A stretch of DNA of 64,000 nucleotides, taken from positions 1 to 64,000 of the forward strand of contig NZ_JARQWW010000002.1 of the NCBI RefSeq assembly GCF_029543125.1, in the 5' to 3' direction. Shown here piece after piece: positions 1-64,000 of this stretch (positions within the stretch are counted from its first letter, which is position 1; each line of letters opens with the position of its first letter). The position numbers and the translations under genes are program-made. The notes below the pieces were generated by a model that had not been told where the DNA came from, did not search any database, and worked only from the letters and a program-made list of their open reading frames with translations. The DNA is from Caulobacter segnis (GTDB lineage: Bacteria > Pseudomonadota > Alphaproteobacteria > Caulobacterales > Caulobacteraceae).

Positions 1-90
1 GGTACCCGCCGCCGGGGTTGGTCTCCGGCACCCCCCCCCCCCCCGGGCCGGGGGGGGGGGGCCCGGGTTTGGGGGGGGGGGGGCCGTGAC
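1..90. other. Low-complexity poly-C/poly-G contig edge
   Basis: The window opens with a KpnI-like GGTACC and then long runs of C and G broken only by short GC words, ending near position 84. Nothing else in the window resembles it, and it has no coding potential. I read it as a low-quality or misassembled contig end rather than biology. Confidence 0.6.
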
Positions 91-110
91 TGGACTCAGT
101 GGATGGGGTC

Positions 111-170
111 GCCCCCTCCACCATGCTGCGCATGGTCCCCCTCCCCCGCTTCGCAGGGGAGGAGAGGGAG
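111..170. repeat. Intergenic palindromic repeat (C-rich family), copy A
   Basis: A CCCCCTCCACCA arm is followed by TGGTCCCCCTCCCCC and then a GGGGAGGAG arm, giving nested hairpins just downstream of grxC. Nearly the same string recurs at 33620-33680, and related copies lie at 6774-6881 and 14583-14715. This looks like a REP-type dispersed element at gene 3' ends. Confidence 0.65.
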
Positions 171-189
171 TGAAGCCCCCCGCCGCTCA

Positions 190-444
190 TCAAGCGGCCA
201 ACATCGGGTCCAGCTTGCCGGAACGATCAAGCGCCATCATGTCGTCGCAGCCGCCGATGTGCTGATCGCCGACGAAGATCTGCGGGAAGGTGGTGCGGCC
301 CGACTTGTCGATCATCTCCTGACGCAGCTTGGGGTCCATGCCGGCTTCGATCTCTGTGAAGGCGGCCCCCTTGTCGTTAAGGAGCTTCAGGGCGCGGGCG
401 CAGTAGCCGCAGAACGGGCGGGTGTAGATGGTGACGTGTGCCAT
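190..444 (-). CDS. grxC: Glutaredoxin (GrxC type)
   Basis: An 84-residue protein of typical glutaredoxin length. The redox motif CGYC is at residues 12-15, the cis-proline segment TTFPQIF lies in the middle, and the glutathione-binding GG (HIGGCDD) follows. By family knowledge it is a cytosolic dithiol glutaredoxin that reduces protein disulfides and glutathione mixed disulfides. It lies 39 bp downstream of comF on the same strand, so the two are probably one transcript. A palindromic repeat follows its stop codon. Confidence 0.93.
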   Translation of the reverse strand: MAHVTIYTRPFCGYCARALKLLNDKGAAFTEIEAGMDPKLRQEMIDKSGRTTFPQIFVGDQHIGGCDDMMALDRSGKLDPMLAA

Positions 445-483
445 GAGGGCCGAACGCTTATCCGCAAGATTGGTGTCGAAGCT

Positions 484-1266
484 CTACATAGACACGTCGG
501 GCGCTTCTTTCACCCTCGCGATGACCGCGGCGCTCACGCTGGCGGCCCCGGCGCCCAGCAATGCCCTGGCGCAGGCATCCAGTGTCGCGCCGGTGGTCAT
601 CACGTCGTCCACCAGCAGGATGCGCCTGCCCTCCACCTGACGGCGGCGGCCCGGCGGGACCGCGAAGGCGCCGGCTACGTTGCGGCGGCGGCCGGAGCCG
701 GACTTGCCGCCCTGGGTCGCCGTGGCTCTGCGGCGGATCAGGGCGTCGGGCAGATAGGGCAGGTTGGCCAGCCTCGCCAGCGGCCGCGCCACCTCCGCCG
801 CCTGATCGTAGCGGCGCGCGAACAGGCGGCTGGAGTGCAGAGGCACAGGGGCGATGGCGTCAGCCTCCGCCAGCAGATCAGCGGCCGCCCGGCTCAGCCA
901 GCGGGCCATCAGTGGCGCCAAATCGGTGCGGTCGGCGTGCTTGAGCTGCAGGATCAGGTTTCGGGAATGCTCGTCATAGAGACAGGCGGCGCGCGCCCGG
1001 GCGAAGGCCTTGGGCCTGGCGGCGCAGGTCGGACAGGCCACGCCGGGTCCCGGATCGAAATCGAAGGGCGCACCGCAGCCGTCGCAGGCGGGATCGGCGA
1101 TGAAGGTGATCCGGCTCCATGCCTCGGCGCCCAGTCCCGGGCTGCCGACCGAGCCGCCGTCCAGGGCCTGCGGCGGCAAAAGCAGGTCCAGAAATCCACG
1201 TCCGGCGGAAATCAGCGACGGCGCCGGTTTCCAGCCGCCCTGCAAATCGCCATGTTGCGCGCCCAT
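484..1266 (-). CDS. comF: ComF family phosphoribosyltransferase-like protein
   Basis: About 260 residues. Near the N-terminus is a zinc-ribbon-like pair of CxxC motifs (CDGC and CPTC), and near the C-terminus a phosphoribosyltransferase PRPP loop (LLVDDVMTTGAT). This is the usual ComF/GntX layout. Family members are linked to DNA uptake in transformable bacteria, but here the role is inferred only from the family. I use the ATG at 1266; a GTG at 1272 (two codons upstream, in frame) is equally possible. The ATG overlaps the ATG of the divergent methyltransferase in one CATG. Likely operon with grxC. Confidence 0.88.
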   Translation of the reverse strand: MGAQHGDLQGGWKPAPSLISAGRGFLDLLLPPQALDGGSVGSPGLGAEAWSRITFIADPACDGCGAPFDFDPGPGVACPTCAARPKAFARARAACLYDEHSRNLILQLKHADRTDLAPLMARWLSRAAADLLAEADAIAPVPLHSSRLFARRYDQAAEVARPLARLANLPYLPDALIRRRATATQGGKSGSGRRRNVAGAFAVPPGRRRQVEGRRILLVDDVMTTGATLDACARALLGAGAASVSAAVIARVKEAPDVSM

Positions 1267-2167
1267 GAGCACCCCGCCGAAATTGTTCGACCGTGATCTC
1301 CTGCGCCGACGCCTAGACCGCGCCGCCGCCGGCTACGCCCAGGCTGACTTCCTGAAGGCTCGCGCCGCCCAGGACGCCGCCTGGCGCCTGGAGCCGATCA
1401 TGCGACGCTTTCCGCTCGCCGTCGATCTGGGCGCGCGCGGCGGGGCTTTCCGCCGGGCCCTGGCCCAGAGCGACGCCGCCGACAAGATCGACCTGCTGAT
1501 CGAAACGGAGCTGACGCCGAGCCTGCTGGGCCCGGTCGGCGCACGCCTTGTGGCGGACGAGGAGCGCCTGCCCTTCGCCGACGCCAGCCTGGACCTGATC
1601 GTCTCCACCCTGGCCCTGCACTGGACCAATGACTTGGTGGGATCGCTGATCCAGGCCCGGCGGGCCCTGAAGCCCGACGGCCTGTTCATCGGCTCCTTCC
1701 TGGGCGGCGCGACCCTGACAGAGCTGCGCCAATCGCTGCTGGAGGCGGAGTCGGAGCTGACCGGCGGCGCGGCCATGCGCGTCTCGCCCTTCGCGGATCA
1801 TTCGGACGCGGCGGGTCTGCTGTCCCGCGCCGGGTTCGCCCTGCCGGTGGCGGACGTGGATCGGGTGACCGTCCGCTACGCCCATCCCATCGAGTTGCTG
1901 CGCGACCTGCGCCGCATGGGCGAGACCAGCGTCCTGTCGGATCGCCCGCGCAAGCCCATGACCCGGACCCTGCTGGGCCGCGCCCTGCAGATCTATGTGG
2001 AGCGCTTCGCCGAACCCGACGGCCGCGTGTCCGCCACCTTCGAGATCCTGACCATCACCGGCTGGGTCCCGCACGAGAGCCAGCAGAAGCCCTTGGCCCG
2101 CGGTTCAGCCCAGGTGGGGCTGGAAGAAGCGCTGTCGGTGGTGCGCAAGAACCGAGGCGACGCTTAA
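1265..2167 (+). CDS. SAM-dependent methyltransferase (BioC/NDUFAF5-like)
   Basis: A 300-residue class I methyltransferase. It has a SAM-binding AVDLGARGG motif near residue 54, the acidic LVADEERLPFADASLDLIVS block, and a TLALHWTND post-motif. The start FDRDLLRRRLDRAA and the C-terminal layout resemble the mitochondrial/alphaproteobacterial NDUFAF5-type proteins, whose mitochondrial homologue modifies an arginine in respiratory complex I. That exact role is not proved here. The reading frame stays open upstream into antisense comF, so I chose the ATG at 1265, which shares a CATG with the comF start. Confidence 0.82.
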   Translation: MSTPPKLFDRDLLRRRLDRAAAGYAQADFLKARAAQDAAWRLEPIMRRFPLAVDLGARGGAFRRALAQSDAADKIDLLIETELTPSLLGPVGARLVADEERLPFADASLDLIVSTLALHWTNDLVGSLIQARRALKPDGLFIGSFLGGATLTELRQSLLEAESELTGGAAMRVSPFADHSDAAGLLSRAGFALPVADVDRVTVRYAHPIELLRDLRRMGETSVLSDRPRKPMTRTLLGRALQIYVERFAEPDGRVSATFEILTITGWVPHESQQKPLARGSAQVGLEEALSVVRKNRGDA

Positions 2168-2212
2168 ATCCCCTCTCCCCACAGGTGGGGAGAGGGTCAG
2201 GGTGAGGGGCGC
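2168..2212. repeat. Intergenic palindromic repeat, copy E1
   Basis: A CTCTCCCC-ACAGGT-GGGGAGAG palindrome directly after the methyltransferase stop is followed by CAGGGTGAGGGG. The same components, in opposite orientation, occur at 2569-2612. The two copies bracket the broken DUF559 gene and may act as convergent terminators. Confidence 0.55.
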
Positions 2213-2554
2213 TCGCCGCCACAGGCGGCGAGTATGGCGTCGCAGACGCCATCCAGGTTCTCCCGGACTTCCGGATTCCAGATCCTCAGAACCACCAAAC
2301 CTTGGCGTTCGAGATAGGCCGTGCGCCGCGCGTCGTAAGCGGCGTTGTCGACGTGCTGTCCGCCGTCCAATTCGACGACGACGCCCGCCTCCAGGCTAAG
2401 GAAATCGGCGATGTAATAGCCGCGAGGAACTTGGCGCTTCCACTTCCAACCACCGAGACGACGGTCACGCAGTCGTCCCCAGAGGAAGCGCTCGACCTCG
2501 GTCTGCTCCGACGCGCAGTTGCTTGGCGTAGTCGGTCAGCCTTGTGTGCGCCAT
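2197..2554 (-). pseudogene. Frameshifted DUF559 endonuclease-like gene
   Basis: The minus strand from ATG 2554 encodes MAHTRLTDYAKQLR, then shifts frame. The downstream frame reads EQTEVERFLWGRLRDRRLGG, continues with the DUF559 core VVVELDGGQH followed by a DARRTAYLERQG block, and ends VLRIWNPEV...VCDAIL. That is a complete DUF559 (Vsr/type-I-restriction-nuclease-like fold) protein of about 115 residues apart from the shift near 2511. The second frame is preceded by an in-frame stop and has no start codon. It is either a real disruption (two bases missing or one extra) or a sequencing error. Its 3' end overlaps a palindromic repeat. Confidence 0.8.
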
Positions 2555-2568
2555 CCAGCGCCGCTCCC

Positions 2569-2612
2569 CCTCACCCTACCCTCTCCCCCACTTCGCGGGG
2601 GAGAGGAGAAAG
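2569..2612. repeat. Intergenic palindromic repeat, copy E2
   Basis: CCCTCACCCTACCCTCTCCCCC-ACTTCG-(C)GGGGGAGAGG forms a stem with a TTCG-type loop between the mutT-like gene and the DUF559 remnant. It is a member of the same family as 2168-2212. Confidence 0.6.
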
Positions 2613-2631
2613 GTTTCAGGACGCACTCACC

Positions 2632-3036
2632 TCACAGCAGGTCCCGCAGCCACGCCACGAGCGGCAGGTCGGCCGGGGGCATGGGGTACTTGTCCATGTC
2701 GGCCGGCTTCACCCAGGCCAGGCCCGCGTGCTCCTTCTGCTGAACGAATCCTTCCCAGCGGCGGCACAGGAACAGCGGCATCAGCAGGTGGAAGGTCTCG
2801 TATTCGTGGCTGGCGAAGACGAAGGGCGCCAGGCAGGCCTTGGCGACCTGGATGCCCAGTTCCTCGTCCAGCTCGCGGATCAGGCAGGCTTCCGGCGTCT
2901 CGCCCGGTTCCACCTTGCCGCCCGGAAACTCCCATAGGCCGGCCAGCTGCTTGCCCTCCGGCCGCTGGCACAACAGCACCCGGCCATCGACATCCACCAG
3001 GGCCGCGGCGGCCACGAGAACGATCTTCTTGTCCAT
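2632..3036 (-). CDS. mutT: (Deoxy)nucleoside triphosphate pyrophosphohydrolase, MutT-type NUDIX
   Basis: A 134-residue protein with the NUDIX box: GGKVEPGETPEACLIRELDEELG fits GX5EX7REUXEEXGU at about residues 39-61. The short length and the AGLWEFPGGK lead-in are typical of MutT, which hydrolyses 8-oxo-dGTP to prevent mutation. The frame is open well upstream, but the start at MDKKIVLVAA (3036) gives the usual MutT length and the usual beta-strand start. Its C-terminus is followed by a palindromic repeat. Confidence 0.88.
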   Translation of the reverse strand: MDKKIVLVAAAALVDVDGRVLLCQRPEGKQLAGLWEFPGGKVEPGETPEACLIRELDEELGIQVAKACLAPFVFASHEYETFHLLMPLFLCRRWEGFVQQKEHAGLAWVKPADMDKYPMPPADLPLVAWLRDLL

Positions 3037-3108
3037 GGCCGAGGTGTCGCCGGGCGGCGGCCAGAATGCAACAGCCTGCGTCCGAATGGCCGCAAAGCCT
3101 GTAAAAAC

Positions 3109-3133
3109 TTGACTTTTGCACCGCAGCATACGA
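3109..3133 (+). promoter_or_regulatory. Candidate housekeeping promoter for the helicase gene
   Basis: TTGACTT (3109-3115) lies 10 bp before GCATACGA (3126-3133). This resembles the Caulobacter vegetative pattern TTGACG-N10-14-GCTANAWC. It would give an untranslated leader of about 175 bases before the helicase start, which could carry post-transcriptional control. Pattern match only. Confidence 0.35.
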
Positions 3134-3314
3134 TCTAGGCCTCGCGTCTCAGTCGACGCTATCGGCGCTCCAGCCGCGTGAGGGTCCCTCGGGACCAGCC
3201 TGTCGAGCGCCCTGAAAAGATTTCCGACATAGACCGCCCGGGCCACGCGGGGCGCTCCCCAAAGACCCGACCGCACCGCGGCCGAGCCTTGCGCCCGGCT
3301 GCGCGCCGTCTGTT

Positions 3315-4799
3315 ATGAAAAGAGACTACGTGACTCAGTTCACCGATTTCGGCCTCGCCAAGCCGCTTCTGAAGGCGCTGGCCGACAAGGGCTACACCCA
3401 GCCCACCCCCATCCAGGCGAAAGCCATCCCCACGGTCATGACCGGCCGCGACCTGCTGGGCATCGCCCAGACGGGCACCGGCAAGACCGCCGCCTTCGCT
3501 TTGCCGATCCTGCATCGCCTGGCCGAAGACCGTAAGCCGGCGCCCCGCCGCGGCTGCCGCGTCCTGGTCCTGTCGCCGACCCGCGAACTGGCCACCCAGA
3601 TCGCCGACAGCTTCAAGGCCTATGGCTCGCACCTGGGCCTCACCGTCGCGGTGATCTTCGGCGGCGTGAAGTATGGCCCGCAGATGCGCGCCCTGGCCGC
3701 CGGCATCGACGTTCTGGTCGCCACTCCGGGCCGCCTGATCGACCACTTGGGCGAGAAGAGCGCCAATCTGTCGGGCACCGAGATCTTCGTCCTCGATGAG
3801 GCCGACCAGATGCTCGACATGGGCTTCATCGTCCCGATCCGCCGCATCGTTCAGCACCTGCCCAAGGAACGTCAGAACCTGTTCTTCTCGGCCACCATGC
3901 CGAGCGAGATCGGCAAGCTGGCCGGCGAACTGCTGAAGAACCCCGAGCAGGTCTCGGTGACCCCGCAGGCCACCACGGTCGAGCGCATCAACCAGCAGGT
4001 CCTGTTCGTCGAGCAGCAGCGCAAGCGCGCCTTGCTGGCCGAGCTGTTCGCCGACAGCGCCCTGAAGCGCGTGATCGTCTTCACCCGCACCAAGCGCGGC
4101 GCCGACCGCGTGGCCAAGTATCTGGTCGCCTGCGGGATCGAGTCCGCCTCGATCCACGGCGACAAGACGCAAGGCCAGCGTGAACGCGCCCTGGCCGCCT
4201 TCCGGGCCGGCCATAGCCGCGCCCTGGTGGCCACAGACATCGCCGCCCGCGGCATCGACATCGACGGCGTCACCCACGTGGTGAACTTCGAGCTGCCGAA
4301 CGTGCCGGAAGCTTACGTCCACCGCATCGGCCGCACCGCGCGCGCCGGCGCCTCCGGCGTGGCCTTCACCCTGTGCAGCGATGACGAGCGCAGCCTGCTG
4401 AAGGACGTCCAGCGCACCACGCGCCAGACGATCCCGGCCTTCGATCGCCGCAACGACAAGAGCCTCGCCGCCGCCCAGGCGGTTGAGGCGGCCCTGACCG
4501 GCGAGAAGCCGGAACGCGGCGAGCGCGGCGGCAATGGCGGCCGCAACGGTCGCGGCCGCAACAACAACGCCCGCCCCGTCGATCCGCGTGACGACGTGCC
4601 GAGCGCCCTGCGCAAGCAGCGCCGCCCCAAGCGCCCGCAAGGCCAGGGCGGCGGTCAGGGCCAGGGCGGCCAAGGCCGCAACGGCGAACAGCGCAACGGC
4701 GCCAAGCCGGCTCAGAACCGCGCCGGCGGCCACGGCTTCAAGGGTCCCAAGCGCCAGACGGCCGCCGCGCCGGAAAAGCGCTGGAGCCCGATCGACTAA
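3315..4799 (+). CDS. rhlE: DEAD-box RNA helicase, RhlE type
   Basis: A 494-residue DEAD-box ATPase. Visible in order are the Q-motif region (TPIQAKAIP), motif I AQTGTGKT, Ia PTRELATQ, Ib TPGRLID, II DEAD, III SAT, IV VIFTRTK, V ATDIAARGIDI and VI HRIGRTARAG. The C-terminal ~110 residues form a basic, Gly/Arg/Asn-rich tail (GGNGGRNGRGRNNN) of the kind that binds RNA nonspecifically. By family it remodels RNA and ribosome assembly intermediates, often important in the cold. It stands alone, with a hairpin after its stop. Confidence 0.92.
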   Translation: MKRDYVTQFTDFGLAKPLLKALADKGYTQPTPIQAKAIPTVMTGRDLLGIAQTGTGKTAAFALPILHRLAEDRKPAPRRGCRVLVLSPTRELATQIADSFKAYGSHLGLTVAVIFGGVKYGPQMRALAAGIDVLVATPGRLIDHLGEKSANLSGTEIFVLDEADQMLDMGFIVPIRRIVQHLPKERQNLFFSATMPSEIGKLAGELLKNPEQVSVTPQATTVERINQQVLFVEQQRKRALLAELFADSALKRVIVFTRTKRGADRVAKYLVACGIESASIHGDKTQGQRERALAAFRAGHSRALVATDIAARGIDIDGVTHVVNFELPNVPEAYVHRIGRTARAGASGVAFTLCSDDERSLLKDVQRTTRQTIPAFDRRNDKSLAAAQAVEAALTGEKPERGERGGNGGRNGRGRNNNARPVDPRDDVPSALRKQRRPKRPQGQGGGQGQGGQGRNGEQRNGAKPAQNRAGGHGFKGPKRQTAAAPEKRWSPID

Positions 4800-4844
4800 G
4801 GCGTTTCGCCCGCTTGACTTCGACAGCCAAACCGCAAGGTTGAA

Positions 4845-4868
4845 CCCCATGCCCGCAAGGGCGTGGGG
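4845..4868 (+). terminator. Stem-loop after rhlE
   Basis: CCCCATGCCC-GCAA-GGGCGTGGGG forms a 10-bp stem with one G:U pair and a GCAA tetraloop. There is no T-run, so it is a terminator-like hairpin or a transcript 3'-end stabiliser. Confidence 0.5.
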
Positions 4869-4894
4869 AGCTGTGCGTCTTGAAGGCCAAGGCC

Positions 4895-6802
4895 GTGTCC
4901 GCCGCTGATTTCCTGCCGCCCGCCCCCTTGGGCGGCGAGATGGGCGATCGCATGCGCGAGGTGGACTGGGCGGCCACGCCGCTCGGCCCGCCGGAAGGCT
5001 GGTCGCAGGCCCTTCGCCTGACCCTGGGCCTGATCCTGGCCTCCGGCTTCCCCATGGCCCTGCGCTGGGGGCCGGAGCTGGTCATCCTCTACAACGACGC
5101 CTATGCGCCGATCCTGGGCGACAAGCACCCCCGCGCCCTGGGCCAGCGGTTCGCCGACATCTGGCCCGAGGTGAGCCAGCAGCTCATGCCGGTGCAGGAG
5201 GAGCAGATCGCCGGCCAGCGCGGCGCGATCTTCACCGAGGACATGCCGGTGAGCATCCGGCGGCATGGCTCAGCCCTCGAGGCGGCCTGGTTCACCGTCA
5301 GCTACAGCCCGGTGCCGGACGACACATCGCCCACCGGGGTCGGCGGCATCATGGCCACGGCGGTGGAGACCACGAACCGCGTCCTCACCGAACGCGCCCT
5401 GCGCGCCAGCGAAGAGCGCTATGAACTGGCCCTGGAGGCCGCCGGGGCGGTGGGCACCTGGAACTGGGACATCCCCGCCGACAAGGTCTATGCCGACGAG
5501 CGTTTCGCGCGGCTGTACAATGTCGAGCCCGTCGCCGCCGCCAATGGCGAGCCCATCGCCGCCTTCTTCGACGCCATCGTTCCGGAGGACCGCCCTCGCG
5601 TCGAGGCGGCGATCCTCACGCTTCTGGAGAAGGGTGGCGACTTCGCCGAGGAGTATCGGGTGTCCGCCGCCGACGGACAGGTCCATTGGATCTTCGCCCG
5701 TGGGCGCTGCTATCTCGACGCCCAGGGACGCCCGTTGCGCTTCCCCGGCGTGGTGGTCGACCTGACCGACCGCCGCACCGCCGAGGAGCGGCTGGTCATG
5801 CGCGAGGAGCAGCTACGCCTCGCCACCGAGGCCGGCGACGTGGGTTTCTGGGACGTCGATCTGCAGAACGACACCCTGGAATGGTCGGAGCGCACGCGGG
5901 AGATGTTCGGCCTCCGGGCCAATGTTCCCCTGACCCTCGACGACTTCTACGCGGGCCTGCACCCGGCCGACCTGGTCCGGGCGGCCGAGGCCTTCGGCCG
6001 GGCGATCAATCCGGACATCCGCGACGACTACGACATCGAGTACCGGACCGTCGGTCTGGACGACAAGGTCGAGCGCTGGGTGGCGGCCAAGGGCCGGGCC
6101 ATCTTCGCGGCGGACGGCACGCCTCTGCGCGCCATCGGCTCCACCCGCGACATCACCGAGCGCAAGAAGGCGGAGGAGCACCTGCGCCTGATGGTCAACG
6201 AGCTGAACCACCGGGTGAAGAACAGCCTCGCCAGCGTTCAGGCCGTGGCGGCCCAGACGTTCCGGGGCGCGACCTCGCTGAGCCAGGCGAAGGAGGCCTT
6301 CACCGCCCGCCTGATCGCCATGTCCGAGGCGCACGACATCCTCACCGACGAGAACTGGGAGGGCGCTGATCTGAGCGACGTGGTGGCCGCCGCCGCCCGC
6401 CTGTTGGCGGGGGAGGAGCGGCATCGCTTCATCGCTCACGGGCCGTATGCCCGCCTTTCGCCCAAGACAGCCCTGTCCCTGGCCATGGCCCTGCATGAGC
6501 TCGGCACCAATGCGGTGAAGTACGGCGCCCTGTCGACCCCGAACGGGAAGGTCTCCGTGCGCTGGAGCGTCGAGGGACGCGACGCGGGACGGCGCCTTCA
6601 ACTGGTCTGGACGGAGTCCGGCGGCCCCGCCGTCACCCCGCCCAAGCGGCGCGGCTTCGGCTCGCGTCTGATGGAGCGCGGACTGGCCGCCGAGCTGAGC
6701 GGCCAGGTGACCCTGACCTTCGATCCCGCGGGCGTCGTATGCACCATCGACGCCCCGCTGGTGGAGGAAGAAACTCCTCCCCCTCTGGGGGAGGTGTCCT
6801 GA
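4895..6802 (+). CDS. PAS-domain HWE/HisKA_2 sensor histidine kinase
   Basis: About 635 residues. The N-terminal PAS-like region begins at MREVDWAATPLGPPEGW, followed by two PAS/PAC repeats (each ending in a ...LTDRRTAEE or ...ITERKKAEE helix). The kinase core has the H-box ELNHRVKNSLASVQAVAAQTF, N-box ALHELGTNAVKYGALS and G-box RRGFGSRLMERGL, which define the HWE/HisKA_2 family. No transmembrane segment is visible, so it is probably cytosolic. Three in-frame starts are possible (TTG 4880, GTG 4895, ATG 4940); I list the GTG without strong evidence. No response regulator is adjacent, so it is an orphan. Signal and partner are unknown. Confidence 0.85.
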   Translation: MSAADFLPPAPLGGEMGDRMREVDWAATPLGPPEGWSQALRLTLGLILASGFPMALRWGPELVILYNDAYAPILGDKHPRALGQRFADIWPEVSQQLMPVQEEQIAGQRGAIFTEDMPVSIRRHGSALEAAWFTVSYSPVPDDTSPTGVGGIMATAVETTNRVLTERALRASEERYELALEAAGAVGTWNWDIPADKVYADERFARLYNVEPVAAANGEPIAAFFDAIVPEDRPRVEAAILTLLEKGGDFAEEYRVSAADGQVHWIFARGRCYLDAQGRPLRFPGVVVDLTDRRTAEERLVMREEQLRLATEAGDVGFWDVDLQNDTLEWSERTREMFGLRANVPLTLDDFYAGLHPADLVRAAEAFGRAINPDIRDDYDIEYRTVGLDDKVERWVAAKGRAIFAADGTPLRAIGSTRDITERKKAEEHLRLMVNELNHRVKNSLASVQAVAAQTFRGATSLSQAKEAFTARLIAMSEAHDILTDENWEGADLSDVVAAAARLLAGEERHRFIAHGPYARLSPKTALSLAMALHELGTNAVKYGALSTPNGKVSVRWSVEGRDAGRRLQLVWTESGGPAVTPPKRRGFGSRLMERGLAAELSGQVTLTFDPAGVVCTIDAPLVEEETPPPLGEVS

Positions 6803-6881
6803 AAGGACGGAGGGTGCCTGCTGACTCAGCAAGCCCCCTCCACCACTTCGTGGTCCCCCTCCCCCCTGAGGGGGAGGATTT
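6774..6881. repeat. Intergenic palindromic repeat, copy B
   Basis: CCCCCTCCACCA-CTTCG-TGGTCCCCCTCCCCCCTGAGGGGGAGGA, preceded by a CTCCTCCCCCTCTGGGGGAGG hairpin, lies between the convergent kinase and argJ genes. It belongs to the same family as copies A, C and D and probably works as a bidirectional terminator. Confidence 0.6.
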
Positions 6882-6886
6882 GAAGA

Positions 6887-8326
6887 CTAACTCCGATAGT
6901 CGCCGTTGATCTCGACGTAGCGCTTGGTCAGGTCGCAGGTCCACACGGCGGAAGAGCCCCGGCCGACGCCCACATCCACCGAGATTTCGAGCTGGGCGTT
7001 CTTCATGTACGCGCTCATCTTCGCCTCGTCGTAGTCGGGCGCCACCAGGCCGTCATGAGCGGCGGTCAGTGGACCGAAGCGAACAGCCAGGCGGTCGCGG
7101 TTCATCGGCTCGTCCGCCCGTCCCACGGCCATGACGATGCGGCCCCAGTTGGCGTCTTCGCCGGCGATGGCGGTCTTGACCAGCGGGCTTTCGGCGATGG
7201 TGCGGGCGATCTTGCGGGCGCTGGCGGCGCTTTCGGCGCCGTTCACCGTGATCTTGACGAACTTGGTCGCCCCCTCGCCGTCCTTGACCAACTGCATGGC
7301 CAGGTCGTGCAGCACCAGCTCCAGCTTCTCGCGGAAGTCGGCCAGACGCTTGTCCCCCGCGCGGCTGATCTTCGGCGCGCCGGACTGGCCGGTGGCGAAC
7401 AGCAGCAGGGTGTCGTTGGTGGACCGGTCGCCGTCCACCGTCACCGCGTTGAAGGTGGTGCGGGTGTAGAGGCTGACCAGGGTCTGCAGGGCCGCGGGCG
7501 AGATGGCCGCATCCGTGGCCACGAAGGACAGCATGGTCGCCATGTCCGGCGCGATCATGCCCGAGCCCTTGGCGATGCCGGCGATCTTCACCGGCACGCC
7601 GTCGATGTGGGCGACGGCGTATGCGCCTTTGGGGAAGGTGTCCGTGGTCATGATCGCCGAGGCCGCGGCGGCCCAGGCGTCGGCGGTCAGGCGGGTCTCT
7701 ATCTCCGGCAGGCGGGCGGTGATCTTGGCGTCGTCCAGGATCACGCCGATGACGCCCGTCGAGGCCATCATCACGTCGCGCTGGCGGCAGTCCAGGCGCT
7801 TGGCGACAGCGGTCGCCACCCGACGGGCGGCGTCGGCTCCCGGCCGGCCGGTGAAGCTGTTGGCGCAGCCGGCGTTGACCACCAGGGCGCGGACATTCTC
7901 GCCCTTGCTCATCTCCAGATGCTTCTTGCACCAGTCCACCGGGGCCGAGCCCACGCCGTGGCGGGTGAAGACGCCGGCGGCCGAGGTGCCCTCGGCGAAG
8001 CGCATGAGCAGCACGTCTTGGCGGACATGCTTGTAGAAGCCGGCGTGGCCGGTGGCGATCTCGACCCCCGCGATCGGCGGGATCGACGGGAACGGCACGG
8101 CCAGGGGCGACACCTGCAAGCCCGGCTTGCCTGGAGCGGCGGCGGGCGCGGCGGCCTGTTGCGCCTGGGCCTTGCCGGTGAAGGGGCGCTTCAGGGCCGA
8201 GGTCAGGGGATCGAGCGCGTGCTCGACCACCTGGCCGACCTTCTCCAGCGGCTTGGCGACCACCTTGGCGGGCGCGGTCTTCTTGGCGGCGGCTTTGGCC
8301 GGGGTCTTGGAAGGCGTGCGGGCCAT
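6887..8326 (-). CDS. argJ: Bifunctional ornithine acetyltransferase / N-acetylglutamate synthase ArgJ
   Basis: A 479-residue protein. The ArgJ core starts near residue 75 (SPLAVPFPSIPPIAGVEIAT). It contains the autocleavage motif GSGMIAPDMATMLSF, where the family splits between Ala and the nucleophilic Thr, and VTVDGDRSTNDT. It makes N-acetylglutamate and recycles acetyl groups in arginine synthesis. The first ~75 residues are a Lys/Ala/Pro-rich extension not found in typical ~400-residue ArgJ. The ATG at 8326 shares one base with the upstream PPIase stop (TGATG), which supports this long start. A shorter start is possible. Confidence 0.93.
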   Translation of the reverse strand: MARTPSKTPAKAAAKKTAPAKVVAKPLEKVGQVVEHALDPLTSALKRPFTGKAQAQQAAAPAAAPGKPGLQVSPLAVPFPSIPPIAGVEIATGHAGFYKHVRQDVLLMRFAEGTSAAGVFTRHGVGSAPVDWCKKHLEMSKGENVRALVVNAGCANSFTGRPGADAARRVATAVAKRLDCRQRDVMMASTGVIGVILDDAKITARLPEIETRLTADAWAAAASAIMTTDTFPKGAYAVAHIDGVPVKIAGIAKGSGMIAPDMATMLSFVATDAAISPAALQTLVSLYTRTTFNAVTVDGDRSTNDTLLLFATGQSGAPKISRAGDKRLADFREKLELVLHDLAMQLVKDGEGATKFVKITVNGAESAASARKIARTIAESPLVKTAIAGEDANWGRIVMAVGRADEPMNRDRLAVRFGPLTAAHDGLVAPDYDEAKMSAYMKNAQLEISVDVGVGRGSSAVWTCDLTKRYVEINGDYRS

Positions 8327-9258
8327 CAGTTCGCCTTGGGAGCAGGAGCGGAAGCGGGAGCAGCGGCCGAAGCGGGTTCGCGCGGCGCGCCGGGAATATC
8401 GGGCTGGCTGGGCAGCAGGGTCTCGACCTTGGCCTTGGCGCGAAGCTTCTCCAGCAGGTCGCGGACCTGATCATAGGTCAGGAAGCGGACGATCTGCGGA
8501 CGGGCGGCCTCGATGGTGATCGGCTCCTCGGTGCGCTTGTCCTCGATCTTCACGATGGCGAAGCCGCCCTCGGTGGCGAAGGGGCCGACGATGGAGCCGA
8601 CCGCCACATCCTTCAGGGCGGCGGCATAGGCCTCGGGCATCACGTCCACGGTGAAATAGCCCAGGTCGCCGCCGTTGAAGCGGGTCGCGGCGTCGGTGGA
8701 GCGCTCCATGGCCAAAGCCTCGAACGAGGCGCCGGCGGACAGCAGCTTGCGCACGGCCTCGCCGTCCACCTGGCTCGGCACCAGGATCTGACGGGCCTTG
8801 ATCTCTTCCGAGCGCTTCGAGAGCTTGAGCTGCTCCTGATAGAGACCGCGGATGGCGTTGTCGGTGACCGCCTTCTCGACCACGCCTTCGACCAGCATGT
8901 CGCCCAGGATGCGCTCCCGGGCAGCGGCCAGGCGGCGTTGGGCGGCCGGGTGCTTGTCCAGCTTCTGCTTCAGGGCCTCGGCGGCCAGAAGCTTCTGGTC
9001 GACCACCTCGTCCAGCACGCGGCGGAACAGGTCGGACGACGGATCGAGGGGATCCCCCTCGCCGATCAGGCCTTGGGCCACGGCCTCGCGCTTCACGTCG
9101 CTGGTCCAGACCGGACTGCTGTCCACGCGCGCCACCACCTCGTCGCCCGGTTCGGGCGGCTTCTCGGTCCCGGCGTTTCGCCCGCAGGCGGCCAGAGCCA
9201 AGCACGCCGAAAGCACGGCGATCATCAGAAGGACGGGACGTTTTGCGGACAGGGTCAT
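8326..9258 (-). CDS. Parvulin-type peptidyl-prolyl isomerase lipoprotein (SurA/PrsA-like)
   Basis: About 310 residues. It begins with a lipoprotein signal (MTLSAKRPVLLMIAVLSACL, then the lipobox LAAC with acylated Cys). A SurA-N-like helical region follows, then a PpiC rotamase domain (ARQILVPSQVDGEA...GGDLGYFTVDVMPEAYAAAL). This predicts a periplasmic chaperone helping outer-membrane protein folding. I chose the ATG at 9258 because it has AAGGAG upstream and starts the signal peptide; an upstream extension of 34 codons runs into repeat DNA. It is coupled by a 1-base stop/start overlap to argJ. Confidence 0.85.
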   Translation of the reverse strand: MTLSAKRPVLLMIAVLSACLALAACGRNAGTEKPPEPGDEVVARVDSSPVWTSDVKREAVAQGLIGEGDPLDPSSDLFRRVLDEVVDQKLLAAEALKQKLDKHPAAQRRLAAARERILGDMLVEGVVEKAVTDNAIRGLYQEQLKLSKRSEEIKARQILVPSQVDGEAVRKLLSAGASFEALAMERSTDAATRFNGGDLGYFTVDVMPEAYAAALKDVAVGSIVGPFATEGGFAIVKIEDKRTEEPITIEAARPQIVRFLTYDQVRDLLEKLRAKAKVETLLPSQPDIPGAPREPASAAAPASAPAPKAN

Positions 9259-9312
9259 GAAGACTCCTTGCGGCTTCAAGGCTCCGTAACGCCAGTCGCG
9301 GACGGGCGCCAG

Positions 9313-9417
9313 TGCGTCCTTCGACTCGTCCGCTGACGCGGACGGCTCAGGATGACGCATTCAATGCAAAGACTTCGTCATCCTGAGCGGGAGCGCAGCG
9401 ACCAGTCGAAGGACGCA
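9313..9417. repeat. Nested long inverted repeat
   Basis: The outer arms TGCGTCCTTCGACT (9313-9326) and AGTCGAAGGACGCA (9404-9417) are a perfect 14-base inverted repeat. The inner arms CTCAGGATGACG (9346-9357) and CGTCATCCTGAG (9376-9387) are a perfect 12-base one. The whole element fills the gap between two leftward genes and looks like the widespread GTCATCCTGAG/CGAAGGA intergenic repeat seen in many bacteria. Confidence 0.75.
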
Positions 9418-9421
9418 GGGA

Positions 9422-11635
9422 TCAGCTCCCCGGCTTCAGCTTCCGCCCCAGGAACTCCAGATAGGTCTTCCAGACATGCAGCCCCTTGGACGGGCTGCGC
9501 ACGACGCTGTGGCGCTCGCCCGGATAGAGCATGGTCTCGAACGGCTGAGCCTGGGCCTGCATCTGGGCCATGATCCGGGTGGCGTTCTCGAAGATCACAT
9601 TGTCGTCGCTCATGCCGTGGACCAGCAGCAGGTCGCCGGACAGGGTCTTCAGGCGCGGACCGACTTCCGAGGCCTTGTAGCCGGCGGCGTTGTCCTGCGG
9701 CGTGCCCATGAAGCGCTCGGTGTAGTGCGTGTCATAAAGCGACCAGTCGGTGGGCGGCGCGCCGCTGATCCCCGCCGAGAAGCCGGAATTCGGCTCGGTC
9801 AGCAGCATCAGGGACATATAGCCGCCATAGGACCAGCCCACGACGCCGATCCGGGCCGGGTCCACGTAAGGCAGGGTCTTCAGGAAGTTCGCGCCGGCGA
9901 TCTGGTCCGCGACCTCCACCGTGCCCAGTTTGCGGTCCAGGGCGGTCTTGAACGCCACCGAACGGTTGACCGAGCCCCGGTTGTCCAGGCGGAAGACGAT
10001 GTAGCCGGCGTCGAGGAACAAGCGCTCGCGCGGCTCGTACCACTTGTTGGCCACGGTCTGGCTGGTGGGGCCGCCATAGACCAGCACCACCACCGGGTAC
10101 TTCTTCGACGCATCGAAGCCGGGCGGGGTGGTCATGCCGTAATAGAGGTCTTGGCCGTCGGCCGCCTTGATCGTGCCGAAGCTCGGAGCGCGATGCGTGT
10201 CCTTGAACGGCGCGTAGGGGTGCTTGTCGTCGAGGCGGTTCTCCTCGATCCAGCGGACCCGCTTGCCCTTGGCATCGTACAGAGCCGTCTGCGGCGGCGT
10301 GTTGGGGTCCGAATAGGTTCCGGCGAAGGCGCCGCCCGTCCAGGCCACGTCCACGACCCACCAGCCGCCGGCCGGGGTCAGGGCCTTGGGCGCGGCCGGC
10401 GCCTTGTAGCTGACCGAATAGAGCCGGCGTTCCAGCGGCGTGTCTATGGAGGCGGAGAACAGGGCCGCGCCCTTGGCCTCGTCCACACCCTCCAGCGCAT
10501 CCATGGGCCATTCGCCGTTCGTCACCTGACGGATCAGGCGGCCATCGGCGGCGTGCAGGTACAGGTGGCGGAAGCCGGACTTCTCCGACGACCACAGGAA
10601 TGTGCCGTCCGTCAGCGGCTTGAAGTCGTCCGTCAGCTCCACCCAGTGCGGCGAGGTCTCGCTGAGGATCACCTTGGCCGCGCCCGTGGCCGGATCAACG
10701 GCCAGCAGGTCCAGGCGCTTTTGGTCGCGGGTCTGGCGCTGGACGTACAGGGTCTTTCCGTCCTTGGACCAGTTCACCCGGGCGACATAGATGTCCTTGT
10801 CCGCGCCGAGATCGACCTTGACCTTCTCGCCGCTGGCCATGTCGTGGACATAGACCTCGACCACCGCGTTGGGACGGCCGGCGCGCGGATAGCGCTGGGC
10901 CACCGAGGTCGCGCCCGACGCGCCAATGTCCAGGCGGGGCACCACATCGACGCCGCTTTCATCCACGCGGGTCAGGGCGATTTTCTTCTCGTCCGGGGAC
11001 CACCAATAGCCGGTGTCGCGGTCCATCTCCTCCTGGGCGATGAACTCGGCCGTGGCCCAGGTCAGAGTGTCCTTGCCGTCCGTGGTCAGGGCCTGCTCGG
11101 CGCCGCCGGCCAGGGGCAGGACATAGAGGTTCTGCTCACGGACGAAGGAGACGTAGGTCCCCTTGGGCGACACCTTGCCGTCCACTTCGTCGCCCTTGGT
11201 CTCGGTCAGGCGGCGGACCTTGCCGCCGGCCGCCTCGGCCAGGAACAGGTCGCCGTCCACGGGCACCAGGATGAAACGGCCCTGCTCGTCCCAGTGATAT
11301 TCGACCACCCCGGTCTGGGCGATGCGCATCCGCTCGCGGCGGGCGACCTCCGCCTCGGACAGGGTCTTGCCCTCGGGCGACAGGGCCCGGGCGTCCACCA
11401 GGCGGTATGGCTCTCCCCCCTTCACGTCCACGGCCCACAGGTCGGTGACCTTCTGATCCTCGACCTTGGCCTTGCGGTAGGTGACGCGCTTGCCGTCCGG
11501 CGACAGGGCCACGCCCAGGGCCTTGGGCCCGTTCAGATCGGGATCGGCGAAGACCCGCTCCGGGGTCAGGATTTCGGCCTGTGCGGAGCCGGCGGCGAGC
11601 ATCGCGGCGAGGGCGACGGGAACAATCTGGCGCAT
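9422..11635 (-). CDS. Dipeptidyl peptidase IV family serine peptidase (S9B)
   Basis: A 737-residue protein with a cleavable signal peptide (MRQIVPVALAAMLAAGSAQA), so exported. A DPP4 beta-propeller domain containing the double-Glu-type segment ATAEFIAQEEMDR (substrate N-terminus recognition) precedes an alpha/beta-hydrolase domain. The catalytic triad is visible: Ser in GWSYGGYMS, Asp in HGMSDDNV and His in PGERHSV. It releases X-Pro dipeptides from peptides in the periplasm. Length is normal for the family. It stands alone. Confidence 0.92.
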   Translation of the reverse strand: MRQIVPVALAAMLAAGSAQAEILTPERVFADPDLNGPKALGVALSPDGKRVTYRKAKVEDQKVTDLWAVDVKGGEPYRLVDARALSPEGKTLSEAEVARRERMRIAQTGVVEYHWDEQGRFILVPVDGDLFLAEAAGGKVRRLTETKGDEVDGKVSPKGTYVSFVREQNLYVLPLAGGAEQALTTDGKDTLTWATAEFIAQEEMDRDTGYWWSPDEKKIALTRVDESGVDVVPRLDIGASGATSVAQRYPRAGRPNAVVEVYVHDMASGEKVKVDLGADKDIYVARVNWSKDGKTLYVQRQTRDQKRLDLLAVDPATGAAKVILSETSPHWVELTDDFKPLTDGTFLWSSEKSGFRHLYLHAADGRLIRQVTNGEWPMDALEGVDEAKGAALFSASIDTPLERRLYSVSYKAPAAPKALTPAGGWWVVDVAWTGGAFAGTYSDPNTPPQTALYDAKGKRVRWIEENRLDDKHPYAPFKDTHRAPSFGTIKAADGQDLYYGMTTPPGFDASKKYPVVVLVYGGPTSQTVANKWYEPRERLFLDAGYIVFRLDNRGSVNRSVAFKTALDRKLGTVEVADQIAGANFLKTLPYVDPARIGVVGWSYGGYMSLMLLTEPNSGFSAGISGAPPTDWSLYDTHYTERFMGTPQDNAAGYKASEVGPRLKTLSGDLLLVHGMSDDNVIFENATRIMAQMQAQAQPFETMLYPGERHSVVRSPSKGLHVWKTYLEFLGRKLKPGS

Positions 11636-11693
11636 TCAGCGTCTTTGGCGCGTCCCATGGGCCACGGTCAACGCCTAGATGCGCCCCCTCGCG

Positions 11694-11721
11694 TTGACAC
11701 TGGCTGGACCGCTGCTTAAGT
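11694..11721 (+). promoter_or_regulatory. Candidate secA promoter
   Basis: TTGACAC (11694-11700), then 13 bp, then GCTTAAGT (11714-11721). This fits the Caulobacter vegetative pattern reasonably well and leaves a leader of about 80 bases before secA. Pattern match only. Confidence 0.4.
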
Positions 11722-11809
11722 CTCCGGCGCGCTGAACGAGGCGGATTTTCCAGCGGTTTTAAAGGGCCGCAGCCTCGCTCCTACCGGTTTTCACGGAACA
11801 TTTCCCCGC

Positions 11810-14578
11810 ATGCTCGGCTTCGCCAAAAAGCTCTTCGGCTCCTCCAACGAACGCAAGGTGAAGGGCTATCAGGCCCGGGTCGCCAAGATCAACGCGCTGG
11901 AGCCTCAGTTCGAGGCCCTCAGCGACGCTGAGCTGGCCGGCAAGACGGCCGAGTTCAAGGAACGGGTCGAAAAGGGCGAATCCCTCGACGCGCTGCTGCC
12001 GGAAGCCTTCGCGGCGGTCCGCGAAGCGGCCAAGCGCGCCATCGGCCTGCGGCATTTCGACGTGCAGATGGTCGGCGGCATGGTCCTGCACGGCGGCGGC
12101 ATCGCCGAAATGCGGACCGGCGAAGGCAAGACCCTGGTCGGCACCCTGCCCGTCTATCTGAACGCGCTCAGCGGCAAGGGCGTCCACGTCATCACCGTGA
12201 ACGACTATCTCGCCACCCGCGACAGCGAGTGGATGGGCCGCGTCTACAAGTTCCTGGGCCTGTCGGTCGGCGTGATCGTCAACGGCCTGAGCCAGGGCCA
12301 GCGCCAGGCCGCCTATCGCAGCGACATCACCTACGGCACGAACAATGAGTTCGGCTTCGACTACCTGCGCGACAACCTCGTTTATGATGTGCGCGAGATG
12401 GTCCAGCGCGGCCACAACTTCGCGATCGTCGACGAAGTGGACTCGATCCTCATCGACGAAGCCCGCACGCCGCTGATCATCTCGGGCCCGACCGAGGACC
12501 GCAGCGAGCTGTACAAGACCATCGACCTCCTGGTGAAGGAGCTCATCAAGGACACGGCGACCTTCGACCACGACGAGAAGCAGCGCCAGGTCATCCTCAC
12601 CGAGGAAGGCCAGGAGCGCGTCGAGGAGATGCTGACCGAGGGCGGCCACCTGGCCGAGGACACGGCCGGCCTCTATGACGCCGCCAACGTCTCGCTGGTC
12701 CACCACGTGAACCAGGCCCTGCGCGCCAACGTCCTGTACACGCGCGACAAGGACTACATCGTCAAGGGCGGCGAAGTGGTCCTGATCGACGAATTCACGG
12801 GCCGTATGATGAGCGGCCGCCGCCTGTCGGAAGGGCTGCACCAGGCGATCGAGGCCAAGGAAGGCGCCGAGATCCAGCCCGAGAACCAGACCCTGGCCTC
12901 GGTGACGATCCAAAACTACTTCCGCCTCTATTCCAAGCTGTCGGGCATGACCGGCACCGCGGCCACCGAAGCCCAGGAATTCGGCGACATCTACAAGATG
13001 GACGTGGCCGAGATCCCGACCAACCGGGTGATCAAGCGCATCGACTTCGACGACGAGGTCTATCGCACCGAAGCCGAAAAGAACGCCGCCATCCTGAAGC
13101 AGGTCGAGGACTGCTATGTCCGCGGCCAGCCGATCCTGGTGGGCACCGCCTCGATCGAGAAGTCCGAACAGCTTTCCGAGCTGATGAACAAGCACAGCTT
13201 CGAAATCGACGGCAAGACGACCAAGGGCCTGCCGCACAACGTGCTGAACGCGCGCTATCACGAACAGGAAGCCCTGATCGTGGCCGACGCCGGCGTTCCG
13301 GGCGCTGTGACTATCGCCACCAACATGGCCGGCCGCGGCACCGACATCCAGCTGGGCGGCAACGTCGACCTGAAGGTCTCGCGCTGGCGTGAAGAGCAGG
13401 AAGGCCTGGGCATCGCCGTGACCGGCGAGGCCGAAGCCCAGCGCCGCGCCGAGATCGAGATCGAGATCAAGGACGACAAGCAGAAGGCGCTGGACGCCGG
13501 CGGCCTGTACGTTCTGGGCACCGAGCGCCACGAAAGCCGCCGCATCGACAACCAGCTGCGCGGCCGCACCGGCCGTCAGGGCGACCCCGGCACCTCGAAG
13601 TTCTTCCTGTCCTGCGAGGACGATCTGCTGCGCATCTTCGCCGGCGACCGTCTGGACGCGATCATGCGCACCTTCGGCGTTCAGGAGGGTGAGGCCATCA
13701 CCCACCCCTGGCTGAACCGCGCCATCGCCACGGCCCAGAAGAAGGTCGAGCAGCGCAACTACGAAATCCGCAAGAACCTCCTGAAGTACGACGACGTCGT
13801 CAACGACCAGCGCAAGGCCGTGTTCGAGCAGCGCCAGGAGTTCATGGAGGCCACCGACCTCTCCGAGATCGTCGGCGAGATGCGCGAGGACGTCATCGAC
13901 GACCTGATCTCGCGCCACCTGCCGCCCAAGGCCTATGCCGAGCAGTGGGACATTGAGGGCCTTGAGGAGCGCGTCGGCCACATCTTCGGCATGACCTTGC
14001 CGCTCAAGGAATGGGCCGCCGAGGAAGGCATCGCCAACGAGGAGATCCGTGAGCGTCTGGCTGCGGCGGTCAACGCCCGCGCCGCCGAGCGCGAGGCCCT
14101 GATCAGCCCCGAGCAGACGCGCCAGATCGAAAAGAACTTCCTGCTGCAGATGATCGATCTGCAGTGGCGCGAACACCTGATGCACCTGGACCATCTGCGC
14201 AACGTCATCGGCCTGCGCGGCTACGCCCAGCGTGATCCGCTCAACGAGTACAAGACCGAGGCCTTCTCGCTGTTCGAGAAGCTGCTGATCGACCTGCGCA
14301 CCAACACCACCCGTTGGCTGATGACGGTCGAGATCCAGATGGCCGACCCGACCCCGGAACCGACCCCGTCCGGCCTGATCGAGGTCCACATGGACCCGAT
14401 GACCGGCGAGAACGAACGCGCCGCGGCCATGTTCGGCGGCGCCCCGGGCGACAGCCAGGCCCGCGAGGCTCTGCCGGTCACCGCCCTGCCGGAAGGCTGG
14501 GACCGCACCAGCCGCAACGCCCCGTGCCCCTGCGGCTCGAACAAGAAGTTCAAGCACTGCCACGGCGCGCTGGTGTAA
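11810..14578 (+). CDS. secA: Preprotein translocase ATPase SecA
   Basis: A 922-residue protein, full length for the family. Walker A GEGKT is at 104-108, with the DEAD-motor elements [17 protein letters not shown], the IAG...[14 protein letters not shown] helicase region and [21 protein letters not shown]. The C-terminal zinc/SecB-binding motif [14 protein letters not shown] is just before the stop. It drives protein export through SecYEG at the inner membrane. A complete zinc finger implies interaction with SecB and phospholipid. It stands alone with its own promoter region and is followed by a palindromic repeat. Confidence 0.98.
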
Positions 14579-14582
14579 CGAC

Positions 14583-14715
14583 TCTCCTCCCCTGCGCAGC
14601 GGGGGAGGGGGACCGCCCGTAGGGTGGTGGAGGGGGCGACCGCCCACTCCGAACCTAGTCACGCCCCCTCCACCGCTTCGCGGTCCCCCTTCCCCGTTTC
14701 ACGAGGGAGGAGAAG
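14583..14715. repeat. Intergenic palindromic repeat, copy C
   Basis: A double element: CTCCTCCCCTGCGCAGCGGGGGAGG, then GGTGGTGGAGGGGGCG facing CGCCCCCTCCACCGCTTCGCGGTCCCCCTTCCCC. The two halves are inverted relative to each other and could pair as one large cruciform. It lies between secA and the TetR gene. Confidence 0.65.
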
Positions 14716-14730
14716 CTTCCCCAAGCTCTG

Positions 14731-14754
14731 GTTTATGCCGTAAACAAACGGCAT
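14731..14754 (+). promoter_or_regulatory. Nested palindromic operator over the TetR start
   Basis: GTTTA-TGCCG-TAAAC (14731-14745) is a perfect palindrome. It overlaps a second perfect one, ATGCCGT-N6-ACGGCAT (14735-14754), whose right arm includes the TetR start codon. This is the expected geometry for an autorepressor operator that blocks its own transcription. Confidence 0.55.
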
Positions 14755-15352
14755 GCCCCGCGTCCTCTCCAGCGCCGAGATCACCGACTTCCGCGAGCGC
14801 CTCTGCGCCGTGGCCGAGCGGCTGTTCGCCGAGCGCGGCGCCGAAGGGGTGACCCTGCGCCAGGTGGCGGCGGAGCTGGGGGTCAGCGCCATGACCCCCT
14901 ATCGCTACTTCAAGGACAAGGACGAGATTCTGGCCGCCGTGCGGACCAGCGCCTTCGAGCGGTTCGCCTCGGCCATGGAGGCCGCCTATGCGGGCACCAA
15001 GGGCGACGCCCGGGTGAAATCCCAGGCCGTGGCCGCCGCCTACATGACCTTCGCCACCGAAAGCCCGCAGGCCTATCGCCTGATGGTCGATATCGCCCAG
15101 CCCAACGAGGCGGACTATCCCGACCTGCTGGCGGCGGTGGAGCGGTCGCGCGCCACCATGACCGCCTATGTCCAGGGCCTGGTGGACGAAGGGGTGGTGG
15201 CCGGCGACCCCTACCAGATCGGCCTCGCCTTCTGGGCGGCCATGCATGGGGTCATGAGCCTGCGACTGGCCGGAAAGCTGCCGCAGGCGGACGAGGCGGC
15301 GGTGCGCGGCCTGATCTTTCACGCGCTGGGCAAGGGGCTTCGGCCAAGCTGA
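14753..15352 (+). CDS. TetR/AcrR family transcriptional regulator
   Basis: A 199-residue protein. The N-terminal helix-turn-helix (AERLFAERGAEGVTLRQVAAELGVSAMTPYRYFKDKDEILAAV) is typical of TetR. The C-terminal ligand-binding part is of the WHG/TetR_C-33 type (YRLMVDIAQP...FWAAMHGVMSLRLAGKL). The ligand is unknown. The start codon sits inside a perfect palindrome, suggesting autorepression and a very short or absent leader. The neighbours (secA and accA) do not reveal a target. Confidence 0.88.
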   Translation: MPRVLSSAEITDFRERLCAVAERLFAERGAEGVTLRQVAAELGVSAMTPYRYFKDKDEILAAVRTSAFERFASAMEAAYAGTKGDARVKSQAVAAAYMTFATESPQAYRLMVDIAQPNEADYPDLLAAVERSRATMTAYVQGLVDEGVVAGDPYQIGLAFWAAMHGVMSLRLAGKLPQADEAAVRGLIFHALGKGLRPS

Positions 15353-15439
15353 CGACAGCGTGAACCCTCGCGGCTTGCTCCGAAGCGCCGTCCCCCCTAG
15401 TTTCGGCGCCTTTCTTGGGGCGGAAGCGTTCAACACCCG

Positions 15440-16402
15440 ATGGCAGCGCATTATCTCGAATTCGAACGGCCGATCGCCGAGCTCGAATCCAAGATCGAAG
15501 AACTTTCCCGTCTCTCGGAGACGGCCGGCCCCGGCGCCTTTGACGCCGAGATCGAGGCCCTGCGCGCCCGCGCCGGCAAACTCCGGGCGGAGGCCTATTC
15601 CGGCCTGGACGCCTGGCAGAAGACCCAGGTCGCCCGCCATCCGCAGCGTCCGCACTTCGTCGATTACGTCGGCGCCCTGATCGAGGAGTTCGTGGAGCTC
15701 CGCGGCGACCGCAAGTTCGCTGACGACCAGGCCATTGTCGGCGGCCTTGGCCGTTTCCGCGGCACGCCCGTGGTCGTCATGGGCCACGAGAAGGGCCACG
15801 ACACCACCACCCGCCTGAAGCACAACTTCGGCATGGCCCGTCCGGAAGGCTACCGCAAGGCCGTGCGCCTGATGGACATGGCCGAGCGTTTCAACCTGCC
15901 GGTCATCAGCTTTGTGGACACCGCCGGCGCCTATCCGGGCATCGGGGCGGAAGAGCGCGGCCAGTCCGAGGCCATCGCCCGCTCCACCGAGCGCTGCCTG
16001 ACCCTGGGCACGCCGATGATCGCCACCATCGTGGGCGAAGGCGGCTCCGGCGGAGCCATCGCCATCGCCGGCGCCAACCGCGTGCTGATCCTTGAGCACT
16101 CGATCTATTCGGTGATCAGCCCCGAAGGCGCGGCCTCGATCCTGTGGCGCGACGGCGCCCGGGCCAAGGACGCCGCCGAGCAGATGAAGATCACCGCCCA
16201 GGACCTGATCAAGCTGGGCATCGTCGACCGCATCGTCGGCGAACCGGCAGGCGGCGCCCATTCGGACCCGGCCGCGGCGATCAAGGCCGTGGGCGACGCG
16301 GTGGAGGAAGAGCTGAACGCCCTGTCCGCCCTGTCCCCCGACCAACTGCGCGAGCAGCGGGCCGAGCGTTTCTACGCCATCGGCCGCAAGGGTCTGGCCT
16401 AG
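15440..16402 (+). CDS. accA: Acetyl-CoA carboxylase carboxyltransferase subunit alpha
   Basis: A 320-residue protein, normal AccA length. Visible signatures are the N-terminal coiled segment FERPIAELESKIEEL, GHEKGHDTTTRLKHNFGMARPEGYRKA, the oxyanion-hole region FVDTAGAYPGIGAEERGQSEAIA and GEGGSGGAIAI. With AccD it transfers the carboxyl group from biotin to acetyl-CoA, the committed step of fatty acid synthesis, in the cytosol. It is transcribed alone here; accD and the biotin components are not in the window. Confidence 0.97.
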   Translation: MAAHYLEFERPIAELESKIEELSRLSETAGPGAFDAEIEALRARAGKLRAEAYSGLDAWQKTQVARHPQRPHFVDYVGALIEEFVELRGDRKFADDQAIVGGLGRFRGTPVVVMGHEKGHDTTTRLKHNFGMARPEGYRKAVRLMDMAERFNLPVISFVDTAGAYPGIGAEERGQSEAIARSTERCLTLGTPMIATIVGEGGSGGAIAIAGANRVLILEHSIYSVISPEGAASILWRDGARAKDAAEQMKITAQDLIKLGIVDRIVGEPAGGAHSDPAAAIKAVGDAVEEELNALSALSPDQLREQRAERFYAIGRKGLA

Positions 16403-16516
16403 CCAGAAAGGCTGCGGCCCTCCTGGCGGCTTCAAGAAATTCTGACCGCGTCCGCCCCTTGGTCGGAGGCGGAAAACACATAGCTAAACGGCAACCGAAA
16501 CCGGAGCCGTTTCCAT

Positions 16517-17656
16517 ATGTCCACGCCCGCCCTCTTCACGCCCCTGACCCTGCGCGGCGTGACGCTGAAGAACCGCATCGCGGTCTCCCCGATGTGTCAA
16601 TATTCGGCGACGGACGGCGTGCCCAACGACTGGCATTTCGTGCATCTGGGCCGCTTCGCTATCGGCGGCGCCGGTCTGGTCATGGTCGAGGCCACCGCGG
16701 TGGAGCCCGAGGGCCGCATCAGCCACGGCTGCCTGGGCCTGTGGAATGACGAGCAGCAGGCCCAGATGGCCCGCATCGTCGCCTTCCTGAAGAGCCAGGG
16801 CGCCGTTCCCGCCATCCAGATCGGCCATGCCGGCCGTAAGGCCAGCACCCACCGCCCCTTCGAAGGCGGCGGCCCGATCACGGCCGAGAACGCCAAACCC
16901 GGTGAAGCCCCGTGGCGGACCGTGGCCCCCAGCGCCATCCCCTTCGCCGACGGCTACGCCACGCCGCACGCCCTGACCGTGGACGAAATCAAGGTCCTGA
17001 CCGGCAGGTTCGTGGACAGCGCCAAACGCGCCCTGGCCGCCGGCTTCGAGGTGCTGGAGATCCACGGCGCCCACGGCTACCTGCTGACCGAGTTCCTCTC
17101 GCCCATCTCCAACCAGCGCACCGACGAGTACGGCGGCGGCATCAACGGCCGCATGCGCTTCCTGCTGGAGACGGTGGAGGCGGTCCGCGCCGTTTGGCCG
17201 GCCGACAAGCCGCTGTTCGTGCGCCTGTCGACGGTGGACGGCACGCCGGGCGGCTGGGGCATTGAGGACAGCGTCGTCCTGGGCCGTGAGCTGAAGGCGC
17301 GCGGCGTGGACGTGGTGGACAGCTCCTCCGGCGGCCTCACCCCGTCCATGGAGGCGGCCAATAAGCCCGCGCCCCTGTACCAGACGCCCTATGCCGATCA
17401 GGTCCGCCGCGAGGCCGGGATCGCCACCATGGCGGTGGGCCTGATCACCCAGCCGCAGGAAGCCGAGGCGATCATCGCCGAAGGCCGCGCCGATCTGGTC
17501 GCCATCGGCCGGGCGTTCCTGGAGAATCCCAACTGGCCCCAGGACGCCAAGGCCGCCCTCGACCCCGAACACATCGGCGACGAAGCCTGGCCCGCCGCCA
17601 CCGGCTACGCGGTGAAGGCGATCAAGGGCATCAGGAAAAAGTTCGAGCTAGCCTGA
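16517..17656 (+). CDS. NADH:flavin oxidoreductase, old yellow enzyme (YqjM-like)
   Basis: A 379-residue TIM-barrel flavoprotein. Signatures are FTPLTLRGVTLKNRIAVSPM followed by CQYSA (FMN site, with the YqjM-type Cys), HAGRKAS, the active-site HGAHGYLLTEFLSPISNQRTDEYGG block, and VAIGRAFLENPNWP at the FMN phosphate. It reduces activated C=C bonds using NAD(P)H. The Cys after SPM and the length place it in the YqjM-like class rather than classical OYE. It stands alone and is convergent with the PhnD-like gene. Confidence 0.9.
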   Translation: MSTPALFTPLTLRGVTLKNRIAVSPMCQYSATDGVPNDWHFVHLGRFAIGGAGLVMVEATAVEPEGRISHGCLGLWNDEQQAQMARIVAFLKSQGAVPAIQIGHAGRKASTHRPFEGGGPITAENAKPGEAPWRTVAPSAIPFADGYATPHALTVDEIKVLTGRFVDSAKRALAAGFEVLEIHGAHGYLLTEFLSPISNQRTDEYGGGINGRMRFLLETVEAVRAVWPADKPLFVRLSTVDGTPGGWGIEDSVVLGRELKARGVDVVDSSSGGLTPSMEAANKPAPLYQTPYADQVRREAGIATMAVGLITQPQEAEAIIAEGRADLVAIGRAFLENPNWPQDAKAALDPEHIGDEAWPAATGYAVKAIKGIRKKFELA

Positions 17657-17671
17657 ACTCTCTAACTCCGC

Positions 17672-17752
17672 TCACCCCGGCGAAGGCCGGGGCCTAGATT
17701 CATCCAGAACCTCAGCAGGGCTTCACCTGGGTCCCGGCCTTCGCCGGGGTGA
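17672..17752. terminator. Bidirectional inverted repeat between convergent genes
   Basis: TCACCCCGGCGAAGGCCGGGGCC (17672-17694) faces GTCCCGGCCTTCGCCGGGGTGA (17731-17752). Each arm is itself a GGCGAAGGCC hairpin and together they pair. The placement between two convergent stops suits a bidirectional terminator. It is a second family of intergenic repeat. Confidence 0.65.
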
Positions 17753-17757
17753 ACGGC

Positions 17758-18564
17758 TTACTTGAGAAACGCTGAGTAAACCGCAGTATCCACCGGGATC
17801 AGCCGCGTCGCGCCCGCCGTCTCCGACCAGCCCTTGGACAGGACCTCGGCCGGGGCGGCGGCGGTCGGCTGGGTCAGCGCCGCCGCGACGGCGTCGCACG
17901 CCACTTCGGCGCTCCGCACGCAGACCACCGGCCCGGGCGGGATCGGGTCTGAGCGCCAGAGCTCGACCAGCTTCGCCGCTTCCTCCGGCTTCTGGACCTT
18001 GAGCGTGCGCCACGGCTCCTCGGCCAGGGCGGCGATGTCGGCGGAGCCGTCCAGCAGGCGGTTCATGGCCCCGTCGTGCGTGCCGGCGAACCCGGCGTCC
18101 GTCACCTTCAGCCCCTCAGCCTTCACCCACGGCTCCTGCGCCAACGCGCCGGAGGTGGAGCCGGGGATGACCCGCACATAACGCAGGCCGGCGGCCTTCA
18201 AGTCCACACCCGCGCGCGCCAGCAGCACGCCGCGATAGCCGTCCAGGGTCGCGGGCGGCACGTCGAACATGGCGACCGGCGTGGTGGTGGTCGGCGTCCT
18301 GGCCGAGGCCAGATAGGCGGACAGGTTGGTCACCGCCACATCTACCCGCCCCTCGCGGATCGCGGCGGCCAGGGCGTCGGGACTTTCCAGCACCTGCACC
18401 GTCACTTTGCGGCCCAGCGCATGGCCCAGATGCTCGGCCATGGGCGCCAGGGCCACGGCGCGGTCGTAGCGGGCGTAATGGTAGGTGGCGAAGGTCAGTG
18501 CTCGCGGCTCGGCCGCCGCGCCGGTGCCTATGAAAGCCAGAAGGCCGGCGATCAGCGCCCTCAT
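17758..18564 (-). CDS. PhnD-like periplasmic substrate-binding protein
   Basis: About 268 residues. A short signal peptide (MRALIAGLLAFIGTGAAA) precedes a phosphate/phosphite/phosphonate-binding (PhnD-type) fold: TFATYHYARYDRAVALAPMAEHL, GRVDVAVTNLSAYLASART, then VIPGSTSGALAQEPWVKAEG and ADIAALAEEPWRTL. Normally such proteins feed an ABC importer, but no permease or ATPase is nearby. The ATG at 18564 overlaps the threonine aldolase stop by four bases (ATGA), so it is co-translated with that gene. The ligand is unknown; it might also be a sensor-associated binding protein. Confidence 0.8.
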   Translation of the reverse strand: MRALIAGLLAFIGTGAAAEPRALTFATYHYARYDRAVALAPMAEHLGHALGRKVTVQVLESPDALAAAIREGRVDVAVTNLSAYLASARTPTTTTPVAMFDVPPATLDGYRGVLLARAGVDLKAAGLRYVRVIPGSTSGALAQEPWVKAEGLKVTDAGFAGTHDGAMNRLLDGSADIAALAEEPWRTLKVQKPEEAAKLVELWRSDPIPPGPVVCVRSAEVACDAVAAALTQPTAAAPAEVLSKGWSETAGATRLIPVDTAVYSAFLK

Positions 18565-19571
18565 GCGACGGCCTGCAAGGCTTCGCCCAGTTCCTCGACC
18601 ATCTCCGGCGTGGTGGCCCAGGAGCACATGAACCGCACCGAGCCGTCGAGGAAGCGATAGACGAACCAGCCCTTGCCGCGCAGACGCTCCAGGGTCGCCT
18701 CGTCCATCTGGACGAACAGGCCGTTGGCCTCCACCGGATGCATCAGCGGGAACGGCATCAGGCCGGCCAGCTTTTGCGCCATGGCGTTGGCGTGGGCCGC
18801 GCGGTCGGCCCAGGCGCCACTTTCCAGCATGCCGATCCACGGCGCGGCCAGATAGCGGCCCTTGGAGATCAGCTGGCCCGAATGCTTGATCCGCGCCTCC
18901 AGCCGGCGCTCGAAGCTCTTGTCCAGGAACACCACCGCCTCGGTGGGGGTGGAGCCGGCCTTGGTTCCGCCCATGACCAGGATGTCCACGCCCATCTTGA
19001 CCACGGACTTCAGATCGAAGCCGGCGGCCACGGCGTTGGCCAGGCGGGCGCCGTCTAGGTGGACGCCGTAGCCCTTGGCCTTGGCGGCGGCGGTCAAGGC
19101 CGCCAGCGCATCGCCGGAATAGACGGTGCCGTACTCGGTGGCCTGGGTCAGGGACAGGGCCGCCGCCGGCTGACGGTAGGAGACGTCCGCCTCGTCCAGC
19201 GCGGCCTCCAGCGCCGCCAGCTCCATCTTGCCGCTCGCCCCCGGCAGACCGATCAGGCCCGTCCCGTGGGTGAAGAAGCCGGGCGCCCCGGTCTCGTCGG
19301 TGCAGATGTGGGCGTGCTCGTGGGCGATCACCGCCTCATGCGGTTGAGCCAGGCAGCCCAGCGCGAAGGCGTTGGCGGCGGTGCCCGACGGCAGGAACTT
19401 CACCACCGCATCGGCGTCCAGCGCTTCACGGATCAGGTCGGCGGCGCGGGCGCTGACATGGTCGGAGCCATAGCCGGACGCGGCTCCTGAATTGGCGGCG
19501 ACCAGCGCCTCCATCACCTCGGGCATGGCCCCGGCGACGTTGTCGGAGGCGAAGTCGTAACGGGCGGCCAT
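18561..19571 (-). CDS. ltaE: Low-specificity threonine aldolase family protein
   Basis: A 336-residue PLP enzyme of the beta-eliminating lyase fold. The start FASDNVAGAMPEVMEAL matches the family, with GYGSD, a HEHAHICTDETGAPGFFTHGTGL segment, VHLDGARLANAVAAG and the Schiff-base lysine in VMGGTKAGS. It cleaves threonine/allothreonine to glycine and acetaldehyde. It is the first gene of a two-gene unit with the PhnD-like protein. Confidence 0.9.
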   Translation of the reverse strand: MAARYDFASDNVAGAMPEVMEALVAANSGAASGYGSDHVSARAADLIREALDADAVVKFLPSGTAANAFALGCLAQPHEAVIAHEHAHICTDETGAPGFFTHGTGLIGLPGASGKMELAALEAALDEADVSYRQPAAALSLTQATEYGTVYSGDALAALTAAAKAKGYGVHLDGARLANAVAAGFDLKSVVKMGVDILVMGGTKAGSTPTEAVVFLDKSFERRLEARIKHSGQLISKGRYLAAPWIGMLESGAWADRAAHANAMAQKLAGLMPFPLMHPVEANGLFVQMDEATLERLRGKGWFVYRFLDGSVRFMCSWATTPEMVEELGEALQAVA

Positions 19572-19628
19572 GGGCGATCCTTGGAACGGTGTGAGGCGAG
19601 CCTTCTACCGTTCGGACAACCGCTTCGC

Positions 19629-20531
19629 CTAGTGCGCCCCGGCCTCGCCCGGCGCGGCGGACAGGGCGGCCGTCACCCGCTCCAGCTTGTCCGGATTGCG
19701 GGTGATGTAGATGGCGACGATGCGGCCGTCCTCGATCTCGAAGGCCGTGGTCTGCAGCACCCCGCCGCGCTCGCGGCTCACATAGCCGGGCAGGCCGTCG
19801 ATCCACATGGGCCGGACCATCTGCGCGTCCTGTAGAATCTGCTTGCGGAACAGGCCCCGGTAGAGGCGGATCGCCTTCTGCAGGCCGAAAATCGGGTTGA
19901 TGAAGGCCAGGACCTTGCCGCCGCCGTCGGAGCGGATGACCACGCCCTCGGCCAGCAGCCCCTGCAACATATTCAGGTCGCCGCTGCGGGTGGCGTTGAA
20001 GAAGGCCTGGGCGATCCGCGCGCCCTCCTCCTGGGCCACGGGATAACGGGAGCGGGCGTCTTGCACATGGCGGCGGGCGCGGACGGCCAGTTGCCGAACG
20101 GCGGCGGGCTCGCGGTCCAGGGTTCCTGCCACCTCGTCCAGCCCGACGCCGAACACGTCGTGCAGCAGGAAGGCCGCACGCTCCAGGGGCGACAGGCGCT
20201 CCAGCGCCATCATCAGGGTCAGGGTGAGCTCGTCCTCCATGGGTTCTTCCGGCTCGACCGCGATCAGCGGCTCGGGCAGCCAGGCGCCTACATAGGTTTC
20301 GCGCCGCGCCCGCGCGGACTTCATCTGGTCCAGGCACAGGCGGGTGACCGTACGCGACAGGAAGGCGCCGGGGTTCTGGACGCTGGCCATGTCCACCGAC
20401 CGCCAGCGCAGCCAGGCGTCCTGCACCACGTCCTCGGCCTCGCTCATGGAGCCGAGCATGCGGTAGGCGAGGCGCGTCAGCCGGGGCCGATGCGCCTCGA
20501 ACACCGTGACCGCCGGCTCAGGCGGCGACAT
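19629..20531 (-). CDS. ECF41-type sigma factor (SigJ-like)
   Basis: A 300-residue sigma factor, longer than a plain ECF. Region 2 is AYRMLGSMSEAEDVVQDAWLRW, and region 4 is LSPLERAAFLLHDVFGVGLDEVAGTLDREPAAVRQLAVRAR. Both hallmarks of ECF41 are present: WLPEP in the linker (GAWLPEPL) and DGGGK (RSDGGGKVLAF) in the SnoaL-like C-terminal extension, which in this family modulates activity in place of a separate anti-sigma factor. It overlaps the 3' end of the carboxymuconolactone decarboxylase gene by 14 bp, the partner family always linked to ECF41. Confidence 0.93.
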   Translation of the reverse strand: MSPPEPAVTVFEAHRPRLTRLAYRMLGSMSEAEDVVQDAWLRWRSVDMASVQNPGAFLSRTVTRLCLDQMKSARARRETYVGAWLPEPLIAVEPEEPMEDELTLTLMMALERLSPLERAAFLLHDVFGVGLDEVAGTLDREPAAVRQLAVRARRHVQDARSRYPVAQEEGARIAQAFFNATRSGDLNMLQGLLAEGVVIRSDGGGKVLAFINPIFGLQKAIRLYRGLFRKQILQDAQMVRPMWIDGLPGYVSRERGGVLQTTAFEIEDGRIVAIYITRNPDKLERVTAALSAAPGEAGAH

Positions 20532-20982
20532 CGGCGGGGTCCACGGCCGGCAGGGCCCGGAAGCCGATCTGCAGGCGGTTCCAGGCGTTGATCGCGCCGA
20601 TCAGCAGGGTCAGGTGGACCTGCTCGGTCTCGCTGAACACGGCCTTCACCTGCTCATAGTCGGCGTCCGGCGCGTTGGTCTGGGCCACCAGGGTCAGGGC
20701 CTCGGTCCAGGCCAGGGCGGCGCGCTCGCGGGCGGTGTAGAGCGGCGCCTCGCGCCAGGCCGGCAGCAGGTCCAGGCGCACCTGCTTCTCGCCGTGCTTG
20801 CGGGCGTCGGTCGTGTGCATGTTGATGCAGTAGGCGCAGCCGTTGATCTGCGACGCGCGCAGCTTCACGAACTCCATCACGCTGCGCTCCAGGCCGCTGT
20901 TGGCGAAGCTCGCCTCAAGGGCCATCAGCGCCTTGATGCCGTCGGGCGCCAGTTTGAACGGGTTGGTCAGCCGGGGGGTCAT
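20518..20982 (-). CDS. Carboxymuconolactone decarboxylase / AhpD-like protein (ECF41 partner)
   Basis: About 154 residues. The AhpD-like CxxC motif is in NGCAYCINMHTTDARKHGE (Cys-Ala-Tyr-Cys, then His), and the C-terminal region has TLLIGAINAWNRLQIGFR. Proteins like this are peroxidase- or hydroxymuconolactone-decarboxylase-like; the substrate is unknown. The ATG at 20982 has GGAGA upstream; 20994 and 21021 are in-frame alternatives. It is the first gene of the operon, followed by the ECF41 sigma factor, and is preceded by a consensus ECF41 promoter. Confidence 0.9.
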   Translation of the reverse strand: MTPRLTNPFKLAPDGIKALMALEASFANSGLERSVMEFVKLRASQINGCAYCINMHTTDARKHGEKQVRLDLLPAWREAPLYTARERAALAWTEALTLVAQTNAPDADYEQVKAVFSETEQVHLTLLIGAINAWNRLQIGFRALPAVDPADVAA

Positions 20983-21021
20983 TGTCGTCTCCATCCGCGC
21001 CTCATGCGCGTTCGACTTCAA

Positions 21022-21049
21022 GACGAGATGGCCGCCCCGTGATGTGACA
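21022..21049 (-). promoter_or_regulatory. ECF41 promoter (TGTCACA-N17-CGTC)
   Basis: On the minus strand TGTCACA (21049-21043) is followed after 17 bp by CGTC (21025-21022). This matches the published ECF41 target signature and lies about 40 bp before the start of the decarboxylase. It supports autoregulation of the two-gene unit. Confidence 0.75.
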
Positions 21050-21066
21050 TGGCCGCCAGGATTTTT

Positions 21067-22122
21067 TCAGAACCCATAGAGTTTGGCGTACTCGGCGTCC
21101 TTTGTCGCGATCTGGCGGGCGCAGTCGACCATGACCTTGGCCTGCTTCCAGGTGGCGTCGTCCTGCATCTTGCCGTCCAGCATGGCGACGCCGGTTCCGT
21201 CCGGCATGGCCTCCAGGATGCGCTTGGCGAAGGCCACCTCGACAGGGTCGGGCGAGAACACCTTCTTGGCGATGGCGACCTGGCTGGGATGCAGGCTCCA
21301 AGCCCCGGCGCAGCCCATGAGGAAGGCGTTGCGGAACTGCTGCTCGCAGGCCTCCGGATCGTCGATGGCGCCGAACGGCCCGTAGAACGGCTTGATCCCG
21401 TGGGCGGCGCAGGCGTCGATCATCTTGGCGAAGGTGTAGTGCCACAGATCCTGCTGGACGCTGGCGCGCGCACCGCCGTCGGCGTGCGGGTCCTCGACCA
21501 CGCGATAGCCCGGATGGCCGCCGCCGACGCGGGTGGTCTTCATGGCGCGGCTGGCGGCCAGATCAGCCGGACCCAGGCTGATGCCCTGCATGCGCGGGCT
21601 GGCCCCGGCGATGGCCTCCACGTTCATCACGCCTTCCGCCGTCTCCAGGATGGCGTGCAGCAGGATGGGCTTTGTCACCCCGTGCTTGGCCTCCAACGAG
21701 GCCAGCAGTTGATCCATGTAGAAAATGTCCCACGGGCCCTCGACCTTGGGCACCATGATGACGTCGATCTTGGACCCCGCCCGCCCGACGATCTCGCTGA
21801 CCTCGTCCAGGTGCCAGGGGGAGTTCAGGCAGTTGATGCGGGTCCAGAACCCGACCCCCGCCGCCGCGAAGTCCACGTTGCGCGCCAAGTCGATCAGCCC
21901 CGCCCGGGCCGCCGTCTTGGCGTCGGCGGGAATGGCGTCCTCCAGATTGGCGAGGATCACGTCCACCTCGCCCAGCAGGTCCGGAACCTTGGCGCGGACC
22001 TTGTCCAGGTGCGGCGGCACGAAGTGGATCATGCGCTCCACCCGGTTCGGCAGCTCGCTCAGCGGCGCCGGCGCACCGATGGCCAAGGGCTTGAAGAATC
22101 CTCTGGGCGTCTTGCTCGTCAT
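21067..22122 (-). CDS. HpcH/HpaI-family CoA ester lyase (malyl-CoA lyase-like)
   Basis: About 351 residues. CitE/malyl-CoA lyase signatures are [37 protein letters not shown] (metal-binding acidic cluster), [37 protein letters not shown] and the CoA-binding [18 protein letters not shown]. The length and the [22 protein letters not shown] start resemble (3S)-malyl-CoA/beta-methylmalyl-CoA lyases, which give glyoxylate plus acetyl- or propionyl-CoA. The start ATG at 22122 has GGGGGAG upstream. It stands alone; citramalyl-CoA lyase activity is an alternative. Confidence 0.85.
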
Positions 22123-22197
22123 CGTCTCACTCCCCCGCGATCTTTTTATTTCGCAATTGCGAGAAGACTTGCGGCGATGCGGAACGGCGTCAAGCAC

Positions 22198-22242
22198 CAA
22201 CCCTTCTCCTCCCCTGTAGCGAAGCGTACGGGGGAGGATGGA
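22198..22242. repeat. Intergenic palindromic repeat, copy F
   Basis: TTCTCCTCCCCTGTAGCGAAGCGTACGGGGGAGGA forms a CTCCCC/GGGGAG stem directly after xerD. It shares the CTCCTCCCCTGTAGC word with the copy at 33608-33680. Confidence 0.5.
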
Positions 22243-22246
22243 AGCC

Positions 22247-23155
22247 TCACCCCTTTTTCGCCAGCGGGTGCTTTTCCTCGACCACCGCTTTCAGCCGTCC
22301 CTCGGCCACGTGGGTGTAGATCTGGGTCGTGGCGATATCGGCGTGGCCGAGCAGGGTCTGGACCACGCGCAGGTCCGCTCCGCCCTCCAGCAGATGGGTG
22401 GCGAAGGCGTGGCGCAGGACGTGGGGGCTGACCTTCTCGCGGTCGATGCCGGCGTTGACCGCCGCCTCGTCCAGCAACTGGGCCACCCGGCGGGAGGTCA
22501 GGCGGCCGGCGGCGCTGCGCGAGACGAACAGCCACGGGCTGTCCTTCACCCCGGCCGGCAGGAAGTGCGCCCGCACATCCAGATAGGATTTCACCGCCGC
22601 GCGGGCGGCGTCGTTCAGGGGAGCCAGCCGCTCCTTGCCGCCCTTGCCCTTGACGATCAGGTAGGCCGGATCGCGCGTCAGGGCCGCCAGGGGCAGGTTC
22701 AGCAGCTCGGAGATCCGCAGGCCGGAGGCGTAGAGCAGCTCGATCATGCAGGCGAGACGCAGGCCGTGGGCGGCGTCCTTCTCGAAGGCGGCGGCGATCA
22801 GGCCCTCCACCTCCTCGCGGCTCAGCACCTTGGGCAGGGGGCGGCCCTTCTTGGGCGCCTCCACCCGGCGGGAGGGATCGTCGGTCCGCCAGCCTTCGCC
22901 CAGAACAAAGCGGTGGAACTGGCGCAGGGCCGAGCGACGCCGCGACGCCGTGGCCGGCGACAGGCCCCGCGCCCCGAGGTCTGCGAAATAGGCCTCCACA
23001 TCCTCGGCCGAGGCGGAGCCGAAGTCCCGCCCTCGCCCCTTCAGGAAGGCGGCGGCGTCCTCCAGATCCTTGCCATAGGCGGTCAGGGTGTTCTTCGACG
23101 ACGCCCGCTCGACGGCCATCATCTCCAGGAACGCCTCGACCCAGCCGGCGCTCAT
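22247..23155 (-). CDS. xerD: Site-specific tyrosine recombinase XerD
   Basis: A 302-residue protein, normal XerD length. An N-terminal SAM-like DNA-binding domain ([23 protein letters not shown]) precedes the catalytic domain with R147 (SGLRISELL), Lys in [11 protein letters not shown] (~171-174), H245 and R248 ([15 protein letters not shown]), H271 and nucleophile Y280 (TTQIYTHV). With XerC it resolves chromosome dimers at dif. Its ATG overlaps the upstream gene's stop (ATGA). Not a mobile-element integrase: there are no attachment repeats and the neighbours are core genes. Confidence 0.95.
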
Positions 23156-24597
23156 TTGATTTGCAGGGTCAGGATGCCCTCGGCGGCGAGCGCGCGGGCG
23201 TCGGCGGTCAGGCCGGCGCGGTTCAAGGCGCGGACCACGCGGGCGCGGTCGGCGCTGGCGAAGTTCCCGATCCCCGCATCGGCGGCGATGCTCAGGGCCA
23301 GCAGGCCGGTCTCGCCCTTCAACCCGGCGGCGGCGGCCTGATCCAGAGCCGCGAGACGGGCCGGTGAAGCGCTGGAGCGCGGGCCTTCGAAGGCGGCGAA
23401 CTCGCCCCGCGCCTGCGGGCTCATGGACACCCCTTCGGAGGGCGCGAGCGCCCACAGGATCATGGCCGCCGGCTGAGCGGGCGACTTGGCGCCGCCATGC
23501 GCGCCCCGCTCCACCAAGCGATCCAGGGTCGGGCCGTCGGCCTGCCCCGCCGCCGCCGCGATCAGCGCGTCGATCAGGGCCATGTCGTCGGCCGGGGCGG
23601 CGGAGTCGGAGACCAGACCGCTGCGGATGGCGCGGGCCGTCTCCACATCCCCGGCCGCCACGGCGGCGCGGATGAACAGCAGCGGATCCTGCAGCGGCGC
23701 GCGGGCGCCGACCAGGGCGGCGATCACCGGGCGGGCGGAGACGGCGGCCTCGGTGAAGGCGACGATCCCCTTGGTCCGGCGCAGGAAGGCCAGAGCCGAG
23801 GTCTCGGCCGCCGTCAGGTCGCCGGCCGCCAGTTCGGGCGGCGCGGGCGGACCAGCGAGATGCGCGGCGATGGCCGGGCTGGCGTTGGCGCGGGCGGCGT
23901 CCAGGTTCAGGCCCAGCTTGCGGGACAGGGCGTATTCGACGCCGCTCTTCAGCGAAGCTTCACCCGGAGAGCCGGCGCCGGCGATCAGCGCGCCCATCAG
24001 GCGGGGATAGGCGGAGCCCTTCGGCTCCTGCGCCGTGGCGAGGGTCAGGGTCAGTTGGGCCGCCTCGGCCTGGCCCGAGGTCGCCTGGCAGAAGGCCCGC
24101 AGGCGCAGCCAGTAGGGATCGCCCCGGTTCTCGGTCACCGCCTCGGCCACCGCGCAGGCCCGGGCGTCGTCGCCGACGATCAGGGCCGCCTCCGCCGCCG
24201 CCTGGGACAGGGCCGAGCTGGCTGACAGGTTCGGCGCACGCCGCAGGATAGCCGCAGCGCCCTCGGCCTCGCCCAGGGCGAGCAGGCCCTGCACCCGCGC
24301 CGCGCCCAGGGCCGGATCATTGCCAGCGCCGTCGGGACCGGAAGCCCCCGTGGTCAGCAGACGCCGGGCCAGACCCTGCGCCGCCGGCGACAGGCTCTTG
24401 GCCGACACCCTCGGCAAGGTCTCGCCCAGAATGACCGGTGACGTCCCCCGCCACAGATCGGCGCCCAGACCCGTGTCCGCGCCCACCGGCGTCGAGAACA
24501 GGTCGGGCGGCGCCAAGGTGGTCACCTCCACCTGGGCCCAGGCGGGGCTCGAGATGGCGAGGGCGAGGGCGGCGGGGAGGAATCTGTGACGAACCAT
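23152..24597 (-). CDS. Secreted alanine-rich helical repeat protein of unknown function
   Basis: About 481 residues. A signal peptide (MVRHRFLPAALALAISSPAWA) is followed by an Ala/Gly/Leu-rich helical repeat body (for example ALGAARVQGLLALGEAEGAAAILRRA) that resembles TPR/Sel1-like solenoids without a clear consensus. Predicted periplasmic. I do not recognise a named family. It is co-translated with xerD (4-base ATGA overlap) and starts 74 bp from divergent aroK. I use the ATG at 24597 because it begins the signal peptide. Confidence 0.75.
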   Translation of the reverse strand: MVRHRFLPAALALAISSPAWAQVEVTTLAPPDLFSTPVGADTGLGADLWRGTSPVILGETLPRVSAKSLSPAAQGLARRLLTTGASGPDGAGNDPALGAARVQGLLALGEAEGAAAILRRAPNLSASSALSQAAAEAALIVGDDARACAVAEAVTENRGDPYWLRLRAFCQATSGQAEAAQLTLTLATAQEPKGSAYPRLMGALIAGAGSPGEASLKSGVEYALSRKLGLNLDAARANASPAIAAHLAGPPAPPELAAGDLTAAETSALAFLRRTKGIVAFTEAAVSARPVIAALVGARAPLQDPLLFIRAAVAAGDVETARAIRSGLVSDSAAPADDMALIDALIAAAAGQADGPTLDRLVERGAHGGAKSPAQPAAMILWALAPSEGVSMSPQARGEFAAFEGPRSSASPARLAALDQAAAAGLKGETGLLALSIAADAGIGNFASADRARVVRALNRAGLTADARALAAEGILTLQIK

Positions 24598-24671
24598 GGC
24601 GTTGATTATGCCCGGCCCGAACGTGGCGCCCAACCCCGTGCTCGTGTAAGCGGTTGCTTCCAAGCAGAACC

Positions 24672-25214
24672 ATGACCGCAACCCTCGCCCCTCCCCCCCG
24701 CACCATCGTGCTCGTCGGCCTCATGGGCGTGGGCAAATCCAGCGTCGGCCGCCGGCTGGCCTATGCGCTCGGCCTGCCGTTCAAGGACGCCGACACCGAG
24801 GTGGAGGCCGCCGCCGGGCGCACCATTCCCGAAATCTTCGCCGACCTGGGCGAGGCCGCCTTCCGCGATGGGGAGCGCCGGGTGATCGCCCGCCTGCTGG
24901 ACGAACCGGTCCATGTCCTGGCCACCGGCGGCGGCGCCTTCGTGGATCCCAAGACGCGCGAGCTGATCAAGGAGCGGGCGACCTCCATCTGGCTGAAGGC
25001 CGATCTCGAGATCCTGGCCCGCCGCGTGGGCCGCAAGGACAGCCGCCCCCTGTTGCGCAACCGCGATCCGCTTGAGGTCCTGACCCAGCTGGCCGAGACG
25101 CGCTATCCCCTCTACGCCGAAGCCGACATCGTGGTGGAGACCGCCGACACGCCGCATCAGGTGGCCGTCGATCAGGTCCTCGCCGCCCTCGCCGCCCACG
25201 AAGCCGCCGCATGA
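24672..25214 (+). CDS. aroK: Shikimate kinase
   Basis: A 180-residue protein. The P-loop [15 protein letters not shown] lies near the N-terminus, with the DADTEVE shikimate/metal motif, [23 protein letters not shown] and the lid region [10 protein letters not shown]. It phosphorylates shikimate in aromatic amino-acid synthesis. The ATG at 24672 is chosen; an ATG/TTG a few codons upstream (24654) is also in frame. Its stop overlaps the aroB start by four bases (ATGA). Confidence 0.95.
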
Positions 25215-26329
25215 CCCAGATCCGCACCATTCCCGTCGGCCTTGGCGACCGCGCCTATGACGTCGTCGTCGGCCCCGGCCTGATCGACACCGCCGGCGCA
25301 CGCATCGCGCCCCTGCTGAAGCGCAAGCGCACCGCCATCGTCGCCGACGCCGACGTGGCCGAGCATCACGGGGAGCGCCTGTCCGCCGCCCTGGAGAAGG
25401 CCGGGATCGCCGTGGACATGATCCTGGTCCCGCCAGGCGAGGAGTCGAAAAGCTGGGAGGGCCTGGCCCAGGTCAGCGACCAGCTTCTGGCCCTCAGCCT
25501 GGATCGCGGCGACATGATCGTCGCCTTCGGCGGCGGCGTGGTCGGCGACCTGACCGGCTTCGCGGCGGCGATCTACAAGCGCGGCGTCGACTTCATCCAG
25601 ATCCCCACCACCCTGCTGGCCCAGGTGGACAGCTCCGTGGGCGGCAAGACCGCCATCGACACCCCCCGGGGCAAGAACCTGATCGGCGCCTTCCACCAGC
25701 CGCGTCTGGTGCTGGCGGACCTGGACGTGCTGGCCACCCTGCCCGACCGTGAAATGGCCTGCGGCTACGCCGAGGTGATCAAGTACGGCCTGCTGGGCGA
25801 CTTCGCCTTCTTCGAGTGGCTGGAGGCCAACGGCCCCAAGGTCCTGGCGCGTGAGCCGGAGGCTCTGCTGCACGCCGTGGCCCGCTCGGTGGAGATGAAG
25901 GCCGAGATCGTCGCCGAGGATGAGAAGGAGGCGGGCCGCCGCGCCCTGCTGAACCTCGGCCACACCTTCGGCCACGCACTGGAGGGCGAGATGGGCTTCG
26001 GCGACGCGCTGAAGCATGGCGAGGCGGTGGCCGTGGGCATGGCCCAGGCCTTCCGCTTCTCCGCCCGCCAGGGGATGTGCTCCGCCCAGGACGCCGCCCG
26101 CGCGGAGGCCGCCATCGCCGCCGTCGGCCTGCCGACCGCCCCGGCCCAGGTGCGCGCGGAACCCTTCGCCGCCGACGCGCTTCTGGCCCACATGGGACAG
26201 GACAAGAAGGCCGAGGGCGGCAAGCTGACCTTCATCCTCGCGCGGGCTATCGGCGACGCCGTGACCGCCAAGGGCGTCGATGCGGGCGCCGTGCGTGACT
26301 TTCTGCTGAACGAAGGCGCGGTCCCGTGA
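25211..26329 (+). CDS. aroB: 3-dehydroquinate synthase
   Basis: A 372-residue protein. NAD- and zinc-binding signatures are visible: [63 protein letters not shown] and [15 protein letters not shown]. It makes 3-dehydroquinate from DAHP, the second step of the shikimate pathway. It overlaps aroK (ATGA) and the transporter downstream (GTGA), so the three are tightly translationally coupled. Confidence 0.97.
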
Positions 26330-27612
26330 TCTGGGCCATCCTGGCGGGCCTGGGGCCGTCTCTGGTCTTGCTGCTGGCCATGTCGGGCCTGATCTCGGCG
26401 GCCGAAACCTCCATGACCGCCGCCAGCCGCGGCCGCATGCATCAGCTGGAGCGCGACGGCGACAAGGCCGCCGCGCGGGTCAACAAGCTGAACACCGACC
26501 AGGAGCGGATGATCGGCGCCATCCTTCTCTCCAACAACGTCATCAACATCGGCGCCTCGGCCCTGACCACCAGCGTGCTGGCCGTGGTCTTCCCCGGCCC
26601 CATCGGCGCCCTGATCGCCACGGCGGTGATGACGGTGCTGATCGTGATCTTCTCGGAGATCCTGCCCAAGACCCTGGCCATCGCCCGCGCCGACGACGTG
26701 GCCCGCGCCATGTCGATCCCGACGATGATCGTTGTGAAGGTCTTCGGCCCCGTGGCCCGCGGCGCCCAATGGATCGTCCGCCAGACCCTGAGGCCCTTCG
26801 GCATCAACCTGTCGATGGAGACCGACGTCCTGGCCGCTCACGAGGAGATCCGGGGCGCGGTGGAGTACCATCACTCCGAAGGCCTGGTGGAGGGCCGCGA
26901 CCGGCGAATGCTGGGCGGCGTGCTCGACCTGTCGGAGATGGACGTCTCCGAAGTCATGGTTCACCGCAAGTCCATGATCATGCTCGATATCGAACTGGCG
27001 CCGCGCGAGCTGGTGACAGCGGCCCTGGCCGCAGCCCACACGCGTCTGCCGCTCTACAAGGACGAGCCAGAGAACATCGTCGGCGTCCTGCACGCCAAGG
27101 ACCTGCTGAAGGCCCTGGCGGAGACCGAGGGCGGCGTCGATGCGCTGAATATAGCCGCCATCGCCCGCGAGCCCTGGTTCATCCCGGACACCACCAACCT
27201 GAAGGATCAGCTGAACGCCTTCCTCAAGCGCCGCAGCCACTTCGCCTTGGTGGTGGACGAGTACGGCGCCCTGCAGGGTCTGGTGACGCTGGAGGACATC
27301 CTCGAGGAGATCGTCGGCGAGATCGACGACGAGCACGACGACGCGGTGGAGGGTGTGCGCCGCCAACCCGACGGCGCGGTCAATGTGGACGGCCACGTCA
27401 CCGTGCGCGACCTCAACCGCGCCATGGACTGGGACCTGCCGGAGAGCGACGCCGTGACCATCGCCGGCCTGGTGATTCACGAGGCGCAGACCATTCCGGA
27501 ACCCGGCCAGACCTTCATCTTCCACCGCCATCGGTTCCAGATCCTGCGCCGCCAGCGCAATCAGATCACCGCCCTGCGGGTCAGCCCGCGCCTGGACGAC
27601 GCCGCCGTCTAG
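26326..27612 (+). CDS. CNNM/CorC-family transporter (DUF21, CBS pair, CorC_HlyC)
   Basis: A 428-residue membrane protein. The N-terminal DUF21/CNNM transmembrane domain spans about residues 1-190 ([43 protein letters not shown]). Two CBS domains follow ([29 protein letters not shown], then [20 protein letters not shown]), then a C-terminal CorC_HlyC domain ending in [20 protein letters not shown]. The family is linked to Mg/Co efflux. Starts at GTG 26326 inside the aroB stop (GTGA), so it is coupled to aroB; a metabolic link is not obvious. Confidence 0.88.
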
Positions 27613-27707
27613 GCAAAACGCCCGTTATGTCGGGAGCCGGACGGTGGCGGCGCCCGCATATGTTGTATGCGGTGAAATGGGCGGGGCTTCGCTGATCAGG
27701 CGACAAG

Positions 27708-27727
27708 CCTTGTCCAATGTGACAAGG
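27708..27727 (+). promoter_or_regulatory. Hairpin upstream of the response regulator
   Basis: CCTTGTC-CAATGT-GACAAGG is a perfect 7-bp palindrome with a 6-base spacer, about 100 bp before the single-domain response regulator gene. It could be an operator or an attenuating stem for the preceding transporter. No T-run. Confidence 0.35.
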
Positions 27728-27825
27728 ACTAGGCAAGAGAACTGTCAGGCGCGCTCGCGCCGGGCTATGATCTTTCAGTAAGCGGTGCGGGGGCGATTAT
27801 CCGTGGCGCGCTTTGGAGCCGTCGA

Positions 27826-28212
27826 ATGACGCAAGCCGTCGACCTGAAATCCCTGCGCGTACTCGTCGTGGAGGATGAGGCCCTCGTTTCCATGCTTGTC
27901 GAAGACATGCTGGACGATCTCGGCTGCGTGGTCGTCGGCCCGGCCGCGGAGCTGGACGAAGCCCTGGCCCTGGCCCGCGACGGCGAGATCGACGCCGCCC
28001 TGCTGGACGTGAACCTGGCCGGCCGGCCGATCTTTCCGGTGGCGGACGTGCTGCGCGAGCGCGGCGTGCCCTACGCCTTCGCCAGCGGCTACGGCGAGGC
28101 CGGCATCAGCGACGACCACAAGGGCGCCGCCGTGCTGCAGAAGCCTTTCCGTGAAAGCGATCTCAAGCGCGTGCTCGAAACGATCGCCGCCAAGGTCGCC
28201 TCCGGCTCCTAA
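27826..28212 (+). CDS. Single-domain response regulator
   Basis: A 128-residue stand-alone receiver. The acidic pair is in VVEDEALVSMLVEDML, the phosphoacceptor Asp in AALLDVNLAG, Ser in FASGYGE and Lys in VLQKPF. There is no output domain. The DVNLAGxxIFPVADxLRERGVPYAFASGYG pattern is the class that commonly partners HWE/HisKA_2 kinases. An HWE kinase lies at 4.9-6.8 kb, but that link is only an inference. Confidence 0.88.
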   Translation: MTQAVDLKSLRVLVVEDEALVSMLVEDMLDDLGCVVVGPAAELDEALALARDGEIDAALLDVNLAGRPIFPVADVLRERGVPYAFASGYGEAGISDDHKGAAVLQKPFRESDLKRVLETIAAKVASGS

Positions 28213-28481
28213 GCCTCTCCGGGGGCCAGAACCTTCACCGACAGGGCATGGACGGGGCCGGCGAGCTCCTCCGCCAGGGCGCTGTTGATCATTCTTTGAC
28301 GCTGCACGCGGTTCACCCCGGTGAAAGCCGCGGCTTCGATCACTACATTGAAGTGGCTCTCGCCGCCTCCCCGATGGCCGGCGTGGCCATGGTGGCGATC
28401 GGAGTCATCCACGACCTCCAGCCGGACCGGTGCGAAAGTCTTGGTCAGTTTGTCGCGGATCGCATCTGTGACGGCGCCCAT
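28209..28481 (-). CDS. bolA: BolA family protein
   Basis: A 90-residue protein with the BolA fold: AIRDKLTKTFAPVRLEVVDDS, HHGHAGHRGGGESHFNVVI (His-rich loop that can bind an iron-sulfur cluster with a glutaredoxin), then RVQRQRMINSALAEEL and VHALSVKVLAPGE. BolA proteins work with monothiol glutaredoxins in iron handling or as regulators. Its stop overlaps the convergent receiver gene by 4 bp. It is divergent from the J-domain gene. Confidence 0.92.
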   Translation of the reverse strand: MGAVTDAIRDKLTKTFAPVRLEVVDDSDRHHGHAGHRGGGESHFNVVIEAAAFTGVNRVQRQRMINSALAEELAGPVHALSVKVLAPGEA

Positions 28482-28541
28482 GCGGCCTCTCCCGGCTTGT
28501 CAATTCTTGAACGTATTTAGGTGCGACCTAGACTGAATCCC

Positions 28542-29186
28542 ATGTTCGAGTACCGGCCCAAGTTCAAAGACATCCGTGTCCGCCCCCCGAAAGAGGGCGA
28601 GGACGAGGCCATGCGCGTCGAAGAGGACGTCCTGCGCCTGAAGCCAGGGGAGCGTCCCTGCGACCACGCCGGCTGCCGCGCGGCCGCCACGGCCCGGGCA
28701 CCCAAGTCCCGCGACCTGCCCGATCAGCACTACTGGTTCTGCCAGCCGCACGCCGCCCAGTACAACAAGCGCTGGGACTTCTTCGCCGGCATGAGCGAGG
28801 GCGAGATGCGCCGCCACATGGAGGCGCGCGCCACCGGCGACCGGCCCACTTGGTCGTTCAAGGCCGACGCCCGCTCCCGCGAGGCCGCCGCAGCGGCGGC
28901 CCGCGACCGCCGCGCCTTCAACGACCCCTTCGGCGTGTTCGCCGCCGCCCGCCGCCGCGCCGAGGCCGCGGAGTCCGCCGGCCGCCATCTGGGCAAGCTG
29001 GAACGGGGGGCCCTCGCCGACCTGGACCTGGACGCCACCGCCGACGGCCCGGCCATCAAGGCGCGCTACAAGGAGCTGCTGAAGCGCTGCCACCCGGACT
29101 CCAACGGCGGCGACCGCTCGGCCGAGCACAAGCTCCAGCGGGTCATCAAGGCCTACAAGACCCTGCAGAAGGCCAAGCTGGTCTAG
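28542..29186 (+). CDS. J-domain (DnaJ-like) protein with C-terminal J domain
   Basis: About 214 residues. The J domain is at the C-terminus (DLDATADGPAIKARYKELLKRCHPDSNGG, with HPD, then KLQRVIKAYKTL). The N-terminal part has CDHAGC and FCQPHAAQYNKRWDFFAGMSEGE, a possible metal-binding Cys/His set. The architecture is conserved in alphaproteobacteria and unlike classical DnaJ (no G/F or zinc region). It probably stimulates DnaK for a specific client. I chose the ATG at 28542 (MFEYRPKFKDIRV). Confidence 0.87.
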   Translation: MFEYRPKFKDIRVRPPKEGEDEAMRVEEDVLRLKPGERPCDHAGCRAAATARAPKSRDLPDQHYWFCQPHAAQYNKRWDFFAGMSEGEMRRHMEARATGDRPTWSFKADARSREAAAAAARDRRAFNDPFGVFAAARRRAEAAESAGRHLGKLERGALADLDLDATADGPAIKARYKELLKRCHPDSNGGDRSAEHKLQRVIKAYKTLQKAKLV

Positions 29187-29204
29187 TCTGACGCTGGGTA
29201 AGGA

Positions 29205-29231
29205 GGGGTGTCCGGCGACGCACCCCCTTTT
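29205..29231 (+). terminator. Rho-independent-like terminator after the J-domain gene
   Basis: GGGGTG (29205-29210) pairs with CACCCC (29221-29226), followed by TTTT. The stem is short, but the T-run and the position just after the stop codon support termination before cobS. Confidence 0.5.
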
Positions 29232-29262
29232 CCTAGGCGGCGCAAGGTTCTAAGTGCAGACC

Positions 29263-30273
29263 ATGCCCGAATTCGCCGACACGCCCTCGACCACCGACGC
29301 CCTGCTGACCCTGGTGCCCGACAAGTGGGTGACCGTGCGCGAAGTCTTCGGGGTGGACAGCGACATGAAGGTCCCGGCCTTCAGCCATCGCGACCCGCAC
29401 GTGCCCGAGGTCGACCCGGCCTACAAGTTCGACCCGCAGACAACCCTGGCCATCTGCGCCGGCTTCGCCCACGACCGCCGTGTGATGGTCCAGGGCTATC
29501 ACGGCACCGGCAAGTCGACCCACATCGAGCAGGTCGCCGCCCGCCTGAACTGGCCGCTGGTCCGCGTGAACCTGGACAGCCACGTCAGCCGCATTGATCT
29601 GGTCGGCAAGGACGCCATCGTCCTGAAGGACGGCAAGCAGATCACCGAATTCCGCGAGGGCATCCTGCCCTGGTCGCTGCAGCGCCCCGTCGCCCTGGTG
29701 TTCGACGAGTACGACGCCGGCCGTCCCGATGTGATGTTCGTCATCCAGCGCGTGCTGGAGGCCGGCGGCAAGCTGACCTTGCTGGACCAGAATCGCGTGA
29801 TCCGGGCCAACCCGTATTTCCGCCTGTTCTCGACCACCAACACCATCGGCCTGGGCGACACCACGGGGCTGTATCACGGCACCCAGCAGATCAACCAAGG
29901 CCAGATGGACCGCTGGTCGATCGTCACCACGCTGAACTATCTGGATCACGACGTGGAGGCCGGCATCGTCCTGGCCAAGAACCCGTCCTACGACAATCCG
30001 GATGGCCGCCAGAAGATCGCCGCCATGGTCCGCGTGGCCGACATGACCCGCAACGCCTTCATGAACGGGGACATCTCCACGGTCATGAGCCCGCGCACGG
30101 TCATCACCTGGGCCCAGAACGCCGAGATCTTCGGCGGCGACGTGGCCATCGCCTTCCGCATGACCTTCCTGAACAAGTGCGACGAACTCGAACGCCCCAC
30201 CGTGGCCGAGTTCTTCCAGCGCGCCTTCGGCCAGGACCTGCCGGAAAGCGCGGCTCGGGTTCGGGTGGCTTAG
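29263..30273 (+). CDS. cobS: Aerobic cobaltochelatase subunit CobS
   Basis: About 336 residues, an AAA+ ATPase. Walker [19 protein letters not shown], the Walker B-like [24 protein letters not shown], and [32 protein letters not shown] are all CobS hallmarks. With CobN and CobT it inserts cobalt into hydrogenobyrinate diamide in the aerobic B12 pathway. Two starts are in frame (GTG 29254, ATG 29263). No cobT lies downstream as it does in many relatives, only a lipoprotein gene. Confidence 0.93.
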
Positions 30274-30355
30274 GACCGCACGATCTGAATAGCGCTGACT
30301 GAGCAGACCGCTAGGGCTGGGGCGAGAGTTCGCCCCGCTTACCCTGGAGCCCGCC

Positions 30356-30847
30356 ATGCGTCGCGCCGCGTCCGTCGTCTGGCTGCTCCTCTCCGGGCTG
30401 ATGCTCGCCGCCTGTTCCGAAGACGCCCAATCCGAGCGCTTGATCACGCCCAAGGATCTGCCGCGCCTGAAGCCGGGCCTGTGGCGCACCGTCACCCGCA
30501 CCGGCGGCCATGCGCCGGAGACTCTCGTCCAGTGCATCGGCCAGGATCACAGCCTGGCCCAGAGCATGGGCGAGGCCCGCGCACGATGTCCCGGCCTGAC
30601 CTTGATCCGCACCGGCGGCGTCTACATGGTCACCGCCCGCTGCGCGCGTGACGGCGGCGAGAGCCTGATGCGGGCGCGCTTCACGGGCGACTTCAAGACC
30701 CGCATGCGGGCGGAGATGAGCTTCAGCCTGATCACGCCAGACCGCCCGGCCAAGGTGATGACCCTGGTGAGCGAAGGGCGGCACGAAGGTCCCTGCGGCC
30801 CTGGTCAGGCGCCGGGCGTCGTGGAGAACGGCGCGCCGCGACGCTGA
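30356..30847 (+). CDS. DUF3617-like lipoprotein
   Basis: A 163-residue protein with a lipoprotein signal (MRRAASVVWLLLSGLMLAAC, Cys 20 acylated). The body fits the DUF3617 pattern: LPRLKPGLWRTVTRTGG, a conserved Cys (VQCIGQ), a second (ARCPGL), then ARFTGDFKTRMRAEMSF and a final GPCGPGQAPG. Periplasmic, function unknown. It sits 80 bp after cobS and is followed by a GC-rich hairpin. Confidence 0.8.
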   Translation: MRRAASVVWLLLSGLMLAACSEDAQSERLITPKDLPRLKPGLWRTVTRTGGHAPETLVQCIGQDHSLAQSMGEARARCPGLTLIRTGGVYMVTARCARDGGESLMRARFTGDFKTRMRAEMSFSLITPDRPAKVMTLVSEGRHEGPCGPGQAPGVVENGAPRR

Positions 30848-30882
30848 GGCGCGGCCGAAGCAAAACGAGCCGCCTGCGTCCA

Positions 30883-30899
30883 AGGCGCCACAGGCGCCT
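30883..30899 (+). terminator. Stem-loop after the DUF3617-like gene
   Basis: AGGCGCC-ACA-GGCGCCT forms a 7-bp stem with a 3-base loop, 36 bp past the stop. It has no T-run; terminator-like. Confidence 0.45.
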
Positions 30900-31030
30900 C
30901 CTGTCAATTTGCGATCGCGGAACTTTCGAAGACCGCAGCGCTTATCTGAAGCGTGAGTGCGCTGTTTCAGACTGCCTCCCCGCAGCCAGGACGGCGCGTT
31001 CCAACCCATATCCACAAGGGGATTGCACCC

Positions 31031-31318
31031 ATGTCCGCATCGCTTGCCGTCGTCACCGACATCGCGCCGCGCTCGACCGCGGCGGAGACCATCAGCCAAC
31101 GTGTCTCGCGCCTTCAGGCCGAGGCCCGGGCCGTCGCCCGAGAGCATCTTTCCGCCCTGGAAAACGCCATGGAGCAGGTGGCCAAGATTTCCGAAGAGAT
31201 CGCAGACGGCGGTGAGGCCTATCCGGTCGGCGCCCGCGAGCTGGCCAAGCGCCTGGCGGACGAAACCGGTCTTCGGGTTCAGGCCCTCGACGCCATCCTG
31301 GCGCGCACCAGCCGCTAA
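31031..31318 (+). CDS. Small helical protein of unknown function
   Basis: A 95-residue protein, mostly predicted alpha-helical, with a coiled-coil-like centre (SQRVSRLQAEARAVAREHLSALENAMEQVAKI). It has no signal peptide or membrane segment. I do not recognise a named family. An AAGGGG ribosome binding site precedes the ATG at 31031, which I prefer over an upstream in-frame start at 30953. Probably transcribed alone. Confidence 0.7.
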   Translation: MSASLAVVTDIAPRSTAAETISQRVSRLQAEARAVAREHLSALENAMEQVAKISEEIADGGEAYPVGARELAKRLADETGLRVQALDAILARTSR

Positions 31319-31368
31319 GACTGAAGGCGAGATCGTGAAGGGCGGCGCTGCCGCCGCCCTCTCGCCTC

Positions 31369-31641
31369 TCAGTTGGCGATCAGATCGGGCTCGTGCCGCC
31401 GCAGCCAGGCGTGAGCATAGCCGCAGGTCGGAATGATCCGCACCCCCTCGGCCTTCACCGCCCCGGCCACCTGACGCATCAGACGATCAGCCGCCCCGGT
31501 GCCCCGAAGCGCCATCTCCGCCTCAACATGCGGAATGACCAGGACCCCGTCGCGGCGACGGTAGTCGGCCCAGGCCAGCTTCCCATCCACATCAAGTTCG
31601 AAACGTCCTGCGTCGGCGTTGTCGGTGAAGGTTTCGGCCAT
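31369..31641 (-). CDS. Small GNAT-type N-acetyltransferase (YjdJ/NATD1-like)
   Basis: A 90-residue minimal acetyltransferase. FELDVDGKLAWADYRRRDGVLVIPHVEAEMALRGTGAADRLM contains the shortened acetyl-CoA loop (RGTGAADRL), followed by KAEGVRIIPTCGYAHAWLRRHEP. Substrate unknown. It lies 43 bp downstream of the thiolase gene on the same strand and could be co-transcribed. Confidence 0.85.
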   Translation of the reverse strand: MAETFTDNADAGRFELDVDGKLAWADYRRRDGVLVIPHVEAEMALRGTGAADRLMRQVAGAVKAEGVRIIPTCGYAHAWLRRHEPDLIAN

Positions 31642-31684
31642 CGCCTTGGTCTCCTTTTGTCTGCCGTCTGCTAACGCGACAGGA

Positions 31685-32869
31685 TCAGACGCGCTCCACC
31701 GCCATGGCCACGGCTTCGCCGCCGCCGATGCACAGGGACGCCATGCCCTTGCTCGCGCCCCGCGCCTCCAGAGCCGACAACAGGGTCGCCAGGATGCGCG
31801 CGCCGGATGCGCCGATCGGATGGCCCAAGGCGCAGGCGCCGCCGTTGACGTTCAGTTTCTCGCTGTCGATGCCCAGTTCGCGCTGGGCGATCATGGCGAC
31901 CACGGCGAAGGCCTCGTTGACCTCCCACAGATCCACGTCCGACGCTGACCAGCCCGCCTTGGCCAGGGCCTTCTGCATGGCCGGCACCGGCGCCGTCGTG
32001 AACAGGCCCGGCTCGTGAGCGTGGGCCGCGTGGGCCGCGACACGCGCGACCACGGGCAGGCCCAGCTTCTCCGCCACGCTGGCGCGGGTCAGGACCAAAG
32101 CGGCGGCGCCGTCGCTGATCGAGCTGGCGTTGGCGGCGGTGATGGTCCCGTCGCGGGAGAAGGCGGGGCGCAGGGTCGGGATCTTGGCCGGATCGGCCTT
32201 CAGCGGCTGCTCGTCCTGATCAACCACCGTGTCGCCCTTGCGGCCGGAGACCGTGACCGGCGCGATCTCGCGGGCGAAGGCGCCGCCCTCCACCGCCGCC
32301 TTCGCGCGAGCCAGGCTCTGGATGGCGTAGGCGTCCTGGTCCTCGCGCGTGAGCTGATAGGCGGCGGCCGCCTCTTCCGCGAAGCTGCCCATCAGGCGGC
32401 CGGGCTCATAGGCGTCCTCCAGCCCATCCAGGTACATGCTGTCCAGGATGCGGTCGTGACCGATGCGAGCGCCGCCCCGGTGCTTGGCCAGCAGGTAGGG
32501 GGCGTTGGTCATGCTCTCCATGCCGCCCGCCACGATGACCTCCGCCGTGCCGGCCAGAAGGGCGTCATGCGCCATGATCGCCGCCTGCAGGCCGCTGCCG
32601 CACATCTTGTTGACCGTGGTCGCTTCGACCGACTTGGGCAGGCCCGCCCCCAACGCCGCCTGGCGCGCCGGCGCCTGGCCGAGGCCGGCGGGCAGCACAC
32701 AGCCCATGATGATCTGCTCGACCTTGTCGGCGGCCAGACCGACCCGCTCCAGCGCGGCCTTCACCGCCACCGCGCCCAGCTCGGTCGACTTGGCGCCGGA
32801 CAGCACACCCTGGAAACCGCCCATGGGCGTGCGGGCGTAAGAGGCGATGACGACGGGATCGGAGTTCAT
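31685..32869 (-). CDS. Acetyl-CoA C-acetyltransferase (thiolase)
   Basis: A 394-residue thiolase of normal length. The acylated Cys is in TTVNKMCGSGLQA (~residue 90), with GGMESMTNAPYL, the NEAFA motif, GGACALGHPIGASGAR (His) and the second active Cys in LCIGGGEAVAM. It condenses two acetyl-CoA or cleaves acetoacetyl-CoA. No reductase or PHB synthase lies next to it. It is divergent from the HxlR regulator, which may or may not control it. Confidence 0.94.
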   Translation of the reverse strand: MNSDPVVIASYARTPMGGFQGVLSGAKSTELGAVAVKAALERVGLAADKVEQIIMGCVLPAGLGQAPARQAALGAGLPKSVEATTVNKMCGSGLQAAIMAHDALLAGTAEVIVAGGMESMTNAPYLLAKHRGGARIGHDRILDSMYLDGLEDAYEPGRLMGSFAEEAAAAYQLTREDQDAYAIQSLARAKAAVEGGAFAREIAPVTVSGRKGDTVVDQDEQPLKADPAKIPTLRPAFSRDGTITAANASSISDGAAALVLTRASVAEKLGLPVVARVAAHAAHAHEPGLFTTAPVPAMQKALAKAGWSASDVDLWEVNEAFAVVAMIAQRELGIDSEKLNVNGGACALGHPIGASGARILATLLSALEARGASKGMASLCIGGGEAVAMAVERV

Positions 32870-32928
32870 TGTGGATGTTTCCTCTGCTTGGGGAGGGACT
32901 TAAGCCCTCCCGCAGCCCGGGAAAAGAG

Positions 32929-32956
32929 CGGCCGGGCCCCGGAGAGAGCCCGGCCG
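32929..32956. promoter_or_regulatory. GC-rich stem-loop in the thiolase/HxlR intergenic region
   Basis: CGGCCGGGC (32929-32937) and GCCCGGCCG (32948-32956) are a perfect 9-bp stem. A smaller GGGAGGG/CCCTCCC stem lies just before it (32890-32911). Both would be in the thiolase leader. The rest of this 234-bp divergent gap shows no clear promoter. Confidence 0.4.
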
Positions 32957-33103
32957 AGGTCACCGGAAATGCCTCTCACCCGAGAACGCCGAAAGGGTGG
33001 ATGAAACGGCGCATCGGAAATGAGTTGCAATTGAGAACCTACGCCTTCGGTTCGGAAACGCAACCCTCTTGCCTTCCGCCGGGGAAACGGTCACCTTCGC
33101 GCG

Positions 33104-33604
33104 ATGGGCCGTACCGCCGACTACTCTAAGGAGCGCTGCTCCGTCGCCGCCACGCTGGAAGTGGTCGGCGATCCGTGGACCCTGCTGATCCTGCGCGACG
33201 CCTTTCGCGGCGTGCGCCGGTTCGACCAGTGGCAGGACAGCCTCGGCGTCGCCCGCAACGTCCTCGCCGCTCGCCTGAAGACTCTCGTGGCCCACGGGGT
33301 TTTGGAAAGGCGCCGCTACAGCGAGCACCCGCCTCGCTTCGAGTATCGGCTTACGGAGAAGGGCAAGGATCTGCGCCCGGTGCTGATCACCCTCAGCGAC
33401 TGGGGCGATCGGCATGTCTATGGCGAGAAGGGGCCGCTGCATTTCGTGCATGAGCCCTGCGGTCACAAGCTGCGCCCCGGCCTGATCTGCACGGACTGCG
33501 GCGAGCCGGTCGAACCCCGCTCCCTGCGCATGGTTCATAATCCCGAGAGTCAGACGGTGGGTGAAGCCTTGGCTGAGCAGGATCTGCTGGAAGCCGAAGG
33601 CTAA
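33104..33604 (+). CDS. HxlR family winged-helix regulator
   Basis: A 166-residue protein. The HxlR domain covers about residues 1-110: CSVAATLEVVGDPWTLLILRDAFRGVRRF, the LGVARNVLAARLKTLVAHGVLERR recognition helix, and the wing SEHPPRFEYRLTEKGKDL. A C-terminal extension has CGHKLRPGLICTDCGE, a possible zinc site seen in longer HxlR members. These usually sense redox or electrophiles through the N-terminal Cys (Cys12 here). Target unknown; divergent from thiolase. Confidence 0.88.
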   Translation: MGRTADYSKERCSVAATLEVVGDPWTLLILRDAFRGVRRFDQWQDSLGVARNVLAARLKTLVAHGVLERRRYSEHPPRFEYRLTEKGKDLRPVLITLSDWGDRHVYGEKGPLHFVHEPCGHKLRPGLICTDCGEPVEPRSLRMVHNPESQTVGEALAEQDLLEAEG

Positions 33605-33607
33605 ATT

Positions 33608-33680
33608 CTCCTCCCCTGTAGCGGCCCCCTCCACCATGCTTCGCATGGTCCCCCTCCCCCGCAAGCGGGGCAGGAGAAAT
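33608..33680. repeat. Intergenic palindromic repeat, copy D
   Basis: CTCCTCCCCTGTAGC, then CCCCCTCCACCATGC-TTC-GCATGGTCCCCCTCCCCCGC, ending in a GCGGGG arm. It lies between convergent HxlR and mnmA and is almost identical to copy A at 111-170 over some 38 bases. Likely a bidirectional terminator. Confidence 0.7.
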
Positions 33681-33682
33681 AC

Positions 33683-34882
33683 CTAGCCGTTCAGCCGCAC
33701 CGCGCCGGCGATGAAGCCGCCGCCGAGCACGCGCGAGATGTCCTCCGGATCGTAGAACACGCAGGCCTGGCCCGGAGCCACGCCTTCCTCCGCCACATCC
33801 AGAGCCACCGCCGGAACGCCGTCGATGGTCGTCAGGCGGCCGGGCACCGGCTCGCGGGTGGAACGGACGCGGGCCAGCACCGCCTGGCCGTCGGCGCAGG
33901 CGGCCTCCAGGGTCGGCTGGTCGCCGAGCCAGTTGGCTTCCTTCAGGGTCAGGGCCGTCGTCAACAGCGCCTCGCGCGGGCCGACGATCACCTGGCGCTT
34001 GTCGGCGTCGATGCGCACCACGAACAACGGATCGCCCACCGCGATGTTCAGGCCCCGGCGCTGGCCGATGGTGTAGCGGGTCACGCCCTCGTGGCGGCCC
34101 AGCACCCGGCCGTCCAGATGCACGATGTCACCCGCCTCCGCGCCGTGCGGGCGCAGGCGATCGATGACCGTGGTGTATTTGCCCTCGGGCACGAAGCAGA
34201 TGTCCTGGCTGTCCGGCTTGTCGGCCACCGACAGGCCCAGCTCCTCGGCCACCTTGCGGACGTCCGGCTTGTGCAGACCGCCCAGGGGGAAGCGCAGGAA
34301 GTCGAGCTGCTCGCGCGTGGTGGCGAACAGGAAATAGGACTGGTCGCGCGCCGGGTCGACCGCGCGGCGCAGCTGCGGATCGTCGCTCATCGAGCGCTGC
34401 ACATAGTGGCCGGTGGCCATGGCTTCGGCGCCCAGGTCGCGGGCCACATCCAGCAGGTCGCGGAACTTGACCGTCTGGTTGCAGCGGACGCAAGGGATCG
34501 GCGTCTCGCCGCGCAGATAGGCGTCGGCGAACTCTTCGATCACGTGCTGCTTGAAGCGGCTTTCGTAGTCGAGGACGTAGTGCGGGATGCCGATGGCGTC
34601 TGCAGCCGTGCGGGCGTCGAGGATGTCCTGGCCGGCGCAGCAGGCGCCCTTCTTCTGGATCGCCGCCCCGTGGTCATAGAGCTGCAGGGTGACGCCCACC
34701 ACGTCATAGCCGGCGGCCTTCAGCAGGGCGGCGGTGACGGTGGAGTCCACGCCCCCCGACATGGCCGCGACGATGCGCGTTCCTTCCGGCAAGCCAACCG
34801 CCGCGCGCGCGGCCTCAACCGCAACAGCCGAAAGGCTGCTGACGGGATTCAAGGTCGGCTTGGCGAGTTCGCAGAAGGTCAT
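33683..34882 (-). CDS. mnmA: tRNA 2-thiouridine(34) synthase MnmA
   Basis: A 399-residue protein. The PP-loop SGGVDST lies near residue 44, with GACCAGQD, the catalytic Cys in [27 protein letters not shown] (second catalytic Cys) and GQRRGLNI. It thiolates U34 of Lys/Glu/Gln tRNAs. Slightly longer than E. coli MnmA because of an N-terminal lead of ~35 residues before the PP-loop. The ATG at 34882 is the only well placed start. Confidence 0.95.
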
Positions 34883-34928
34883 GGGCGGCTATTTAGCGGC
34901 GCGAGGCCCCAATTGCGAGGTTTCGGCT

Positions 34929-35876
34929 CTACAGCACGTTCAGGATCGACGAACCCGACAGCATGGAGAACACCCGCGCGGAGCCTTCCAGCGACAGCTG
35001 CGCGATGTTCAGCCGCACCGAGGCGGCGGCGTAGTCGGCGTCGACGATCCCGCCGATCATCACCTCCATGCCGCTCTCGCGCTCCTTCAGGACCGTCGCC
35101 GCCTGATCCACGCGGTTCTGCAGCATGCCGTTGCGGGCCGCCTCGTCGATCAGGCCCTTGCGGCTGTCGTCCAGCAGGGTCAGCTGCGACTTCAGGAAGT
35201 CGTTCTGCTCCTGGGTGAGGTTGCCGTCGAAGTCCCCATTCTCCTGCACATAGGCGGTGATGTTCTGCAGCACCGTGAACAGCGGCGTCCCCAGGGTGTC
35301 GGCATGGAAGGACGGATTGATCGTCGCGGTCTCGTTCAGCCGGATCTGCGATTCAAAGTGGTCGTTGGAGAACAGACCGGCGATATGGTCCTCCAGCTCG
35401 GCCGGCGTGGCCGGCAGGGGCGGCACCAGATCGTTGAGTGCGGTCGCGGTGATCGGCTGGGTCTCGATCTTCCCGCCAGCGAACAGGAATTGTCCCTGAT
35501 GCTGGGTGTTCAGGGCGGAGACCGCGTCGGCGAAGTAGCTCCCCAGTTGCTCCATCAAGGTGTCGGCGTTGCCAGCGGCCACCGCCTCGGTCACCGACGT
35601 GCGGATGCTTTGCGCCGTGTCGGCCGCCCGGGTAAGCGCCACGTCCTGCATGCCCAGCTTGTCGGTCAGCAGGGTGTTCTGCTCCAGGAACGAGCCCACC
35701 TTGCTCTGCACGTTCTTCAGGGCGGTGATGTACTCCGCATTCTTGGCGAAGCCCTTCAGGTCGGTGGCGACCTGCTTGGTGGATATCTGGTCACCCCATT
35801 TCGCTTGCTCGACCTGCGCTCGGGACAGGTTGCTGAGCATCGAGGAGTAGTTGCCGGCGGTGGAGATGCGGGTCAT
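34929..35876 (-). CDS. flgL: Flagellar hook-filament junction protein FlgL
   Basis: A 315-residue flagellin-fold protein. The N-terminal MTRISTAGNYSSMLSNLSRAQVEQAKWGDQISTKQ and the C-terminal VDADYAAASVRLNIAQLSLEGSARVFSMLSGSSILNVL coils pair in the assembled structure. It is the HAP3 junction between hook and filament. It lies 9 bp after flgK on the same strand and is co-transcribed from the sigma-54 promoter upstream of flgK. Confidence 0.93.
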   Translation of the reverse strand: MTRISTAGNYSSMLSNLSRAQVEQAKWGDQISTKQVATDLKGFAKNAEYITALKNVQSKVGSFLEQNTLLTDKLGMQDVALTRAADTAQSIRTSVTEAVAAGNADTLMEQLGSYFADAVSALNTQHQGQFLFAGGKIETQPITATALNDLVPPLPATPAELEDHIAGLFSNDHFESQIRLNETATINPSFHADTLGTPLFTVLQNITAYVQENGDFDGNLTQEQNDFLKSQLTLLDDSRKGLIDEAARNGMLQNRVDQAATVLKERESGMEVMIGGIVDADYAAASVRLNIAQLSLEGSARVFSMLSGSSILNVL

Positions 35877-35884
35877 GGCTCAGG

Positions 35885-37999
35885 TCACACCAGGTTGATC
35901 AGCTGGTCCATCATCTCCTTGGCCGCCTGGATCAGGCGGGAGGAGGCGTTGTAGGCCTGCTGGTAAGTGGTCATGCTGATCAGTTCTTCATCGAGGTTCA
36001 CCCCCTCGACGGACTGACGGCGGGCGTCGGCCTCCAGCTTCACGGAGTCCGCCGATTGCTGACGCGAGGAGGCGGTGTCCGCCTTGCGGGCGATGGAGCC
36101 GCTGACCTCCGAGAAGAAGGCGCTGAGGCTGCCGGTCGTGGCCCCCATCCCGCCGGTGGCGGAGAAGTGACCCGGCGCATCGCCTGCCTTGGCCAGCGCC
36201 AGCGCGCCGCGGCCGTCGCCGATGACCAGCCCAGCCTGGCCGGGCGTTGCGTTCAGATCCAGCTGTGCGAACGGCAACTTCGACGGGTCGGAAACGATGG
36301 CCGGATCGACGAAGAAGCGGCTTCCGCGATTGCCCCGCTCCGCCGCGCCAAGGCCGAAGAACTGGCTCATGGTCGGGCCGCCCGGCCCTCGCTGGGTGGC
36401 GTCGCTGGTCACCGACAGGGTCACCCCCGCCTGTTTGGGCGTGAAGCTGAGTTCGCCGTACTGGTTCAGCGAGAAGCTGCCCTGAACGCCCAGCCCCGTG
36501 CCGTTGGCGTTCAGCTCGGCCAGCAGGTCGTCCATCGTGCCGCCGGCGGGAATGGTGATGGTCGCGTCCCGGATCAGCTGATTGTTGGCGTCGGTCAGGC
36601 GGAAGATGATCTGCTCGCCGGCGCCGAAGCCGTGGTTGCTGGTCCCGGTCAGGCCGGTCTCATAGCTGGCGAGACCGTCCGATCGGATAAGATCGTTCAT
36701 ACCGAAGAACGAGCCGAACCCTCGGCCCGCCTTGTTGGAGGGATTGGCGGCGTCCTCCGCCAAGGCTACGCCATGATCAGGGGTGGTGGCTTCGATGGTC
36801 AGCCGGCCCGCGGCGAAGCTCGCCGTGCCGAAGCCCGCCAAGGCGCCGTCGAGGTCCGCATCGAAGGTGGCGTCGGTGAAGCCAACCACCGCGCCGCCGT
36901 CGATGGTCATGGTGTGGTTGTCGAAGTCGATCTGGACGTGGCGCTGAACCACGCCGTTCTCGTCCGTGATCGCTACATTGGAGATTCCGGTGAAGCCGGC
37001 GGCGGCGCTTTCCATATCCGCGCCGAAGCCGGTGTTGCGGCCCGTCAGGCGGGCGGGCGCGGGCACCGACGACGAGGCGTTGGCGGCGATGTTGATCTGC
37101 TCCGCCGCGCGGGAGACCATTTCACCCAGCTGATCGGAGATGCCGCCCAGCTCCACATTGCGCAGGGTCATCAGACCGTGGATCTCACCCCCGGTCAGGG
37201 TGAAGCGGCTTTCGGAGTTCGGGACCCCCACGGTGGAGCTGGTGATGTAGCTGTTGCCGCTGTCCGAGCGATGATAGGTCAGCTTCGCGAGGACCGCTCC
37301 GGCCAGCACGACGCCTTCCGTGGTCCGGACGTCGACGCCGCCCATGTCGCGCGGCGAAACCTTCACGTTCATCAGGCCGGACAGCTCGTCGACCAGCTTG
37401 CTCTGGATGTTCTCCGAACCGGTGGCGTCGCCGCCGGTCATCTTCACCGACATGATGTCGGTGTTCAGGCTGTCGATCTGCTCCAGCAGATCGTTGACCC
37501 GATCCACGTTCGCCGCGATGCGCGAGTCCGTGGTCTTGCCCAGATTGGCCAGCGACGCGCCGATGCGGCTGGCCTCGCCCAGGAAATTCTCCATGGCCGA
37601 CACGGCGCTGGACCGGCGCAGGGCCGAGGAAGGATCGTCGGCCGCCGCCGAGAAGGCGGAGAAGACATTGTTCAACTGCGCGAAGAAGGACGTCGGCGCG
37701 CTGGGGTCGCCGAACAGCGACTGGGCGTTGTCCAGGGCGTCCGCGATGGCTGAGGCGCTGGCCGCGTCCGAGGTCGCCCGCAGGCTGGCGGCCTGAAGGA
37801 AACGGTCGGCGACGCGCTTCACCTCCGTCACATCGACGCCGATCCCCATGCCGGCGGAGATACGGTTCTCCTGGCTGACGACCTTGCGGGTGTAGCCGGG
37901 GGTGTTGATGTTGGCGACGTTGTCCGAGACCACCCGCAGGCCGGTCTGCGCCGCCATCAGGCCCGACGTCGCCGCGGAAAGAACTGTATTCAGCGACAT
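35885..37999 (-). CDS. flgK: Flagellar hook-associated protein FlgK
   Basis: A 704-residue protein. It has the rod/hook-protein N-terminus (MSLNTVLSAATSGLMAAQTG, then VVSDNVANINTPGYTRKVV), a long variable middle, and a C-terminal flagellar coil (VNLDEELISMTTYQQAYNASSRLIQAAKEMMDQLINLV). HAP1, exported by the flagellar type III system. First gene of flgK-flgL, divergent from fliK. Longer than the ~550-residue enterobacterial FlgK because of its central insertion. Confidence 0.95.
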   Translation of the reverse strand: MSLNTVLSAATSGLMAAQTGLRVVSDNVANINTPGYTRKVVSQENRISAGMGIGVDVTEVKRVADRFLQAASLRATSDAASASAIADALDNAQSLFGDPSAPTSFFAQLNNVFSAFSAAADDPSSALRRSSAVSAMENFLGEASRIGASLANLGKTTDSRIAANVDRVNDLLEQIDSLNTDIMSVKMTGGDATGSENIQSKLVDELSGLMNVKVSPRDMGGVDVRTTEGVVLAGAVLAKLTYHRSDSGNSYITSSTVGVPNSESRFTLTGGEIHGLMTLRNVELGGISDQLGEMVSRAAEQINIAANASSSVPAPARLTGRNTGFGADMESAAAGFTGISNVAITDENGVVQRHVQIDFDNHTMTIDGGAVVGFTDATFDADLDGALAGFGTASFAAGRLTIEATTPDHGVALAEDAANPSNKAGRGFGSFFGMNDLIRSDGLASYETGLTGTSNHGFGAGEQIIFRLTDANNQLIRDATITIPAGGTMDDLLAELNANGTGLGVQGSFSLNQYGELSFTPKQAGVTLSVTSDATQRGPGGPTMSQFFGLGAAERGNRGSRFFVDPAIVSDPSKLPFAQLDLNATPGQAGLVIGDGRGALALAKAGDAPGHFSATGGMGATTGSLSAFFSEVSGSIARKADTASSRQQSADSVKLEADARRQSVEGVNLDEELISMTTYQQAYNASSRLIQAAKEMMDQLINLV

Positions 38000-38145
38000 G
38001 GCCTAGCGCTCCCGACCGGGCGCGCGACGTTCTCTGCACGGCGAAATCTGCCGGGGCGCGAGAGCGATACGAACGCGGACTACAGGCATCCTGTTGTTTT
38101 CCAACATCTTCTTCGCGACCGATCATCGACCGCGCGTGTCCCCAC

Positions 38146-38160
38146 GCAAAAGCGGCGCCA
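38146..38160 (-). promoter_or_regulatory. Sigma-54 promoter for flgK-flgL
   Basis: On the minus strand TGGCGCCGCTTTTGC has the GG (-24) and GC (-12) exactly 10 bp apart, matching TGGC-N8-TTGC. The predicted start is near 38134, giving a leader of about 135 bases. Late flagellar genes of Caulobacter use sigma-54 with FlbD, and flbD is in this window. Confidence 0.75.
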
Positions 38161-38309
38161 GTCCGTTAACCATGCTGGGCAGGGTTCGCCGGGGTCCCTT
38201 TCGGCCGCCCGCGAAATCCCGGCAAAAAACGCCGCTCATCGCCCTTCCCGCTTGCCAAGCTTCGAAAATTATCTCGAAAAATCAGCGACATAATCATCGG
38301 CTTGTGACT
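38161..38309. promoter_or_regulatory. Region between divergent sigma-54 promoters with possible FlbD (ftr) sites
   Basis: The 149 bp between the two promoters are non-coding and hold GC-rich words such as CCCGGCAAAAAAC (38218-38230) and TTCGCCGGGGTCCC (38185-38198). Upstream-activator (ftr) sites for FlbD are expected here by analogy with the Caulobacter hook cluster. I cannot assign the exact sites. Confidence 0.4.
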
Positions 38310-38324
38310 TGGCCCGGCCTTTGC
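38310..38324 (+). promoter_or_regulatory. Sigma-54 promoter for fliK-flgD-flgE
   Basis: TGGCCCGGCCTTTGC has the GG at 38311-38312 and GC at 38323-38324 with 10 bp between, an almost ideal sigma-54 element. The start is predicted near 38336, about 26 bases before the fliK ATG. Confidence 0.85.
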
Positions 38325-38361
38325 TGAGCGGGTTCCGAAGAACCGACGCATTTCGTGTCGA

Positions 38362-40116
38362 ATGGAATCCGAGGCCGCAAAGCCGATGACCGACGCCGTT
38401 TCCGCAGCCGCCCCTGGCGCCGCGACCGCAGCCTCCCAAGGCGGCGGCCAGGCTGCGTCCGGCTCTGGCGCGGGCTTCGATCTGGTCATGGCGTTGATGG
38501 CCCATCTGGGCGGCGCATCAGGCGAGCCGGGCGCGGAGGGGGAAAAGACCACCGCCGAGACCGCCGAGACCACGGTCGCCGATCCGTTGCTCGCCGCGCC
38601 GACGGACGCCGCCGCGGCCATGATGGCGGCTCTGCTGGCTCCGCAGGTTACGACGCCCGCCCCCGTCGCCGCTGACGGCGAAGTTCCGGACCCGACGGCC
38701 GCCCTCGCCGCCCCCGCGATCGCGACGGGCGAGGACGTCGGCGAACAAGCGGCTCAGCAGCCGGCGTTCAACACCAATATGGCCGTCGCCGACGCCGCGG
38801 ATGAAACGGCCGAGCAGCCTGCGGCTCCCGCCATTCAGGTTCCTGTGGAGGCCGCGGCGTCATCCGAAGGCGAAACGTCTGCGGTGAAACCGGAAGCCAA
38901 GGCCGCGCCGGAAGCGGCGCCCCAGACCCCGGCGCGGACGGCCGCCACGCCTCCGGCCGCCGCTGCGCCCAAGGCGCCGCAGCAGACGGAGCGCCAACCC
39001 CAGACCTCGACCGTCGAGCAAGCGGTCGAGGGCGAACAGACCGACGCCGCCGCGACCCTGGCGCCGCTCCTGCGTGAAGAGGCCGCGCCGACGGTGAAGG
39101 CTTCGGTTCAGCCGGCCAAGACGCCGGCCGCCGACAAGCCGGCCGCACCGGCGGCCCAGCCCGCGGCCGCCGCCTCTGCGGCCGTGGACACGGTGGAAGC
39201 CCAAGCGCCGGTTGAAGACATCCCCGCCACACCGTTGGAGGACGCCGCACCGCAGGCCACGAGCACGGCCGGTCAGCAACCGGCTGCTCAGCAGACCGCT
39301 GTCGTGGCCGTCGCCCCGCGCACGCCGACGCCGGCGCAACCCGCTGGTGAAAGCCTGCGCAGCCGCCGCCTGGATAGCGAAGGCGCCGAGGCTGAAATCG
39401 AGACTGTCCAGACGGCTCAGAGCGCCGCCTCGCCCGCCGCCGGCGCGAAACCCGCGACGGCCAAGGACGGCCCCGCCCCCGACAAGAAGGCCTTCACCGT
39501 CGACGCCGACAAGTCTTCCTCGGCCGCCCAGGTCGAGGCGGCCATGACCGACGCCGCGGCGGAGCTCGCCGAGCCCGCCGCTGAAACCACCAGCGCCGGC
39601 GCGTCATCCTCTTCGTCCAGCGCCGCCGAGACGGCTCGCGCCGACACCGCCGCCGCTGTCCGCGGCTCACCTGAAACCGTCGCCCAGCTTTCGGCCCAGA
39701 TCGCCAAGAAGCTGGAGAACAAGGTCACGCGCTTCGACATCGCCCTCGACCCCGTGGATCTGGGCCGCGTGAATGTGAAGCTGGAGATCGGCCGCGATGG
39801 CCGCGTCACCGCCGCGCTTTCCTTCGAAAAGCCGCAGGCGGCCTCTGAACTCAAGGCTCGCTCCGGCGAGCTTCGCGACGCCCTGCAGCAGGCCGGCTTC
39901 GAGCTGGCGCAGGACGCCCTGACCTTCGACCTCGCCGACCAGGGCGGGAACTCAAACACCTGGGCTCAGCAGCAAGCCTTCGCCGACGACCGCCAGCCGG
40001 CCTGGAACGGCCGCGCCTTCCAGGCGGCGCTGTCGGGCGAAGACGAGCCCCCGCTTTCCAATCCCGCCCTCGACTGGCGCGCCTCCCGCGCCAGCGGGGT
40101 GGATGTCCGGATTTAG
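38362..40116 (+). CDS. fliK: Flagellar hook-length control protein FliK
   Basis: A 584-residue protein. A long Ala/Pro/Thr/Glu-rich, low-complexity N-terminal ruler region (to about residue 430) precedes the compact FliK C-terminal domain (FDIALDPVDLGRVNVKLEIG followed by RDGRVTAALSFEKP, then LRDALQQAGFELAQDALTFDL). It measures hook length and switches export specificity. Starts are possible at 38362 or 38386. It is the first gene of the hook operon downstream of the sigma-54 promoter. Confidence 0.88.
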   Translation: MESEAAKPMTDAVSAAAPGAATAASQGGGQAASGSGAGFDLVMALMAHLGGASGEPGAEGEKTTAETAETTVADPLLAAPTDAAAAMMAALLAPQVTTPAPVAADGEVPDPTAALAAPAIATGEDVGEQAAQQPAFNTNMAVADAADETAEQPAAPAIQVPVEAAASSEGETSAVKPEAKAAPEAAPQTPARTAATPPAAAAPKAPQQTERQPQTSTVEQAVEGEQTDAAATLAPLLREEAAPTVKASVQPAKTPAADKPAAPAAQPAAAASAAVDTVEAQAPVEDIPATPLEDAAPQATSTAGQQPAAQQTAVVAVAPRTPTPAQPAGESLRSRRLDSEGAEAEIETVQTAQSAASPAAGAKPATAKDGPAPDKKAFTVDADKSSSAAQVEAAMTDAAAELAEPAAETTSAGASSSSSSAAETARADTAAAVRGSPETVAQLSAQIAKKLENKVTRFDIALDPVDLGRVNVKLEIGRDGRVTAALSFEKPQAASELKARSGELRDALQQAGFELAQDALTFDLADQGGNSNTWAQQQAFADDRQPAWNGRAFQAALSGEDEPPLSNPALDWRASRASGVDVRI

Positions 40117-40126
40117 GATTAGGACC

Positions 40127-40843
40127 ATGGTAGACGCCGTCGCCGCTAACGGGACCTCCATCGCCAGCCGCCAGGCGAACTCCCGCAACACCCTGGCCGG
40201 CAGCCAGGAGACGTTCCTCGCCCTGCTGACAACCCAGTTGAAGAACCAGGACCCCCTGGCCCCGGTGGATTCCACCCAGTTCGTCACCCAGACCGTGCAG
40301 ATGGTCGGCGTCGAGCAACAGCTGATGACCAACGACCTGCTGACCGCCCTGGTCGGCATGAACGACGGCGGCCTCAATGAATCCGCGAGCATGCTCGGCA
40401 AGATGATCATCGCTGACGGAGCCCAGCAGAGCATCGGCGACACCGGCAAGGCGACCTGGACCTACGATCTCGGCGCCGACGCCAAGTACAGCAAGCTTGA
40501 GATCGTCGACTCCGCCGGCAAGGTGGTGAAGACCGTCGAGCCGGAAGGCGACGCCAACAAGAAGGGGTCGCACACCTACAGCTGGGACGGCGTGCTCGGC
40601 CAAGGCGAGGACGGCAAGCCGATCTACGCCAAGAAGGGCACGTCCTACACGATGCGCGTCAAGGCCATGAACGCCACCGGCGGCGCGGTCGACGCGACCA
40701 CCAACATCACCGGCTTGGCGACCTCCGTCGCCATTGAGGGCGGCCAGTCCGTCCTCACCGTCAACGGCAAGAAGGTGCCGATGAGCTCTGTGATCGGCAT
40801 GGCCACTCCGCCGGCTCAGACCGACACCGACGCAGACACCTGA
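40127..40843 (+). CDS. flgD: Flagellar hook assembly (capping) protein FlgD
   Basis: A 238-residue protein. The conserved N-terminal block ETFLALLTTQLKNQDPLAPVDSTQFVTQ, then MVGVEQQLMTN, precedes a FlgD Ig-like/tudor C-terminal part (LEIVDSAGKVVKTVEP...HTYSWDG). It is the scaffold that caps the growing hook. The ATG at 40127 has AGGATTAGG upstream. It lies 10 bp after the fliK stop. Confidence 0.94.
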   Translation: MVDAVAANGTSIASRQANSRNTLAGSQETFLALLTTQLKNQDPLAPVDSTQFVTQTVQMVGVEQQLMTNDLLTALVGMNDGGLNESASMLGKMIIADGAQQSIGDTGKATWTYDLGADAKYSKLEIVDSAGKVVKTVEPEGDANKKGSHTYSWDGVLGQGEDGKPIYAKKGTSYTMRVKAMNATGGAVDATTNITGLATSVAIEGGQSVLTVNGKKVPMSSVIGMATPPAQTDTDADT

Positions 40844-40876
40844 ACCCATCAACACGGGCGCCAGAACGGCGCCGTC

Positions 40877-40893
40877 GCGGCCCCAAGGGCCGC
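40877..40893 (+). other. Stem-loop between flgD and flgE
   Basis: GCGGCCC-CAA-GGGCCGC is a 7-bp perfect stem with a 3-base loop in the 99-bp gap before flgE. It could stabilise or separate the flgE message, which is needed in far higher amount than fliK and flgD. Confidence 0.4.
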
Positions 40894-40942
40894 AACCGCA
40901 AACAGCGCTGGAAGACCAAAGTCATCCTGAAGGACCATTGAG

Positions 40943-42406
40943 ATGAGCATCAACAGCGCCATGCTCGCCGGCGTCTCCGGCCTGGTCGCGAATTCGTCGG
41001 CCCTCGCCGCGATCTCCGACAACATCGCGAACGTCAACACCGTCGGCTACAAGCGCACGACGGCCAACTTCTCCTCGCTGGTCACTTCCAGCTCCAAGGC
41101 CTCGAACTACTCGGCTGGCGGCCTGAAGGCCATCACGCACAAGTACGTGCGGCAGGAGGGGAACCACATGGGGACCTCCTCGAACCTCGATCTGGCGATC
41201 AGCGGTTCGGGCTTCTTCGTCACCACCACGAAGTCGGAAAACAACCTGCCGACCGACCAGCGCCTGTTCACGCGCGCCGGCGCCTTCGTGATCGACGACC
41301 TTGGCTATCTGCGCAACGACGCCGGCCTCTATCTGCAGGGCTGGCTCGCCGACAACCTGACCGGCGAGATCACCACCGATCCGTCCGACCTGAGCCAGCT
41401 GGACACCATCAACGTCTCCGGCACCGGAGGCACCGCCGAGGCGACGACCCGCGTGGCCATCAGCGCCAACCTGAGCAACCAGCAGCCCACCACCACCTTC
41501 TGGACGGATGGCAACGGCGACGGGATCTACGATCCTGGCGAAGAGAACTACAATCTGGCCGACGCCAACCAGATGGCGGAATGGCACGCCACCGGCGGCA
41601 CCAGCGGCCTGGAGCCGGACTTCGAGATCAACATTCCGGTCTCCGACTCCCAGGGCAGTCAGCGCAACATCACCATGGCCTTCATGCGCCACGGTGACGC
41701 CAACACCTGGGTGGTGGAAGTCTATGGCGACCCGTCGATCATCGACGACGGCGGCGCACCGAACCTGGGCAAGATCGCCAGCGGTACGGTCAACTTCAAT
41801 CCGGACGGCACCATCAGCACCGCGGACGAGACCCTGGGCGGCCTGTTCCCCGGCGCCGGCGGCGGCAATCCGCCCATGATCAACATCGCAGCATCCGACG
41901 ACGCCGCGGCCACCGGTCCCAAGTGGGCCACGGCCCTGGGCATCGCGGAACAGAACATCCAGATCGACCTGACCACCGCCCCCGGCGGCCTGACCCAGTT
42001 CTCCAGCCTGTCGGAAGCCCAGAACATCTCGGCCAACGGCACCCCCTTCGGCGTTCTGGCCGACGTGCAGATCGACAAGGAAGGCTACGTCACCGCCATT
42101 TACGAGAACGGCACGACCCGCCGCCTGGCCCAGGTCGCCATCGCCACGTTCTCGAACCCCGACGCCCTGATCTCGCAAAACGGCAACGCTTACCAAGTGT
42201 CCCGCGAGAGCGGCACCTACACCCTGAAGGCTCCCGGGGCCGGCGGCGCTGGTGAGATCGATCCTTCAACTCTGGAAGCGTCGACTGTCGACCTCTCCAC
42301 TGAGTTCACCGGCCTGATCACCACGCAACGCGCCTACTCTGCGGCATCGAAAATCATCACCACCGCCGACGAGATGCTTGAGCAACTCCTGAACATTAAG
42401 AGGTAA
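40943..42406 (+). CDS. flgE: Flagellar hook protein FlgE
   Basis: A 487-residue protein. N-terminal MSINSAMLAGVSGLVANSSA, then LAAISDNIANVNTVGYKRT, and C-terminal VDLSTEFTGLITTQRAYSAASKIITTADEMLEQLLNIKR are the rod/hook signature helices. The middle carries the DLAISGSGFFVT and hook D1/D2 regions. It is the main hook subunit. Third gene of the hook operon; the AAGGACC ribosome site is close to the ATG. No clear terminator follows; the next 168 bp are AT-richer regulatory DNA. Confidence 0.96.
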   Translation: MSINSAMLAGVSGLVANSSALAAISDNIANVNTVGYKRTTANFSSLVTSSSKASNYSAGGLKAITHKYVRQEGNHMGTSSNLDLAISGSGFFVTTTKSENNLPTDQRLFTRAGAFVIDDLGYLRNDAGLYLQGWLADNLTGEITTDPSDLSQLDTINVSGTGGTAEATTRVAISANLSNQQPTTTFWTDGNGDGIYDPGEENYNLADANQMAEWHATGGTSGLEPDFEINIPVSDSQGSQRNITMAFMRHGDANTWVVEVYGDPSIIDDGGAPNLGKIASGTVNFNPDGTISTADETLGGLFPGAGGGNPPMINIAASDDAAATGPKWATALGIAEQNIQIDLTTAPGGLTQFSSLSEAQNISANGTPFGVLADVQIDKEGYVTAIYENGTTRRLAQVAIATFSNPDALISQNGNAYQVSRESGTYTLKAPGAGGAGEIDPSTLEASTVDLSTEFTGLITTQRAYSAASKIITTADEMLEQLLNIKR

Positions 42407-42415
42407 TTACTCTCT

Positions 42416-42429
42416 TTAACGGAGTTTAA
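42416..42429 (+). promoter_or_regulatory. CtrA-like box (TTAA-N6-TTAA) upstream of sciP
   Basis: TTAACGGAGTTTAA has two TTAA half-sites with a 6-base spacer, one base shorter than the Caulobacter consensus TTAA-N7-TTAA. It lies about 145 bp before sciP and just after flgE. Confidence 0.4.
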
Positions 42430-42504
42430 TTCGAGTGTTTCACCTCGGAACAATAGAGAACACAAACGCAGTGCAGCGCCTTAGTGGAATTTTTACTATC
42501 GCAA

Positions 42505-42519
42505 TTAAGTCGCTGTTAT
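42505..42519 (+). promoter_or_regulatory. CtrA-like box (TTAA-N7-TTAT) upstream of sciP
   Basis: TTAAGTCGCTGTTAT matches the CtrA consensus with one mismatch in the second half-site and correct N7 spacing, about 55 bp before the sciP start. In Caulobacter sciP is made late in a CtrA-dependent manner, so this is the expected place for an activating site. Confidence 0.5.
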
Positions 42520-42574
42520 CGCCCGGCGCCTATGTTCCGTTCTCAATTGTGATGTTGAGAAGGGCGTAGGAACG

Positions 42575-42856
42575 ATGCTGCAAGAGCAACGCATCAATAG
42601 CCGGGGCGAAAAGTACGTGATCGGTCCGACCGGCGCGCCGCTGACGCTGTCGGACCTGCCGCCGGCCGCGACTGAGCGCTGGGTCATCCGCCGCAAGGCG
42701 GAAGTCGTCGCGGCTGTCCGCGGCGGCCTCCTGTCGCTCGAAGAAGCCTGCGAGCGCTATCGCCTGACCAGCGAAGAGTTCGCTGGCTGGCAGAAGTCGA
42801 TCGAACGCCATGGCCTTGCGGGCCTGCGCACGACGCGGCTGCAGCAGTACCGCTAG
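42575..42856 (+). CDS. sciP: CtrA inhibitor SciP (DUF1153)
   Basis: A 93-residue protein that is all DUF1153: MLQEQRINSRGEKYVIGPTG, ATERWVIRRKAEVVAAVRGGLLSLEEACERYRLTSEEFAGWQ, a helix-turn-helix of the trp-repressor-like kind. By family knowledge SciP binds CtrA and blocks its activation of transcription in the swarmer (G1) phase. A TAGGAACG ribosome site precedes the ATG. Its position between flgE and fliF is the same as in Caulobacter. Confidence 0.93.
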   Translation: MLQEQRINSRGEKYVIGPTGAPLTLSDLPPAATERWVIRRKAEVVAAVRGGLLSLEEACERYRLTSEEFAGWQKSIERHGLAGLRTTRLQQYR

Positions 42857-42883
42857 TCAACCCTTAACGGGCTGAACTGCCAC

Positions 42884-42914
42884 GCGGCCGCGTCCTGACA
42901 AGGGACGCGGCCGC
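42884..42914 (+). terminator. Strong 12-bp stem-loop after sciP
   Basis: GCGGCCGCGTCC (42884-42895) and GGACGCGGCCGC (42903-42914) are a perfect inverted repeat with a 7-base loop. No T-run follows. It sits just upstream of the fliF promoter region, so it probably insulates fliF from sciP and hook transcription. Confidence 0.6.
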
Positions 42915-42942
42915 TGCGCGTTAAGGAGTCGCCTAACGGAAA

Positions 42943-42957
42943 TTAACCATTGGTTTA
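42943..42957 (+). promoter_or_regulatory. CtrA-like box (TTAA-N7-TTTA) upstream of fliF
   Basis: TTAACCATTGGTTTA: a first half-site in the full TTAACC form, N7 spacing, and one mismatch in the second TTAA. It lies about 40 bp before the fliF start codon. fliF is a class II, CtrA-activated operon in Caulobacter, so this is a good candidate. Confidence 0.6.
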
Positions 42958-42998
42958 CCCTGCACTGGGTAAATCCTGCCTAGCGGAGGACGCAGGCG

Positions 42999-44696
42999 GT
43001 GCGTCTTCCCGACCGAGGGGGTCAGGCGCGCGTGGAAAAGTTTACAGGCGCCATTCAGAAGTTCGGCATCGGCCGGCTCGCCACGCTGATCGGCGTAGGC
43101 GCGGGCGTCGCCGCGGCCTTGATCGCCATCGTCATGATGGTGACCCGTGAACCCGAGTCCCTGCTCTATTCCAACCTCGACCTGAAGGAAGCCTCCGAGG
43201 TCACTTCCGCCCTCGACCAGGCCGGCGTGAAGTACAGCCTGAAGGGCGACGGTTCGACCATCATGGTCGCCCGCGACAAGGTCGCCTCCACCCGCCTGCT
43301 GATCTCCGGCAAGGGCCTCGTGACCTCCGGCTCCGTGGGCTACGAGATCTTCGACTCCAACAACGTCCTCGGCCAGACCGACTTCGTGCAGCAACTGAAC
43401 CGTCAGCGCGCGCTGGAAGGCGAACTGGCCCGCACCATCCGCGCCCTGGACGGCGTCAGCTCCGTCCGCGTCCACCTGAACCTGCCCAAGCGCCAACTGT
43501 TCGAAGAGGACGCCGAGCGTCCCTCGGCCGCCGTGACCATCGGCGTCGGCGCCCGCGGTCCGTCGGCAGACATGGTCCGCGCCGTTCAGAACCTGGTGGC
43601 CGGCGCCGTGCCGAACCTTCAGGCCAACGCGGTCACCGTCATCGACCAGCACGGCAAGACCCTGTCCGAGGGCGGCGACGGCCTGGGCGGCAAGATGGCT
43701 GACGACCGCAAGTCCGAGGTCGAGGCCCGTATCGCCAAGACCGTCAAGGAACTGGTCGAGGGCGTGGTCGGCGCCGGCAATGTCCGCGTCAACGTCTCCG
43801 CCGACCTGAACCTGAACCGCGTCACCCTTCAGGAAGAGCGTTTCGATCCGGAAGGCCAGGTCATCCGCTCGGAAAGCACCAACGAACAGACCGCCGAAGA
43901 GCGCCGCCAGGAAGAGAGCGTCGGCGCGACCGCAGCCTCGAACATCCCGGGCCAGCAAGGTCAGAACGGCTTTCAGGCCCTGGGCTCCAACTCGCGCGGC
44001 GCCGACAGCGTCACCAACTACGAAATCTCCAAGACCATGCGGACCGAGGTCGTGGAGCCTGGCCAGATCCGCAAGATCTCGGTGGCCGTGGCCGTCGACG
44101 GCGTCACCGCCCCTCCCGGCGAGAATGGCGAACCCGGCGCCTACACCCCGCGCAACGCCGAAGAGATGCAACGCATCCAGGAACTGGTCCGCGCCGCCGT
44201 CGGCTACGACCAGAACCGCGGCGACCAGCTGAACGTCGTCAATGTCCGCTTCGCCCGCGATCCGGGTGAAGGCGTCACCGCCGCCAGCCCGCTGAACGGC
44301 TTCGACAAAAACGACATCATGCGCGCCGTGGAGCTGGGCGTTCTGGGCGTCGTCGCCGCCCTGCTGATCTTCTTCGTCATCCGCCCGATGATGAAGCCCA
44401 AGGCCGCGCTGACGCCGGGCCAGAACCTGGCCGCCATCGCGGCGGACGGCGCGCAGCCCATGGTCACCCGTCTGGTCACCATGCCGGACGGCGGCACCCA
44501 GATGATCCAGGTTCCGGCCGAAGAGGACGCTCTCGCCCTGCCTGGTCCGCAATCGGAGTTCGACCAGCGCATCGACATCGCCAAGATCGAAGGCCAGGTG
44601 AAGGCCTCCTCCATCAAGCGCGTGTCCGAGTTCGTCGAGAAGCACCCGGAGGAATCCGTCGCGATCCTCCGTAGCTGGCTGCACGAGTCGAACTGA
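42999..44696 (+). CDS. fliF: Flagellar MS-ring protein FliF
   Basis: A 565-residue protein. An N-terminal membrane helix ([22 protein letters not shown]) and a C-terminal one ([21 protein letters not shown]) flank the periplasmic ring-building motifs ([20 protein letters not shown], then [20 protein letters not shown]). The cytoplasmic tail that binds FliG is at the end. I use the GTG at 42999 because GGAGGA lies 9 bases upstream; a GTG at 43032 is an alternative. First gene of fliF-fliG-fliH-fliN-flbD. Its stop overlaps the fliG ATG (TGATG). Confidence 0.95.
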
Positions 44697-45718
44697 TGGC
44701 CAAGCTCAAGGCGGTCGACGACATCAAGAACCTGGCCGGCCCGGAGAAGGCCGCCATCGTCCTGCTGGCGCTGGGCGAAGAGCATACGGCCATCTGGGAA
44801 GCCCTGGACGACGAGGAGATCAAGGAAGTCTCCCAAGCCATGGCCTCGCTCGGCACCGTCTCGGCCTCGGTGGTCGAAGAGCTGCTGGTCGAGTTCGTGT
44901 CGGGCATGAGCTCGACCGGCGCGATCATGGGCTCCTACGAACAGACCCAGCGCCTGCTGTCCTCCTTCATGCCGATCGAAAAGGTCGAGGCGCTGATGGA
45001 GGAGATCCGTGGTCCGGCCGGCCGGACCATGTGGGACAAGCTGGGCAACGTGAACGAGGGCGTGCTCGCCAACTACCTGAAGAACGAGTACCCGCAGACC
45101 GTCGCCGTGGTGCTGTCGAAGGTCAAAAGCGACCACGCCGCCCGCGTCCTGGCCTCGCTGCCGGAAGACTTCGCCCTGGAATGCGTCACCCGCATGCTGC
45201 GGATGGAGCCGGTCCAGCGCGAGATCCTCGACAAGATCGAACAGACCCTCCGCACCGAATTCATGTCGAACCTGGCGCGCACGTCCAAGCGCGACAGCCA
45301 CGAAATGATGGCGGAGATCTTCAACAACTTCGACCGCCAGACCGAAGCCCGCTTCATCGCCGCCCTCGAAGAGCGCAACCGCGACAGCGCCGAGCGCATC
45401 CGCGCCCTGATGTTCGTCTTCGAAGACCTGGGCAAGCTGGATCCGGGCGGCGTGCAGACCCTGCTCCGCGCCGTGGACAAGGACCAGCTGGCCCTGGCGC
45501 TGAAGGGCGCCTCGGACGGCCTGCGCGAGATGTTCTTCTCCAACATGTCCGAACGCGCCGCCAAGATCATGCGCGAAGACATGGAGACCATGGGTCCCGT
45601 GCGCCTGCGCGACGTGGACCAGGCGCAGGTCGCCATGGTCCAGGTCGCCAAGGACCTCGCCGCCAAGGGCGAGATCATGCTGGCCGGCCAGGGCGGCGAC
45701 GACGAGCTGATCTACTGA
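44696..45718 (+). CDS. fliG: Flagellar motor switch protein FliG
   Basis: A 340-residue protein, normal for FliG. The N-terminal domain ([20 protein letters not shown]) binds FliF. The middle domain has an EHPQT-like segment ([14 protein letters not shown]), and the C-terminal charged helix ([34 protein letters not shown]) contacts the stator. It is the torque-generating rotor protein. One-base start/stop overlap with fliF; next gene 1 base downstream. Confidence 0.97.
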
Positions 45719-45719
45719 C

Positions 45720-46376
45720 ATGACCAGCCCGCAGCCCGCCCATCGCAAGTTCGCCTTCGACACGGTGTTCGACAACACCGGCGCCGTGGCCTACTCGCCG
45801 CCAAAGCCCAAGCTGTTCACCGAAGAAGAAGTGGCCGAGCTGCGCGCCGCCGCCTTCGCCGAGGGCGAGCGTTCCGCCGTGGCCCGGGCCGAGGAAGCCG
45901 CCGCCATCGCCCTGCGCGCCACCGCCGACGCCGCGCGCGCCGCCCTGGCCAGCCTGACCCAGGTGGCGCACGACCATCGCGCCGGCTCCGCCGCCCTGGC
46001 CCTGGCCTGCGGCCGCAAGATCGCCGACGCGGCGCTGGAGATGTTCCCCGAGGCCGCCCTGCGCGCCGCCATCGACGGCCTGGCCCGCGAGCTGGAGCAG
46101 CAGCCCCGCCTGGTGCTGCGCGTGCCGGAAGAGCTGCTGGAGCGCATGAGCGCGGCCCTGGAGGACGCCGCCGCCAACGCCGGCTTCTCGGGCCAGATCA
46201 TCGCCAAGTCCGATCCCAACCTGCCGCGCGCCGCCTTCATGCTGGACTGGGCCGACGGCCGCGCCGCCTTCGATCCGCCCGCCACCGCCGCCCGCACCGC
46301 CGAGGCCCTCAACGCCGCCCTCGCGGCCGAAGGCCTTCACGCCGAACCCCTGACCGCCGCCCACTCGGAAGGCTGA
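45720..46376 (+). CDS. fliH: FliH/FlbE-like flagellar ATPase regulator
   Basis: A 218-residue protein with an Ala/Glu-rich central helix ([31 protein letters not shown]) and a C-terminal domain ([10 protein letters not shown]...[28 protein letters not shown]) characteristic of FliH/FlbE. It holds the FliI ATPase and controls export. The Caulobacter orthologue at this place is called FlbE. It lies within the fliF operon, 4 bp before fliN. Confidence 0.85.
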
Positions 46377-46380
46377 CCCC

Positions 46381-46722
46381 ATGGTCGATGAACCGAACCT
46401 CACGCTCGACGAATTCGGCCCCGAGGACACCCTCGCGACCGAGATGGCCATTGAATACGACGACAAGATCGCGTCCGACCTGGCGCCGGTCTTCGACGTG
46501 CCCGTCAGCATCTCGGCCGTGCTCGGCAAGGCCCACCTGTCGGTGGCCCAGCTGCTCAAGCTCAATCAGGGCAGCGTGCTGGAGCTGGACCGCAAGGTCG
46601 GCGAGGCCATCGACATCTACGTGAACAACCGCCTGGTCGCCCGGGGCGAGGTCGTCGTCGTCGACGAACGCCTGGGCGTGACCATGACCGAAATCATCAA
46701 GGACGGCGACAGCAACGCCTAA
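46381..46722 (+). CDS. fliN: Flagellar motor switch protein FliN
   Basis: A 113-residue protein. The C-terminal SpoA/FliN domain is clear: FDVPVSISAVLGKAHLSVAQLLKLNQGSVLELDRKVGEAIDIYVNN, then RLVARGEVVVVDERLGVTMTEII. It forms the C-ring base with FliG and FliM. The acidic N-terminus before the domain is short. Operonic, 28 bp before flbD. Confidence 0.95.
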   Translation: MVDEPNLTLDEFGPEDTLATEMAIEYDDKIASDLAPVFDVPVSISAVLGKAHLSVAQLLKLNQGSVLELDRKVGEAIDIYVNNRLVARGEVVVVDERLGVTMTEIIKDGDSNA

Positions 46723-46750
46723 GGGCGGGCTGTCGAGAAGGAGAACGAAC

Positions 46751-48130
<1,380 letters not shown>

Positions 48131-48137
48131 TCCCTCT

Positions 48138-48165
48138 CTCCCGCCTCTTTTCGCTTGGGCGGGAG
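48138..48165 (+). terminator. Stem-loop between flbD and flhA
   Basis: CTCCCGCC (48138-48145) pairs with GGCGGGAG (48158-48165) over a 12-base loop, right after the last gene of the fliF operon. There is no T-run, so termination is only probable. Confidence 0.5.
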
Positions 48166-48192
48166 GCGGGAATCTGAGCGTGTGAGCAGTCA

Positions 48193-50289
48193 ATGACCGA
48201 CGTCGGCCTCAACGCAAATTCGAACGGCTTCAACCCCAAGGACATCCTGGGGTGGCTGCTGCGCGGCGAGGTCGGCCTGGCGATCGGCATCGCGGCGATC
48301 ATCGTCCTGCTGATCCTGCCGGTCCCGCCGTTCCTGCTGGACATCCTGCTGTCGCTCTCGGTGACCAGCTCCGTGCTGATCCTGATGACGGCGCTGCTGA
48401 TCAAGCGGCCGCTGGAGTTCAGCTCCTTCCCGACCGTGTTGCTGGTGGCGACCCTGTTCCGGCTAGGCCTGAACATCGCCTCCACGCGCCTGATCCTCAG
48501 CCACGGGCACGAGGGCGCTCACGGCGCCGGCGCCATCATCCAGGCCTTCGGCAATCTGATGATGAGCGGCAACTTCGTCATCGGGGTGATCGTCTTCATC
48601 ATCCTGGTGCTGGTGAACTTCATGGTCATCACCAAGGGTTCGGGCCGCATCGCCGAGGTGTCGGCCCGCTTCACCCTGGACGCCATGCCCGGCAAGCAGA
48701 TGGCCATCGACGCCGACCTGTCGAGCGGCCTGATCGACCAGGAAGGCGCCAAGCTGCGCCGCAAGGAGCTGGAGCAGGAGTCCACCTTCTTCGGGGCCAT
48801 GGACGGCGCCAGCAAGTTCGTGAAGGGCGACGCCGTCGCCGGCCTGATCATCACCGGCATCAACGTGGTCGGCGGCATCCTGATCGGCGTGCTGCAGCAC
48901 AAGGTGCCGATCGGTCAGGCGGCCTCGTCCTACACCCTCATGACCATCGGCGACGGCCTGGTCAGCCAGATCCCGGCCCTGATCATCTCCATCGCCGCCG
49001 GCCTGCTGGTGTCGAAGGCGGGCGTCGAGGGCTCCGCCGACAAGGCCCTGGTCAATCAGCTGGCCATGAACCCGGTCAGCCTGGGCATGGTCTCGGCCTC
49101 GTCGGGCGTCATCGCCCTGATCCCGGGCATGCCGATCATCCCGTTCGTGGCTGTGTCCCTGGGCGCCGGCTACCTGGCCTGGAAGCGCGGGCAGGCCAAG
49201 CTGAGCCCCGCCGCCGACGCCCTGGCCCCGCTGGAGGAAGCAGCGGCGCAGGAAGACGAGCCGATCTCCAACACCTTGGCCATCGACGACGTGAAGATCG
49301 AGCTGGGCTACGGCCTGTTGTCGCTGATCAACGACCTGGAAGGCCGCCGCCTGACCGACCAGATCCGCGCCCTGCGCAAGACCCTGGCCACGGACTTCGG
49401 CTTCGTCATGCCGCCGGTCCGCATCCTCGACAACATGCGCCTGCCCAACAGCGGCTACTCCATCCGCATCAAGGAGATGGAGGTCGGCGCCGGCGAGGTC
49501 CGCCTGGGCCACCTGATGGCCATGGACCCGCGCGGCGGTCAGGTGGAGCTGCCGGGCGAGCACGTCCGCGAGCCCGCCTTCGGCCTGCCGGCCACCTGGG
49601 TCGCCGACAGCCTGCGTGAGGAAGCCACCTTCCGCGGCTACACCATCGTCGATCCGGCCACGGTCCTGACCACGCACCTGACCGAACTGCTCAAGGAGAA
49701 CATGGCCGACCTGCTCTCCTACGCCGAGGTGCAGAAGCTCCTGAAGGAGCTGCCTGCCGAGCAGAAGAAGCTGGTGGACGACGTCATCCCGTCCCTGGCC
49801 ACCGCCACCACTGTCCAGCGCGTGCTGCAGTCCCTGCTGCGCGAGCGCGTCTCCATCCGCGATCTGCCGACCATCCTGGAAGGCATCGGCGAAGCGGCGA
49901 CCCACTCCTCCTCGCTCACCACCCTGGTGGAGCAGGTCCGCGCCAAGATTGGCCGGCAGCTGTGCTGGGCCAACCGCGGTGACGACGGCGCCCTGGCCAT
50001 CATCACCCTCTCCGCCGAATGGGAGAACGCCTTCGGCGACGCCCTGGTCGGGCCGGGCGAGGACAAGCAGCTGGCCCTGGCCCCGTCGCGCCTGCAGGCC
50101 TTCATCGGCGAGGTCCGCGAGGCCTTCGAACAGGCCGCCCTGCAAGGCGATACGGCTGTGCTTCTGACCAGCCCAGGCATCCGCCCTTATGTGCGTTCGA
50201 TCATCGAACGCTTCCGCGGCCAGACCGTGGTGATGAGCCAGAGCGAGATCCATCCCCGGGCTCGCCTGAAGACCGTCGGCATGATCTGA
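48193..50289 (+). CDS. flhA: Flagellar export apparatus protein FlhA
   Basis: A 698-residue protein. Seven to eight N-terminal transmembrane helices include LLLIL...LLDILLSLSVTSSVLILMTALLI, and the FHIPEP/TypeIII signature region is KRPLEFSSFPTVLLVATLFRLGLNIASTRLIL. Then come SARFTLDAMPGKQMAIDADL (the conserved cytoplasmic loop) and the C-terminal cytoplasmic ring domain. It is the gate of flagellar type III secretion. It has its own start region 62 bp after flbD. Confidence 0.97.
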   Translation: MTDVGLNANSNGFNPKDILGWLLRGEVGLAIGIAAIIVLLILPVPPFLLDILLSLSVTSSVLILMTALLIKRPLEFSSFPTVLLVATLFRLGLNIASTRLILSHGHEGAHGAGAIIQAFGNLMMSGNFVIGVIVFIILVLVNFMVITKGSGRIAEVSARFTLDAMPGKQMAIDADLSSGLIDQEGAKLRRKELEQESTFFGAMDGASKFVKGDAVAGLIITGINVVGGILIGVLQHKVPIGQAASSYTLMTIGDGLVSQIPALIISIAAGLLVSKAGVEGSADKALVNQLAMNPVSLGMVSASSGVIALIPGMPIIPFVAVSLGAGYLAWKRGQAKLSPAADALAPLEEAAAQEDEPISNTLAIDDVKIELGYGLLSLINDLEGRRLTDQIRALRKTLATDFGFVMPPVRILDNMRLPNSGYSIRIKEMEVGAGEVRLGHLMAMDPRGGQVELPGEHVREPAFGLPATWVADSLREEATFRGYTIVDPATVLTTHLTELLKENMADLLSYAEVQKLLKELPAEQKKLVDDVIPSLATATTVQRVLQSLLRERVSIRDLPTILEGIGEAATHSSSLTTLVEQVRAKIGRQLCWANRGDDGALAIITLSAEWENAFGDALVGPGEDKQLALAPSRLQAFIGEVREAFEQAALQGDTAVLLTSPGIRPYVRSIIERFRGQTVVMSQSEIHPRARLKTVGMI

Positions 50290-50327
50290 TCCGCCGCCCG
50301 GCGACCGAAACAATCCGAAATAATTTG

Positions 50328-50353
50328 GGAACGTCCCTGAACGCGGCCGCGTT
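50328..50353 (+). promoter_or_regulatory. EcfG (general stress) promoter candidate GGAAC-N17-CGTT
   Basis: GGAAC (50328-50332) and CGTT (50350-50353), 17 bp apart, match the alphaproteobacterial general-stress sigma factor (EcfG, SigT in Caulobacter) consensus GGAAC-N16/17-CGTT. It is about 48 bp before the ATG of the Thr-rich secreted protein. Confidence 0.65.
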
Positions 50354-50400
50354 GGTCTTCGCATGGGGGAGGCGTTTCGATGAATTTTTTGGAGCACCTC

Positions 50401-50928
50401 ATGCAACGCACTCTGCTGGCGACCGTCGCTGCCGCCGCTCTGTCGATGGCGGCCGTGGCTCACGCGCAAGACGCTACGACCACAACTCAAACCACCACCA
50501 CGGCCACTAAGCCGGCGACCGCCACGACTCCGCCGACCACGACGGAAAGCACGACCACGACGACCTCCACGGATGCGGCTCCGACGGCCGCCACCCCGCC
50601 GGCGGCGAGCACCACCACGACCACGACCGAGACCACGGACGCCACCGCGGCGGACACCGCGGCTCAGCCCAGCTCGTCGACCACCACCACGACCAGCAGC
50701 ACCACCTTCACGGCCGGCGCCCAGGTCTGGGACCCGGCGGGCGGTCAGGTCGGCACGGTTGAGAAGACCTACGAGCAGGGCGGTCAGCAGATCGTCGCCG
50801 TGAACGTCGACGGCAAGACCCTGGGCCTTCCGGCCACGGCCATCGCCAGCCAGGACGGCAAGCTGGTCGCCTCGGTGACCAAGGCCCAGATCCTGGCCGC
50901 GGCCGCCGGCATGGCGCCGAAGTCGTAG
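50401..50928 (+). CDS. Secreted Thr-rich protein with C-terminal PRC-barrel-like segment
   Basis: A 175-residue protein with a signal peptide (MQRTLLATVAAAALSMAAVAHA). A Thr/Ala/Pro-rich low-complexity linker (~residues 24-103, with many TTTT runs) follows, then a small domain (FTAGAQVWDPAGGQVGTVEKTY, VNVDGKTLGLPATAIA) resembling a PRC barrel. Probably periplasmic; function unknown. The ATG at 50401 with GGAGCACC upstream starts the signal peptide. A GGAAC-N17-CGTT element predicts general-stress control. Confidence 0.8.
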   Translation: MQRTLLATVAAAALSMAAVAHAQDATTTTQTTTTATKPATATTPPTTTESTTTTTSTDAAPTAATPPAASTTTTTTETTDATAADTAAQPSSSTTTTTSSTTFTAGAQVWDPAGGQVGTVEKTYEQGGQQIVAVNVDGKTLGLPATAIASQDGKLVASVTKAQILAAAAGMAPKS

Positions 50929-51082
50929 GGAAACCCATCCTCCAGGGCCGCGGCGCGCTTGCGTCGCGGCCTTCCCCTTTTCAGCCACTGGTGCGACGCG
51001 CGAACCATTGCCGTCGCAAGCTTCGGCTGGTAGCCATGCCCGCAAGCGCGGTTAAGAGACCACGCTACGAGAAGGGTTCTTG

Positions 51083-51469
51083 GTGCAAATGCCTGCGGCG
51101 AAACGATCGGCGGGCGGCGGTTCCGCCGGCCTGATCTGGGATCTTCTGACCTTTGACCGCCTGGTCACCGGCCAGGTTATCCATCTGGTCTATTGGGCCG
51201 GTCTGGGCGTCATCGCCCTGTTCGCCTTCTCGGTCGTCGGCGCCGCTGTCGGCCTGGCGCTGAAGGAGCCCGGCCTGGGCTCCATCCTTCTGGCCTTTCC
51301 GGTCCTGATCGCCGGCCTTCTGGCCGCCGGGGCCATGGCGCTGCTGTGGCGCGCCTTCTGCGAATTCTACGTGGCCATCTTCCGCATCAGCGACGACCTG
51401 CGCTCCCTGCGCCAGTCGCACGACGCCGAAACCGCGATCATTCCCCGGGCGCGTCCGGACGAAGCCTGA
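51083..51469 (+). CDS. DUF4282 membrane protein
   Basis: About 128 residues with two transmembrane helices (VIHLVYWAGLGVIALFAFSVV; SILLAFPVLIAGLLAAGAMALLW) and the DUF4282 ending RAFCEFYVAIFRISDDLRSLR. Function unknown. Possible starts are GTG 51083 and ATG 51089; GAAGGG 6-7 bases upstream favours GTG 51083. It is convergent with fliJ, with 12 bp between stops. Confidence 0.8.
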   Translation: MQMPAAKRSAGGGSAGLIWDLLTFDRLVTGQVIHLVYWAGLGVIALFAFSVVGAAVGLALKEPGLGSILLAFPVLIAGLLAAGAMALLWRAFCEFYVAIFRISDDLRSLRQSHDAETAIIPRARPDEA

Positions 51470-51481
51470 TTAGCGCGGGAC

Positions 51482-51895
51482 CTAGCGCGTCCCGGTCTTC
51501 CTCAGACCCATCTCATCCATTTGGGCGGTCTCGATCGCGTCCGCCTTCTTCTGGCGGGCGAGCTTGGCGCTTTCCGCCACCTGCTCGTACTTCTTGAGCT
51601 CCTCGAATGCCCGCGACAGGGCGTCCCGCGCCCCGCTCTCCTCGACCTTGATCGAGTCGATCTGCGCCTGGATTTCCGCCTTGCGGACGCTCAGACCCTG
51701 GGTGTAGCCGACCATGTACCAGCCGGCCGTGGCGTCCGCCTGGGCGCGCAGCATCTCGGCCTCCCCCTCGGCGTCGAGCATGGCTAGGCGGATTTCGGCG
51801 TCCTGCCGGCGCGCGGAGATCTCCCCCAGGCGCTTCTGCAGGGACTCGACCTCATAGTTGGCGATGCGGATGAGAGAAGCGGCCCACTTGGTCAT
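51482..51895 (-). CDS. fliJ: Flagellar export chaperone FliJ
   Basis: A 137-residue, wholly alpha-helical coiled-coil protein (SLIRIANYEVESLQKRLGEISARRQDAEIRLAML...ALSRAFEELKKYEQVAESAKLARQKKADAIE), the FliJ shape and length. It works with FliI in the export ATPase, like a gamma-subunit stalk. It lies 14 bp after fliI on the same strand. Confidence 0.9.
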   Translation of the reverse strand: MTKWAASLIRIANYEVESLQKRLGEISARRQDAEIRLAMLDAEGEAEMLRAQADATAGWYMVGYTQGLSVRKAEIQAQIDSIKVEESGARDALSRAFEELKKYEQVAESAKLARQKKADAIETAQMDEMGLRKTGTR

Positions 51896-51909
51896 CTAGA
51901 CAGTCTTCA

Positions 51910-53241
51910 TCACGCGGCGTTGAGAATGCTTGAAAGCTGGTGGAAAGAGTCGTCGAGGCTGGTGGCCTCGTCCTTGTCCTGGGACAGGAACTCCTCGATG
52001 GCCGGGTTCAGGGTGATCGCCCGGTCGATCTGCGGATCCGATCCCGCGCGATAGGCGCCGATGCGGATCAGCTCCTCCATGTTCGAATAGGCGGCCATCA
52101 CCTGGCGCGCGCCCTTCACCACATCCCGCTCTTCCTGGAACTGGCAGCCGGGCATGGTCCGGCTGATGGACTTCAGCACATTGATCGCCGGGAAGCGGCC
52201 GCGCTCGGCGATGGCGCGCTCCATGACGATGTGCCCGTCCAGAATGCCTCGGGTGGCGTCGGCGATGGGCTCGTTGTGGTCGTCCCCGTCCACCAGCACC
52301 GTGAACAGCGCCGTGATCGGCCCCGCCGTGGTGCCGTCCGGCCGGATCGGCCCCGGTCCCGCCCGCTCCAGCAGCTTGGGCAGTTCAGTGAAAACCGTTG
52401 GGGTGTAACCCTTGGTGGTCGGCGGCTCGCCGGCGGCCAGGCCGATCTCGCGCTGGGCCATGGCGAAGCGGGTCACCGAGTCCATCAGGCACAGGACCTC
52501 CATGTCCTGGTCGCGCAGGAACTCGGCCAGGGCCAGGGTCATGTAGGCGGCCTGGCGGCGCTTCAGCGCCGGCTCGTCCGAGGTCGCCACCACCACGATG
52601 GCGCGGCGCAGGCCTTCCTCGCCCAGGGTCTCCTCGATGAACTCGCGCACCTCGCGGCCGCGTTCGCCGATCAGCCCCACCACCACCGCGTCGCAGGTCG
52701 CCTGACGCGCCAGCATCGACAGCAGCACCGACTTGCCCACGCCCGAACCGGCGAAGATGCCCAGGCGCTGGCCCCGGCAGGTGGTGGTGAAGACGTTCAT
52801 GGACCGCACGCCCAGATCCAGCCGCTCGCCCACCCGCCCGCGGGCGTGCGCCGACGGCGGCGCGGCCTTCAGCGGATAGGCCGCCTCGCCCTGCGGCAGG
52901 GGGCCCAGCCCGTCGATGGGCTCGCCGAAGGCGTCGACGATGCGGCCGAGCCAGGCGGCGGTCGGGCGGACCACCGCCCCCTCGGGACGGATCTTGATCT
53001 CGGCGCCGGGGGCCACGCCCTCCACCGGACCGAAGGGCATCAGCAGGGCGCGGGTCTCGCGGAAGCCGACAACCTCGGCCGGCAGGGCCGACTGGCCATA
53101 GCGCTCGATCTCGACCCGGGCGCCCACGGACAGGCGGGTCAGCCCCCCGCGCGCCTCGATCAGCAGGCCGTTCACCCCCGCGACGCGACCGAACACGGTC
53201 AGGGGATCGATGCGCTCAACAGCGGCGATCAGGTTCTGCAA
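51910..53241 (-). CDS. fliI: Flagellum-specific ATP synthase FliI
   Basis: A 443-residue F1-beta-like ATPase. Walker A is AGSGVGKS (164-171), with [14 protein letters not shown], the Walker B region [31 protein letters not shown] and the C-terminal oligomer part. It powers flagellar type III export. The start is TTG 53241 with GAGGGG upstream; that site lies in an 8-bp hairpin. A perfect TTAACC-GGCCTTAA site lies upstream inside the hydrolase 3' end, suggesting CtrA control. Confidence 0.96.
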
Positions 53242-53245
53242 AGCT

Positions 53246-53266
53246 GCCCCTCAGCACTTGAGGGGC
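53246..53266 (-). promoter_or_regulatory. Hairpin covering the fliI ribosome binding site
   Basis: On the minus strand GCCCCTCA-AGTGC-TGAGGGGC is a perfect 8-bp stem with a 5-base loop. Its 3' arm contains the GAGGGG Shine-Dalgarno, and the TTG start follows 5 bases later. The structure would mask translation initiation and may set fliI translation. Confidence 0.5.
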
Positions 53267-53309
53267 GACCATGCGGGCAAGCTCGTTAACCATGAGTGAA
53301 AACCTCTCG

Positions 53310-53323
53310 TTAAGGCCGGTTAA
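53310..53323 (-). promoter_or_regulatory. Palindromic CtrA-like box (TTAA-N6-TTAA) upstream of fliI
   Basis: TTAACCGGCCTTAA is a perfect palindrome of two TTAA half-sites with 6-base spacing, about 70 bp before fliI. It overlaps the stop codon of the hydrolase gene. A further single TTAA (53286-53289) lies closer to fliI. Confidence 0.5.
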
Positions 53324-54311
53324 CGACGGCCAGATTTTCACGGAAGAAGCGGACCACCTCGCGGTTGAAGTCCTGGTGGAAGGCGACCCGGTCGAAGCCC
53401 GGGGCGGGGACGCAGATGTCCGCGTGGCTCTGGATCGCCTCGGCCGTGCAGGGCTGCAGGAACTCGAAGTGCCCGGCCCCCTTAGCCAGATGATATTCCG
53501 GCGCGGCGCCCAGCTTCTCGCGCACCGGCTGCACGTAGAACGGCTCCGGCAGGATCTGGTCGACCTCGGCCCGCCATAGCTGCACCGGGATCTTCACCGC
53601 GCCCAGGCTTTGCGGGGTGAAGGCGTAGCCCACCGCCGGGGCGGCGATCACCGCCGCCTTGATGCGTTCGTCCCTCTTCCAACCGTTCCAGGTCGCGGGA
53701 GTCGCGGGCTGGTGATGAACCAGCTGGCAATCGAAGAACTGCGGCCGCAGGCGGCAGTGGTCGTTGATCTTGCTCACGTCGGGCACGCCGCCTATGGCGG
53801 CCGTGACGGTGAACCCGCCCATGGAGAAGCCGAACGCCCCTACCCGTTGCGGGTCGATGCGATCATGCGAGGCCCAGTCCTTCAGCATGTAGTCGGTCAA
53901 CACCCGCAGCTGGCGGGGTCGGTTGGCGCCTTCGGTGGAGCGGCTCTTGTCGGCGTAGTTGTCGCCCGTGTGCGTCAGGGCGGCGGTGACGAAGCCTGCG
54001 TCGGCTAAGGCCGCGGCCGTGTCGGAATGCCCGCCGAAGAAGCCGCCATGGCCGTGCGACATGACCACCAGCGGCAGGCCCGTTCCCTTGATCGGCGCGC
54101 CGGGCGCGACCTCCATCCTGTTGAGGCCCAGGGGCACGCTCCGCATCGGAGCGTCGGTGGGATACCAGATCCCGACCTCGATGGTCCCGCCCTGGGGATC
54201 GGGAACCTTGACCAGCTGGAAGCCCGCACCGGCGAGGGCGGGAGCGGCGAACATCAGGGCTCCGGCCAGAGCGGCGGCGGCGAGACCCTTGGATTTGGCG
54301 GCGACGGACAT
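53310..54311 (-). CDS. Secreted dienelactone-hydrolase/PAF-AH-like alpha/beta hydrolase
   Basis: About 333 residues. A signal peptide (AKSKGLAAAALAGALMFAAPALA) precedes an alpha/beta hydrolase: the oxyanion loop SHGHGGFFGGHSDTAAALAD, nucleophile Ser in GFSMGGFT, and a C-terminal His in GAGHFEFL. The pattern (VGIWYPTDAP) matches the Bacillus/Caulobacter family of predicted dienelactone hydrolases related to platelet-activating-factor acetylhydrolase. Substrate unknown. The ATG at 54311 has GGAG upstream. Its end carries the CtrA-like box for fliI. Confidence 0.83.
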   Translation of the reverse strand: MSVAAKSKGLAAAALAGALMFAAPALAGAGFQLVKVPDPQGGTIEVGIWYPTDAPMRSVPLGLNRMEVAPGAPIKGTGLPLVVMSHGHGGFFGGHSDTAAALADAGFVTAALTHTGDNYADKSRSTEGANRPRQLRVLTDYMLKDWASHDRIDPQRVGAFGFSMGGFTVTAAIGGVPDVSKINDHCRLRPQFFDCQLVHHQPATPATWNGWKRDERIKAAVIAAPAVGYAFTPQSLGAVKIPVQLWRAEVDQILPEPFYVQPVREKLGAAPEYHLAKGAGHFEFLQPCTAEAIQSHADICVPAPGFDRVAFHQDFNREVVRFFRENLAVVNRP

Positions 54312-54451
54312 GGCGCTCCTTTCGGCGTTTGCGTCCTCCGTCTGCTGAGCCTTCGAGCGCGCGTTCGCCACTACGCCTTCGCCAGTGGGCGAATGGGTTC
54401 GCGCTCCGGCGGACGGGTTTTCCACGCCGAACGCCGGGCTATAGATGAGGG

Positions 54452-55225
54452 ATGGCGTCGATTCCGGCTTCCGACCTGAACTCTCCCCGCATCTGGGCGA
54501 TAGACCTCGGCGTCTGCGCCGGCGTGGGCGTGGTCATGGGCCTGATCGGCCCCTTCGGCAGCTACTTCAACGACGTGGTCCTGGTTCGGATCGGCTACTG
54601 GGTCGGCAGCTTCCTGCTGAGCGGGGTCAGCTTCGGCCTGCTGCTGCGCGGCCTGTGGCCGATGATGAGCCGCGCCCGCATTCCCATGTGGATCTGGATC
54701 CCCGCCGTCGTGGTGATCGCCACCGCGCCGCTCTGCACCTTGGTGAAGGCCTTCGCCACGACGCTATGGCCGGCGATCGCCAGGATCAGTTGGGTGGAGT
54801 GGTACGGTCAGTCGGTGCTGATCGGGCTCGTCTATGTCTTGGCCTACGCCTTCCTGCGGCTTCGCGTCGCAGACCCCGCTCCGGCCAAGCCGCAAGCCCC
54901 GCCGTCGGAGCCCGCCTTCCTGCGCCGCCTGCCGCCCCGTCTGGGACGCGATCTCCTCTGCCTGCAGATGGAGGATCACTACGTGCGCATGCACACCACC
55001 CAAGGCTCCGACCTGGTGCTGCTGTCCCTCGGCCAGGCCATGGGCGAGCTCGGCGGATTGGAGGGGATGCAGGTCCACCGCTCTTGGTGGGTGGCCCGCC
55101 ACGCCGTGGTTAAGGTTATCGAAGACGGTCGGAACCTGCGCCTGAAGCTGATCAACGGCGTCGAAGCGCCCGTCTCCAGGGCCAGTGTGGCGAAGCTTCG
55201 GGCGGCGGGCTGGATCGCCCTCTAA
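54452..55225 (+). CDS. Membrane-bound LytTR transcriptional regulator
   Basis: A 257-residue protein. Four predicted transmembrane helices span the first ~145 residues (IWAIDLGVCAGVGVVMGLIGPF; IGYWVGSFLLSGVSFGLLLRG; MWIWIPAVVVIATAPLCTLV; SVLIGLVYVLAYAFL). A C-terminal LytTR DNA-binding domain follows (DLLCLQMEDHYVRMHTTQGSDLVLLSLGQAMGELG...VHRSWWVARHAVVKV). It is a one-component, membrane-tethered regulator; ligand and targets are unknown. It sits 231 bp upstream of ctrA on the same strand. Confidence 0.88.
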   Translation: MASIPASDLNSPRIWAIDLGVCAGVGVVMGLIGPFGSYFNDVVLVRIGYWVGSFLLSGVSFGLLLRGLWPMMSRARIPMWIWIPAVVVIATAPLCTLVKAFATTLWPAIARISWVEWYGQSVLIGLVYVLAYAFLRLRVADPAPAKPQAPPSEPAFLRRLPPRLGRDLLCLQMEDHYVRMHTTQGSDLVLLSLGQAMGELGGLEGMQVHRSWWVARHAVVKVIEDGRNLRLKLINGVEAPVSRASVAKLRAAGWIAL

Positions 55226-55258
55226 GCCTTGCCGTGACTGGATCTCCGGGCGGCAAAA

Positions 55259-55365
55259 GAATCGGTGACAAAAATCGCGATCGGAGTCCCGGCGCCGCTT
55301 GCTCACGATTCGCAAATCAGCTTAACGATTCTCCCGAAGGGTCATTCACCATTAACCGATCTTAA
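55259..55365 (+). promoter_or_regulatory. ctrA promoter region: GANTC cluster and TTAA-N6-TTAA box
   Basis: Four GANTC (CcrM methylation) sites lie at 55259, 55284, 55307 and 55327. TTAACCGATCTTAA (55352-55365) is a pair of TTAA half-sites with 6-base spacing, and a TTAAC half-site is at 55322. In Caulobacter the ctrA P1 promoter is controlled by DNA methylation and P2 by CtrA itself; this layout fits. Confidence 0.6.
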
Positions 55366-55456
55366 ATTCTCTCGCCCACAATGTGTCGCGAGAGCGGGGT
55401 CGAGCTTTGCCGATCCTTTGGAAATTTTAGCCGTCGTTGGGGGCTGAGAGGGGCTG

Positions 55457-56152
55457 ATGCGCGTACTGTTGATCGAGGATGACAGCGCCACTGCGCAGAC
55501 CATCGAGCTGATGCTGAAGTCGGAAGGCTTCAACGTCTACACGACGGACCTGGGCGAGGAAGGCGTCGATCTGGGCAAGATCTACGACTACGACCTCATC
55601 CTGCTCGACCTTTCCCTTCCCGACATGAGCGGCATGGACGTTCTGCGCACCCTGCGGGTCGCGAAGATCAACACCCCGATCATGATCCTGTCGGGCACCG
55701 CCGAAATCGACACCAAGGTGAAGACCCTGGGCGGCGGCGCCGACGACTATCTGACCAAGCCGTTCCACAAGGACGAGCTGATCGCCCGCATCCACGCCGT
55801 GGTCCGCCGCTCGAAGGGCCACGCCCAGTCGGTGATCAAGACCGGCGACATCACGGTGAACCTCGACGCCAAGACCGTCGAAGTGAACGGCATCCGCGTG
55901 CATCTGACCGGCAAGGAATATCAGATGCTGGAGCTGCTCTCCCTGCGTAAGGGCACGACCCTGACCAAGGAGATGTTCCTGAACCACCTGTACGGCGGCA
56001 TGGACGAGCCGGAACTGAAGATCATCGACGTCTTCATCTGCAAGCTTCGCAAGAAGCTGGCGGCCTCGGCCCAGGGCAAGCACCACATCGAAACCGTCTG
56101 GGGCCGCGGCTACGTTCTGCGCGACCCGCAAGAAGGCATGCAGGCGGCCTAA
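55457..56152 (+). CDS. ctrA: Cell-cycle master regulator CtrA
   Basis: A 231-residue OmpR-family response regulator. The receiver has acidic residues in [18 protein letters not shown], phosphoacceptor D51 ([13 protein letters not shown]) and Lys in [15 protein letters not shown]. The C-terminal winged helix is [20 protein letters not shown]...[13 protein letters not shown]. Near identity to Caulobacter CtrA is evident by eye, and the protein ends in Ala-Ala, the ClpXP degron. It silences replication origins and activates flagellar, pilus and division genes. An AGAGGGG ribosome site precedes it and a strong terminator follows. Confidence 0.97.
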
Positions 56153-56180
56153 TCCCGCCAGCGAGCTTCGACTATCGCAA

Positions 56181-56210
56181 ACGCCCGTCGGCTTGGCCGG
56201 CGGGCGTTTT
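56181..56210 (+). terminator. Rho-independent terminator of ctrA
   Basis: ACGCCCGTCGGC-TTG-GCCGGCGGGCGT forms a 12-bp stem with one G:U pair and a 3-base loop, followed by TTT. It is a textbook intrinsic terminator 28 bp after the ctrA stop. Confidence 0.85.
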
Positions 56211-56237
56211 GCGTTGCCATTCAACGGGTTGGTTAAC

Positions 56238-56326
56238 ACCCAGTCGACTCAACTTAAGGGTGACTCTTCAACCAGCGCTCGCCCAACTGAGTTGTGCTTC
56301 TCCCTGGCTGTAAGGGAGCAAACACC
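56238..56326 (+). promoter_or_regulatory. Upstream region of the first RsaA-like gene
   Basis: It holds TTAA half-sites (near 56234 and 56254) separated by 16-17 bases and two GANTC sites (56246, 56262). An AAGGGAG ribosome site lies 9 bases before the ATG at 56327. Cell-cycle control is possible but not shown. Confidence 0.35.
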
Positions 56327-57733
56327 ATGGCCTTTTCACTTCTCGGTCTGATTAATATCGGCGGAAACAGCGGAACGAATGGTCAGGGAGGCTCCCTGAC
56401 CGTGGAAATTCTGCCCCAGCTTGGCGGCGGCGTCGACGTGACGCTCGGCGGCGGCGCTCTGGTCGACGTCGAGGTCCTGCCCGGCTTCGGCAGCGGCGGC
56501 GGTTCCGGCGGCGGCCTCGGCGGCATCCTGCCTGACCTCGGCGGCATCCTGCCCGGCAATGGCGGCGGCGGTTCTGGCGGCGGTCTCGGCGGGCTTCTGC
56601 CCGGTCTGGGCGGCATCCTGCCCGGCGGCGGCACGGGCGGCGGCCTTCCCGGCGTCGGCAACCTGCTGGGCGGCCTCGTCACCGTGGACACCCGCAGCGG
56701 CGTCGGCATCGACATCCTGCCCGGCCTGGCCGGCGGCGTGGGCGTCGATCTGGACGACGGCAGCGTCGGCGTGGACATCCTGCCGGGCCTGCTCGGCGTC
56801 GATCTCGATGTCGACCTGAACGACGGGCTCGACATCGATCTGGGCGTCAACGTCCCGCAGATCCCCGACGACATCGATGACGATGATGACGACAACGGCG
56901 GTGGCGACGACGACGACGATCCCACCAATGGCGACAACGGCGACAACAACGACGACGGTTCGGGCATCGGCAACGACGGCTGGACCCCAGCCTCGCCGAA
57001 CGTCCGCCTCGACCTGATGACCGCCTATCAGAACGTCACCCGCCTCGACCCGACCTCCTCCAAGGCTCCGGCGGGCGAGCTGGCCCTGGTCAACGCCTTC
57101 AAGACCGCCATCACGGCCGGAACCATGACCACCCAGCAGGCGGTCGATCGGATCATCGACTTCGCTGACGGCACCACTTCGGTGGCAATCCTGACCTACC
57201 AGTTCTTCACGGGTCAAATTCCGTCGGCCAAGGGTCTCGACTACCTGGTCAACACCAGCGACGAGCTGAACCCCTTCGATCTGACGGACAGCTACTACGC
57301 GAACTTCAACCTCGAGAACCGCTACATCAACTTCTCCGCCGCTCTCGGCCTGGCGGGTGAAAGCGCCAAGTCGTTCGCTCTGAGCTATGGCGACATGACC
57401 TTCGCTCAGGCCGCCCGGTCCATCTACGACCAGGTGATCGGCATCCAGGAAGCTCGGGCTCTCGGCGTCGATACCGACGCCGCCATCGCCAACATCGTCG
57501 GCCGCAAGGCCTACTTCGATGAACTGGCGGCGACGCGGATCAACAACACCAACGTCGACCTGGGCGCCAAGGCCGCTCTGGTGGGCTACATCCTGGCCGA
57601 GGCCGTGAAGGCCGACGTGGGCAAGTACGCCAACTCGCTCGAGAACTTCTACTACGACCTCGCCGACGGTCAGGCGCAGTTCAAGGTCGGGCTGGTGGCC
57701 GCTTACAACGACGACGGGGCCTGGATGGCCTGA
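56327..57733 (+). CDS. Glycine-rich protein with C-terminal RsaA-like S-layer anchor domain (protein A)
   Basis: A 468-residue protein with no signal peptide. Residues 20-175 are Gly-rich with repeats of an I/V-D-I/V-LPG-L/F unit (VDVEVLPGF, GGILPDLGGILPGN, GIDILPGL, GVDILPGL). Residues 181-211 are an acidic run (DDIDDDDDDNGGGDDDDD). From ~225 to the end it resembles the RsaA N-terminal LPS-anchoring domain: AYQNVTRLDP, LTYQFFTGQIPSAKGLDYLV, FNLENRYINFSAALGLAGES. It ends in AAYNDDGAWMA. Likely exported by the S-layer type I system and attached to the cell surface. Adhesin, S-layer accessory and biofilm roles are all open. Confidence 0.8.
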   Translation: MAFSLLGLINIGGNSGTNGQGGSLTVEILPQLGGGVDVTLGGGALVDVEVLPGFGSGGGSGGGLGGILPDLGGILPGNGGGGSGGGLGGLLPGLGGILPGGGTGGGLPGVGNLLGGLVTVDTRSGVGIDILPGLAGGVGVDLDDGSVGVDILPGLLGVDLDVDLNDGLDIDLGVNVPQIPDDIDDDDDDNGGGDDDDDPTNGDNGDNNDDGSGIGNDGWTPASPNVRLDLMTAYQNVTRLDPTSSKAPAGELALVNAFKTAITAGTMTTQQAVDRIIDFADGTTSVAILTYQFFTGQIPSAKGLDYLVNTSDELNPFDLTDSYYANFNLENRYINFSAALGLAGESAKSFALSYGDMTFAQAARSIYDQVIGIQEARALGVDTDAAIANIVGRKAYFDELAATRINNTNVDLGAKAALVGYILAEAVKADVGKYANSLENFYYDLADGQAQFKVGLVAAYNDDGAWMA

Positions 57734-57742
57734 CGAAGGATC

Positions 57743-57772
57743 GAGCGCCGCCGCGAAATCGTGGCGGCGCTC
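57743..57772 (+). terminator. Stem-loop between the two RsaA-like genes
   Basis: GAGCGCCGCC (57743-57752) pairs with GGCGGCGCTC (57763-57772) over a GCGAAATCGT loop, directly after the first gene. No T-run; it may terminate or process the message. Confidence 0.55.
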
Positions 57773-57911
57773 AACCCTAAGCCGACACACGCGTTGCGTC
57801 ATTTGCGAGCGTGTTCGCAACTTTTAAAGGCAAAAGCTCAACCATAGCGATCCTGGAACCAAACCACTCTCGTATTTGTATATGGAGTGGGGGACATTTG
57901 GAGAGAGCTCA

Positions 57912-59123
57912 ATGACCGACAATACTGGTTTGATTGGGGGCCAAGCTGGACAGCTGACCCTCCTGCCCGGCCTCCTTGGAGGCATTGGCCTGAACACGAA
58001 CAACAACAATCTCGGCCTCAACATCCTTCCCGGATTGGCTGGCGGCGTGAACGCCGGAACGGCCGGCGCCATCATCGGCGTCGATGTTCTGCCCGGCCTC
58101 GACCTCGGCGGCGGGATCGACATCGACATCCTGCCTGATGTCGGCGGCGGCGTGACCATCGACATCGGCGGCGGCGGAACGGGCGGCGGCGGCGGCGGTG
58201 GCGGTACTGGCGGCGGCGGTGGGACCGGCGGCGGCGGCGGCACTGGCGGCGGCGGTGGAACCGGCGGCGGTGGCGGGACTGGCGGCGGCACCGGCGACAA
58301 CGGCAGCGGCGACATCGACGGCAACGGCAACAACGGGGTCGAGAACCCGGGCGGCTCCGGCTCCGGCGGCACCGGCTGGCTGCCGGGCAGCAACACCCAG
58401 CTCGACCTGGAAGTCGCCTATCAGAACATCACCCGCGTGGACGCCGGTTCGGCGAAGGGCGCGGGCGACGCGGCGGCCCTGACCCAGATCTGGAACCGCG
58501 TCGACGCAGGCACGCTCAGCACCACCGAAGCCGTGCGCCTGATCACGGATTTCGCCATCGACACCAGCGCCGTGGCGATCACCACCTACCAGTTCTTCAC
58601 CGGCAAGACGCCCAGCGTCGGCGGCCTGGATTTCCTGGTCAATGCGGTGGACACGGTGAACCCCACCGACCTGACGGACCCTTACTATCAAGGCTTCAAC
58701 CTTGAGAACCGGTACATCAACTTCGCCGCCAACCTCGGCCTGTTCGGTGAAGCCGCCACCTCGTTCAAGAGCGAATACGGCGGACTGAGCTTCGAGGCGG
58801 CGGTCCGCAAGGCCTACGGGACGATCATCGGCAACAGCGAGGCCGCCGCGGCCGGCATCAACGTCGAGGCCTCGATCAGCGACATCGTCAGCCGCAAGGC
58901 CTACTTCGACACCCTTGCCTCCGCCCGCATCGGCTCCAGCGACACCGAACTGGCGGCCAAGGCCGGCCTGATCGGCTACGTGCTGGCGGAAGCGATCAAG
59001 GCGGACGTGGGCATCTACGCCAACGCCCTTGAGAACTTCTATTTCGACCTGGCCGACAGCGAGGCCCAGTTCAACGTCAACCTCGTGGCGGCCTATTCCA
59101 GCGACACCGCTTGGATGGCCTGA
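57912..59123 (+). CDS. Poly-glycine protein with C-terminal RsaA-like S-layer anchor domain (protein B)
   Basis: A 403-residue paralogue of the preceding gene, again without a signal peptide. Residues 15-85 have LLPGLLGG, NILPGLAGG, VDVLPGLDLGGG and IDILPDVGGG units. Residues 86-128 are almost pure (GGGGT) repeats. Residues ~161-403 are the RsaA-NTD-like domain (TTYQFFTGKTPSVGGLDFLV at 224-243; FNLENRYINFAANLGLFGE at 262-280), ending AAYSSDTAWMA. It has its own ribosome site (GGAGAGAG) and an AT-richer 140-bp leader, and is followed by a strong terminator. The domain order is the reverse of RsaA, where the anchor is N-terminal. Confidence 0.8.
   Translation: MTDNTGLIGGQAGQLTLLPGLLGGIGLNTNNNNLGLNILPGLAGGVNAGTAGAIIGVDVLPGLDLGGGIDIDILPDVGGGVTIDIGGGGTGGGGGGGGTGGGGGTGGGGGTGGGGGTGGGGGTGGGTGDNGSGDIDGNGNNGVENPGGSGSGGTGWLPGSNTQLDLEVAYQNITRVDAGSAKGAGDAAALTQIWNRVDAGTLSTTEAVRLITDFAIDTSAVAITTYQFFTGKTPSVGGLDFLVNAVDTVNPTDLTDPYYQGFNLENRYINFAANLGLFGEAATSFKSEYGGLSFEAAVRKAYGTIIGNSEAAAAGINVEASISDIVSRKAYFDTLASARIGSSDTELAAKAGLIGYVLAEAIKADVGIYANALENFYFDLADSEAQFNVNLVAAYSSDTAWMA
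58167..58295 (+). repeat. In-frame GGC-rich tandem repeat coding (Gly4-5-Thr)n
   Basis: A 129-base tract of GGCGGCGGCGGNAC-like 18-base units encodes residues 86-128 of protein B. It is a likely length-variable coding microsatellite and could allow phase or length variation. Confidence 0.7.
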
Positions 59124-59157
59124 ACGAAAGCGTCACATTCCCCGAGTAAAAACTGCA

Positions 59158-59190
59158 AAGGCGGTCTCATTCGAGACCGCCTTATTTTTT
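59158..59190 (+). terminator. Rho-independent terminator after protein B
   Basis: AAGGCGGTCTC-ATTC-GAGACCGCCTT is a perfect 11-bp stem followed by ATTTTTT. One of the two strongest terminators in the window; it closes the ctrA-to-RsaA-like stretch. Confidence 0.9.
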
Positions 59191-59329
59191 CCGGGTTCGC
59201 CCGCGACAAAGCGCCCAAGTCGCGCAAATTGCTTGCCTTTGCGGACGAACATCGGGAACTTCCGGCCACTTCTCAACGGTCGCGCAGGGGTGCGGCGGCC
59301 ATCGGTGACCGACATCGACAGGGGGAACG

Positions 59330-60655
59330 ATGCAGGAATTCGATCCGCGACGCCCGGCCGCCCGCTTGCTGCCGAAACTGCTGGTCGGTTCCGCCGCCGT
59401 CGTCGCCATCGCCCTGGCGGTGAAGCTTGTTCCCATCGAGGCCTCCACGCCCGCCGGTCCGGCCCTGAACACGGCCGAGATGACGGCCCTGCAGCACAAG
59501 GCCTTCGCCCAGGCCGAGGCCCAGCCCGGCCTGACCCGCGCCGAAAATGTCCCGGTGAAGGTGCGTCCCGGCGAAACCCTGCAAGGTGCCGTGCAGCGCG
59601 CCGGGGTCGAAGCCGACGAAGCCGCCATCGTCGTCCAGACCCTGGCCGGCGCCATGGACACCGTGAAGATCAAGGCCGGCATGGCCCTGGACATCGCCTT
59701 GGCTCGCCCGCGCGGCGACCGCGGCGGCCCGGCCCGCCTGATCGGCCTGTCCCTGCGCACCAGCCCGTCCAGCGCCATCACCGTTTCACGCACCTTCGAC
59801 GGCGCGCTTCGCCTGCGTGAGCTGGAAGAAGAGGTCCGCGACGAAACCACCGTCGCCCAGGGCGAACTGCATGGCTCGCTGTTCGAGTCCGCCGCCCGCG
59901 CGGGCGCCACACCCACCGTCACGGCCCAGGTGGTGAAGCTGTTCTCGCACAAGCTGGATTTCTCCCGCGACATCAAGGCGGGCGACAACTTCAGCCTGAT
60001 CTTCGACCGCAAGGTCACCGAAAGCGGCCGCACCATCGAGGCCGGCGATCTGGAATACGCCGAGATCAAGGGCCTGCGCTTCTACCGCTTCGAGCGCAAT
60101 GACGGCGGCGTCGACTACTTCGACGAGACCGGCAAGAACGTGCGCGGCTTCCTGCTGCGCACCCCGGTGGACGGCGCCCGCATCACCTCCAGCTTCGGCG
60201 CCCGCCGCCACCCGATCCTGGGCTATACCCGCATGCACCAGGGCATCGACTTCGGAGCCGGAACCGGCACCCCGGTCCTGGCCGCCGGCGACGGCGTGGT
60301 GGTCGAGGCCGGCCGCAAGGGCGGCTACGGAAACTGGGTGAAGATCCGCCATAACGGCGGCTGGGAGACCGGCTACGCCCACCTGTCGCGCTACGCCAAG
60401 GGCCTGAAGAAGGGCCAGCGCGTGAAGCAGGGACAACTGGTCGCCTATGTGGGCTCCACCGGCATGTCCACCGGCCCGCACCTGCACTACGAGATCTTCA
60501 ACGGCGGCCGCCGCGTGAACCCGGTCGGGGCCAAGATTCCGCAGGGCACCGTCTTGGCCGGCGCCGAGCTGAACCGCTTCCGCGCCAAGAAGAACCAGAT
60601 CGACACCATGCTGGCCAAGGGCCCGAGCAGCGTCCAACTCGCCTCGGCCGACTAA
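59330..60655 (+). CDS. M23 (LytM-type) peptidase, membrane-anchored
   Basis: A 441-residue protein. An N-terminal transmembrane/signal-anchor (LLPKLLVGSAAVVAIALAVKLV) precedes a LysM/OapA-like region (VPVKVRPGETLQGAVQRAGV) and an M23 peptidase domain with zinc ligands H303 and D307 (RMHQGIDFGAGTGTPVLAAG) and HLHYEIF near 384. All catalytic residues are kept, so it is probably an active peptidoglycan endopeptidase of the cell wall. No divisome partner is adjacent. It is separated from protein B by a strong terminator. Confidence 0.9.
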   Translation: MQEFDPRRPAARLLPKLLVGSAAVVAIALAVKLVPIEASTPAGPALNTAEMTALQHKAFAQAEAQPGLTRAENVPVKVRPGETLQGAVQRAGVEADEAAIVVQTLAGAMDTVKIKAGMALDIALARPRGDRGGPARLIGLSLRTSPSSAITVSRTFDGALRLRELEEEVRDETTVAQGELHGSLFESAARAGATPTVTAQVVKLFSHKLDFSRDIKAGDNFSLIFDRKVTESGRTIEAGDLEYAEIKGLRFYRFERNDGGVDYFDETGKNVRGFLLRTPVDGARITSSFGARRHPILGYTRMHQGIDFGAGTGTPVLAAGDGVVVEAGRKGGYGNWVKIRHNGGWETGYAHLSRYAKGLKKGQRVKQGQLVAYVGSTGMSTGPHLHYEIFNGGRRVNPVGAKIPQGTVLAGAELNRFRAKKNQIDTMLAKGPSSVQLASAD

Positions 60656-60684
60656 GCGGAGCCAAGACCCAAGCTGCACGTTGA

Positions 60685-60709
60685 TGTCTCCGGGAAAACC
60701 CGGAGATCA
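60685..60709 (+). promoter_or_regulatory. Hairpin masking the BA14K gene ribosome site
   Basis: TCTCCGGG (60687-60694)-AAAA-CCCGGAGA (60699-60706) is a perfect 8-bp stem extendable by TTGA/TCAA with a 2-base bulge. The GGAG Shine-Dalgarno (60702-60705) is wholly inside the 3' arm, and the ATG is 6 bases away. Candidate RNA thermometer or other translational switch. Confidence 0.55.
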
Positions 60710-60711
60710 AC

Positions 60712-61110
60712 ATGCGCAAGACCTTATGCGCCGCCCTGGCCGCCGTCACCTTCGGCGGCGTGCTCACCCCCGTCGCCGTCCAGGCCCAGCCGCCCGGCTA
60801 CTACTATTATGACGGCCGCTGGGTGGATCAGCGTCAGTGGTACGACTACCGCGATCGCGGCGACTGGCGTCGCTGGGACAATCGCCGCCGCTACCGCGAC
60901 CGCAACAACAACGACGCCCTGGCCGCCGGCATCATCGGCTTCGCTCTGGGCGCGGCGATCATGGGCTCGCAGAACGACGCCAACCGGGCCTATGCCCGTC
61001 GCGACGACCGCGGCCACGTGGCCCGCTGCTCGCGCATGTACCGCAGCTATGATCCGCGCAGCGACACCTACCTGGCCCGAGACGGCTACCGCTACTACTG
61101 CCGCAGCTAG
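60712..61110 (+). CDS. BA14K-like secreted protein
   Basis: A 132-residue protein with a signal peptide (MRKTLCAALAAVTFGGVLTPVAVQA). A Tyr/Arg/Asp-rich region follows (RWVDQRQWYDYRDRGDWRRW), then a short hydrophobic segment (ALAAGIIGFALGAAIMGS), ending in CSRMYRSYDPRSDTYLARDGYRYYCRS, which matches the BA14K family (lectin-like, first described in Brucella). Periplasmic or envelope-associated. Translation is probably controlled by a hairpin at the ribosome site. Confidence 0.85.
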   Translation: MRKTLCAALAAVTFGGVLTPVAVQAQPPGYYYYDGRWVDQRQWYDYRDRGDWRRWDNRRRYRDRNNNDALAAGIIGFALGAAIMGSQNDANRAYARRDDRGHVARCSRMYRSYDPRSDTYLARDGYRYYCRS

Positions 61111-61116
61111 TCCCCG

Positions 61117-62211
61117 CTAGCTGTCAAAGACGATCACCGAGCGGGCCAGCTCGCCGCGCTTCAACTCCTCGAAGGCGTCATTGACGTCTTCGAGTTTGAT
61201 GCGCTTCGAGATCAGGTCGTCGAGGTTCAACTTCCCCGCCATGTAGGCGTCCACCAGGCGCGGCATGTCCACGGGAAAGCGGTTCGACCCCATGTACGAG
61301 CCCTGGATTTTCTTCTCGCCGAGGAAGTCGGGCCCGTGCAGCTCGATCATGGTCCCCACCGGGATCATGCCGATGATGTTGGCCGTGCCGCCCCGGCGCA
61401 GCATCTTGAACGCCTGCTCGGCGGTGACCTTCAGGCCGATGGCCTCGAAGCTGTGGTGGACCCCGCCGCCGGTCAGCTCCTGCACCGCCTTCACGACATC
61501 GACCTCGGTCGCGTTGATGACGTCGGTGGCCCCGAACTTCTTGGCCAGCTCCAGCTTGGCCGGCACGCGGTCGATGGCGATGATGCGCCCCGCCCCGGCG
61601 ATGGCCGCGCCGTTGACCGCCGCCAGCCCCACCCCGCCGCAGCCGATCACGGCCACGGTCTCGCCCGGACGGACGGTGGAGGTGTGGATCACCGCCCCCA
61701 CCCCCGTCATCACCGAGCAGCCGATCAGGCAGGCGCGGTCCAGCGGCATGTCCTTGCGGATCGACGTGCAGGCGTGCTCGTGGATCAGCATGTACTCGGC
61801 GAAGGACGACAGGTTCAGATACTGGTTCATCCGCGGCGCGGCGGCGTCCTCGCGATAGAGGCGCGGCTCGGCGTCCTTGGGACGCTTGGTGTCCGGGCTG
61901 ACGCACAGGCTCATATGGCCGGTCAGGCAGTGCTCGCAGTGACCGCAGAAGGCCGACAGGCAGGTGATGACGTGGTCGCCGACCTTCACGGTCCGCACCT
62001 CGGAGCCGATCGCCTCGACCACCCCGGCGCTCTCATGGCCCAGCACCGCCGGCAGCGGGTGGGTGTAGGAGCCCTCCACGAAATGCAGGTCTGAGTGGCA
62101 GACCCCGGCGGCGACGGTGCGGATCAGCACTTCGTGCGGGCCCGGCTTGCCGATGGCGACCTGTTCGATGGAGAGCGGCTTGCCCACCTCCCGCAGAACC
62201 GCAGCCTTCAT
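61117..62211 (-). CDS. Zinc-dependent alcohol dehydrogenase (MDR family)
   Basis: A 364-residue medium-chain dehydrogenase. Catalytic zinc ligands are C38 (AGVCHSDLHF) and H59-E60 (LGHESAG). The structural zinc Cys set is at 89, 92, 95 and 103 (CGHCEHC...C). The Rossmann motif is VAVIGCGGVGLAAV followed by IIAIDRVPAKLELAKKFGA, with Asp for NAD+. Similar to class III/NDMA-type alcohol dehydrogenases; the substrate is uncertain. The ATG at 62211 has AGGGAG upstream. Convergent with the BA14K gene, 6 bp apart. Confidence 0.9.
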   Translation of the reverse strand: MKAAVLREVGKPLSIEQVAIGKPGPHEVLIRTVAAGVCHSDLHFVEGSYTHPLPAVLGHESAGVVEAIGSEVRTVKVGDHVITCLSAFCGHCEHCLTGHMSLCVSPDTKRPKDAEPRLYREDAAAPRMNQYLNLSSFAEYMLIHEHACTSIRKDMPLDRACLIGCSVMTGVGAVIHTSTVRPGETVAVIGCGGVGLAAVNGAAIAGAGRIIAIDRVPAKLELAKKFGATDVINATEVDVVKAVQELTGGGVHHSFEAIGLKVTAEQAFKMLRRGGTANIIGMIPVGTMIELHGPDFLGEKKIQGSYMGSNRFPVDMPRLVDAYMAGKLNLDDLISKRIKLEDVNDAFEELKRGELARSVIVFDS

Positions 62212-62240
62212 ACGCGTCTCCCTTTGTCTGAGAGGCACGT

Positions 62241-62285
62241 TATCGCCCTCCCCCTCCGTAGGGGAAGACGAAATTCAAACGATTG
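62241..62285. repeat. Degenerate palindromic repeat, copy G
   Basis: CGCCCTCCCCCTCCGTAGGGGAAGACG looks like a truncated half-element of the C-rich repeat family, between the alcohol dehydrogenase and cheW. Weak match. Confidence 0.35.
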
Positions 62286-62759
62286 TTAGGCCGCGGCCGC
62301 CAGGCCCTGCGGCAGCAGGGTGTCGGGCGTCAGAAGAATGATCATCTTGTCCCCGGCCTTGATCACGCCAGAGACCACGCCGTCGGAGGCGTACTCGCTG
62401 AACGCCGGCGGCGGGGTCAGATCGCCCGGCGCGACGGTGTAGGTGTCGCACACCGCATCGACCATCAGGCCGGCGCATTCGCCGCGTACCTCGATGACCA
62501 CGATTACAGGGCGAGCGGCGGGATCGAGGCCCGCGAAGCCCAGGCGGGCGCGCAGGTCGATCACCGGCATCACGGTGCCGCGCAGGTTGATGACGCCGGT
62601 CACGTAGGGCGGCGAGTCCGGCATCGGGGTCGGTTCGGTGAAGCCGCGCAGTTCGCGCACGGCGCCGACGTCCAGACAGAATTCCTGGCCCGCGACCTCG
62701 AACGAGATGACCTGGCGGTCGTCGCCGCCAGCCAGCAGAGCCGTCAATGCTTGCGCCAT
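62286..62759 (-). CDS. cheW: Chemotaxis scaffold protein CheW
   Basis: A 157-residue protein. CheW fold: QVISFEVAGQEFCLDVGAVRELRGFTEPTPMPDSPPYVTGVINLRGTVMPVIDLRARLG (the INLRGxxxPVxDLR motif), then VVIEVRGECAGLMVDAV. It links chemoreceptors to CheA. It stands alone, not in a che cluster, so it may serve an orphan receptor array. It has 170 bp of AT-richer leader shared with divergent ptsP. Confidence 0.95.
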   Translation of the reverse strand: MAQALTALLAGGDDRQVISFEVAGQEFCLDVGAVRELRGFTEPTPMPDSPPYVTGVINLRGTVMPVIDLRARLGFAGLDPAARPVIVVIEVRGECAGLMVDAVCDTYTVAPGDLTPPPAFSEYASDGVVSGVIKAGDKMIILLTPDTLLPQGLAAAA

Positions 62760-62929
62760 GGGGGTTCTCCCTCAACCGCGGCGTGGGCGGCCGCGTTCAG
62801 CAGCCGAGACCCCCAGCATCCGCGAAGAAGGTGAAAAAAGCGGAGCCGAACAAGGTTTATATGGCGGCAAGGTTCGCAGGCTATAAATCTGGTATAGCCC
62901 TAGGAGTACAGGCGAGAGGCGTTCAACTC

Positions 62930-64000
62930 ATGGCTGCATCCGGCTTGGCCGTTCGCGGACCCCGCAGCCTGCTTCGCCAGATCCGCGAAGCCTTGGCTGG
63001 CGGCGGACCTGCGCAGGCGCGACTGGATATGGTCGTGCGGATCATCGCTCTGTCGATGGTCGCGGAAGTGTGCTCGATCTACCTGCGCCGCGCCGGCGGC
63101 GACCTCGAGCTGTTCGCCACCGAAGGCCTGTCGCGCGACGCCGTTCACGTCACCCGACTGAAGACCGGCGAAGGCCTGGTGGGCGAGATCGTCCGCCTGG
63201 GCCGGCCGCTGAACCTGTCAGACGCGCCGAACCATCCGGCCTTCGCCTACCGCCCGGAAACCGGCGAAGACCCCTTCCATTCCTTCCTCGGCGTGCCCCT
63301 GCTGCGCGGCGGCCGCGCCATCGGCGTCCTGGTCGTCCAGAACCGCACGGAGCGGGTCTATGGCGAAGAGGAGGTCGAGGATCTCCAGATCATCGCCATG
63401 GTGCTGGCGGAGATGGTCTCCGGCGGCGGCCTGATCGACCAGGCCGAGCTGAAGGGCGTCGAAATCGCCCCTCACAAGCCGGAGCGGCTCAAGGGCGCCA
63501 AGTTCGCCGACGGCCTGGCCTATGGCGTGGCCGTGCTGCACGAGCCGCCGGTGGCCCCGGAACAGCTTCTGTCCGACGACGCCCTGGCCGAGGAGGCGCG
63601 CCTCAAATACGCGATCGAGGCGCTGCAGAGCCAGATCGACTCCATGCTCGACGGCCAGCACGGCCTGGTCGGCGCCTCTTACGAGGTTCTGGAGACCTAC
63701 CGCCTGTTCGCCCACGACCGCGGCTGGAACCGCAGCCTGGAGGAGGCGGTCCGCTCCGGCCTCACCGCCGAGGCGGCGGTGGAGCGCGTGCGCTCCGAGC
63801 ACCGCGCCCGCCTGGGCCAGGCCCGCGATCCCTATCTGCGCGAACGCCTGCACGACCTTGAGGATCTGAACGACCGTCTGCTGCGCCACTTGTCCGGCGA
63901 GGGGCACCACGCCCGCACCCTGCCGGACGACGCCATCCTGATCGCCCGGAATCTGGGCCCGGCCGACCTGCTGGAATACGACCGCACCAAGCTGAAGGGC
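62930..64000 (+). CDS. ptsP: Phosphoenolpyruvate-protein phosphotransferase PtsP (EI-Ntr), partial
   Basis: The first 357 residues, running off the window edge. The N-terminal GAF domain is visible (LDMVVRIIALSMVAEVCSIYLRRAGGDLELFATEGLS...GEGLVGEIVRLGRPLNL). The EI-like N-terminal PEP-utilising region follows (ERLKGAKFADGLAYGVAVLHEPP...AIEALQSQIDSMLDGQH, ending ARTLPDDAILIARNLGPADLLEYD). The phospho-His and catalytic barrel are beyond the end. It starts the nitrogen-related phosphotransfer chain that senses glutamine through GAF. Starts at ATG 62930. Confidence 0.92.
   Translation, partial: MAASGLAVRGPRSLLRQIREALAGGGPAQARLDMVVRIIALSMVAEVCSIYLRRAGGDLELFATEGLSRDAVHVTRLKTGEGLVGEIVRLGRPLNLSDAPNHPAFAYRPETGEDPFHSFLGVPLLRGGRAIGVLVVQNRTERVYGEEEVEDLQIIAMVLAEMVSGGGLIDQAELKGVEIAPHKPERLKGAKFADGLAYGVAVLHEPPVAPEQLLSDDALAEEARLKYAIEALQSQIDSMLDGQHGLVGASYEVLETYRLFAHDRGWNRSLEEAVRSGLTAEAAVERVRSEHRARLGQARDPYLRERLHDLEDLNDRLLRHLSGEGHHARTLPDDAILIARNLGPADLLEYDRTKLKG

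Follow-up and report, generated by a model that had tools for sequence, protein, structure and literature searches.

The window analysed here, a stretch of 64,000 nt of Caulobacter segnis DNA, carries a predicted ECF41 sigma factor gene preceded by a carboxymuconolactone decarboxylase (CMD) gene and a promoter. The whole unit lies on the minus strand, and its order in the direction of transcription, −35 element, spacer, −10 element, GGAG leader, CMD gene and sigma gene, can be read directly.

21067 to 22125, minus strand: HpcH/HpaI-type lyase gene with uncertain start (Pfam HpcH_HpaI), upstream of and outside the unit
21043 to 21049, minus strand: −35 element TGTCACA, read directly, matching the published ECF41 −35 consensus as given in the available part of PMC3426412
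21022 to 21025, minus strand: −10 element CGTC, read directly, 17-nt spacer from the −35 element
20518 to 20982, minus strand: CMD/AhpD-like gene, 154 aa, with a CxxC motif (NGCAYC), assigned from Pfam CMD, AhpD core and PDB 2gmy
20518 to 20531, minus strand: 14-bp overlap of the CMD and sigma genes, read directly
19629 to 20531, minus strand: ECF41 sigma gene, 300 aa, with sigma2, WLPEP linker, sigma4 and a SnoaL/NTF2-like extension containing DGGGK and NPDKL, assigned from motifs, families and fold

The most likely CMD start is the ATG at 20982, 39 nt past the last base of the −10 element and with a GGAG 6 nt upstream; the stop codon occupies 20520..20518, and the CMD query sequences began one codon upstream of this ATG, at 20985. 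The 14-bp gene overlap is consistent with one mRNA and may reflect coupled translation. At the other end of the unit, the lyase stop codon sits 17 bp ahead of the −35 box, and the interval 19400–22500 yielded no terminator-like site, so that read-through into the CMD and sigma genes is possible. No anti-sigma gene adjoins the sigma gene, the neighbours being the CMD gene, a beta-eliminating lyase-family gene and the HpcH-type lyase.

The promoter that the initial annotation had placed ahead of the CMD gene, TGTCACA-N17-CGTC, is indeed read at 21049..21022 of the minus strand and conforms to the ECF41 target pattern TGTCACA-N16±1-CGTC. Its 17-nt spacer is inside the published 16±1 range, though N16 is commonest. 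The transcript start proposed at about 21010 would be a reasonable position for this promoter. The exact motif with N15–17 occurs once in the 64 kb versus 0.07 expected (about 5e-5 per 100-nt upstream stretch), and a chance origin of the window promoter was rejected on this count. The N17 promoters found in Nitrospirillum and in Azorhizobium oxalatiphilum contain GCCATCTCGTC, as does the window promoter. In addition, GCGGCCAT occurs twice within 21057–21029 of the minus strand, just before the −35 element and inside the spacer, perhaps by chance in GC-rich DNA.

The sigma protein matches Sigma70_r2 and Sigma70_r4_2 above the Pfam cut-offs and has no sigma3, and it also shows a sub-threshold PhyR match. 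Among the NCBIfam models, SigJ NF007214 is matched with 376 bits (cut-off 271), and TIGR02957 SigX4 scores 302.5 bits, under its cut-off of 323.25. Both signatures claimed for the sigma factor are present, WLPEP, the motif named for ECF41 factors in the available text of PMC3426412, at residues 84–88 and DGGGK, which we take to be the signature motif of the ECF41 extension of about 100 aa, at residues 202–206; NPDKL follows at 279–283. In a 32-row ECF41 alignment, W84, L85, P86 and P88, D202, G203, G204 and G205, and N279, P280, K282 and L283 are invariant, and the extension, which begins at about residue 167, carries DGGG and NPxKL invariant in all 32 rows. The proposal that this extension is SnoaL-like is borne out at the level of the predicted alpha/beta fold, which matches SigJ 5xe7, SigG1 and SnoaL/NTF2 folds in Foldseek searches, though Pfam SnoaL finds no match in the protein at E≤0.001. 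The model has a mean pLDDT of 79.8, with the linker (residues 75–105) below 50, and SigJ 5xe7 is the best PDB match of the whole sigma whether it is compared by sequence (E=4.8e-44) or by predicted fold. The partner was likewise correctly named as an AhpD-like CMD gene: its product scores 71 bits against PF02627 (cut-off 23) and 59.5 bits against AhpD core, carries NGCAYC, and matches the solved CMD-family structure PDB 2gmy at E=5e-42. Motifs, families, predicted fold and 80 relatives support the identification of the unit as an ECF41 sigma with an AhpD-like partner and an ECF41-type promoter. That an intact DGGGK region makes the fused regulation functional, as had also been suggested, goes too far; conserved DGGGK indicates a domain that has been kept, not a working loop.

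ECF41 factors are described as having a C-terminal extension, COE neighbours that include CMD, and TGTCACA-16±1-CGTC promoters, and in the part of that study available to us 107 loci have the COE gene upstream of the ECF gene in one direction, 97 of them with the promoter (Wecke et al. 2012, PMC3426412). The COE gene adjoins the sigma gene in the window as in the ECF41 definition, and TGTCACA-N17-CGTC followed by the AhpD-like CMD gene and the sigma gene is a canonical ECF41 operon, ordinary by itself and known in kind. Its counterparts RSP_0606-ecf41Rsp of Rhodobacter sphaeroides and ydfG-ecf41Bli of Bacillus licheniformis share the CMD partner, the TGTCACA −35 element, the fused C-terminal regulatory domain and the lack of an anti-sigma gene, as far as the accessible text of PMC3426412 goes. 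In Sinorhizobium meliloti SMb20029-rpoE9, an ECF41 sigma gene likewise follows a CxxC CMD gene, and the mapped promoter and start correspond to TGTCACA-N16-CGTC (PMC6180224, in part). Mycobacterium tuberculosis SigJ (PDB 5xe7) is alike in its sigma2-sigma4 core and SnoaL-like extension and is distant, with 33% identity to the window sigma in the fold alignment. In tested ECF41 members, removal of the end of the extension raised activity about 20- to 120-fold, and removal of the whole extension abolished it; in B. licheniformis, co-expression of CMD left sigma activity unchanged, so that an anti-sigma role for CMD was rejected (both from the available part of PMC3426412). The autoregulatory loop had been called testable from sequence alone, which overstates the case: gene order and overlap would suggest autoregulation, and read-through from the lyase gene is conceivable.

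Among 80 named relatives of the window sigma, 68 carry an exact TGTCACA-N15–17-CGTC in the orientation of the sigma gene and no more than 1.5 kb ahead of it (55 with N16, 12 with N17 and 1 with N15), and in 43 a CMD gene lies upstream on the same strand. The window sigma is 66–75% identical to proteins of Afipia, Nitrospirillum, Azorhizobium, Methylobacterium and others, and 57–58% identical to the ECF41 factors of C. radicis and C. endophyticus. In a quickly built tree (133 rows), it is placed outside the main Caulobacter clades, within a supported group of 59 rows that also includes a second ECF41 copy of C. radicis; next to it, in a weakly resolved fork, are genome G102 and a Brevundimonas MAG. 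These sequence comparisons point to a separately acquired lineage. The tree also contains an ECF41 unit from a contig filed under Mucilaginibacter (L297, a Bacteroidota MAG) that groups with alphaproteobacteria and is perhaps misbinned. Four genus-mates (L180, L181, L182 and L183) carry a distant ECF41-like sigma gene, 40–43% identical and divergent from a CMD gene; no exact TGTCACA-N15–17-CGTC was found in these four stretches, and their sigmas are possibly an ECF41 subgroup with another promoter.

The initial annotation had called the unit complete and had proposed a genome search for further TGTCACA-N-CGTC sites. The local promoter, CMD gene and sigma gene are all present; the search was productive as well, and it shows that completeness does not extend to the genome, where two more perfect promoters precede members of ECF41-linked gene families. 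In the 4.08-Mb genome (11 contigs) the exact motif with N15–18 occurs six times, the window promoter included, and two of the other sites are promoter-like:

C5:634664: perfect N16 promoter before a second CMD gene (CMD2), 43 nt from the end of the −10 element to the start
C5:555220: perfect N16 promoter before an unannotated gene for a 135-aa membrane protein, 55 nt from the end of the −10 element to the start

CMD2 has 148 aa, contains CxxC and is 43% identical to the window CMD; the genome holds three CMD-like genes at E≤0.001, and the promoter stands before two of them. Three further sites were dismissed as possible targets: C3:280483 (N15) lies across the start of a TetR-type gene, C7:368785 (N17) overlaps frames on both strands with no clear gene start behind, and C8:156203 (N15) is followed only by a 41-aa frame. 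With one mismatch allowed, N16 sites numbered 27 and reversed-pattern sites 16, which is near the background level, and a search for a degenerate regulon was dropped for this reason. The genome has one close ECF41 gene, the next sigma match being 33% identical (E=7.5e-7). Since the exact motif stands before the window operon and before two related remote genes, the switch may run a small scattered gene set, and from the sequence we predict that C5:634664 and C5:555220 are two further ECF41 promoters that depend on the window sigma. By-eye comparison of the membrane-protein promoter with that of S. meliloti SMb20029-rpoE9 showed 13 of 16 spacer letters in common.

Both remote gene families are linked to ECF41 elsewhere. 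With cut-offs of >150 bits for CMD2 and >110 bits for the membrane protein, and in loci pre-chosen for holding ECF41, CMD2 orthologues (76–84% identical to the remote CMD2) were found in 17 of 80 loci, most of them divergent from the sigma gene, and membrane-protein orthologues (60–66% identical) in 15 of 80, from Methylobacterium, Methylopila, Sphingomonas and others. In 14/17 CMD2 and 10/15 membrane-protein orthologues, the start has an exact site no more than 150 bp away; the background in locus ends is 2 sites per 620,000 strand-bases, or 0.0005 per 150 bp. As for the five membrane-protein orthologues without a site, one stands behind CMD, two behind the sigma gene, and the remaining two are farther downstream of a site. 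The arrangement of this genome recurs in Sphingomonas montanisoli, where CMD2 with a perfect site is 225 kb from the CMD-sigma operon. In Caulobacter radicis (L148, G142:C44), a second ECF41 gene, two CMD2 copies and three exact sites are found within about 2.5 kb. No exact site was found before an 85% identical CMD2 homologue in G099 (L149), nor at the four nearest Caulobacter membrane-protein homologues (60–67%), which adjoin CMD.

At E≤1e-10, 36 of 149 Caulobacteraceae genomes contain more distant membrane-protein homologues. Most of the matches (31 of 37) adjoin ECF41, and 28 of these 31 loci have an exact N15–17 site near the start; in G005, G082 and G116 the sigma gene follows the membrane-protein gene almost directly. 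The family, whose members include C5:555220 in this genome and L018:4258–4665 on the minus strand and which occurs beside ECF41 in several alphaproteobacterial groups, has the strongly conserved motifs FNQHFxRDIG and HALFHxWExxxGIC. No NCBIfam match was obtained for the membrane protein and no Pfam match for the copy in this genome, and the 15 orthologues gave weak Pfam matches only (best E 0.008, DUF6010). The Methylopila orthologue yields a confident helical-bundle model (pLDDT 89), and an attempt to identify the protein by fold failed, this model having no PDB match at E≤0.001. In five Caulobacteraceae loci that were examined, the membrane-protein and sigma genes are separated by a gene whose product has about 180 aa and a CGPC or CGSC motif; three copies tested had no Pfam match.

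L163:2088–2633: CGPC/CGSC gene copy
L208:2386–2934: CGPC/CGSC gene copy
L165:1874–2422: CGPC/CGSC gene copy
L200:2523–3065: CGPC/CGSC gene copy
L141:2260–2826: CGPC/CGSC gene copy

Across the family, the exact motif is enriched where ECF41 is present. ECF41 was scored at E≤1e-30 in 54 of 149 genomes, and 49 of the 95 genomes without a match were chosen as the ECF41-negative set. Exact N16 motifs number 74 in the 54 positive genomes (reversed pattern 12) and 25 in the 49 negative ones (reversed pattern 28, of which G124 alone contributes 7). With the split between local and remote set at 3 kb, 42 of the 74 sites are local to ECF41 and are spread over 40 of the 54 genomes, leaving 14 positive genomes, this one included, with no N16 site near the sigma gene. 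To decide whether a site stands before a gene, we relied on reading frames, on codon-position GC and on homology rather than on annotation. On this basis, 10 of the 32 remote sites precede an intact CMD gene, 5 a PEP_mutase gene and 1 a membrane-protein gene (this genome); 16 lie elsewhere, 11 of them inside a frame judged coding. The sites before intact CMD genes are perfect N16 sites from 10 ECF41-positive genomes, this one included, and in G086 and G146 the N16 motif is absent near the sigma gene and present before a remote CMD gene. Of 25 sites in the ECF41-negative genomes 22 were read; none precedes CMD or the membrane protein and one, in G108, precedes a PEP_mutase-like frame. Fisher's test on 16/32 versus 1/22 gives p=3.3e-4, a value that is descriptive only because related genomes are not independent.

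The PEP_mutase-family genes behind exact TGTCACA-N16-CGTC sites (L245, L253, L258, L259 and L280) belong to five ECF41-positive genomes of genus g7; they were recognized by homology in all five, and two also matched Pfam. The corresponding site in G108, which has no detected ECF41, is L295. In G056 (L227), a remote site is conserved with the sites before CMD of G086, G142 and G146, yet only the first dozen codons behind it are CMD-like, and it is counted among the 16 that lie elsewhere.

Counted from the gene side, the family genomes contain 44 CMD homologues. An exact N15–17 site precedes 13 of the 17 within about 3 kb of ECF41. Far from ECF41, the ECF41-positive genomes hold 22 CMD homologues, of which 8 are preceded by an exact site (7 with N16, 1 with N15), far above the locus-end background, and 14 are not; most remote CMD homologues are not predicted targets. 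None of the five CMD homologues in ECF41-negative genomes (G003, G010, G025, G094 and G124) has an exact site, and a comparison of 8/22 with 0/5 does not reach significance (p=0.28). In 30 named genomes from outside the family, there are 60 exact N16 motifs (reversed pattern 12), and 24 of the 30 genomes have a match; part of these 60 sites was read, and many of those read away from ECF41 have no homologue of the query families behind them.

Taken as a whole, we consider it likely that the canonical ECF41 operon is the hub of a dispersed regulon with three promoters, a prediction that departs from the published description of one target. By analogy with tested members, the SnoaL-like extension would keep the sigma at low activity until a signal, probably a small molecule, is bound and relieves it. 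The active sigma would then direct RNA polymerase to its own operon, giving positive feedback, and the same holoenzyme would in trans read the perfect promoters of CMD2 and of the small multi-helix membrane protein. Window CMD, CMD2 and the membrane protein may act together, probably against an oxidant or electrophile; the two CxxC AhpD-like enzymes suggest that the function is probably protective redox chemistry.

Alternatively, control by the sigma may be confined to its own CMD-sigma operon, with the two remote perfect sites being relics or unused. Such an arrangement fits the published generalisation: in the available text of the sources, the ECF41 factors of B. licheniformis and R. sphaeroides (PMC3426412) and of S. 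meliloti (PMC6180224) have a single local target each, and three near-consensus B. licheniformis promoters gave no response (PMC3426412). The remote sites may be remnants of former ECF41 loci, given that both gene families are linked to ECF41 in other genomes, and the 14 of 22 remote CMD homologues without an exact site would agree with this. However, both sites are letter-perfect, with the preferred N16 and short leaders, in a genome whose one-mismatch sites are near background, and remote sites before intact CMD genes contrast between ten ECF41-positive genomes and none of the 22 sites read in negative ones. The present genome differs from the S. meliloti case, as far as that source reports it, in having two further perfect promoters before ECF41-linked families and a window spacer of 17, and from the RSP_0606-ecf41Rsp and ydfG-ecf41Bli systems, which the accessible part of PMC3426412 presents as single-target. 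We regard control of the local operon alone as unlikely. For the three-promoter regulon itself, our confidence is lowered slightly because the G056 site precedes no intact CMD gene and because of the same 14 homologues.

Considerably less probable, in our judgement, is that another ECF sigma reads the remote sites and perhaps the window promoter too, or that the CMD and sigma genes are transcribed mainly by read-through from the lyase gene. The genome does encode six other proteins with weak matches to the window sigma, and the closeness of the lyase stop codon to the −35 box and the missing terminator-like site would allow read-through. Against another sigma, TGTCACA is described as ECF41-specific in the available part of PMC3426412, and the enrichment of the motif tracks ECF41 presence across the family. 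Read-through, for its part, could coexist with control by the sigma and would then supply basal sigma.

There is a precedent for an ECF41 factor that reaches beyond its neighbour: Azospirillum RpoE10 reportedly controls lateral flagella, via TGTCACA or indirectly (cited in the available parts of PMC8999054 and PMC12826043). The literature searched, mostly papers outside subscription, yielded no account of a dispersed regulon under an ECF41 factor in Caulobacteraceae, which does not imply absence from print. What the predicted small dispersed regulon would add to the known ECF41 unit may reach beyond this genome. With somewhat less assurance than for the three promoters, we favour the view that alphaproteobacterial ECF41 factors run dispersed regulons drawn from a recurring kit, consisting of an AhpD-like CMD, the small membrane protein, the CGPC protein and PEP_mutase-family enzymes, many with their own TGTCACA-N16-CGTC. 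Which of these is the neighbour of the sigma gene would vary by lineage while the rest scatters, and in this genome a single ECF41 factor, from a lineage outside the main Caulobacter ECF41 clades, would control the CMD, CMD2 and membrane-protein genes at three separate sites. On this view, at least some “orphan” ECF41 factors would have partners encoded at other loci of their genomes.

The published picture of one enzyme gene per factor offers few clues to the signal that ECF41 senses. A recurring multi-gene kit, if true, would give a function to look for, a candidate membrane partner and targets for “orphan” ECF41 factors, and with three promoters of one sigma in this genome, their co-regulation would be a direct test.
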